Source of the DNA: Candidatus Acidulodesulfobacterium acidiphilum
GTDB taxonomy: Bacteria > SZUA-79 > Acidulodesulfobacterales > Acidulodesulfobacteraceae
Assembly: GCA_008534395.1 (NCBI GenBank)
Contig: SHMQ01000022.1
Span: forward strand, 1 to 32,654
Direction: 5' to 3'
DNA length: 32,654 nt
The notes beneath the pieces are model-generated. The model did not search any database. It was not told the DNA's origin and saw only the letters and a program-made list of their open reading frames with translations. A program made the translations under genes and the position numbers. Positions 1 to 32,654 of this stretch are shown in pieces. Numbering within the stretch: position 1 is the first letter of the stretch; each line of letters begins with the position of its first letter.

Positions 1-1
1 G

Positions 2-178
2 AAGGGGCATAAATTCGCGTTAAGCGCTTTTATAGGTCTTGCGATGGCGGCTCTTTTAAGGAAGATATTAATCTTTTCTCTGGCTTCGGGAAAATCCAAG
101 GAAGTCGCAATATTAGGTTTCCTCGTATTGGTGCTTGGAATAGTTTACTGGCTTATGAATAAAAGCATGAAGTCGTAA
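2..178 (+). CDS. C-terminal fragment of a small membrane protein, PsiE-like
   Basis: The window opens inside an ORF whose frame runs from base 2 to a TAA at 176-178, giving 58 visible residues. The visible part has two hydrophobic stretches (around residues 6-27 and 37-52), separated by a short charged linker containing ASGKSKE, and it ends with YWLMNKSMKS. Arginine-lysine followed by a hydrophobic run (LLRKILIF) and a C-terminal hairpin helix ending in a Tyr-Trp pair resemble the last two helices of PsiE-type phosphate-starvation-inducible membrane proteins. That family match is from memory and is not secure. The start lies outside the window. Nothing downstream on this strand looks cotranscribed, because a tRNA gene with its own promoter follows. 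Confidence 0.5.
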   Translation, partial: KGHKFALSAFIGLAMAALLRKILIFSLASGKSKEVAILGFLVLVLGIVYWLMNKSMKS

Positions 179-296
179 AGTCGCAGGAACAAAACATAAA
201 AACTAAAAAAACTATAATACATGGTTGTTATATCTGCGTTATAAGTAATTCTCAAGACAAATAATATACGACTGACAACAGGGAGAAAAAATTATA

Positions 297-325
297 TTGC
301 CTGCGCTTCTTATTAATGATACAAT
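297..325 (+). promoter_or_regulatory. sigma70-type promoter of tRNA-Pro(UGG)
   Basis: TTGCCT at 297-302, a 17-bp spacer and TACAAT at 320-325 place a transcription start near 332, about 20 bp before the tRNA gene. Read by eye only. Confidence 0.6.
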
Positions 326-352
326 AAATTACGTAATTAATTTTTCTAAAAA

Positions 353-428
353 CGGGATGTGGCGCAGTTGGTAGCGCACCTGCTTTGGGAGCAGGGGGTC
401 GCACGTTCGAATCGTGTCATCCCGACCA
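353..428 (+). tRNA. tRNA-Pro, anticodon UGG, CCA encoded
   Basis: The acceptor stem pairs CGGGATG (353-359) with CATCCCG (418-424). The D-arm is GCGC...GCGC, and the anticodon arm is CCTGC/GCAGG around the loop TTTGGGA, which reads anticodon TGG (386-388). The T-loop is TTCGAAT. Discriminator A425 is followed by an encoded CCA (426-428). The gene is complete. A decayed tyrosine-recombinase start lies 120 bp downstream, the usual arrangement when an element has integrated at a tRNA 3' end. Confidence 0.95.
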
Positions 429-472
429 CTTAAAAACACTGAAATAAAGCCTTTCATCGTAATTCACTCCAT

Positions 473-501
473 TTGACAAAAATGCAAAAAATAGGTAAAA
501 T
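473..501 (+). promoter_or_regulatory. near-consensus sigma70 promoter upstream of the integrase remnant
   Basis: TTGACA (473-478), a 17-bp spacer and TAAAAT (496-501) predict a start near 508, leading into the integrase remnant whose ATG is at 550. The promoter is intact although the gene it served is dead. Confidence 0.6.
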
Positions 502-549
502 CATGCAAAATTATGAAAATTTTTCCTACAAAAATCCCTATACTTTTTT

Positions 550-702
550 ATGAGAATTTATAAGCGCGGAAATATCTATTGGACTGAATTTATAGTAGAT
601 AATAAGCGTTATCAGATGTCCACCAAGACTAAGGATAAGAAGTTCGCATAAGAAATAGCCGCCGCTTTGCAGTCCGACGTGGTCCGGATATTGGGGAGTA
701 GT
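550..702 (+). pseudogene. N-terminal remnant of a tyrosine recombinase/phage integrase
   Basis: From ATG at 550 the frame reads MRIYKRGNIYWTEFIVDNKR, followed by YQMSTKTKDKKFA, a TAA stop at 649-651, and then, in the same frame, EIAAALQSDVVR. This is the pattern of the SAM-like/arm-binding N-terminus of phage-type tyrosine recombinases: a strand with a YW, a short KR turn, STKTKDKK, then a helix. The internal TAA is one substitution from AAA (Lys). After about 50 codons the homology stops at roughly base 700, where the promoter of the next operon begins, so the catalytic domain (R-H-R-Y) has been lost. Its position directly downstream of tRNA-Pro and behind a good promoter indicates a former integrative element. 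The family assignment rests on this short stretch only. Confidence 0.65.
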
Positions 703-710
703 TCACTCGG

Positions 711-736
711 ATATTTAAATATGCTATAATAGTGTT
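711..736 (+). promoter_or_regulatory. extended -10 promoter P1 with dyad, leaderless geometry
   Basis: TGC-TATAAT (722-730) is a perfect extended -10 box, and only 6 nt separate it from the ATG at 737, so the transcript should begin at or within a base or so of the start codon. Immediately upstream, and overlapping the TG, is the perfect palindrome ATATTTAAATAT (711-722). It is positioned where an autorepressor would block RNA polymerase. The same box and spacing recur at 1984 and, on the other strand, at 3807. Confidence 0.6.
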
Positions 737-976
737 ATGAAAATAGTAGGAAAAAGAATTGTGGAAAAAGAGATTTCTTTTGAACCCAGAGGGGATTATT
801 TAAAAGAAATTGCAACATGGAACGATACAATAAAAGAAATAAGATTTTTCCCAAAAGGCATTTATCGTTATAAGACCCATGAAGAGGCAGACGAACATTA
901 TTTAAATTGCTTTGCAAATAAAATTGCTAAAAATGAGTTAAAAAATTATGGAAGAAGCGAGAAAAGCAACGATTGA
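737..976 (+). CDS. small partner protein of nucleotidyltransferase operon 1 (putative antitoxin)
   Basis: This is a 79-residue soluble protein with no signal peptide or membrane segment. It contains the motif GIYRYKTHEEADEH (about residues 41-54), a Gly-(Ile/Val)-Tyr-Arg-(Phe/Tyr)-Lys-x-x-Glu-Glu-Ala pattern that I associate with short proteins encoded just upstream of AbiEii/MNT-type nucleotidyltransferases. The start follows an extended -10 box by 6 nt with no Shine-Dalgarno, so translation is probably leaderless. Its 3' end overlaps the next gene by 29 bp in another frame, which implies translational coupling. Function is inferred from context: the upstream small gene of such pairs usually encodes the antitoxin or the DNA-binding partner. 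No HEPN RX4-6H motif is present, so this is not the classical HEPN-MNT pair. The biochemical role is unproven. Confidence 0.7.
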   Translation: MKIVGKRIVEKEISFEPRGDYLKEIATWNDTIKEIRFFPKGIYRYKTHEEADEHYLNCFANKIAKNELKNYGRSEKSND

Positions 977-1433
977 CGATTTAAAAACAGTTATCAAAGC
1001 TCTAAATGAAGCTGGCGCCGAATATTTATTAATCGGAGGATACGCTCTGCATATGCACGGCATAGCAAGAACAACTTCGGATATAGATATCGTCGTTCCG
1101 GCAACCGAAGAATCTGGAGAGCGAGTCAGGCGGGCGCTTATGGTTTTACCTGATAAATCGGCAAAAGATATTCCAGTAGAGTGGTTTAAAGATGGAGAAA
1201 CAATTAGGTTGGCCGATGAAATAGTAGTGGATATTATGTTCACGGCTTGCGCAGAAACTTACGAGAGCCTGTCTAAATATGCGGTAAAAGCGGACTTAGA
1301 TGGAATAGCCGTTAATACGGTGAATTTAGAAGGACTTTTACTTACTAAAAGGTCGCCGAGAGGTAAGGATATAACTGACCGACAAATTTTAGAAACCGCT
1401 CTTAAAATATTGCGCGAACAAAAGAAAGGGTAA
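948..1433 (+). CDS. MNT/AbiEii-like nucleotidyltransferase 1
   Basis: This 161-residue protein of the polymerase-beta-like nucleotidyltransferase superfamily has its active-site signature near the N-terminus. LLIGGYALHMHG supplies the Gly-Gly (residues 30-31), TTSDIDIVV supplies the two metal-binding aspartates (D45, D47), and the third acidic residue is probably D95 in EIVVDIMF. The C-terminal third, with RSPRGKDITDRQIL, resembles the Lys-x(n)-Arg-x-Lys-D-x-x-D helix seen in AbiEii and DUF6036-type members, which probably binds nucleotide phosphates. Such proteins transfer NMP to tRNA or protein as toxins, or AMPylate a toxin as MNT antitoxins, and the sequence alone does not say which. It is the middle gene of three, overlapping the upstream gene by 29 bp and followed 7 bp later by the third. 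All catalytic residues appear intact. Confidence 0.85.
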   Translation: MEEARKATIDDLKTVIKALNEAGAEYLLIGGYALHMHGIARTTSDIDIVVPATEESGERVRRALMVLPDKSAKDIPVEWFKDGETIRLADEIVVDIMFTACAETYESLSKYAVKADLDGIAVNTVNLEGLLLTKRSPRGKDITDRQILETALKILREQKKG

Positions 1434-1440
1434 TAGAGTT

Positions 1441-1872
1441 ATGGAAAAAGAAAACGTTAAATATATAACAGGATTAGGTGCTTTAAATATTACGGGTGCT
1501 GATTGGCATATTTTAGACAATATAAGAACCGGTAATTGGCCGATGAGCGGAGTTGATTATTCTGATACGACAGAATTATTTGGCACGGCGGGACTAATCC
1601 CTTCCGGCACTTTCTCTAAATCTTTAGGAAATAATATGGGAAATATTAACTGCGCTTCTCCAGCCAGGGCGATAGCAGACATGGTTTACCATAATATATT
1701 TACCCTTAAACGTTATCCAGACCATGTTATTTTCAATGATTATTTATTAGAAGATGAAGATATAACTGAATTTATGAAATATTTTAATATCATGCTTAGC
1801 TTTGCGCAGTCGCAAGAAAAAAAGCAAGAAAAAAGTATGCTTCTTAGGTGGCAAAATGAATTTATCAGATAA
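1441..1872 (+). CDS. conserved-looking hypothetical protein, third gene of nucleotidyltransferase operon 1
   Basis: I do not recognise this 143-residue soluble protein. It begins KENVKYITGLGALNI, has a Trp-rich patch (TGADWHI, TGNWPMSG), a Ser-Gly rich middle (SGTFSKSLGNNMG), and the helix-like stretch SPARAIADMVYHNIF, which recalls helical segments found in proteins beside MNT-type enzymes. It ends in a charged Gln-Lys tail (SQEKKQEKSMLL). It starts 7 bp after the nucleotidyltransferase with a GAAAGGG ribosome site about 10 nt upstream, so it is part of the same operon. A further gene start (ATG 1856, with AGGTGG six nt upstream) overlaps its 3' end but is cut off after 19 codons. It could be an extra effector, or a regulator of the pair. 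Confidence 0.6.
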   Translation: MEKENVKYITGLGALNITGADWHILDNIRTGNWPMSGVDYSDTTELFGTAGLIPSGTFSKSLGNNMGNINCASPARAIADMVYHNIFTLKRYPDHVIFNDYLLEDEDITEFMKYFNIMLSFAQSQEKKQEKSMLLRWQNEFIR

Positions 1873-1915
1873 AGAAATAATTCATTATCTATTTTTACTC
1901 AATGTGAAACTATAG
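1856..1915 (+). pseudogene. truncated start of a fourth operon-1 gene
   Basis: ATG at 1856 is preceded six nt upstream by AGGTGG and overlaps the end of the previous gene, as expected for a translationally coupled gene. It reads MNLSDKEIIHYLFLLN and stops at TAG 1913-1915. A HicB-like 3' fragment in another frame begins at about 1891, so a deletion or recombination junction lies near 1890-1905. The product is unknown. Confidence 0.45.
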
Positions 1916-1977
1916 AAGAACTTAAGGAAAATATTAAGGACGCCTTGGAATGCCATTTAGGATATTTCGTAAGTTAA
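1891..1977 (+). pseudogene. C-terminal remnant of a HicB-family antitoxin
   Basis: In frame from 1891 to a TAA at 1975-1977 the DNA reads IFTQCETIEELKENIKDALE followed by CHLGYFVS. This is the C-terminal strand and helix pattern of HicB/UPF0150 antitoxins (F-T-Q-G-E-T-x-E-E-A-x-x-N-x-x-x-A). There is no start codon or N-terminal half, and no HicA toxin nearby. The gene is a fragment, joined at its 5' side to the orphan gene start at 1856 and followed directly by promoter P2. Confidence 0.6.
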
Positions 1978-1995
1978 ATATGCTATAATAGAGTT
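1962..1995 (+). promoter_or_regulatory. extended -10 promoter P2 with ATATTT-N8-AAATAT dyad
   Basis: TGC-TATAAT (1981-1989) stands 6 nt before the ATG at 1996. Upstream is an inverted repeat, ATATTT (1962-1967) and AAATAT (1976-1981) separated by 8 bp, overlapping the TG of the box. Bases 1963-1998 match the reverse complement of 3798-3833 at 35 of 36 positions. Confidence 0.65.
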
Positions 1996-2391
1996 ATGGA
2001 AAAGGTAAATTTTATTTTTTTGAATGATTTTATAGAGCATACGCCAAAGACGTTTAGCGATGTTATTGCGTCGGAGCGTCTGCATAAATATCTTTTTGGA
2101 GAATTCATCCTTAATAAAACGGCTGTTAAAAAAGCGGCCTCCGCAGTTAATAATCCTTTTATAAAGGAATCTCTCGAGAAAGCCGCCGTATTCTACTATG
2201 CTTTTAAATATGTATTTTACAATGATAAATATTACGGCGGAACCCCTAACAAAGAACTTGAAAAGTTAGTAGAGAACGGCATTATCAAATTAAAAACTCC
2301 TGGAACCATAAAATTAAAAGAATTTAAGGAGAACAGGACAGTATGGATGAAAGTACTCCACAAGATACCATTGAAAGAGTTAAGAAAATAG
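1996..2391 (+). CDS. small partner protein of nucleotidyltransferase operon 2
   Basis: This 131-residue, probably alpha-helical soluble protein is unlike the partner in operon 1. It is rich in aromatic residues in the middle (AAVFYYAFKYVFYNDKYY, about residues 64-80) and ends in a basic tail (RTVWMKVLHKIPLKELRK). I do not recognise a domain, and no HEPN RX4-6H, helix-turn-helix or catalytic motif is evident. The ATG is 6 nt from an extended -10 box with no room for a Shine-Dalgarno. Its last 49 bp overlap the next gene, whose ribosome site (AAGGAG, about 2327-2332) lies inside this ORF. The position matches that of the partner genes at 737 and 3800, so it is likely an antitoxin or regulator, by inference. 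Confidence 0.6.
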   Translation: MEKVNFIFLNDFIEHTPKTFSDVIASERLHKYLFGEFILNKTAVKKAASAVNNPFIKESLEKAAVFYYAFKYVFYNDKYYGGTPNKELEKLVENGIIKLKTPGTIKLKEFKENRTVWMKVLHKIPLKELRK

Positions 2392-2702
2392 TAAATTTTT
2401 TATCCAAAAATACAGATAAAAATATAGAAATTATCGTAGTAGGCGGAACGGCTATGTCTTTTTATGGAGATTACAGAACTACGATGGATATAGATGCGGA
2501 AATAATAAATTGTCCCGAAAATTTATATAAAAGTTTATTAGAACATTTAAAAGAAAATAAAATTCAATTCAATATAGACGAAGATTTTGATAGTTGGGGT
2601 ATGGTTGCCATGCCTTTAGGTTATAGAGAACGGGCAATCCCTGTTTACATTGTTTATAAGTCCTCTGAAGACTTTTCCAAGAACTGGCTCCATTTCTCTT
2701 AA
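2343..2702 (+). CDS. nucleotidyltransferase 2, C-terminally truncated
   Basis: 119 residues. The core signature is intact: IVVGGTAMSFYG gives Gly-Gly at 34-35, and TTMDIDAE gives D49 and D51. After about residue 110 (SSEDF, the usual start of the C-terminal Lys/Arg helix) the frame runs into unrelated sequence and stops with SKNWLHFS, so the C-terminal helix found in relatives is missing. That end coincides with the 5' part of an antisense ORF (2616-2774), marking a recombination junction near 2676. A perfect 146-bp copy of the catalytic core (2424-2569) occurs at 3839-3984. The protein probably has lost full activity. It overlaps the upstream gene by 49 bp. Confidence 0.65.
   Translation: MDESTPQDTIERVKKIVNFLSKNTDKNIEIIVVGGTAMSFYGDYRTTMDIDAEIINCPENLYKSLLEHLKENKIQFNIDEDFDSWGMVAMPLGYRERAIPVYIVYKSSEDFSKNWLHFS
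2424..2569 (+). repeat. 146-bp perfect direct repeat, copy 1 (nucleotidyltransferase core)
   Basis: Identical base for base to 3839-3984. Here it lies within a translated gene and encodes about 48 residues, including the Gly-Gly and Asp-x-Asp motifs. Confidence 0.95.
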
Positions 2703-2774
2703 ATATTGAAATTTTTCGTTAAATGCCAGATCTAAAAATTCTTGCTTAAATTTTTCTAATGGTTCGTTTTTCAT
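2616..2774 (-). CDS. short ORF, 5' part of an unidentified gene fused to antisense nucleotidyltransferase sequence
   Basis: ATG at 2774 (minus strand) follows GGGAGAGGTAG by a few bases, a good ribosome site. It opens with MKNEPLEKFKQEFLDLAF and continues NEKFQYLREMEPVLG, a charged amphipathic helix that looks like real coding sequence. After about codon 36 it runs antisense through the 3' part of nucleotidyltransferase 2 and stops at 2616. It starts 45 bp after the end of the minus-strand gene at 2819-3544, so it was probably the third gene of operon 3, now truncated to 52 codons and chimeric. Confidence 0.45.
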   Translation of the reverse strand: MKNEPLEKFKQEFLDLAFNEKFQYLREMEPVLGKVFRGLINNVNRDCPFSIT

Positions 2775-2818
2775 AATTACTACCTCTCCCAGCCTCCCCT
2801 GCCCTTGCCGAACTTGTT

Positions 2819-3544
2819 CTACAAGTCTTTGGAAAAGGTGTCGGGTTCGGGAGACATATTAATATCCTGTCTGTTTACCGAAAGCATTATGTTGGTAGAT
2901 AGAGTTTTACAGAAGTTTTTTACGTCATTCCAATCCTGCCATTTTTTACTGAGATTTTTATATTTAGTTAAATCGGTTTCATTTAAGTCGTAAGGTAAAG
3001 GATTTGAGAGTTGAACGAGCAGTTGCCCTATGGCAGATGCATTATTTTCCTGCGGATATATTTTATCGAAATCTTTTAAAGCTTCTTGAGTTCTTTTAAA
3101 TTCTAAATGATCTGATAAGGCAACGAAATCTATATAATCGCGCGTAGCATTTCTACTTATAATTAAAAATGCTTTAATTCTTAATATTTCAGACTCTGTA
3201 GGAACCGTTAATTTTTGCCCATTATACTCGATAGTTTTAGTTTCGAGCGGCGCAGTTCTTTTTAGTTGTCTAATGCCGGTTTCTATACCTTTAAAATTGC
3301 CGAGTATCAGTACCGGCGGCTTTATTCTGTTAGTTTTCCAGCCTGAAACCGATTCTAACGTCATTAATATTTCGTCAAATTTGTCTTTTAAATTATTAAC
3401 TACGAAATCGGTATCGTTTGACGTCCTATGCTCGGCGTATATGGCCGAAGCCGTTCCGCCTACGATGACGGCATCCGGTAAAATTTCATTAACTCTTGCT
3501 ATATTGGAAACAACGTCTTCCCATTCATTTTTATCGTTTGACAT
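2819..3544 (-). CDS. AbiEii/MNT-like nucleotidyltransferase 3
   Basis: 241 residues, the longest of the three nucleotidyltransferases here. The active site is at the N-terminus: AVIVGGTASAIYAEHR (Gly-Gly at 29-30) and TSNDTDFVV (D44, D46). The downstream part contains LTVPTESEILRIKAFLIISR followed by NATRDYIDF, which matches the conserved helix of AbiEii/AbiGii-type and DUF6036-type nucleotidyltransferases (Lys for phosphate binding, then Arg-Asp-x-x-Asp). A C-terminal extension (about residues 170-241) is helical and ends SPEPDTFSKDL. It overlaps the upstream partner gene by 14 bp. Members act as toxins or defence effectors that modify RNA ends, or as antitoxins; the role here is inferred. 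It faces operon 2 convergently. Confidence 0.85.
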   Translation of the reverse strand: MSNDKNEWEDVVSNIARVNEILPDAVIVGGTASAIYAEHRTSNDTDFVVNNLKDKFDEILMTLESVSGWKTNRIKPPVLILGNFKGIETGIRQLKRTAPLETKTIEYNGQKLTVPTESEILRIKAFLIISRNATRDYIDFVALSDHLEFKRTQEALKDFDKIYPQENNASAIGQLLVQLSNPLPYDLNETDLTKYKNLSKKWQDWNDVKNFCKTLSTNIMLSVNRQDINMSPEPDTFSKDL

Positions 3545-3800
3545 TCAAATCGCCTTCTTTTAAAGACAACGCTAAATTATGCCATAAATGATATTTCTGT
3601 TCCGTAGGGTCGGAAATATAGCGTACGGTTATTTTTAAAACATCGTCTAAAATCTCGCGGTGATTAAGACAATAATCCCTGAATTTAAGCCATGAATCCA
3701 TATCTCCTCTCGATATTATATCGTCAATAGCTTCAAGAGGAAGTCCTTTTTCTATGTTTACGTTTATATGGCGATGATTCATTATATCGTATGTTTTCAT
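3531..3800 (-). CDS. small partner protein of nucleotidyltransferase operon 3 (putative antitoxin)
   Basis: An 89-residue soluble protein starting MKTYDIMNHRHINV. Its core, LPLEAIDDIISRGDMDSWL followed by KFRDYCLNHR, resembles a helical repeat seen in short proteins encoded just before AbiEii-like nucleotidyltransferases (leading helix, R-G-D-x-x-S/D-W/F, then a second helix). The ATG lies 6 nt after an extended -10 box on the minus strand, with no Shine-Dalgarno. It shares no sequence with the partners of operons 1 and 2, although promoter and gene layout are the same. Coupled to the nucleotidyltransferase by a 14-bp overlap. Likely antitoxin or regulator, by context. Confidence 0.65.
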   Translation of the reverse strand: MKTYDIMNHRHINVNIEKGLPLEAIDDIISRGDMDSWLKFRDYCLNHREILDDVLKITVRYISDPTEQKYHLWHNLALSLKEGDLNVKR

Positions 3801-3833
3801 AACTCTATTATAGCATATTTGACTTACGAAATA
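3801..3833 (-). promoter_or_regulatory. extended -10 promoter P3, inverted copy of P2
   Basis: On the minus strand, TGC-TATAAT (TATAAT at 3807-3812) stands 6 nt before the ATG at 3800. TATTT and AAATA flank an 8-bp core, the same dyad as in P2. Bases 3798-3833 match the reverse complement of 1963-1998 at 35 of 36 positions. Confidence 0.65.
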
Positions 3834-3838
3834 CTCGC

Positions 3839-3984
3839 ATAGAAATTATCGTAGTAGGCGGAACGGCTATGTCTTTTTATGGAGATTACAGAACTACGAT
3901 GGATATAGATGCGGAAATAATAAATTGTCCCGAAAATTTATATAAAAGTTTATTAGAACATTTAAAAGAAAATAAAATTCAATT
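3839..3984 (+). repeat. 146-bp perfect direct repeat, copy 2 (orphan nucleotidyltransferase core)
   Basis: Identical to 2424-2569 at every base but without the 5' or 3' parts of the gene. Its left end abuts promoter P3, and its right end falls inside the small minus-strand ORF at 3962-4057. Being an untranslated fragment with no divergence, it is either a very recent duplication or an assembly join. Confidence 0.95.
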
Positions 3985-4057
3985 TATCGTTAATTTTTTT
4001 TAACTCGTCTAAAATCTGCAGAAATATTTCAGATTCGCTTATTTCGCTGCCGTCCAT
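3962..4057 (-). pseudogene. truncated gene downstream of the chemoreceptor
   Basis: ATG at 4057 with AAAGGAG upstream begins 37 bp after the end of the chemoreceptor gene and reads MDGSEISESEIFLQILDELK followed by KINDK, a coiled-coil-like helix. At that point it enters the 146-bp repeat and stops after 31 residues. It looks like the second gene of the chemoreceptor operon, cut by the island junction at 3984. Function unknown. Confidence 0.5.
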
Positions 4058-4094
4058 ATTAATATCGAATCTCCTTTTATTTTTTATAGTTAAT

Positions 4095-6020
4095 TTATAA
4101 TCCAAGGGTTTTTGCTATATTTTCAAAATCGCTTTCTTTCGCTTCTATAAAAGACGTATAGCCTTTATCTATGGATTTAAGCACGTTTAAATCGGCAATA
4201 TTCATCAAAATATTTTTTATTTTAATTTCGATTTCTTTATCTATGTCCGCGTTAATGCATATAGGAAATTGGGGTATGGGGTCGGAAGATGCAATGACTT
4301 TTACCGTATTTATGTTTTCCTCCGCGGCGGAATCCATTACGCATCCGGCATCGAATTCTCCTTCCGCGACAGCCTTTATGACTACGTCGTGTCCGCCGAG
4401 ATAATCGTAAGAAGCAAGGTCTTCCAATTTTATGCCTGCCGATTTAATCATCGCTTTCGGCACCAAAGTAGAACCGGTTGACATTTTTGCGCCGAATGCG
4501 ACCTTTTTGCCTTTTAAATCGTTTATAGTATTTATCGGAGAATTTTTTGCCGTTATTATTACGCTCTTATATGTGGGCGAACCGTTTTTTACCGCAAAAA
4601 CTAAAGGTTTAACTCCGTATTTTTTGCCGGCGCTTAAATATGTAGAAGGGGTCATATAGCCTAACATTGCAACGCCCTTGCCTATATCTTCAACCGAATC
4701 TTCATAACTTGAAGCTACAAACGAACCAAGTTTTATCCCTAAAGAATCGCTTAAATATTTTGTCAGAGGTTGAAATTTCGCTTTCATTATAGATGCCGCT
4801 TCTAAAGGAGCTATGCCGAATAAATATAATCTGATGTTATTAAACTCTTTTTGAAGTTCATATGCCGAATTGGAAAGCGACGTACTTATTTCGGTTGATT
4901 TTTTTGCCGTTTTTACAGTTTCTCCGGAAACTTTCTGTACGACGAGTAAATTTTTCTCTACGTCTTCGACCGCTATTTGGAGCTGTTCCGCCGATGAAGA
5001 TATAATATCTATATTACTTTTCTCTTCCTTTACCGCATTCATTATATTTCTAAATATTTCTTCTGCCGTTTTAGTTTTTTCGGATATAGCCTTTACTTCT
5101 TCGACGGAGTTTTTTATAGCTTCCGCAGTCCTTGAAGTTTCTTCCATAAGTCCTTCTATTATCTGCCTTGTATCGGAAGTCGACTTGCTTGTTCTTTCGG
5201 CAAGTTTTTTAACTTCGTCGGCAACTACCGCAAAACCTCTTCCTTGCTCTCCGGCTCTTGCCGCTTCAATCGCCGCGTTTAAAGACAACAGGTTTGTCTG
5301 GTCGGCTATATCGCTTATAAGCGAAATAACGTCGCCTATTTCTTTAGACCTGTCGTCTAAAGTCTGCATGGTAGTTTTAAGATTTTCTATCGAATCTGAA
5401 ACTTTTTTGATATCGGATATTATTGCTTCTATCATTAAGTTTCCTTCTCCTGCTTTTTTAAAAGAATCGCTGGAAGAATTTTGAGCAAACTTTGCGCCTT
5501 TGGTCATTTCTTTATGAGACATGATAATTTCGTCTATTGCGCTTGAAATAGAAGAAATTTGACCGACTAGGGATTCGTTTTCTTTGTAAATTTTTTCCAT
5601 TTCGGCGCTTTCTATTCTTGCGTCAACGACGACGTTATTTGTAGAATCTACAGATTTTATAAAAATATTATAAAGATTTTTAAAAAGTTCGTTTACCTTG
5701 ACGTCTAAACCGAAAAAATTAATTTGCGGCAAGTTTTTACGCAAATCTTTATCTTTATAAAGAAAATCGTCTATGAAATTATTGATTATTTCGGCTTTTT
5801 TCTTAACAGACCTATTAATTAGAAAAATGGAAAAATAAAATGCGGCAGAAAAAATTACAGCAGAAAAAATTAATAATTTGTTATGGATTATTAACGAAAA
5901 TATTATAAAAAATATTGCAACTACTGCGAATAATATTGAAGTTATAACGGTAATGTTATTAAAACGGTTTGGTTCAGTACGATCGGTATTTTTTTTGCCG
6001 GACTTAAATAAACTGCTCAT
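4095..6020 (-). CDS. methyl-accepting chemotaxis-type receptor with C-terminal PhnD-like binding domain
   Basis: 641 residues. Two adjacent membrane helices (about 23-45 and 49-68) are followed by a long helical linker and a methyl-accepting signalling hairpin. Its tip, [20 protein letters not shown] followed by [20 protein letters not shown] (about 238-277), is the universal CheA/CheW contact site. From about residue 397 to the end comes a second domain, including [29 protein letters not shown]-like (read as [11 protein letters not shown]), [12 protein letters not shown] and [11 protein letters not shown]. That is the pattern of PhnD/phosphonate-type periplasmic binding proteins. No HAMP domain and no sizeable periplasmic loop are seen. 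With two N-terminal helices, both the signalling and the binding domain should be cytoplasmic, so it probably senses an internal ligand. A strong GGAGGAGGAGG ribosome site precedes the ATG. No che genes are nearby. Confidence 0.85.
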
Positions 6021-6263
6021 AAATTTACCCTCCTCCTCCTAACATCGCGCTTTTTGATTTTACTATGCTGATATAAAATAAAATAATTATGGCGTATTTT
6101 TATTTTTCTTCATATTTAATATATAAAACAATATTTATATTAAATTTTACAACATATATTTAAAATAATAAAGGTATTTTATTGTATGTTTATTAAAAAT
6201 TAATTTTTATTTTGACTGACAGATAGGAAATTACTTTGGAATGTTTATTTGCTGGGTTTTTAA

Positions 6264-6340
6264 TGGTCGGGACGACAGGATTTGAACCTGCGACCCCCTG
6301 CACCCCATGCAGGTGCGCTACCGAGCTGCGCCACGTCCCG
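6264..6340 (-). tRNA. tRNA-Pro, anticodon GGG, CCA encoded
   Basis: Minus strand: the acceptor CGGGACG pairs with CGTCCCG, the anticodon arm is CCTGC/GCAGG around ATGGGGT (anticodon GGG), and the T-loop is TTCAAAT. Discriminator A and an encoded CCA (complement of 6264-6266) follow. It is the second proline tRNA in the window, in opposite orientation to the first, and shares most of its 3' half with it. Confidence 0.95.
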
Positions 6341-6394
6341 AAAAACGATATTGCTTAATTAGTAGAATGGTTTATTCTATTTATTGTAATATTA

Positions 6395-6424
6395 ATTATA
6401 CCCTCTTTATTTTAAAAAAGTCAA
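6395..6424 (-). promoter_or_regulatory. promoter of tRNA-Pro(GGG)
   Basis: Minus strand: TTGACT (6419-6424), an 18-bp spacer and TATAAT (6395-6400) lie about 55 bp before the tRNA. The rest of the 328-bp gap between this tRNA and arsB holds only A/T-rich sequence and weak TATAAT matches at 6553 and 6598, with no convincing -35 for arsB. Confidence 0.6.
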
Positions 6425-6668
6425 TAAAACTTTGCCGGAATTTTGCCTGAGCATTACAGTTAAGACATGCAGGCTCTAATCATTATTTTTTAATAAAAAT
6501 TTAACCGGTCGTTTTTTTATTTATTTTTATTCTTAAATTCATAAAATTGTATTATAATTTATAGATATAAAATAAGCATAATATTGCAAAAATATTGTAT
6601 AATTATTATGGTTGTTCATGTGTTTTTTTATGGTTTAACTAAAATAACAAATAAGAGGCTCCCTGTTT

Positions 6669-7976
6669 ATGCACTTTTACGGTTATTTAATAGTAACGTC
6701 TGTTATAATATTTTTATTCACGCTTTTTCTGATAATAAAAAAACCTTACAATATCGGCATAGGCTGGAGTGCCGTTATTGGAGCCCTGCTGGCGCTTATT
6801 TTTAACGTAATAGTTTTAAAAGACGTAATAAAAGTATTCGATATAGTATGGGACGCTACTTTTACTTTTGTCGCTATAATTATAATTTCGATAATTTTAG
6901 ACGAAATAGGATTTTTTGAATGGGCGGCGCTTCATATAGCAAAGCTTGCCGGCGGCAGCGGCAGAAAAATGTTTGTTTACGTTATTCTGCTTGGGGCTTT
7001 AGTGTCGGCTCTTTTCGCAAACGACGGAGCGGCGCTGATTATAACTCCTATAATTTACGAAAAGATGAAAGCTCTTAAATTCGAAAGAAAGAATATACTG
7101 CCGTTTATTATGGCGGGAGGATTTATTGCGGATGCGGCGAGTATTCCTTTTAAGATTTCAAATTTGGTCAATATCGTTTCGGCGGACTATTTTAATTTAG
7201 GTTTTTTTACATACTTTATAGACATGTATCTGCCCGATATATTTTCGATTGTAATATCGGTAATTGTTTTGTTTTTATATTTCAGAAAAGATATTCCTAA
7301 AAGTTACGACGTCAATCTGCTGAAAAACCCAAGAGAAGCTATTAAAGACCGTTCGATGTTTAAATTTTCATTTTTGATTTTAGCGCTGCTTCTGGGCGGA
7401 TATTTTTTAAGCGAATTTTTAAATCTGCCGGTTTCTGCTTTCGCGATAACTTTTGCTCTTTTGTTCGTTATACTTGGATTTAAAAGCCCTGCCGTTAATT
7501 TAAAAACCGTATTCAAAAACGCTCCGTGGAATATAGTAGTATTTTCTCTCGGAATGTATTTAGTGGTTTTTGGTCTTAAAAACGCAGGGCTTACTTTTCT
7601 TTTGGGTAAATCTATCGCGTATATAGCAGGCTTCGACGGATTCGCCATTACGCTTTATACCGGATATCTCGCGGCCTTTATATCGTCTATTATGAACAAT
7701 ATGCCGACGGTCATGATAAATTCTCTTGCGATTCATTCGGCAAATTTAAAGTCCGTAATGCTTAAACCTTCGGTATATGCTAACGTAATAGGATGCGATC
7801 TAGGTCCAAAGTTGACGCCTATAGGTTCGTTGGCGACGCTTTTGTGGCTTAACGTATTGGAAAGAAAAGGAATTAAAATTACGTGGGGCTATTATATGAA
7901 GGTAGGTTTTATTATTACTCTGCCGGTGCTTTTTGTAACTCTGCTTGGGCTGTATATTAGATTATTTTTGTTCTAA
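6669..7976 (+). CDS. arsB: arsenite efflux pump ArsB
   Basis: 435 residues with about a dozen hydrophobic segments, full length for ArsB. ArsB carries As(OH)3/Sb(III) out across the inner membrane, driven by the proton gradient or with ArsA. Landmarks: IGWSAVIGALLAL, IVWDATFTFVAIIIISIILD followed by EIGFFEWAALH, SALFANDGAALIITPI, FIADAASIPFKISNLVNIVS, APWNIVVFSLGMYLVVFGL, MNNMPTVMI and NVIGCDLGPKLTPIGSLATL, all in the family order. The two Asn-rich half-site motifs (FANDGAA and MNNMPT) are present. An AAGAGG lies about 10 nt before the ATG. There is no arsA, arsC or arsR directly next to it; the closest ArsR-type regulator is about 8 kb away, so its regulation is not shown here. Confidence 0.95.
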   Translation: MHFYGYLIVTSVIIFLFTLFLIIKKPYNIGIGWSAVIGALLALIFNVIVLKDVIKVFDIVWDATFTFVAIIIISIILDEIGFFEWAALHIAKLAGGSGRKMFVYVILLGALVSALFANDGAALIITPIIYEKMKALKFERKNILPFIMAGGFIADAASIPFKISNLVNIVSADYFNLGFFTYFIDMYLPDIFSIVISVIVLFLYFRKDIPKSYDVNLLKNPREAIKDRSMFKFSFLILALLLGGYFLSEFLNLPVSAFAITFALLFVILGFKSPAVNLKTVFKNAPWNIVVFSLGMYLVVFGLKNAGLTFLLGKSIAYIAGFDGFAITLYTGYLAAFISSIMNNMPTVMINSLAIHSANLKSVMLKPSVYANVIGCDLGPKLTPIGSLATLLWLNVLERKGIKITWGYYMKVGFIITLPVLFVTLLGLYIRLFLF

Positions 7977-8040
7977 TTTTTTAATACATTAATACCGCCC
8001 TTTTAAAGCTATTTCAAATTCAACAGTTTATATTGCGCTT

Positions 8041-10767
8041 ATGGCTGATTCGGTTACGACAGATAAAACACATATTGATTCCGGCAACTTGGAAAACGGC
8101 AAAAACAATTCCGGCGCTATTTCCGGTAACCCTAAAAATAACGCCGACACAGCCGTTATAAACGGCATAATAAAAAAAATTATATTTCAAAACCCGGAAA
8201 ACGGTTTTACTATATTAAATATTTTTTCGTCCGGAAGATTTATAACAGCTTCAGGAAATATATTCGATAAACCTATAACGGATTCAAAAATCAAGCTTAA
8301 AGGCGAATTTATCCATCATAAAAAATACGGATACCAGTTTAGCTTCAGCGAATACGAAATATCGCTCTCAAACAGCAAAACGGCCGTAATAGATTATCTT
8401 TCTTCAAATATATTTAAAGGCATAGGCAAGGTTTTGGCAAATCAAATTTATGAAAAATTTAAGGAAAAAACATTAGAAATAATAGACAACGATCCTGAAA
8501 GATTAAGGGAGGTAGGAGGAATTGGCAGAGTAAAACTTTCAATTATCATAGAAGGCTTGAAAGAAAGTTACGGATTAAGAAAAGCTATAATGTTTTTTAA
8601 GCCCTATCAGTTCAGCGATTATCAAATTAAGTCTATTTATAATCAGTTTCAGGAAAAATCTATTGCCGTAGCAAAAGAAAATCCTTATTTATTTACAGAA
8701 ATAAAAGGCATAGGTTTTAAAAAAGCCGATATTATGGCAGAAAAATTAGGCATTAAAAAAGACGACCCCAACAGAATAAAAGAAGCTGTAAAATATGTTA
8801 TAGGACAATTATGCGAACAGTCGGGAAACTGTTTCGTTTATTATAAAGATATTAAAAAAGGGATAAACGAGATAATAATAGAAAACGACGGCATTAATTC
8901 GGATAAACCCGATAATTTTAACGGCGCCGATAATAATAATAGGGATGCGGATAAACGGGATATATCTCTTAGCGGCGAGATTCTCGAGTCTTATATTAAC
9001 GATTTGGTTAAAGAAAAAAAATTAATTATCGACTTATCGCCCGAAGACGATAATAATAAAAAAAATAATAGCCATGTTAATAGCGGCAATGATTACAATT
9101 TCCATTATGACCAAATAAACCAATATGACCAATATGATTATAATATTAATAAAGCAAAAATATATCTGCCGGTTTATTATTACAGCGAAATAGGCGCGGC
9201 TAAAGAACTTAAAAGAATATCAGGCTCCTCGTCTGAGGTAAAATTTAACAAAGAAACAACATATAAACTTTCCGAAAAAGATTCCGTCTCTTTGACAGAC
9301 GAACAAAAAAACGCAGTGCAGAATGCATTAAATTATAAAATTTCCGTAATATCCGGCGGACCGGGTACCGGGAAATCTACGGTTATAAAAACGATAGCGG
9401 GTTTGTACGGAGATAAAAAAATTGCTTTAACTTCATTGTCCGGAAAAGCGGCGCAAAGGCTTTCGGATATCATAGAATCCGGTAATTTAAACAGGGAAAA
9501 TATAACTATTTCCACAATACACAGACTTCTTAAAGCTCAATTCGACAGAAATACGAACGAGTCCGTATTTTTATACAACGAAACCAATAAACTTCCCCAC
9601 GATTTAATAGTAATAGACGAAATGAGCATGGTCGATATAATGATTTTTTATAAACTTTTAAAAGCCGTGAAAGACGATGCCGTCCTTGTTTTGGTCGGAG
9701 ACGTTAACCAGATACCTTCCGTCAGCCCGGGCGACGTATTAAGGGATATAATTAAAACCGAAAAATTTTTTCCCGCAACGTTTTTAAACAAAGTTTTCAG
9801 GCAGAATGAAGGCGGCTTGATAAACTTGAATGCGCACAATCTGTTGAATAACAAAAAATTTATAACCGGAAAACGAGAGGACGGGAAAAAAGAATTTATA
9901 ATAAAGTACAGAAAAGAATACGATACCGCTCAATCCGGCAAAGACGAACTATTAAAAGACTTTGAAGAATTTATAAAAAAAATAGCATACAAAAGGCTGC
10001 CGGCAAAGAATAAAATAAAATCTTTCGATTTCGACGACATTCAGGTTTTAACCCCTATGAGAAAAGGAATATTAGGATACAACAATTTAAATAAGATAAT
10101 TCAGGAAACGTTTAATCCTAGTCCGTTAGAGACATCGGAAGCGAAAGCAGTGTCGGTATTTCCGCCCGATTCAAATTCGTCCGCCGGAAACGAAAATATA
10201 AAAGAGCGCAATCCGAACGGCGGTATAAATGACGACCTTAACCAACTTAACCAAAGCAATTCTTTCATATATAACGGAATTCAATTTAAATTATACGATA
10301 AGGTCATACAAAAAAAGAACAATTACGATCTTGAAGTGTTTAACGGGGACACCGGCTATATTATAAATATAGACCATGAAGAAAAAACCGTTTCGGTCGA
10401 TTTTTCCAATTATTTTGCGGGAAAAACTGGAATTAAAAATGAAATTTTAGATGATATAAATTATGATAGCGATAAAAACAGAATAGTAAAATATGATTTT
10501 TTAGACGTTTACGAAAATATAATGCCGGCATATGCCCTGTCTATCCACAAAGCGCAAGGAAGCGAATTCAATAACGTCATAGTGCTGTTTCATCAGTCGC
10601 ACTTTATGATGCTGAAAAAAAATCTATTATATACCGCAATTACCAGAGGGAAGAAAAACGTAGTTATCTTCGGAACGTATAAAGCTTTCGGCATAGCGAT
10701 GAATTCCAAAGAAGAAATAAGGAATTCGGGTTTGAAAGAAAGAATAATGGAAGTATTCAACGCGTAG
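8041..10767 (+). CDS. recD2: RecD2-type 5'-3' DNA helicase with Asn/Asp-rich insertions
   Basis: 908 residues against about 720-750 for usual RecD2. RecD2 is a RecBC-independent superfamily 1B helicase used in DNA repair. Order: N-terminal OB-like region (about 40-110, GIIKKIIFQNPENGFTIL), helix-hairpin-helix repeats (GIGKVLANQIY, GVGGIGR-like REVGGIGRVK, IKGIGFKKADIMA), helicase domain 1 with Walker A SGGPGTGKST (438-447) and Walker B VIDEMSMVD (524-532), and helicase domain 2 ending in AYALSIHKAQGSEFNNVIVL and YTAITRGKKNVVIFG. Extra length comes from a 35-residue hydrophilic N-terminus, a low-complexity segment at about 280-370 (runs of N, D, K, then a Q/Y/D-rich stretch), and another at about 699-742. 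The ATG has no clear Shine-Dalgarno. Confident on family; the insertions are unusual. Confidence 0.92.
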   Translation: MADSVTTDKTHIDSGNLENGKNNSGAISGNPKNNADTAVINGIIKKIIFQNPENGFTILNIFSSGRFITASGNIFDKPITDSKIKLKGEFIHHKKYGYQFSFSEYEISLSNSKTAVIDYLSSNIFKGIGKVLANQIYEKFKEKTLEIIDNDPERLREVGGIGRVKLSIIIEGLKESYGLRKAIMFFKPYQFSDYQIKSIYNQFQEKSIAVAKENPYLFTEIKGIGFKKADIMAEKLGIKKDDPNRIKEAVKYVIGQLCEQSGNCFVYYKDIKKGINEIIIENDGINSDKPDNFNGADNNNRDADKRDISLSGEILESYINDLVKEKKLIIDLSPEDDNNKKNNSHVNSGNDYNFHYDQINQYDQYDYNINKAKIYLPVYYYSEIGAAKELKRISGSSSEVKFNKETTYKLSEKDSVSLTDEQKNAVQNALNYKISVISGGPGTGKSTVIKTIAGLYGDKKIALTSLSGKAAQRLSDIIESGNLNRENITISTIHRLLKAQFDRNTNESVFLYNETNKLPHDLIVIDEMSMVDIMIFYKLLKAVKDDAVLVLVGDVNQIPSVSPGDVLRDIIKTEKFFPATFLNKVFRQNEGGLINLNAHNLLNNKKFITGKREDGKKEFIIKYRKEYDTAQSGKDELLKDFEEFIKKIAYKRLPAKNKIKSFDFDDIQVLTPMRKGILGYNNLNKIIQETFNPSPLETSEAKAVSVFPPDSNSSAGNENIKERNPNGGINDDLNQLNQSNSFIYNGIQFKLYDKVIQKKNNYDLEVFNGDTGYIINIDHEEKTVSVDFSNYFAGKTGIKNEILDDINYDSDKNRIVKYDFLDVYENIMPAYALSIHKAQGSEFNNVIVLFHQSHFMMLKKNLLYTAITRGKKNVVIFGTYKAFGIAMNSKEEIRNSGLKERIMEVFNA

Positions 10768-10807
10768 CTTTGGAAAAATCGTTGTTAAATGGCGGAGAGA
10801 GAGGGAT
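10768..10807 (+). repeat. 40-bp direct repeat, copy 1, contains tRNA-Ser 3' end
   Basis: Identical to 10907-10946, 139 bp further on. The second copy covers the last 18 bp of tRNA-Ser(GCU) including CCA, plus 22 bp of flank, so this copy is a duplicated tRNA 3' end starting one base after the recD2 stop codon. The layout resembles a left-over attachment site. Confidence 0.9.
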
Positions 10808-10839
10808 GAACTTTTCTTTGAAAAGTTTAAATACCTACA

Positions 10840-10878
10840 AACCCTCTTGCGCGCTTCGCGCTCCGAGGGTTCGAATCC
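10840..10878 (+). repeat. hairpin plus inverted copy of the tRNA-Ser T-arm
   Basis: AACCCTC (10840-10846) pairs with GAGGGTT (10865-10871), with an inner GCGCG/CGCGC stem. CCGAGGGTTCGAATCC (10863-10878) equals 16 nt of the tRNA-Ser T-arm in the opposite orientation. There is no T run after it, so it is not an obvious terminator of recD2. A smaller perfect stem, AACTTTTC/GAAAAGTT, is at 10809-10827. Confidence 0.7.
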
Positions 10879-10906
10879 TGTTAACTGTATAGAATTAATT
10901 AAACGT

Positions 10907-10946
10907 CTTTGGAAAAATCGTTGTTAAATGGCGGAGAGAGAGGGAT
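10907..10946 (+). repeat. 40-bp direct repeat, copy 2, overlaps tRNA-Ser 3' end
   Basis: Same 40 bases as 10768-10807. The right half is the 3' end of tRNA-Ser(GCU). Confidence 0.9.
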
Positions 10947-11023
10947 TCGAACCCTCGGTACATCTTTTAGGACATACATTCGCTTAGCAGGCGAACGCCT
11001 TCGACCTACTCGGCCATCTCTCC
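10929..11023 (-). tRNA. tRNA-Ser, anticodon GCU, CCA encoded
   Basis: Minus strand: the acceptor GGAGAGA pairs with TCTCTCC, the anticodon arm TTCGC/GCGAA encloses CTGCTAA (anticodon GCT), a long variable arm follows (ATGTATGTCCTAAAAGATGT), then the T-loop TTCGAAT. Discriminator G and an encoded CCA (complement of 10929-10931) complete it. Type II serine tRNA, complete. Confidence 0.95.
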
Positions 11024-11070
11024 TTTAAAATAAAACTAAACTTTAATCGGATGATTATTAATTTATTAAT

Positions 11071-11099
11071 AATATAACATTATAAAAATTTTTATTCAA
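11071..11099 (-). promoter_or_regulatory. promoter of tRNA-Ser(GCU)
   Basis: Minus strand: TTGAAT (11094-11099), a 17-bp spacer and TATATT (11071-11076), with the tRNA beginning about 48 bp downstream. Confidence 0.5.
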
Positions 11100-11132
11100 G
11101 CGGTAACTATACTATAGCCTTAATCCTGAATT

Positions 11133-11159
11133 AGAAAAAGGTGTCAGACACCTTTTTCT
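11133..11159. repeat. solo REP-like palindrome, possible bidirectional terminator of pyk
   Basis: AGAAAAAGGTGTC, a central A, then GACACCTTTTTCT: perfect 13-bp arms. The same arms bound the 89-bp elements at 17655 and 18281, and the flank CCTTAATCCTGAA (11119-11131) is also found, inverted, beside the element at 17653. GC-rich stems with T5 on either side could terminate transcription leaving pyk. REP-type elements of this kind are usually moved by RAYT transposases; none is in the window. Confidence 0.75.
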
Positions 11160-11262
11160 CACATTTTTCTAAGTATTATGACATATTCGGAATATTTTTT
11201 ATTGTTCTTTTGAAAGACTAAAGTATTATTACAATAACCGTCTTTATCCTGCAATATAATTC

Positions 11263-12798
11263 TCAATCCGCGCACAACTTGACTATTTTAACAAAATCCG
11301 TAGAACCAGGCTCGCCTATTGGAACGCCTCCGGTGATTACGGCATAATCTGGGCATTTATGCCCCGACTTCTTAATTTCATTTTTAATTAAATCTATTAC
11401 GTCCTGCAAGTCTATATTTTTATCGGTTATATTTTTCATAGTTATGCAGGAAACTCCGTAGTTTAACGACAGCCTTCTTTTTGCGGAATCATCCGGCACT
11501 ACCGCCACAATGGGAACCGGAGGTTTAAATGAGGATATTAAATTGGCGGTGTAACCCGACCTGGTTATTGCCGCTATAATGCAATTATCTAATAACCCCG
11601 ATGCCGTCGATGCCGTTTCTGCTATTATATCGGAAATATCGTCGGCGTTTTTTTTAATTTTAACCTTATCGTCACACTCTATACTGCGGCGTTCTAAATA
11701 TCCGATGCCTATGCCGCCGTCATGCCTCAAGTAGGACGCACGCGATTTATAACCGCTATAACCGCCTCCGGAAAACATCCTGCTTTTTTCGGTAGCCTTT
11801 ATAATCTTAGACATATAAGCAACCGTTTCGTCGGGATATTTTCCTATAGCCGTTTCTTCGGAAAGCATTACGGCATCCGTTCCGTCAAAAATAGCGTTGG
11901 AAATATCGGTAACCTCGGCTCTCGTAGGCGTCTCGTTTTCAACCATGGACAAAAGCATCTGCGTTGCCGTTATAACCGGTTTTTTATAGAGATTGGCGAC
12001 GTATATAATCCTCTTTTGTTCTATAGGTATATTTTCTATGGGTGCTTCTACTCCAAGGTCTCCCCTTGCAACCATTAAAGCATCTGCGGCGGCTGCTATT
12101 TTATCGATATTTTTAACGGCTTCCATTTTTTCTATTTTGGCTACTATTAAAAATTTTTTTGACGGATATTCGTCTTTGAGCAATTTCTTTACCGACGTTA
12201 TATCTTCGGAACTTCTTACGAAAGATATTGCAAACATATCTGCGCCGTATTCGGCTCCGAATTTTAAAAATTTTTTATCGTTTTCCGTAACGGACGGAAT
12301 GCTGAGTTTTGAATCGGGAAAATTTATTCCCTTTTCAGCTTTTAAAACGCCTTTTGTCAGAATTTCGGCTTCAAGTTCGTTAAGATTTAACTTTTTTACT
12401 ATTTTCAGCTTTATTTTGCCGTCGTCTATATACACCAAATTTTTAGGTTTTATATCGTCGCAGAGATAAGGATAATCTATATAAATTTTTCGTTCGTCGG
12501 AAACCGTATATTTATTCGTTAAAATTATAGCATTTCCTTTTTGCAGATTAATTGAATCTTTATTTAATTTTCCGGTTCTTATTTTCGGCCCCGGCAAATC
12601 GATTAAAATTGCGGTATTTTCGGATACCGACCTTATTTTTTTAATCGCCTCGGCAAAATAATTTTCGTCTCCATGGGAAAAATTCAGCCTTATTACGTCC
12701 GCTCCGTTTTTTATAAGCTTTTCTATCATCTTTTTTCCGTCGCTGGCAGGACCTAACGTAGCCACGATTTTAACTTTTTTACCGTATATATTTATCAT
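11263..12798 (-). CDS. pyk: pyruvate kinase
   Basis: 511 residues. Catalyses phosphoenolpyruvate + ADP to pyruvate + ATP, the last step of glycolysis. Landmarks: KIVATLGPASDGKKMIEKLI at the N-terminus, VIRLNFSHGD, LIDLPGPKIRTGKL, the B domain (about 70-165), FAISFVRSSEDI, LIVAKIEKMEAVKNIDKI (catalytic Lys), ADALMVARGDLGVEAP, VITATQMLLSMVENETPTRA and TDAVMLSEETAIGKYP. The C-terminal domain has AAITRSGYTANLISSFKPP and ends VITGGVPIGEPGSTDFVKIV. It is about 35 residues longer than usual because of a Gly/Tyr/Arg-rich insertion near residues 345-385 (SGGGYSGYKSRASYLRHDGG) between the A and C domains. Single gene, flanked by the REP-like hairpin downstream and an extended -10 promoter upstream. Confidence 0.95.
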   Translation of the reverse strand: MINIYGKKVKIVATLGPASDGKKMIEKLIKNGADVIRLNFSHGDENYFAEAIKKIRSVSENTAILIDLPGPKIRTGKLNKDSINLQKGNAIILTNKYTVSDERKIYIDYPYLCDDIKPKNLVYIDDGKIKLKIVKKLNLNELEAEILTKGVLKAEKGINFPDSKLSIPSVTENDKKFLKFGAEYGADMFAISFVRSSEDITSVKKLLKDEYPSKKFLIVAKIEKMEAVKNIDKIAAAADALMVARGDLGVEAPIENIPIEQKRIIYVANLYKKPVITATQMLLSMVENETPTRAEVTDISNAIFDGTDAVMLSEETAIGKYPDETVAYMSKIIKATEKSRMFSGGGYSGYKSRASYLRHDGGIGIGYLERRSIECDDKVKIKKNADDISDIIAETASTASGLLDNCIIAAITRSGYTANLISSFKPPVPIVAVVPDDSAKRRLSLNYGVSCITMKNITDKNIDLQDVIDLIKNEIKKSGHKCPDYAVITGGVPIGEPGSTDFVKIVKLCAD

Positions 12799-12874
12799 TT
12801 TAATTTTTTATTTTATCTATTTTTTTAACTACTTTTTAATTTAACGTTTTATTAATTTAGCATTGCTCGTAATG

Positions 12875-12903
12875 ATTATACCAGATAAAATAACATCCCG
12901 CAA
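12875..12903 (-). promoter_or_regulatory. extended -10 promoter of pyk
   Basis: Minus strand: TTGCGG (12898-12903), a 17-bp spacer, then TGG-TATAAT with TATAAT at 12875-12880, 76 bp before the pyk ATG. The -35 is weak and the TGn compensates. Confidence 0.55.
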
Positions 12904-12960
12904 ATTACTATACCAAGTCGTATCTTTACAAAAATAACATAAAAATATAAAATATTGACT

Positions 12961-13872
12961 ATGATAAATCTTTATAATCCGCAAAATTTTACGTCCTTAT
13001 TCTCTATCTTGCTTACCGCTTTTCTTCTTGGAATAATACACGGATTTACCCCGGACGAGCATACATGGCCTATTACTTTCAGTTATTCTATAGGCAGTTA
13101 CAGCACTAAAGGCGGATTTAAAACCGGACTTCTTTTTTCGCTTGCCTTCACGTTGCAGAGGGCAGTCGCATCCGAACTTGCATTTTTCGCTCTCGGAAAA
13201 TTTTTAACAAAACCGGATGTGATTCCTGTCGTATATATATTCGTAGGAATAGTTATGTCGTTTGCCGGCGCTTACGTAATAGGACTCGGCGAAAATTTCG
13301 AGCTATTCGAAAAATTGGAAAAAATATTTATCAAGTTTTTGAAGATTAAAACGTTAAAAGATGAACATTCCAAAAACCCCGACGGAAAATCAAAGCCCAT
13401 ACCAATATATATGGTTCTTTTGCATGGATTTATCGCCGGATGGGGAACGGGAGCATTTGCGATAATAATTTATACCGTCCTCGCTCCAAAAATGCCTAAC
13501 GAATATACGGGTTTTCTGCCTGGACTTCTGTTCGGCCTCGGAACTATGGCGACGCAGATAATAATAGGCATGTTTGCGGGAAGATTTATGGAAAAACTTA
13601 AAATCCCTAAGAAAGGCATTCAGTACATCGCGAGAAGAACGTCCGGCATGACTCTTTTTTGGGGCGGATTTGCATTCGTTCTTGCGGCGGTAATGGAATT
13701 AACTTTCCCGAAACTTATACAGTGGGGATTTATAACTCAGATAAAAGTTCACAACCTTCACAATCTCGGAGTAGGATTCTTTCTGGTTATTTTTATAATT
13801 TTATTTATATTAACGATATCTTTTGTTAAATCGTTAATATACGTAAAAAATAACGGCTCTCAATTTATTTAA
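12961..13872 (+). CDS. multi-spanning metal transporter, Ni/Co (NicO/RcnA-like) type
   Basis: 303 residues from the ATG at 12961 (an in-frame TTG at 12955 is also possible). About seven hydrophobic segments in two similar halves. The first helix carries HGFTPDEHTWP (His27, Asp32, His34), close to the HX4DH metal-selectivity signature of nickel/cobalt permeases of the NiCoT, RcnA and UreH type, and the second half has LLHGFIAGWGTGAFA in the corresponding place. A charged cytoplasmic loop (about 118-145) separates the halves. Substrate is inferred; TauE/SafE-like export is an alternative. It stands alone between pyk, with which it diverges, and the lytic transglycosylase gene, with which it converges. 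No metal riboswitch is seen upstream. Confidence 0.55.
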   Translation: MINLYNPQNFTSLFSILLTAFLLGIIHGFTPDEHTWPITFSYSIGSYSTKGGFKTGLLFSLAFTLQRAVASELAFFALGKFLTKPDVIPVVYIFVGIVMSFAGAYVIGLGENFELFEKLEKIFIKFLKIKTLKDEHSKNPDGKSKPIPIYMVLLHGFIAGWGTGAFAIIIYTVLAPKMPNEYTGFLPGLLFGLGTMATQIIIGMFAGRFMEKLKIPKKGIQYIARRTSGMTLFWGGFAFVLAAVMELTFPKLIQWGFITQIKVHNLHNLGVGFFLVIFIILFILTISFVKSLIYVKNNGSQFI

Positions 13873-13910
13873 TTAATCTTTTATACATTAAATCTTTTTT
13901 ATTTATTTTT

Positions 13911-14711
13911 TTATTTTTCAAAAATATCTTTATTATAAATCGCAAAATATTTCTTAACTCTTTTATAATATCCGTAGTAAAAATCGGAAAACAGACGGTT
14001 GGTGCTTTCATTTGCGTTAAGTTTAAATTTGACTTTTCCGTTTTCGGTTTTCGTAAAACTTAATGTCCGATAAGCTAAAGTAGGACCGACGTTGTAAGCA
14101 AAAAGGGCAAGCTTTAAATTTTTAAACTCATATAACAAACTCAATAAATATCTTGCTCCTATTTTAATATTCAAAGAAGGATTATACAGGTAATTTACGG
14201 GAAGATATTCTATATATTTAGTATTATAATTATACTTTTTGGATTTTATTCCGTATTTCTTAATTAAATACAGTCCGGTTAAGGGCTTAATCTGCATAAG
14301 ACCGACGGCGCCTACGTCTGAATAGGAAAAATTGTTAAAAGAACTTTCCACTCTGATAACTGCCAGAATAAGAGCGGGATTTATTTTATATTTTTCTCCC
14401 AAGTTAAAAATAAGGTTCGACACCTTCTTTTCTTCGGATACCGGCAGTCCGGAATTAAAAGATTTAATAATCTTAAAAACTCTTATTTTTTCGTAATCGA
14501 TGTGTATTTTTTGTTTAAGAATTTTCACGTCCTGCCGTTCTTTCACGTAGCCGTAGTATATAGGCATAACATAAAAATAAGATAAAAAAGCCGCCGAAAT
14601 TAGCACCGAAAGAAGTAAAAAATACGGCAGATAATATTTAAATTTAATTTCAGCGATTAAATTTCTTAATCCGTTTTTTAATTTCAATAATATTTTTATA
14701 ATTTTTTTCAA
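13911..14711 (-). CDS. membrane-anchored lytic transglycosylase (SLT domain)
   Basis: 266 residues. An N-terminal membrane helix (about 27-50) anchors the protein and leaves the rest in the periplasm. The SLT catalytic domain covers about 95-225: NPALILAVIRVESSFNN with catalytic Glu122, SDVGAVGLMQIKP, YNPSLNIKIGARYL and LALFAYNVGPTLA, the four motifs of family 1 transglycosylases (Slt/MltC/MltE type). It cleaves the MurNAc-GlcNAc bond of peptidoglycan with 1,6-anhydro product formation. The C-terminus (YGYYKRVKKYFAIY) is also usual for the family. Gene is single and converges with the transporter gene. Confidence 0.9.
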   Translation of the reverse strand: MKKIIKILLKLKNGLRNLIAEIKFKYYLPYFLLLSVLISAAFLSYFYVMPIYYGYVKERQDVKILKQKIHIDYEKIRVFKIIKSFNSGLPVSEEKKVSNLIFNLGEKYKINPALILAVIRVESSFNNFSYSDVGAVGLMQIKPLTGLYLIKKYGIKSKKYNYNTKYIEYLPVNYLYNPSLNIKIGARYLLSLLYEFKNLKLALFAYNVGPTLAYRTLSFTKTENGKVKFKLNANESTNRLFSDFYYGYYKRVKKYFAIYNKDIFEK

Positions 14712-15066
14712 AATTCACTCCAAAATCAATAAAATTTATATAAAAAATATATATTTTATGCATAAATAAATAGCTTTAAACTATTTTATTATAAAAATAT
14801 ACCATAAACGAAATATAAAAGTCAAATTTAGCTATTTTTTTCTCTTTTTTAACTCTAAAACCGCCGTTTTTCTTAAAATAATCCGTAAAAAATAATTTTC
14901 TTTTATGTTAACGTAAAAAAGATTTTCTTGCCATTTATTTTAAAAAATGATAATTTATAAATATCGGCCTTTTTATTTTATAAATTTATGAACTCTTGTC
15001 ACATTTAATTATGTTTTAGGATTTAAAATCAATTTTAACGTTTAATTTAATTAAGGAGAAAAAAAA
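14712..15066. other. 355-bp intergenic region, very AT-rich
   Basis: It separates the divergent SLT and dsrE2 genes and must hold both promoters. I see only A/T runs and no ORF, RNA gene or clear dyad. AAGGAG at 15052-15057 is the dsrE2 ribosome site. Confidence 0.5.
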
Positions 15067-15537
15067 ATGGCTGATCAGACAAAAATGGCTATCATTTCTA
15101 TTCACGGAACGCTGGATATGGCATACCCTCCGCTTATCCTGGCATCTACCGCGGCGACGCTGGATATCGAAACTGCAATATTTTTTACTTTTTACGGATT
15201 GCAGATACTCAAAAAAGATGCAGGAGATTCTTTGAAAGTCGCTCCGCTTGGAAATCCTGCCATGCCTATGCCGGTTCCAAATATTATAGGCGCTCTCCCG
15301 GGCATGACGGCAATGGCTACTTCTATGATGAAATCCATGATTAAGAAAGATGGCGTAGCATCGGTTCCCGAACTCATATCGTTATGCCAAGAAACAGGAG
15401 TAAGGCTTATTGCATGCCAGATGACGATGGATCTTTTCGGCTTTAAAAAGGAAGATATGATAGACGGGTTAGAATATGCAGGCGCCGCTACTTTCATGGA
15501 ATATGCCGCTAACTCGCAAATCCATCTTGCTTTTTAA
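15067..15537 (+). CDS. DsrE2-type DsrE/DsrF/DrsH-like sulfur-carrier protein
   Basis: 156 residues. The DsrE2 landmarks are present: an early hydrophobic strand and helix (AYPPLILASTAATL), FFTFYGLQILKKD, the proline-rich GNPAMPMPVPNIIGALPGM, and the second half CQETGVRLIACQMTMDLFGF. Cys107 and Cys117 lie in the region where DsrE2 proteins carry their conserved thiols, Cys117 being the likely persulfide carrier. Such proteins move sulfane sulfur with TusA, rhodanese and Hdr-like or Dsr systems in sulfur-oxidising or sulfur-disproportionating bacteria, often at the membrane. Here it is alone, with a strong ribosome site (AAGGAG) and a hairpin terminator, so it is a single-gene transcript. Partners must be elsewhere. 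Confidence 0.85.
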   Translation: MADQTKMAIISIHGTLDMAYPPLILASTAATLDIETAIFFTFYGLQILKKDAGDSLKVAPLGNPAMPMPVPNIIGALPGMTAMATSMMKSMIKKDGVASVPELISLCQETGVRLIACQMTMDLFGFKKEDMIDGLEYAGAATFMEYAANSQIHLAF

Positions 15538-15594
15538 TTTTTAAACCGCAGAAAGCGCAAATAAAAAGCCTAAAATCAAACAGTCAAATTCCAC

Positions 15595-15635
15595 GGCTCC
15601 CGAAATTATGCGGGAGCCTCTATTTGTCAATTTTT
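15595..15635 (+). terminator. terminator after dsrE2
   Basis: GGCTCCCG (15595-15602), an 8-nt loop and CGGGAGCC (15611-15618) form a perfect stem, followed by a T-rich tract. Confidence 0.8.
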
Positions 15636-15636
15636 A

Positions 15637-15665
15637 TTGACATCATCGCTTAAATTAATTATAAT
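15637..15665 (+). promoter_or_regulatory. consensus sigma70 promoter of the arsR-tolC unit
   Basis: TTGACA (15637-15642), a 17-bp spacer and TATAAT (15660-15665) are a perfect match to consensus, with a start near 15672. A promoter this strong normally needs a repressor, which fits the ArsR gene it drives. Confidence 0.8.
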
Positions 15666-15671
15666 ATAAAA

Positions 15672-15705
15672 AGGATATTATATATGTGTATATATAAATA
15701 TTCCT
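15672..15705 (+). promoter_or_regulatory. imperfect dyad at the transcription start, candidate ArsR operator
   Basis: AGGATATT (15672-15679) and AATATTCCT (15697-15705) are inverted with one extra base, around an alternating AT core (ATATATGTGTATATAT). It sits at +1 to about +33 of the promoter before the ArsR-family gene. The assignment to ArsR is inference. Confidence 0.4.
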
Positions 15706-15743
15706 ATATAATTAATTTTTAATGGTATCAGCACAAAACTACT

Positions 15744-16088
15744 ATGAATGAAATTAATATCGGAGAAGAATATAAAACCGAAGCCGAACTTTTAAAAACG
15801 CTCGGACACCCTATAAGGCTTAAAATAATTGAGGTGCTTGTAAGCAATAAATCCTGCGTTAAAAATATTTGGGAATCTTTGGGAATTTCTCAGGCGACGG
15901 TTTCTCAGCACCTTATATCCCTTAAAAATAAAGGCATAGTAAGCTGCAAAAGGGACGGCGTCATGATGTGCTACGAACTTAACGACAAAAGAATCGAAAA
16001 AATATTTAAAGACCTTAAAGAATTCGGAAATCACGACAAAAACATTCCAAAAAAAGAAAAATCTATATTATTAAATTTACCTAAATAA
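15744..16088 (+). CDS. ArsR-family winged-helix regulator
   Basis: 114 residues with the ArsR fold: EAELLKTLGHPIRLKIIEVL (helices 1-2), SCVKNIWESLGISQATVSQH (helix-turn-helix) and LISLKNKGIVSCKRDGVMMCYEL (wing). Cysteines at about residues 38, 77 and 84 could bind a thiophilic metal or metalloid or act as a redox pair. The usual ELCVCDL motif is only partly kept, as SCVKNIW, so the inducer cannot be named. It lies behind a consensus promoter with a dyad at the start site, which suggests autorepression. The downstream tolC gene begins 62 bp later on the same strand, so it probably controls an efflux channel. Confidence 0.85.
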   Translation: MNEINIGEEYKTEAELLKTLGHPIRLKIIEVLVSNKSCVKNIWESLGISQATVSQHLISLKNKGIVSCKRDGVMMCYELNDKRIEKIFKDLKEFGNHDKNIPKKEKSILLNLPK

Positions 16089-16150
16089 AATAAAAAAATA
16101 AAATTAATATATAAATACTTAATCCGATAAATATATGATTATGTATATAT

Positions 16151-17554
16151 ATGAATATGAATAAAATATATAAAAGCAAAAAAATTATTTTTACCGCTTT
16201 TTTGTCGGTTGCACTGCTTATACAGTTAATGCCGTCAAAATTTTCAAAAAAAGCGTTTGCCTTTAAAGCGGCTATAAAACCGGACATATCTATAAAACAG
16301 GCGTTTATATACGCGTTAAAATACAATAAAATGCTAAGATTGGAAAAAATTAAACTTAACGGCGCAGGATATGAGAAAAATGAAGCTATGAGCGGTTTTT
16401 TTCCAAAAATTAATTTCGACGAAATTTATATGAATACAAACAACCCTTTATATGCTTTCGGAAACGTTTTGAATCAGAGAATATTAACAGACCGTAACGT
16501 TCAATCATATTTCAGCCCTAGTTTTTTAAATAATCCTGGAATGATACATAATTATGAATCGGAGTTTTCTATAGAACAGCCCATATTTATGGGCGGAGAA
16601 ATATACTTTGGATATAAAAGGGCTCAGCTTCATATGCAGTCTGTAAAAAAAGGTTTAAGCGAAGCAAAACAGGAAGTTTTATACGGCGTAGCAAAGGCAT
16701 ATTATTCCGTTATACTTGCTAAAAAATACGTCAACCTGATGAAAAGCATGCTGAAAACGGCGGAAAATTATAAAACGCTTTCCGAAAATTTATTTAAAGC
16801 AGGCCAGGTAGTATCTTCCGACGTATTAAGGGCAAAAGTAGAAGCCGCAAAAATGAAGGAAAAACTCGCATCAGCCGAAAAAAATTACAGGCTGGCAAAA
16901 TATTTTTTAAATATAACGATTGGACTTCCTATAAGTTCTAACTATGTAATTACAAGCAAGCTAAAAAACAGGCCGTTAAGAAAAACCATCAGTATTTCAT
17001 CTATGCAAAAAACTGCATTTAGAGAAAGACCGGATTATAAAGCCCTCCTTCTTAACAAAAAAAATATGGCGCTCGGCGTCAAATCGGCTTACGGAAAATT
17101 TTTACCGAAATTAGTCGCGGGATACGACTATTTCAGCAACGGACCGGCTATACATCCGGACGATTCATACAGTTATGCTTTTACCGTTATGCTGCATTTC
17201 AATATTTTTTCTGGGCTTTACGACTATAATAATCTGCAGAAATCTAAAAGTTCATACAACGAAATGCTTGAATATCGAGGGCTTTTAAGGGATAAAATTA
17301 AAATGCAGGTTAGAAAAGCATATCTGCAGTATAAAACAGACTTGATCAACACCGGCGTCGCCAAGCTTGCCGCATTAAATGCCAAGCAAACGCTTAAAAT
17401 TACGACTAACAGATACAAAGCAGGAATGACGACTTTAATTAATTTGGACAGGACGCTCGACGAATTAAAAGCTGCTAAATTAAATTATCTAAACACTTTG
17501 TACAAACTTAATACAGATAAATATTATATAAAGCTCGTTACCGGAACGCTGTAA
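16151..17554 (+). CDS. TolC-family outer-membrane efflux protein 1
   Basis: 467 residues. The N-terminus has a basic stretch and one hydrophobic segment (IIFTAFLSVALLIQL) followed by an Ala-rich site (FAFKAAI), a Sec signal. The mature part shows the TolC repeat pattern: SIKQAFIYALKYN near the start, long coiled helices (YGVAKAYYSVILAKKYV, AGQVVSSDVLRAKVEAAK), and a second half with ERPDYKALLLNKKN, VRKAYLQYKTDLINTG and RYKAGMTTLINLDRTLDEL. It forms a trimeric channel with an inner-membrane pump and adaptor, none of which is adjacent. Start chosen at 16151 (a second ATG is at 16157); no clear Shine-Dalgarno. Probably cotranscribed with the ArsR gene. Confidence 0.88.
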   Translation: MNMNKIYKSKKIIFTAFLSVALLIQLMPSKFSKKAFAFKAAIKPDISIKQAFIYALKYNKMLRLEKIKLNGAGYEKNEAMSGFFPKINFDEIYMNTNNPLYAFGNVLNQRILTDRNVQSYFSPSFLNNPGMIHNYESEFSIEQPIFMGGEIYFGYKRAQLHMQSVKKGLSEAKQEVLYGVAKAYYSVILAKKYVNLMKSMLKTAENYKTLSENLFKAGQVVSSDVLRAKVEAAKMKEKLASAEKNYRLAKYFLNITIGLPISSNYVITSKLKNRPLRKTISISSMQKTAFRERPDYKALLLNKKNMALGVKSAYGKFLPKLVAGYDYFSNGPAIHPDDSYSYAFTVMLHFNIFSGLYDYNNLQKSKSSYNEMLEYRGLLRDKIKMQVRKAYLQYKTDLINTGVAKLAALNAKQTLKITTNRYKAGMTTLINLDRTLDELKAAKLNYLNTLYKLNTDKYYIKLVTGTL

Positions 17555-17652
17555 CTACAAATATTCAATATAATTATAATACTTTAATTCTGCAATAGAA
17601 CAACAAAAAACTCTTGAATATGTTATAATGATTAGAAAAATGCGCAAGAAAC

Positions 17653-17745
17653 AAGAAAAAGGTGTCATATTTTATTTTACGCATACGAAAAGATACAATT
17701 AACGATAAAAGATATTGCGTAAAATTAATCTGACACCTTTTTCTT
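17653..17745. repeat. composite palindromic repeat, copy A
   Basis: An 89-bp core (17655-17743) is bounded by GAAAAAGGTGTCA and TGACACCTTTTTC, with an inner inverted pair TTTTACGCA/TTGCGTAAAA and a 40-bp centre. It matches copy B (18281-18369) at 82 of 89 positions by my alignment. Flank TTCAGGATTAAGG (17745-17757) matches, inverted, the flank of the solo palindrome at 11133. It lies in the 308-bp gap between tolC and fmdB. MITE- or REP-like; no ORF inside. Confidence 0.85.
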
Positions 17746-17788
17746 CAGGATTAAGGAAAAAGAAATACTCGCAATAACGTCATAAATA

Positions 17789-17797
17789 TGGTATAAT
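17789..17797 (+). promoter_or_regulatory. extended -10 promoter of fmdB
   Basis: TGG-TATAAT with TATAAT at 17792-17797. The -35 (TCGCAA at 17769-17774) is weak. Predicted start near 17804, then AAAGGAGG about 12 nt before the ATG at 17863. Confidence 0.55.
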
Positions 17798-17862
17798 ACT
17801 TATAAAGTAAATTATAATGGGACTGCGAATTAAAAAGTTATAAAAGGAGGTAAACAGTTATT

Positions 17863-18090
17863 ATGCCGATATATGAATATGAATGCAAAAAATGCGGAAA
17901 AATATTTGAAGTCTATCAAAGACTAAGCGACAAAGCCGAGGACATAAAATGTCCGATATGCGGAGCGGAAAAACCTGTCAAAAGAGTCAGCTCATTCAGC
18001 AGTTGCGGAAGCGGATACGGTTCAGCAGGCTACGGATCATCATCCGGCGGTTCGTGCGGAGGCGGCGGATACAGCAGCGGTTTCGGCTGA
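17863..18090 (+). CDS. FmdB-family zinc-ribbon protein
   Basis: 75 residues. MPIYEYECKKCGKIFEVYQ and IKCPICGAEKPVKRV give two CxxC knuckles (Cys8/11 and Cys30/33) of the FmdB/CxxC_CxxC_SSSS regulatory-protein family. The C-terminal part is Gly/Ser-rich with three more cysteines (SSCGSGYGS, GGSCGGGG). Function in most bacteria is unknown despite the name taken from formamidase operons. Strong AAAGGAGG ribosome site, single-gene transcript ending at a good terminator, and repeat copies on both sides. Confidence 0.9.
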   Translation: MPIYEYECKKCGKIFEVYQRLSDKAEDIKCPICGAEKPVKRVSSFSSCGSGYGSAGYGSSSGGSCGGGGYSSGFG

Positions 18091-18165
18091 GCATAAAAAC
18101 GGGCGGTTCGTCCGATTTAAATTTTATAAAATAAGTGACGAAAAAGTAAAAAGCAGTATAAATTT

Positions 18166-18207
18166 AAGCCTAAAAAGACAAAAGTTTATGTCTTTTTAGG
18201 CTTTTTT
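18166..18207 (+). terminator. terminator after fmdB
   Basis: A 15-bp stem, AAGCCTAAAAAGACA (18166-18180) with TGTCTTTTTAGGCTT (18189-18203), with an 8-nt loop and a T tract after it. Confidence 0.85.
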
Positions 18208-18249
18208 ATTCTAAGACTATTTTAAAAAAGGCAAACCAATAACGGAACG

Positions 18250-18280
18250 GCAAACGCAGTCGGGAGTAAGAGAATAAATA
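18250..18280 (+). repeat. 31-bp direct repeat beside element B, left copy
   Basis: GCAAACGCAGTCGGGAGTA then a GAGAATAAATA tail. It matches 18409-18439 at 30 of 31 positions and abuts the left end of the palindromic element B. Confidence 0.9.
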
Positions 18281-18369
18281 GAAAAAGGTGTCAGATTTTG
18301 TTTTACGCATACGAAAAGGAACAATTAACGATTAAAGATGTTGCGTAAAATTAATCTGACACCTTTTTC
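18281..18369. repeat. composite palindromic repeat, copy B
   Basis: 89 bp with ends GAAAAAGGTGTCAGA and TCTGACACCTTTTTC (perfect 15-bp terminal inverted repeats) and the inner pair TTTTACGCA/TTGCGTAAAA. It lies between the fmdB terminator and the 3' end of proS. About 92% identical to copy A. Confidence 0.9.
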
Positions 18370-18408
18370 GACGACACGATTATTACCGATTATTATCTCG
18401 CTAAATCA

Positions 18409-18453
18409 GCAAACGCAGTCGGGAGTATGAGAATAAATAAATCTGACCCCTTT
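18409..18453. repeat. 31-bp direct repeat, right copy, plus REP-like AAATCTGACCCCTTT
   Basis: The right copy of the 31-bp repeat (18409-18439) runs directly into AAATCTGACCCCTTT (18439-18453), a variant of the TCTGACACCTTTTTC end of the neighbouring element. The last two bases overlap the proS stop codon. Confidence 0.8.
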
Positions 18454-20245
18454 AAAAAATAAGCTGCTTGACTCTTGAGTATAAAGCATCGAGACTGTCG
18501 AAGGTTTCTTTTGAGGAGTCTTTCTTTATTTCGAGTTCGTATTTGTTTTCCTTGACGGTTCTGTTTCCTATGACTATCTTGAAAGGAATTCCGATAAGGT
18601 CGATATCTTTAAGTTTAATGCCGGCGGACAGTTTTCTGTCGTCGTAAAGTACGTCTGCCCCCATAGAGGTTAAATCTCCGTAAATTTTTTCGGAAATTTC
18701 CGTAATCTTTTCGTCGTTAACGTTAAGATTGACGACTGCTAAAGCAAAAGGACTTACGGAAACTGGAAGATTGATACCGTTTTCATCGGCAAATACCTCA
18801 ATGAGTGTCTGTAAAGTTCTGCCGACGCCGATACCGTAACAGCCCATGACGAAATATTTAGACTCGCCTTTTTCGTCAAGAAATTTTGCGCTTAAAACTT
18901 TTGAATATTTTTCTCCGAGTTTAAATATATGACCAAGTTCAATGGCATTTTTTATGCCTAATATTCCCTGACATTTCACGCACTTATCGCCTGCCTGCAC
19001 GCTTCTTATGTCCGCAACTATATCAAAATTAAAATCGCGTCCGGGTTTAACGTTTGCCATATGCCAGTCTTTTTCATTGGCGCCGGTAATCCAGTATTCC
19101 GAATTATTAATCTCCTCGTCTATTACTATAAGTATATTGCCGCCGTCACCTGCATTAATATCCGCCGCATCGTCATTGCCGGTATTGCCGTTAGCATTGA
19201 CGCCTGTATGGCCGTTTTGCTTTTTTAAACCGAAAGGTCCGGCAAAACCGCAAGGCGCTCCCGTTATTTTTTCAACGTCCTGCTCTTTTGCAAGAAACAG
19301 ATTTTTAATTTTTACAGCTTTTTTTAGTTTGCGTTCGTTTATGTCCCTGTCGCCCCTTACCAACGCCGCAATAAAACCTATTTCAGATTCATATATTATC
19401 GTCTTGGCAAAACAGGTTTTGTCCACTTTAAGGTATTCCGCCACCTCTTCAACCGATTTTTTATCCGGAGTAGAAAGTTTGGTCATTCTCGGCTGTCTGC
19501 AAGATTCAAGCGGGCCGTTATAATCGGAAACCGATTCCGCTTCGTCGATTGAAGCCGCATAGCCGCAATTATTGCATATTACTATTTTGTCTTCCCCGTA
19601 TTCGGAAAAAACCATAAGCTCTTCGGAATAATTTCCTCCGATTTCACCTGCCTCGGCTTTAATAAATTTAAAATCGAACCCTAATCTTTTGAATATATTT
19701 TCATACGCATGCTTCATTTTTTTATAGCTTTCGTCTAATCCCTTTTCGTCGGCATCGAAACTGTAAGCATCCTTCATAATAAACTCTTTTGCGCGCATAA
19801 GACCGAATCTCGGACGCATCTCGTCCCTGAATTTAAGATGAATCTGATAAAGAGTTAAGGGAAGTTCCTTGTACGACTTCACGTTTTTTTTAACCAAATC
19901 CGTAATTACCTCTTCATAAGTAGGAGCTAAGCAAAAATCTCTGTCCTGCCTGTCTTTAAAACGCAGAAGTTCTTTGCCGTAATCTTCATCCCTTCCCGAT
20001 TCTTTCCATATTTCCAGCGGCTGAACGAAAGGCATGGAGAGTTCTACGGCGCCGGCATCATTCATCTCCCGTCTTATTATATCTTCTAATTTGCGCAGGC
20101 TCTTTAAACCGAGAGGCAGGTATGTATATATTCCGCCGGACAACTGCCTTACGTAACCTGCCCTTAGCAGCAGTTTGTGGCTTTTAAGAACGGCTTCTTT
20201 AGGGTCTTCTTTTAAAGAAGGAATAAAAAAATGTGAATATCGCAC
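18452..20245 (-). CDS. proS: prolyl-tRNA synthetase
   Basis: 597 residues. Charges tRNA-Pro with proline. Class II motifs: RQLSGGIYTYLPLGLKSLRK with motif 1 near the N-terminus, motif 2 around LPLTLYQIHLKFRDEMRPRF followed by GLMRAKEFIMKDAYSF, and motif 3 GCYGIGVGRTLQTLIEV near residue 455. The YbaK-like editing insertion (about 230-400) marks the bacterial type, and the anticodon-binding domain is C-terminal (SVSPFALAVVNLN onward). A low-complexity Asn/Gly/Asp segment (NGHTGVNANGNTGNDDAAD, about 345-363) lies inside the editing domain and makes it some 25 residues longer than usual. AAAGGAG precedes the ATG. It lies 110 bp after ispG on the same strand, so the two may be cotranscribed. Confidence 0.96.
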   Translation of the reverse strand: MRYSHFFIPSLKEDPKEAVLKSHKLLLRAGYVRQLSGGIYTYLPLGLKSLRKLEDIIRREMNDAGAVELSMPFVQPLEIWKESGRDEDYGKELLRFKDRQDRDFCLAPTYEEVITDLVKKNVKSYKELPLTLYQIHLKFRDEMRPRFGLMRAKEFIMKDAYSFDADEKGLDESYKKMKHAYENIFKRLGFDFKFIKAEAGEIGGNYSEELMVFSEYGEDKIVICNNCGYAASIDEAESVSDYNGPLESCRQPRMTKLSTPDKKSVEEVAEYLKVDKTCFAKTIIYESEIGFIAALVRGDRDINERKLKKAVKIKNLFLAKEQDVEKITGAPCGFAGPFGLKKQNGHTGVNANGNTGNDDAADINAGDGGNILIVIDEEINNSEYWITGANEKDWHMANVKPGRDFNFDIVADIRSVQAGDKCVKCQGILGIKNAIELGHIFKLGEKYSKVLSAKFLDEKGESKYFVMGCYGIGVGRTLQTLIEVFADENGINLPVSVSPFALAVVNLNVNDEKITEISEKIYGDLTSMGADVLYDDRKLSAGIKLKDIDLIGIPFKIVIGNRTVKENKYELEIKKDSSKETFDSLDALYSRVKQLIF

Positions 20246-20355
20246 TATAGACTCCTTTATATTTTATATTTATATTTAATTGTATATAAAATTATTTTAT
20301 TTAATGAATAATTAACGTTTTCTTTACAATTTTATAGTTTATTTTATTTAGTTTC

Positions 20356-21453
20356 TTAATTTTTTAAATCATCGTCGTCGTTATAATCTATTTTTTCGCC
20401 GGTTATGTTTTCTATCCGGCTTATTAACGCTTTTAATATCTCTTTATTATCAAATTTTCCTATAACCTTTCCTTTAGAAAACAAAACGGATTTTTCTCTA
20501 CCTCCGGCAATTCCGACGTCGGCATGCTTTGATTCGCCGGGTCCGTTTACTACGCACCCCATTATAGCTACCTTTATATCAGACTTTATCTTAGCGGAAA
20601 TCTTCTCGAATTTTTTAGCTATGTTTACTATGTCTATTTCCGTTCTGGCGCACGTCGGACAGGACATAAGCTGAACCCCGCCACGCCTTAAACCTAAATC
20701 CCTAAGTATATTATATCCGGCGATAACTTCCATAACAGGGTCGTCGCTTAGCGACACTCTTATAGTATCTCCTAACCCTTCATAGAGCAGTATTCCGAGT
20801 CCTACCCCAGATTTTATCGCTCCGGAAAATACCGTTCCCGCTTCTGTTATGCCTATATGAAAAGGATAATCTATCTTTTCGGCTAAAAGTTTATAACCCC
20901 TTACCGTAGTTAAAACATCAGTCGATTTTAAAGAAATTTTTATATCGTAAAACGATTCGTCTTCTAATATTTTAATATGCTTTAACCCGCTTTCAACCAT
21001 TGCAGCGGCAAAATCCCCTTTATTTTTATCCAGAATTCCTTTTTCTAAAGACCCAGAATTAACGCCTATTCTTATCGGCACGTTTTTATCTTTGCAGGCG
21101 CTTACGACCTCTTTAACTTTTTGCTTGCCGCCTATATTTCCAGGATTTATTCTTAAACCTGCAGCGCCGGCTTCCAGCGATGCAAGCGCAAGCCTGTGGT
21201 CGAAATGAATATCGGCGATTATCGGAATGCTTACGTTTTTTATAATTTCCTTAAGCGATTCTGAGGCTAAAGCCGTATTTACCGACACCCTTGCTATTTC
21301 GCAGTTATAACTTTCTAAATTTTTTATCTGTTTTACGGTGGCGGCGGAATCCTCCGTGAGCGTATTAGTCATCGACTGCACGCTGACAGGCGCTTCGGAA
21401 CCGACTGCAACGCCGCCTATTTTTATCGTCCGAGTCGGTCTTCTTTTTATCAT
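20356..21453 (-). CDS. ispG: 4-hydroxy-3-methylbut-2-enyl diphosphate synthase IspG
   Basis: 365 residues, normal length. Converts MEcPP to HMBPP in the MEP isoprenoid pathway with a [4Fe-4S] cluster. The TIM-barrel part opens with RRPTRTIKIGGVAVGSEAPV and VQSMTNTLTEDSAATV and includes IIADIHFDHRLALASLEAG, RINPGNIGG and FHIGITEAG. Cluster ligands are in SCPTCARTEID and IMGCVVNGPGESKHADVG (three Cys plus Glu). The C-terminus is unusually acidic (DYNDDDDLKN). Upstream gene of proS in the leftward unit. The divergent mscS starts 137 bp away. Confidence 0.96.
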   Translation of the reverse strand: MIKRRPTRTIKIGGVAVGSEAPVSVQSMTNTLTEDSAATVKQIKNLESYNCEIARVSVNTALASESLKEIIKNVSIPIIADIHFDHRLALASLEAGAAGLRINPGNIGGKQKVKEVVSACKDKNVPIRIGVNSGSLEKGILDKNKGDFAAAMVESGLKHIKILEDESFYDIKISLKSTDVLTTVRGYKLLAEKIDYPFHIGITEAGTVFSGAIKSGVGLGILLYEGLGDTIRVSLSDDPVMEVIAGYNILRDLGLRRGGVQLMSCPTCARTEIDIVNIAKKFEKISAKIKSDIKVAIMGCVVNGPGESKHADVGIAGGREKSVLFSKGKVIGKFDNKEILKALISRIENITGEKIDYNDDDDLKN

Positions 21454-21589
21454 TTATAATTTTTCCATGAATTTACGCGTTATTTTACAGTTTTATTTTA
21501 CAGTTTTTTAATTTTGATTTATATATTATAATATATCGGATAGAAAAAAATAACTATAATTTATAATAAACAGGATTAATATTCATATT

Positions 21590-22537
21590 ATGTTTGAATT
21601 TTTAAGAGACAAAGTTTATACGATAGACGGCGATAAAGTAAGACTTTTGTCTATAATTCTATCCCTCATAATAATACTGGCGTCTTATTTAATATCGTTT
21701 TTATTTGCCTATATCATCAAAAAAGAGTTCAGAAAAAACAGGACTATAAACAAATCGTTCGTAAAAACCGTAATCAGGTTTATTAAGTATATAATTTTAA
21801 TTATCGGCTTTTTTATAGCATTTCAGGTTTTAGGCATAAACTTAAGCTCGCTGGCTTTTCTTGCCGGCGTCATAGGTCTCGGCATAGGTTTCGGAATGCA
21901 GAATATAATAAGCAACTTCATTTCCGGCATAATTATTTTGTTCGAAAAGCCTATAAAAGAAGGCGAGTACGTCGATGTTGCCGGATACGACGGTATAGTA
22001 AGCGACATAAGGGCAAGGAGCACGACTATTACGACTAGGGATAATATATCGATAATCGTCCCTAATTCTAATTTTATAACCTCCAACGTTATAAACTGGT
22101 CGCACAAAGACCCAAAAATAAGACTGCATATACCATTGGGAATAGAAGAAACCGCATCGAAATTAGACCTTGCAAAAAAAGTTTTGCTTGAGATAGCCGA
22201 TGAAAATCCTGAAGTTTTGAGAGAACCTAAACCTTCCGTATGGTTCGTAGGTTTCGGTTCGTCTTCATTTGACCTTGATCTTATAGTATGGATACAATCT
22301 CCTATAAGAAGACATTATGTTATAAGCGACATAAATTTTGAAATAGCGAAAAAATTTGCAAAATACGATATAGATTTAACGTATCCATGGACTAACCTGG
22401 TATTTAAAAACGGTCTGCAGATCCAAAACGGAGACGCAGGCATGGTTTACGGCAATAACGACGCCGGCACTAATAACAGCATAATTCAGCCGTCGAAAAA
22501 TTTGAGAAACGAGAAAAATAAAAACGAAGTCAAGTAG
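21590..22537 (+). CDS. small-conductance mechanosensitive channel, MscS family
   Basis: 315 residues. Three N-terminal membrane helices (about 19-43, 62-82, 88-112); the last is the pore helix GVIGLGIGFGMQNIISNFIS with the Gly-Ala/Gly-Gly packing typical of MscS TM3. The beta domain follows (LFEKPIKEGEYVDVAGYDG, TTITTRDNISIIVPNSNF, VINWSHKDP), then the alpha-beta domain (LREPKPSVWFVGFGSSSFDL). The last 45 residues are Asn/Gly-rich and lack homology. The channel opens on membrane tension and protects from hypo-osmotic shock. Single rightward gene between the leftward ispG-proS and the cytochrome gene. Confidence 0.92.
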   Translation: MFEFLRDKVYTIDGDKVRLLSIILSLIIILASYLISFLFAYIIKKEFRKNRTINKSFVKTVIRFIKYIILIIGFFIAFQVLGINLSSLAFLAGVIGLGIGFGMQNIISNFISGIIILFEKPIKEGEYVDVAGYDGIVSDIRARSTTITTRDNISIIVPNSNFITSNVINWSHKDPKIRLHIPLGIEETASKLDLAKKVLLEIADENPEVLREPKPSVWFVGFGSSSFDLDLIVWIQSPIRRHYVISDINFEIAKKFAKYDIDLTYPWTNLVFKNGLQIQNGDAGMVYGNNDAGTNNSIIQPSKNLRNEKNKNEVK

Positions 22538-22557
22538 TCCGTAACAAACGTTATATT

Positions 22558-22971
22558 TTATTTCTTTAACGATTCCAGATAAGAAGCCAATTCGTTTACT
22601 TCATACTGAGGTATATAGCTGTAAGACGGCATAATAACGTAATACGTTTTGCCTTGAATACTTATTTTATCGCCTCTTTTAAAGTGGGAATTAGGATGTT
22701 TAATCTGCCGTACCGTCCAGTTAAAATCAGGTACCATATTACCGTAATTAGAAAGCGAGGGTCCGAGGCTTCCGCCGACGCCGTCGACGGAATGGCAATC
22801 GTCGCAGTTATAATAATGGAAAAGATATTTCCCTTGTGAATTATTATATGAGTATGCTTTAGGCATAAAGAAAATCGGGCTTAAAAAAAATAGATACGCA
22901 AAAGCTATAAATATATAAGAAATGTAAGGAAATAATATTGATTTATTTTTTTTCATAGTTTTCATATTCAT
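22558..22971 (-). CDS. membrane-anchored monohaem cytochrome c
   Basis: 137 residues. An uncleaved-looking hydrophobic segment (about 11-36) is followed by one haem site, CDDCH (56-60), in the context GKYLFHYYNCDDCHSVDG, then GGSLGPSLSNYG. The likely axial methionine is Met114 in YYVIMPSYSYI, followed by the closing helix VNELASYLESLKK. This is the pattern of small periplasmic class I cytochromes and of the cytochrome subunits of terminal oxidases or respiratory complexes; the partner cannot be told. AGGAG stands 9 nt before the ATG. It lies 22 bp downstream of the hlyD-type gene on the same strand, so it appears to be the last gene of the efflux unit, an unusual neighbour for a cytochrome. 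Confidence 0.88.
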   Translation of the reverse strand: MNMKTMKKNKSILFPYISYIFIAFAYLFFLSPIFFMPKAYSYNNSQGKYLFHYYNCDDCHSVDGVGGSLGPSLSNYGNMVPDFNWTVRQIKHPNSHFKRGDKISIQGKTYYVIMPSYSYIPQYEVNELASYLESLKK

Positions 22972-22993
22972 ATCGGGTATCTCCTAAAAGTAT

Positions 22994-24160
22994 TTATTTT
23001 CCGGATTTACCGGCCGTATTTATAGTTACTTCGACCATCATGCCGGGCTTTAAAAGATGATTTTTGTCGTTTAATATCTCAATCCTGACGGGAAGCCTGT
23101 GCGTTACTTTTGTAAATGTTCCCGAAGGGTTATTTGTAGGAATTAATGCAAATTTAGAGGTCGTAACCGAACCTACGAATTTAACCGTACCTCTAAAAAC
23201 TTTTCCTGGAAAAGAGTCTACCGTAATAGTAACAGGGTCTCCTTTTTTAACGTTACCTATGACTGTTTCTTTTACGTTCGCAGTTACCCAGACGCGCTTC
23301 AAATTATTTTCCATAACTATAGGTGTACTCGGCGTAACATATTCGCCTGCGTAAGACATTTTTTCGGTTATGACGCCGTTTATAGGCGAATATATAAAAG
23401 TATTTTTATAGTTGGCGAGAGCAACTTTATAAGCGGCTTGAGCTACCTTAACTGCCTTTTCTATAGGAATAAGCGTCGTCAGTTTGTTTGCGTAAGAAAC
23501 GCTCTTTATATATCTGGATTCCACATAATTTCTTCTTGCGGTTCTAAGTGCCGACTGAGCCGATATAAAAGCCTGTCTTGAAATTAGATACTGGGTATCA
23601 AGGGTATCGAACTGTTCTTTTGTTATAAACTGTTTATTTAAAAGGGCAAGTCCCCTCAAATAATTTTTTTTGGCAAGTATATACGATAATTTTGCTTTAT
23701 GGAGATTTGCCGAAGCAGTCGTATAAGACAGCCTGTTAATGTAGTATGCGTTATAAGAGTTTCCTATGAATTGCGCAACATTACCTCCGGCGCTAAATAG
23801 TTTTGCCTTTGCAAGTTTATAATTTTCTTTAGCCTGAAGCATTTCGGGATAATACGTCGAATCATTAATGCGGGCTATAAGCTCGCCTTTTTTAACTATT
23901 TCGTTTTTATGTACGTAAACTGCTTTTATATTGCCCGGAACCATAGTGCTTATTGAGACTATATGTCCGTCAACCTCGGCATCTTCCGTATATACGTGGG
24001 TAAGCCCGAAAATATACCATCTTAGTACGAATATACCGCCTATAATTGCAATTAAAAGTATAATAGAAGCGGTAATAATATTTTTTTTGGTAAATTTGCT
24101 GTCAGCTTCTTTTAAAGAGTCGTTTTGCGCCGTTTCGGCTTTTTCGTTTTCTCCGTTCAT
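22994..24160 (-). CDS. HlyD/EmrA-family membrane-fusion protein
   Basis: 388 residues. A cytoplasmic charged tail (1-25), one membrane helix (about 29-48), then TEDAEVDGHIVSISTMVPG followed by NIKAVYVHKNEIVKKGELIA (first half of the lipoyl domain), a long coiled hairpin (about 100-250), and SPINGVITEKMSYAGEYV (second lipoyl half). Beta-barrel motifs: VWVTANVKETVIGNVKKGD, ITVDSFPGKVFRG and FTKVTHRLPVRIEI, closest to EmrA. It bridges an inner-membrane MFS exporter of EmrB type to TolC. A TolC gene is directly upstream, but no EmrB-like gene is present in this window. Ribosome site GGGTGG before the ATG. Confidence 0.93.
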   Translation of the reverse strand: MNGENEKAETAQNDSLKEADSKFTKKNIITASIILLIAIIGGIFVLRWYIFGLTHVYTEDAEVDGHIVSISTMVPGNIKAVYVHKNEIVKKGELIARINDSTYYPEMLQAKENYKLAKAKLFSAGGNVAQFIGNSYNAYYINRLSYTTASANLHKAKLSYILAKKNYLRGLALLNKQFITKEQFDTLDTQYLISRQAFISAQSALRTARRNYVESRYIKSVSYANKLTTLIPIEKAVKVAQAAYKVALANYKNTFIYSPINGVITEKMSYAGEYVTPSTPIVMENNLKRVWVTANVKETVIGNVKKGDPVTITVDSFPGKVFRGTVKFVGSVTTSKFALIPTNNPSGTFTKVTHRLPVRIEILNDKNHLLKPGMMVEVTINTAGKSGK

Positions 24161-24268
24161 TCAGAACCACCCGATTAATTATTTATTCGTTATTTATTGA
24201 ATTGGTTAATTGATTATTAAATTACATAAATTACATATTATTTTGAATTTCTATAAAATATCTTAAAT

Positions 24269-25705
24269 TTAGTTAAATTTATCGATTTTCATATCTATAA
24301 GTTTTCTTTTAAAAGAACCGATAAGTCTTTTTAAATCCAAAACGGATTCGTAATAATCGAGCTTTGCCGAAAGCAGATTATGCCTCGCCCTCGTAAGTTC
24401 CGCAAGCGCAGTAACAACGTCGACGCTTGTAGCCACTCCTGCTTTAAATTCTTCTTCTACAAGGGTAAAATTTTTAGAAGCAAATTTTTCTTCGTGCCTA
24501 AGAGTACCGACCTGCGATTTTAAACTTTTTACGTTATAGAACATCGATATTACCTGAGCTTTAAGATTTCTCTTTTCCTGAAGCGTATCATACATAGCTT
24601 CGTTTGCCTCGGAACGCGTCTTTTCTATGGAAATAATCCTATTAGCGCCCTGAAATATAGGCATAGTCAAGGTAGCGCCGGCCGTCCAAAAATTAGTAGA
24701 ACCCGCCGGAATAAAGTGGCTGTTTGACAAAGCGTTGTATGAAGCCGAAAAATTTATTTTCGGAATATACTGGGACTCGTAATACGCCGTCTGGTCGGAT
24801 GCCGATTTTTGGGCAAATTTCAGGGACTTCAAACCGGGGTTGTTATTATATGCAAGAACGATTAATTTGCGAAGTTCGGTTTTTTTAAACAGGGGCTGTT
24901 TAGGCTTAGTCGTTATAAAATGGCGGCTGACGCCCAGCAGGGAAGCAAGCGCCGCCTTATCCGATTTTAACTTATTTTTAGCGCTTATAAGCTCCTGCTT
25001 TGCAGCATAAAACTGAGATTTTGCCTGCAGAAGGTCGGTTATAATAGCAAGTCCCGCGTTAAGCTTTGCGGTAGTAAGCTCAAGATGGGCTTTTGCTTCT
25101 TTAAACGTTTTATGGTCTGCTTTTATTAAGCTTACGTCGTTTAAAACGGTATAATAATCAACCGCTACGCTGTAAAGAGTGCCTGCGGAAACGTTATTAA
25201 GAGACATTTTAGAAGACTTTTCCTTATTTTCCGCCGCCATATAAGCCGGAATAGCGCCGACGTTAAACAGAGGTTCGTTTAACGTAAAACTATACTGGTA
25301 GTTAGGAAAAAAGAATAAAAATATATTACCCATAAGCGGCGCAAACTGCGTCGGAACCGGAGCCGAATTTTTATGCATTCTCTGGTCGGTATATTTAAGC
25401 GAAATATCCGGCAAAACCATACCTATGGCAGACCATTTTAAAAGTGACGACTGATAATAGCTTTCTTTTGCGGCTTTTATGGTGTCGTTGCGGTTAACGG
25501 CAAGCTTATAAGCTTCGTTCAATGTAATCAGCCTGCCCGAATGTCTGACCGGTTTAAGATAGAATGCGTATGCGCCTTTGGCGGCAAAAGGAGATAAAAA
25601 TGAAGCCGTAAAATAGACGGCGGCAAATACGATTATAAGTATCGTTTTAATCGAATATTTATATATATATCTATCTGCATATTTAATGCAACTTTTAATT
25701 TTCAT
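24269..25705 (-). CDS. TolC-family outer-membrane efflux protein 2
   Basis: 478 residues. Long basic N-terminus and hydrophobic segment (TILIIVFAAVYFTASFLSPF) ending at Ala-rich AAKGAYAF, a signal sequence. The TolC helix pattern follows: ITLNEAYKLAVNRNDTIKAA, LNAGLAIITDLLQAKSQFY, NNPGLKSLKFAQKSASDQT, FKAGVATSVDVVTALAELTR and NLLSAKLDYYESVLDLKRLI. It is first of the leftward tolC-hlyD-cytochrome unit, 108 bp before hlyD. No Shine-Dalgarno is visible. About 60 bp upstream is a near-consensus promoter with an operator-like dyad. Only general similarity to the other TolC at 16151. Confidence 0.92.
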   Translation of the reverse strand: MKIKSCIKYADRYIYKYSIKTILIIVFAAVYFTASFLSPFAAKGAYAFYLKPVRHSGRLITLNEAYKLAVNRNDTIKAAKESYYQSSLLKWSAIGMVLPDISLKYTDQRMHKNSAPVPTQFAPLMGNIFLFFFPNYQYSFTLNEPLFNVGAIPAYMAAENKEKSSKMSLNNVSAGTLYSVAVDYYTVLNDVSLIKADHKTFKEAKAHLELTTAKLNAGLAIITDLLQAKSQFYAAKQELISAKNKLKSDKAALASLLGVSRHFITTKPKQPLFKKTELRKLIVLAYNNNPGLKSLKFAQKSASDQTAYYESQYIPKINFSASYNALSNSHFIPAGSTNFWTAGATLTMPIFQGANRIISIEKTRSEANEAMYDTLQEKRNLKAQVISMFYNVKSLKSQVGTLRHEEKFASKNFTLVEEEFKAGVATSVDVVTALAELTRARHNLLSAKLDYYESVLDLKRLIGSFKRKLIDMKIDKFN

Positions 25706-25773
25706 GATTTTATTTGATTTATTTTTCTTTTTATCAGGTCTTTATTTTCTGCTTTTTTTCATCGTATATTTTT

Positions 25774-25802
25774 ATTATAATGACTTAATAGTCATAAGTC
25801 AA
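25774..25802 (-). promoter_or_regulatory. near-consensus promoter of tolC2 with operator dyad in the spacer
   Basis: Minus strand: TTGACT (25797-25802), exactly 17 bp, TATAAT (25774-25779), start near 25767. The spacer carries the inverted repeat TGACTTA-N7-TAAGTCA (25781-25801), itself containing a nested TGACT/AGTCA pair. Occupying it would block RNA polymerase, so the efflux unit is probably repressed by a dimeric regulator of MarR or TetR type; no such gene is adjacent. Confidence 0.8.
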
Positions 25803-25879
25803 TATTTTTTATACAGCTTGTTATTTTATTTTTATTCATAATTATTACGGCTTATTATAAAAAAATTATATAAAGTTAT

Positions 25880-26584
25880 TTAACTTTTTATTCCGGTAAT
25901 TATAAAGCCGATATGGAAAGGAAGATTTTTAATCTTTAAGTCTTTAAATCTTTTTTCGCCTAGTATTTTAAGCATTTTTTTTCTGTCGAACGCCAGTATG
26001 CTGTATGTAAGCCATTCATATGCTTTTTTATCTATAAAAGAGCCTATTAATCTTATAAAAATAAAATATATTTTAAAGAAAATATTGAAAAAATTATTCT
26101 CCGGCCTGCCCATTTCCAGTATAATAAATTTGCCTCCTTTTTTTAAAACTCTTCTCAGCTCGTCGGAAAATGTTTCTACGTCGTCCACGTTCCTCAGCAA
26201 AAAACCTGCGGTAACTACGTCATAGGCGCATCCCGGTTCGACTAAATCCATGGCGTCCTCTACTTTAAAACAAATATTGTTTATCTTTTTCTTTTTAATC
26301 TTATTTTCGGCGATATTGACCATATCGGCATTAAAATCTACGCCGACTATCTCGACATGTTTATTTGCGGCTTTTGCTTTTCTGGATATATCTATGGCAA
26401 TAGAACCCGTTCCCGTAGCGACATCGAGAATTCTGTAATCGCCTAAATTACCGTTATCCGAGGAAACCGCTTCTTTTGCTACTTCGAGACGCCAAAGCCC
26501 GTCGATTCCGAAACTGAATACATGCCCCCAGAAATCATATACTTCGGCTATAGAGGTAAAAATGTTATTTATTTTTTCCGACAT
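25880..26584 (-). CDS. ubiE: UbiE/MenG-type quinone methyltransferase
   Basis: 234 residues, usual length. Opens INNIFTSIAEVYDFWGHVFS then FGIDGLWR, the family's N-terminal signature. SAM-binding motif I is RILDVATGTGSIAIDI, and the later motifs are VDFNADMVNIAENK, DVVTAGFLLRNVDDVETF and LRRVLKKGGKFIILEMGRPE. It C-methylates demethylmenaquinol or the ubiquinone precursor; AT-rich anaerobe-like context suggests menaquinone but the sequence does not decide. C-terminal FHIGFIITGIKS is in place of the usual GGIVALHxG, a small divergence. It precedes tolC2 by 174 bp, but the separate promoter there argues that they are not one operon. Confidence 0.9.
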   Translation of the reverse strand: MSEKINNIFTSIAEVYDFWGHVFSFGIDGLWRLEVAKEAVSSDNGNLGDYRILDVATGTGSIAIDISRKAKAANKHVEIVGVDFNADMVNIAENKIKKKKINNICFKVEDAMDLVEPGCAYDVVTAGFLLRNVDDVETFSDELRRVLKKGGKFIILEMGRPENNFFNIFFKIYFIFIRLIGSFIDKKAYEWLTYSILAFDRKKMLKILGEKRFKDLKIKNLPFHIGFIITGIKS

Positions 26585-26680
26585 ATTAATTAATAAACTT
26601 AATAGCTATTATATAAAAAAAGAAAAAACCGGTTTAAAACAGAAAAAGCATAACTGCATTCACAGAAAATATAAAACACG

Positions 26681-26796
26681 GCGCCGTCAACCCTTTTTTA
26701 TAAACCCGTCCGCATCTTCGCCGTCCGCATACCGGTGACCCCCCAAGACTTATCGTTACCGCCGTTACATATTTGAATATATGGTTTTCAATTGTA
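26681..26796 (-). pseudogene. decayed fragment of a GGDEF domain
   Basis: Bases 26681-26796 closely match 29772-29886, the C-terminal part of the intact diguanylate cyclase gene, in the same orientation. At the DNA level most positions agree, including a nearly unbroken 50-bp block. One extra T near 26697 and changes around 26735-26745 break the frame. No start, active site or terminus remains. It is a leftover of a duplication, lying 140 bp past the end of the phosphodiesterase gene. Confidence 0.8.
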
Positions 26797-26866
26797 TTTT
26801 TTAAACTTAAATTATCTTAAACGGATTCTTTCATGAACTTACGATTTCTTTGATATTATTTTTTTT

Positions 26867-26900
26867 ATTATAGCATATTTTTTAATTTACGAAATATTCG
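26867..26900 (-). promoter_or_regulatory. fourth copy of the P1-P3 promoter motif, orphan
   Basis: Minus strand: TGC-TATAAT (TATAAT at 26867-26872) preceded by CGAATATTTCGTAAATTAAA, nearly the sequence upstream of P3. No ATG follows at 6 nt. The next ATG (26835) opens only a five-codon ORF. The promoter therefore lost its gene or serves ubiE at a distance of nearly 300 bp. Confidence 0.5.
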
Positions 26901-26935
26901 TTTAATATTATTCGTTTAATATTTTTATTAATTTT

Positions 26936-29665
26936 TTATGCTTTTAAAAACTCTAAAATTTCATTTTCGGGAACGGGTTTTGAAAATAAATACCCCTGAA
27001 CGATATCGCATCCGAAAGATTTTAATATTTTTAACTGTTCTTCGGTTTCCACACCTTCGCTGATAGTCTTCATGCCCAGATTTGAAGCCAGAACCACGAC
27101 GGTATTCACTATTGCAGAATCTTTGAAATTTTCCATCATTCCTCTTATAAACGAAATATCTATCTTGATAAAATCCGCCGGTATATTCTTTATATAAGAT
27201 AAAGAGGAATAACCCGTGCCGAAATCGTCCAATGAAATCTTAATCCCCTTTTCTTTAAAAATATTTAATATTTTAACGGCGTAATCTAAATTTTTTATAA
27301 ACAGGCCTTCCGTTATTTCAACGGTTAGCAATGACGGCGGGATTCCGTATCTATCCAATGCGGAAACAATCATTTCGACTAACCCTTCTTTTTTAAAACT
27401 GGCAGGCGATATATTCATGGAAACGGGCACGATGTTAAATCCGCTTTCTTTCCACTCTTTTAAGCTCCTGCAGATATTATCTATTAAAAACTCCTCGAAC
27501 TGCCTTATAAACCCCATCTTCTCGATGAGAGGGATAAACTTAACGGGAGATATAATGCCGGTATCTTTATTGTTCCATCTTGCCAGAGCCTCCATGCCTT
27601 TTATTTTGCCTGTTTTTATGTCGAAGTAGGGCTGGTAATAGATTAAAAACTCATTATTTTTAAATGCGTTTATTATGCTATTTTTCATAACTAAAAATTC
27701 CGATGCCTGAACGTTCATAGGCTCTTTAAAAAATTCATATTCTCCTTCCCCCTGCTCTTTTGCGCTCAGAAGCGCAATACTCGCCGTTCTCAATAAATCT
27801 TCAGCATTTTTCCCGTCGTCGGGAAAGATAGATATCCCCATGGTAAAAGAAACGTTGAACGGTTCGGGCTTGACTTTGCGGTTTTCTATTGCAGATTCGG
27901 ACGCTGGTCGTTCTTCGATATGCAGAGGATTTTTAAATTCTTCTTTGAGCCTGTTAATTATCTGTAAAATATCTTCTTTATTTTGTAAATTAACAAATAG
28001 TATTCCAAACTGATCCCCTCCTATCCTTGCAATTATATCTCCGTCTTTCGTGACATTATTTAATCTTTTTGAAAAACTTTGCAAAAGTTTGTCTCCGGTA
28101 TCGTATCCGTAAGTATTGTTAATATAGGATAATTTATATAAATCAATTATTATAAGAGAAATGTTCAGTTCTTTCTCTTTATATCCCCTGGTATTAAGAT
28201 AAGTATCAATGGTAAGGGTAAAGAGATTCTTATTTGGAAGTTTGGTTAAAGGGTCATAAAACGAGATATATTTTACTTCTTCTTCTAATCTCTTTTCTCG
28301 CGTTATATCTTTAGATATTGATACAAAATTTGTAATTTTAGAATCTTCTTTATTTTTGATAGGAACTATTGTTGCATCTAAAGTAAATAATTCGCCGTTT
28401 TTTCTTTTATCTGTCAAAATAACTTTAAAAACTTTTCCTGAATTTATCGTATCCCAGAAAGTTTTATAAACTTCGGCGCTATACAATCCTGATTGAAAAA
28501 TTCTCGGATTTTTCCCTATTAACTCTTCTTTTTTATATCCGCTTATATTTTCTACGCCGCCATTAACATATTCTATATTTCCAAGACTATCGGTTACCAT
28601 CATCCAATCAGGGCTGTTTTCTATTGCTGTATATAGAGTGCGCATCCATTTTTCGTTTGCCGTTTTTTCGGTTATGTCCAAAATTATTACTAATAAACAC
28701 TGTTTGTTATTTAATGTAATTATGGCTATATAAGGTTGGACTATTTTTATTTCACCGTTTTTAAGTTTATGCTGAAAAATAGTAACTCCGCCCCCCTCTG
28801 CCGCCATCGTTTTTCTGAAAATTTTAAGTTCTTGAGGGGTGTTGGAAACATTTATCCTGCTTATATCCATATTTAGCAAATCTTCTCTTGAATAACCGTA
28901 AAATTTTATGGCGGCATCATTGGCATCAATAAAACGACCGGTTTCAATATCAACAATAAAAGAAGGAAGCGGCAGATTATAGAAAAAAGACTCGAATTTT
29001 TGTTCATTTTTTAATAAAATTTTCCGAGATTTATTAAAGTAATAAAAAAATAAAATTAAAAACAATATGATGACAAACGTAACCGCTATAAATGCATAAA
29101 TAGCGATGTTAATATCCCGTTTAAATTCCGATTTCGTATCTTTGATAATATTTGAGGTAGGCAAATGACAGAGATAAAGGGTATGTTTTAAAAAAAGCTT
29201 ATACGATATTCTTGACGATATATATTTAGGGTATTTTATAATTATTTTGAGAATCGGCTTGCCGATATTTTTCCATTGAAAGTATGATTTATTAAAATAT
29301 AATATAATTTGACGGTTATTCTTTAAAAGGTCGCTGTTTTTTTTGATAAATACGTCAAGTTCTTTGTACTGTTTATCCGTCTTTTTTAAATTAAGGCCTA
29401 AGTTATTTAGAACTTTTTTAAGATGTGTTTTTTGGAGCGGCGAATCCTTTAAACTCCCGTAATATATGGACTTGACTACCCCGCTTTTAACAAGGTCTAT
29501 ATCTTTATTTAATTTCGTTATTTTTAGTAAAAGTTCTGAATGGAAAGCGGAAGTTTTTTTAACGGAAACAGGGCCGAAATATAATAAAATGCCGGCGAAC
29601 AGCAAAACAGCGGTTAAAAATAAGCCCTCTATAATATATATCGTTCTATTGTTTTTCAATATCAT
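26936..29665 (-). CDS. membrane sensor with PAS-PAS, degenerate GGDEF and EAL domain: c-di-GMP phosphodiesterase
   Basis: 909 residues. Membrane helix 1 (about 8-31), a periplasmic region of about 155 residues, helix 2 (186-210), two PAS domains (about 222-335 and 340-460), GGDEF (462-650), EAL (655-909). The GGDEF part is degenerate: GGDQF (549-553) for GGDEF, YINNTYGYDTGD for the FKxINDxxGHxxGD motif, and no RxxD inhibition site. The EAL part keeps MEALARW (691-697), the DDFGTGYSSLSYIKNIPADF loop followed by IKID, and ISEGVETEEQ. So it should hydrolyse c-di-GMP, with the GGDEF perhaps binding GTP as an activator. AAAGGAGG precedes the ATG. It lies 57 bp after the cyclase gene, in one operon, and shares the periplasmic region with it. 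Confidence 0.93.
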   Translation of the reverse strand: MILKNNRTIYIIEGLFLTAVLLFAGILLYFGPVSVKKTSAFHSELLLKITKLNKDIDLVKSGVVKSIYYGSLKDSPLQKTHLKKVLNNLGLNLKKTDKQYKELDVFIKKNSDLLKNNRQIILYFNKSYFQWKNIGKPILKIIIKYPKYISSRISYKLFLKHTLYLCHLPTSNIIKDTKSEFKRDINIAIYAFIAVTFVIILFLILFFYYFNKSRKILLKNEQKFESFFYNLPLPSFIVDIETGRFIDANDAAIKFYGYSREDLLNMDISRINVSNTPQELKIFRKTMAAEGGGVTIFQHKLKNGEIKIVQPYIAIITLNNKQCLLVIILDITEKTANEKWMRTLYTAIENSPDWMMVTDSLGNIEYVNGGVENISGYKKEELIGKNPRIFQSGLYSAEVYKTFWDTINSGKVFKVILTDKRKNGELFTLDATIVPIKNKEDSKITNFVSISKDITREKRLEEEVKYISFYDPLTKLPNKNLFTLTIDTYLNTRGYKEKELNISLIIIDLYKLSYINNTYGYDTGDKLLQSFSKRLNNVTKDGDIIARIGGDQFGILFVNLQNKEDILQIINRLKEEFKNPLHIEERPASESAIENRKVKPEPFNVSFTMGISIFPDDGKNAEDLLRTASIALLSAKEQGEGEYEFFKEPMNVQASEFLVMKNSIINAFKNNEFLIYYQPYFDIKTGKIKGMEALARWNNKDTGIISPVKFIPLIEKMGFIRQFEEFLIDNICRSLKEWKESGFNIVPVSMNISPASFKKEGLVEMIVSALDRYGIPPSLLTVEITEGLFIKNLDYAVKILNIFKEKGIKISLDDFGTGYSSLSYIKNIPADFIKIDISFIRGMMENFKDSAIVNTVVVLASNLGMKTISEGVETEEQLKILKSFGCDIVQGYLFSKPVPENEILEFLKA

Positions 29666-29722
29666 AAAGCCTCCTTTTATTGCTTTATTATTTCTTACCA
29701 GAACTTTATACTGCTTATATAC

Positions 29723-32524
29723 TTATACTATACATACCCTGTTCCTTCCGCCCTGTTTGGCCTTATACAGTGCGCCGTCAACCCTTTTTATAAACCCGTC
29801 CGCATCTTCGCCGTCCGCATACCGGCCGACCCCGAGACTTATCGTTACCGAAGTTGCATATTTAAATATACGGTTTTCGACCGTCTTTCTTATTCTTTCG
29901 GCAATATTTTCCGCATCATTAATATCCGTTTCCGGCATTATGACCATAAACTCCTCCCCGCCGTATCGTGCAAGGATATCGGTATCCCTCAGGGCTGTTC
30001 CGACGAGCGCGGTTAATTCGCTGAGAACGGAATCGCCTGCCTGATGGCCGAAGTTATCGTTTATCTCTTTAAACCTGTCTATGTCGAACATTACTAAAGA
30101 CAGCGGTCTTTTATATCTGGCAGCTATTTTGATCAGTCTTTCCAAAGAGCTTTTAAACTTCCTTCTGTTAAAGATGCCGGTAAGGTCGTCTTTCTCGGAA
30201 ATATTTTTATAAGATTCTTTTTCTTTTTCGAGCTGTTTTCTTAATTGGACTAATTCGGTAATGTCGGTAAAAGTTGCAATTCTTACTCTTTTCCCTTTAT
30301 ATAATGCCGAACCTGCATAAATATACATCCATAATTCTTCGCCGGTTTTTTTAAATACTTTAAACGTGACGTAATGCTTATAATCTATATCGACAAGACC
30401 TTTTTTAATCGCGTCTTTTGCGGTTTTTTTATGTTCTTCGGCTAATATATCCCAGAAAAACATATTTTTTAATTCTTCTTCGGAGTAGCCTAATTTTGCC
30501 TGCAATGCCGGATTTGCGTATATAAATTTTTCCGTATGCATATCAAGCCCCTCCGGCATATTATCCGCTAAAGTCCTGAACAATTCTTCGGAGTCTTTAA
30601 GTTTGTCTTCTAAAAGCTTTTTCTCCGTGATATCGTATAAAGTCCAAATCGCTGCGTCCTGACCGTTTATGCTGACCGGCGAACCTGACATCTCGCACCA
30701 TATAGCCGTTCCGTCTTTGCGTTTAAAATAAATAGGCGAAATAGTAGCGGTTTTTTTCTCTAAGAAAATATTTTTATAAAATTCTCCTACTCGGTTATAT
30801 TCTTCGTCGTCAAAATAAAGGAGCCTGGCCGACTGCCCAAGCAGTTCGTCTTTGCTTCCGTAACCGAATATCTCCGCAAACCTGTTATTTAGGTTTATGT
30901 AAAGCCTGTTCTGGTCGGTAATCGATATTCCTGCTATCGTGTTGTTTAGAATGGCTTCCTGCGCCGCCATAAGTTCATGTTCGCGGATTAAAACGTCTAT
31001 TCTGTCTAGCCCCCTGGATATGTTTTTGGCTATTTCTTCGAGCAGGGTTTTCAGGTCTTCGTCGAATATGTTTTCCTCATAATGATATACTCCGAACAAT
31101 CCCCAAATTTTACCGTTTCGGTAAACCGGCAAATTAGCGGCTGATTCTATGCCGAAGCGTTCGGCGCGTTCTTTCCAAGGCGATAAAAAAGGCGAACCCA
31201 TAAAAGACTGTGCATAATGCATTTTACCTTCCCGCCATGTTCTGCCTGATATAGCTTGACCCTCGGGAATGTCTGGATTTACGGAAATAAAAATTCCGTC
31301 AAGATAACCTGTTTCGCCGGCCGATGCAAGAAACCGGAGTTTTTCATCCTCATCAGGCGTTCCAATATATGTAAGTTTAAGACGGGCATATTTAACGGCA
31401 AGTTCGCAAACGGATTTAAGCATCTCTTTTTCGTCAGCGCTTTCCGCGATTGTTTGATTTATCATGGCCAGAGCCGCATTAAAATTAAATAATCGTTCTA
31501 CTCGTTTTTGCGCTTTTATTTTTTCGGTAATATCCGTTATAATAGCCTGAACGTAAGGTTTATTGTCGTATATAATACCGGAGATATGCGCTTCAACATC
31601 CCTTATCTCTCCGTTTTTGAGTTTATGTTTAAAAATAGCAAAATTATAGCCCTCGTTTAAGGATTTTGCCATGAAATCTATCTTCTCTTCAATCGATATA
31701 AACGGATTTATAACGGCAATAGTCATATGCGTAAATTCTTCTTTAGAATAGCCGTAAAACTCTACTGCTTTTTTATTTGCGTCTATAATAAGACCGGATT
31801 CGACGTTAACGATTAACGACGGAACGGGGAGTTTACTAAAAAATGTTTTCAATCTTTGTTCGCTTTTTCTGACGATGAATAATTTACTAAAATAATATGC
31901 GAGTAAAATTCCAACCATTATTATGATAATGGTTCCGAGGATAAATACGAAAAAGTACATATTAATAATATATTTGAAATATGATAACGCTTCCAAAGCT
32001 GGCGCCATTGACGGCATAATCGAGGAAGATACCGGCATAAGAATATATTTTGAAAAAAGTCTGTATGACGTTATCGGGGCAATATATACTGGATACTTTA
32101 TAAAGTTTTTAATGTCGGGCTTACCGAAGGTTTCCCATTGAAAATAAGATTTTTCAAATATTTTTACGATTTTGGGGTCGTAATTAGCATACGGCGCTGT
32201 TTTTTTAATAAATGCTGCGGTATTTTTATATCCTGAATCTATTTTTCCTACAAGTATTTCTGTTTTATTTAAAGTCTGTTTTAATTTATAGCGGTAATTT
32301 AAAGGCTTAACTTTTTCGTAATATATAATCAGTCGCGTCTTTGTTTTAAGGCGTTCTATATTTTTGTTTATCTTCATAAATTTTAAATGGAGTTTTGTAT
32401 TGCAGACGATAGAATGCCTTAAGGGAACAAGCCCGAACCGCCATATTGAAACGGCTGAGGTTAAAACCATTATAAAAAACAAAGCTCCCAGAACGTAAGT
32501 GATTTTATTTTTTATAAAGCACAT
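29723..32524 (-). CDS. membrane sensor with PAS-GAF-PAS-PAS-GGDEF: diguanylate cyclase
   Basis: 933 residues. Membrane helix 1 (about 8-29), a periplasmic region of about 155 residues, helix 2 (188-211), PAS (222-335), GAF (345-505, AALAMINQTIAESADEKEML to EIAKNISRGLDR), PAS (515-635), PAS (640-755), a coiled linker and GGDEF (770-933). The active site is intact: FDIDRFKEINDNFGHQAGD and YGGEEF (854-859). RDTD (846-849), five residues before the motif, is the product-inhibition I-site. It should make c-di-GMP from two GTP under feedback control. The ATG (32524) is the first in frame, but it is preceded by the suspect G run, so the true start and promoter are uncertain. First gene of an operon with the EAL protein. 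Confidence 0.92.
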   Translation of the reverse strand: MCFIKNKITYVLGALFFIMVLTSAVSIWRFGLVPLRHSIVCNTKLHLKFMKINKNIERLKTKTRLIIYYEKVKPLNYRYKLKQTLNKTEILVGKIDSGYKNTAAFIKKTAPYANYDPKIVKIFEKSYFQWETFGKPDIKNFIKYPVYIAPITSYRLFSKYILMPVSSSIMPSMAPALEALSYFKYIINMYFFVFILGTIIIIMVGILLAYYFSKLFIVRKSEQRLKTFFSKLPVPSLIVNVESGLIIDANKKAVEFYGYSKEEFTHMTIAVINPFISIEEKIDFMAKSLNEGYNFAIFKHKLKNGEIRDVEAHISGIIYDNKPYVQAIITDITEKIKAQKRVERLFNFNAALAMINQTIAESADEKEMLKSVCELAVKYARLKLTYIGTPDEDEKLRFLASAGETGYLDGIFISVNPDIPEGQAISGRTWREGKMHYAQSFMGSPFLSPWKERAERFGIESAANLPVYRNGKIWGLFGVYHYEENIFDEDLKTLLEEIAKNISRGLDRIDVLIREHELMAAQEAILNNTIAGISITDQNRLYINLNNRFAEIFGYGSKDELLGQSARLLYFDDEEYNRVGEFYKNIFLEKKTATISPIYFKRKDGTAIWCEMSGSPVSINGQDAAIWTLYDITEKKLLEDKLKDSEELFRTLADNMPEGLDMHTEKFIYANPALQAKLGYSEEELKNMFFWDILAEEHKKTAKDAIKKGLVDIDYKHYVTFKVFKKTGEELWMYIYAGSALYKGKRVRIATFTDITELVQLRKQLEKEKESYKNISEKDDLTGIFNRRKFKSSLERLIKIAARYKRPLSLVMFDIDRFKEINDNFGHQAGDSVLSELTALVGTALRDTDILARYGGEEFMVIMPETDINDAENIAERIRKTVENRIFKYATSVTISLGVGRYADGEDADGFIKRVDGALYKAKQGGRNRVCIV

Positions 32525-32654
32525 AAGTCGGGGGGGGGGGGGGGGGGGGGAGAAAAATCTCCCGAGCAGGATTTGTATATGTTTTTTTGTTTCTATTTTT
32601 TCTCTCTTCTCTCTCTCCTTTTCTCATAATTATATTTAACTCCCCCCTCCCTCC
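32525..32654. other. poly-G run and low-complexity end, probable artefact
   Basis: 21 consecutive G (32530-32550) start six bases from the ATG of the cyclase gene. They are followed by a C/T-rich, ORF-free stretch (runs of TCTC, TTTT, CCCCCC) unlike any other part of the window. This is typical of dark-cycle G calls and a broken contig end. The promoter of the c-di-GMP operon cannot be read here. Confidence 0.6.

Follow-up and report, generated by a model that had tools for sequence, protein, structure and literature searches.

Here, we describe a family of all-helical periplasmic sensors on c-di-GMP enzymes, specific to one bacterial lineage, many of whose members are probably expressed under the control of slipping G/C tracts. 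We put the probability of this sequence-based reading at about two in three. What the sequences themselves show is the homology of the sensors, the limits of the family, its domains, the enrichment and placement of the tracts, and the differences in their length; phase-variable (slipped-strand) expression of the c-di-GMP sensors appears to be the best interpretation of these data. With somewhat less assurance, we favor the broader idea that the c-di-GMP network of this uncultured, acidophilic lineage is governed by numerous switches of the slipped-strand kind, each independent of the others and placed on cyclases and phosphodiesterases as well as on chemoreceptors, TonB receptors and possibly a sigma-70 factor, that each clone thereby explores signal set points, and that the sensor domain is new.

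Two members of the family, A and B, are encoded next to each other in the window, the whole 32,654-nucleotide stretch of DNA that was analysed. Their features are as follows.

26936–29665, minus strand: protein A, 909 aa, TM-sensor-TM-PAS-PAS-GGDEF(degenerate GGDQF)-EAL, with EAL at E 8.7e-74 (Pfam)
29105–29572, minus strand: periplasmic sensor region of A, about residues 32–187, from the alignment; all-helical AlphaFold model, pLDDT 85.7
27746–28261, minus strand: GGDEF domain of A, residues 469–640 (Pfam), degenerate (GGDQF) and without an RxxD I-site
26975–27676, minus strand: EAL domain of A, residues 664–897 (Pfam), catalytic motifs canonical as read from the translation
29666–29722, minus strand: B–A gap of 57 nt, which contains the ribosome-binding site of A (AAAAGGAGGCTTTATG) but nothing resembling a terminator
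29723–32524, minus strand: protein B, 933 aa, TM-sensor-TM-PAS-GAF-PAS-PAS-GGDEF (Pfam)
31964–32431, minus strand: periplasmic sensor region of B, about residues 32–187, from the alignment; all-helical AlphaFold model, pLDDT 82.8
29738–30193, minus strand: GGDEF domain of B, residues 778–929 (Pfam), GGEEF plus RxxD

Proteins A and B

A preliminary description of this DNA gave coordinates and motifs for A and B that are correct and were found in the sequence. It assigned an intact GGEEF and I-site to one protein, and B indeed has RDTDILARYGGEEF, with I-site and A-site intact. At the sequence level, B thus carries the GG[DE]EF motif of a diguanylate cyclase along with RxxD, and it is likely a diguanylate cyclase with an I-site. 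The other protein was said to combine GGDQF with an intact EAL. This agrees with what we find in A, which has a degenerate KDGDIIARIGGDQF and a full EAL domain with canonical catalytic residues. Orthologues of A that bear EAL are also degenerate in GGDEF (GEDEF in G014, GDDKF in G019). Because its own GGDEF is degenerate, its EAL canonical, and the EAL-bearing orthologues degenerate too, A is most likely a c-di-GMP phosphodiesterase. The proposal that B and A form one operon is plausible, given their common strand and the short gap between them, in which a terminator-like site was sought and none was found. In total, the source genome contains 19 GGDEF matches. Neighbouring genes at 22994–25705 of the window, read by eye, encode membrane-fusion-like and outer-membrane-efflux-like proteins, and this pair is probably part of an export system.

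We envision A and B as two-pass membrane receptors, in which the periplasmic sensor would perceive a signal, presumably a ligand, and pass it through the second membrane helix and a PAS/GAF relay to the output. The predicted outputs are the GGEEF cyclase in B and the EAL phosphodiesterase in A.

A sensor family found in one lineage

The N-terminal 231/232 residues of A and B align end to end (116 bits, E 1e-36), in line with the earlier proposal of a common sensor. The homologous stretch takes in both membrane helices and reaches the first PAS domain, with 36% identity; the A and B sensor regions share 35%. An E value of this size over such a length means that the likeness reflects homology rather than chance. 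Four copies of the sensor are present in the source genome (A, B, and copies on contigs C4 and C49, the last two absent from the preliminary description), and a profile built from these four was used to search for further members. The family was found in 29 of the 30 genomes of the family-level lineage around MAG SZUA-79, which we take to be Candidatus Acidulodesulfobacteriota, and about 60 distinct members were gathered. All intact members have c-di-GMP domains as output, mostly a GGEEF cyclase and in a few cases GGDEF-EAL. The search of 356 genomes outside the lineage yielded no convincing member; the only matches there, at E 1e-4 or weaker, were short and partial and were rejected. A match on contig C10 of G000 (E 0.01) was also rejected, as the protein is HD-GYP-like.

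The region had been said to correspond to no named sensor domain, and profile checks bear this out. An hmmscan of 55 aligned sensor regions against Pfam gave no credible family for any of them (0/55), and a PDB sequence search with the sensor returned chance-level matches only. Membership in 4HB_MCP_1 or TarH by sequence was rejected, since neither hmmscan of the 55 members nor, for 4HB_MCP_1, comparison of profiles produced a match. DAHL (PF19443) came into consideration through a likeness of the segment LNKDIDLVKSG and is, like the present sensor, a helical periplasmic sensor in two-pass receptors. However, no genome of the lineage contains a protein above the DAHL cut-off, and comparison of the two profiles gave E 0.71 (a weak test, the DAHL profile consisting of three sequences only), so this candidate was rejected as well. 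The data support a sensor domain that is previously undescribed at the sequence level and, in the genomes searched, specific to the lineage.

The separate AlphaFold models of the A and B sensors have similar helix layouts, the likeness here being one of layout. Among solved structures, the best Foldseek match of the A model is the ligand domain of E. coli Tar (probability 1.00, TM 0.68–0.72 on the target, E 0.02). Tar is again the first match of the B model, but weakly, with a TM of 0.24 on the query. Simple helical bundles easily resemble one another. On the basis of these models, the sensor is likely a divergent four-helix-bundle type, the fold class of the B sensor being a putative assignment. 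Tar-type four-helix bundles (Pfam clan 4HB_MCP, comprising 4HB_MCP_1, TarH and CHASE3) share with the present family, as modelled, an all-helical segment of about 155 residues between two membrane helices, and provide the best fold match of the A model; they differ in that the family described here has no sequence match to them and, across the genomes searched, occurs in a single lineage. Sensors of the four-helix-bundle type are known to occur on c-di-GMP pathways (PMC8846402).

It may also be that the periplasmic region is a dimerisation and anchoring module without a ligand of its own, and that the PAS and GAF domains do the sensing. Such a role would be compatible with the low conservation of the region (a single invariant column family-wide in the sensor alignment), with the all-helical model, and with the presence of PAS domains in both A and B. 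Yet a core of K-S-Y-F-x-W...P-I-L-x-R-x-I-K-Y has been retained while the cytoplasmic modules were reshuffled, and we regard a purely structural role as unlikely, though not implausible.

History of the A/B pair

In the preliminary description, A and B were suggested to respond to the same periplasmic signal, which would jointly drive breakdown and synthesis of c-di-GMP in a balanced switch. The homologous sensor common to A and B and their adjacency on one strand are in keeping with this idea, as is the age of the B-then-A order. In G002, the 3′ end of B survives directly upstream of A as a stretch of about 170 nt that nearly matches the window, and a shorter B 3′ remnant lies upstream of A in G014. 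These remnants indicate that B-then-A is the older arrangement in the genus and that B has since been deleted there. Several observations argue against the balanced switch, however. In the tree, the A and B sensors fall into separate, well-supported old clades with long branches, and the A–B identity of 35% is little above the 31–32% seen with the unlinked C4 copy. B has been lost at the locus in two sister genomes, G019 has A alone, without B, and the source genome holds four sensor copies. Moreover, GGDEF-EAL proteins share the A clade with plain GGEEF cyclases of other genera, which implies an exchange of outputs behind A-type sensors. We therefore consider a single shared signal improbable.

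A B-like cyclase is found downstream of A in G014, and on another contig, apart from A, in G002. Conservation of the A/B operon across the lineage was considered and rejected, given the B remnants in G002 and G014 and the solitary A of G019. As judged from these comparisons, the A/B pair is real but is not a conserved balanced unit.

G/C tracts at the starts of sensor genes

A G/C homopolymer of 9–21 bp lies near the start of 14 of the 56 sensor-family genes, whereas none of the 340 other genes at these loci has one (Fisher p 2.7e-13). With the threshold set at runs of at least 9 bp, the genome-wide expectation is 0.065, as compared to the 14 observed; about 216 such runs are present in the about 54.5 Mb of the 30 genomes (summed by hand). 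The other 42 family genes lack a tract that reaches 9 bp, and the unlinked C4 and C49 copies of the source genome likewise have none.

In eight of the 14 cases, the tract is a G run between a TTG-type −35 and a TAT-type −10 box, for example TTGAATTCGGC[13G]TATAAT. Placement of the tract between −35 and −10, as in porA of Neisseria, is seen at many loci of the lineage: the pattern of −35, G tract and −10 gave 47 matches in the 30 genomes (overlapping, corresponding to about 36 sites), versus 3 in the reversed control. Promoter tracts are found, among other places, at G014 C20:66955 and 69691, G016 C4:209456, G019 C2:207990 and G024 C20:20060. Promoter spacers that contain a G tract range from 12 to 27 bp, most of them 13–18 bp, unlike those of fixed promoters. 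In the G002 promoter upstream of A, the tract is interrupted and the spacer is exactly 17 bp. Between genomes, tract lengths differ among sites with near-identical flanks (10/11/13, 13/12, 13/13/16/10 and 13/9). Some tracts lie instead in the 5′ leader or the 5′ coding sequence. One site is represented by two lengths, 13G in frame (L201) and 9G out of frame (L065) with the likely ATG, as read by eye, and at L081 an 11C tract in the 5′ coding sequence is in frame.

Promoter tracts are also found at lineage genes for PAS-GGDEF proteins, a chemoreceptor, TonB receptors, a FliK-like protein, a nickel transporter and small lipoproteins. The set of genes behind tracts is the usual mixture of a phase-variable repertoire, unusually weighted to c-di-GMP enzymes. 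We propose that a G tract usually serves as the spacer between −35 and −10, and that in some cases a tract acts from the 5′ leader or the beginning of the coding sequence. By slipping, a tract would then turn individual c-di-GMP enzymes on and off at random, and a clonal population would come to contain cells with different c-di-GMP set points.

Could the tracts be artefacts of assembly or sequencing, or neutral mutational debris of AT-rich intergenic DNA, with no regulatory meaning? All of the genomes are drafts, some of the tracts are at contig ends, and poly-G is a known artefact of two-colour sequencing. But the tracts turn up at corresponding positions, between conserved flanks, in assemblies that are independent of one another; they are placed exactly between promoter boxes, with a reversed control near zero; and they are found upstream of one gene family while absent from its neighbours. 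We give this explanation little credence. Equally doubtful is the idea that a regulator binds the tracts, or that they fold into G-quadruplexes or i-motifs, and that expression is tuned in this way without slippage switching. G runs of 9–21 bases, many of them beside −10 boxes, would lend themselves to such binding or folding, but slippage better accounts for the variable spacers, for the in-coding tracts and for the differing lengths at near-identical sites.

The tract beside B

The window contains one such tract, which the preliminary description did not notice, and possible upstream elements beyond it.

32530–32550, no strand assigned: 21-bp homopolymer, G on the plus strand and C on the coding strand, 5 nt upstream of the listed B ATG; candidate slipped-strand switch
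32625–32654, minus strand: possible upstream elements at the contig end, comprising a G-rich run, TATAAT at 32634–32629 and ATG at 32627, read by eye

This tract is the longest of the few of its kind in the 2.09-Mb source genome. It has the C orientation and no clear flanking promoter boxes, and the porA-type placement between −35 and −10 was not found for it. Since the tract lies about 100 bp from the contig end and assembled run lengths are unreliable, its length and setting are uncertain, and the elements at 32625–32654 are uncertain because the contig ends there. The ATG at 32627, upstream of the tract, is one base out of frame with B at the 21 C of this assembly. The C21 may lie in the 5′ leader of B, and its putative role is possibly that of a translational switch; it is also possible that a second (promoter) tract lies beyond the contig end. 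As the tract sits at the start of B, slippage in the window would alter the cyclase. It might also change the ratio of cyclase to phosphodiesterase, by way of a shared transcript.

Relation to known systems

In Neisseria, a poly-G tract separates the −35 and −10 boxes of porA, 17 bp being the optimal spacing, and in Treponema, the length of a poly-G affects the activity of the tprL promoter (PMC7864442). The lineage shares with these systems the poly-G in the promoter and, with porA in particular, its position as the spacer. The genes concerned are different, being c-di-GMP enzymes, chemoreceptors and TonB receptors of free-living acidophiles rather than host-exposed antigens. Phase variation acting directly on c-di-GMP enzymes has a parallel in Clostridioides difficile, where the phosphodiesterases pdcB and pdcC are phase-variable (PMC9286219, PMC11868660). 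There, however, the mechanism is site-specific DNA inversion, whereas in the lineage it would be simple-sequence slippage, on many cyclases and at least one phosphodiesterase. A 2025 review describes the connection of phase variation with c-di-GMP as new and gives two cases, inversion of DNA in C. difficile and an epigenetic switch in E. coli (PMC11868660). In the open-licence literature, we found no paper on slippage-based switching of a c-di-GMP gene family and none on phase variation in this lineage.

If our interpretation is correct, phase variation and c-di-GMP would be linked in a third mode, by simple-sequence slippage across an entire family of c-di-GMP sensors, and this in a free-living acid mine drainage lineage rather than a host-associated one. 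Research on c-di-GMP would also gain a sensor family without a known ligand. A direct test is within reach, since metagenome reads that already exist would give the tract lengths.

Other tract-bearing loci

Several further loci with tracts were noted. At the extreme 3′ end of a GAF/HD-GYP gene, before a CobB/CobQ-like gene, the G tract measures 13 (L166, G000 C30:25097), 13 (L176, G014), 10 (L154, G002) and 16 (L151, G011), the domain assignment by Pfam applying to the G000 copy only. Three TonB-dependent receptor genes of G023 (L286, L287 and L288; two Pfam-confirmed) have near-identical upstream regions with 10–11 bp of G between TTGGCA and TATTAT. The sequence TTGACATTTCT[10G] occurs at L171 (G016), L200 (G006) and L214 (G003), with a tract of 10 in all three genomes, and a conserved 175-aa secreted protein is encoded downstream of it at L171 and L214. 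A GH57 branching-enzyme-like gene (L180 and L302, in G021 and G023) has 13 and 12 G in almost identical flanks. In G015 (L098/L041), a member of the sensor family with several stop codons still stands behind TTGACGGT[11G].

Finally, a gene for a sigma-70 protein (regions 1.2 and 2) at L163:2453-3187 (G000 C1:103409) has a G10 run close to where its reading frame ends. Sequence resembling region 4 follows in another frame, and a PAS-GGDEF gene adjoins. We regard this gene as a candidate phase-variable sigma factor.
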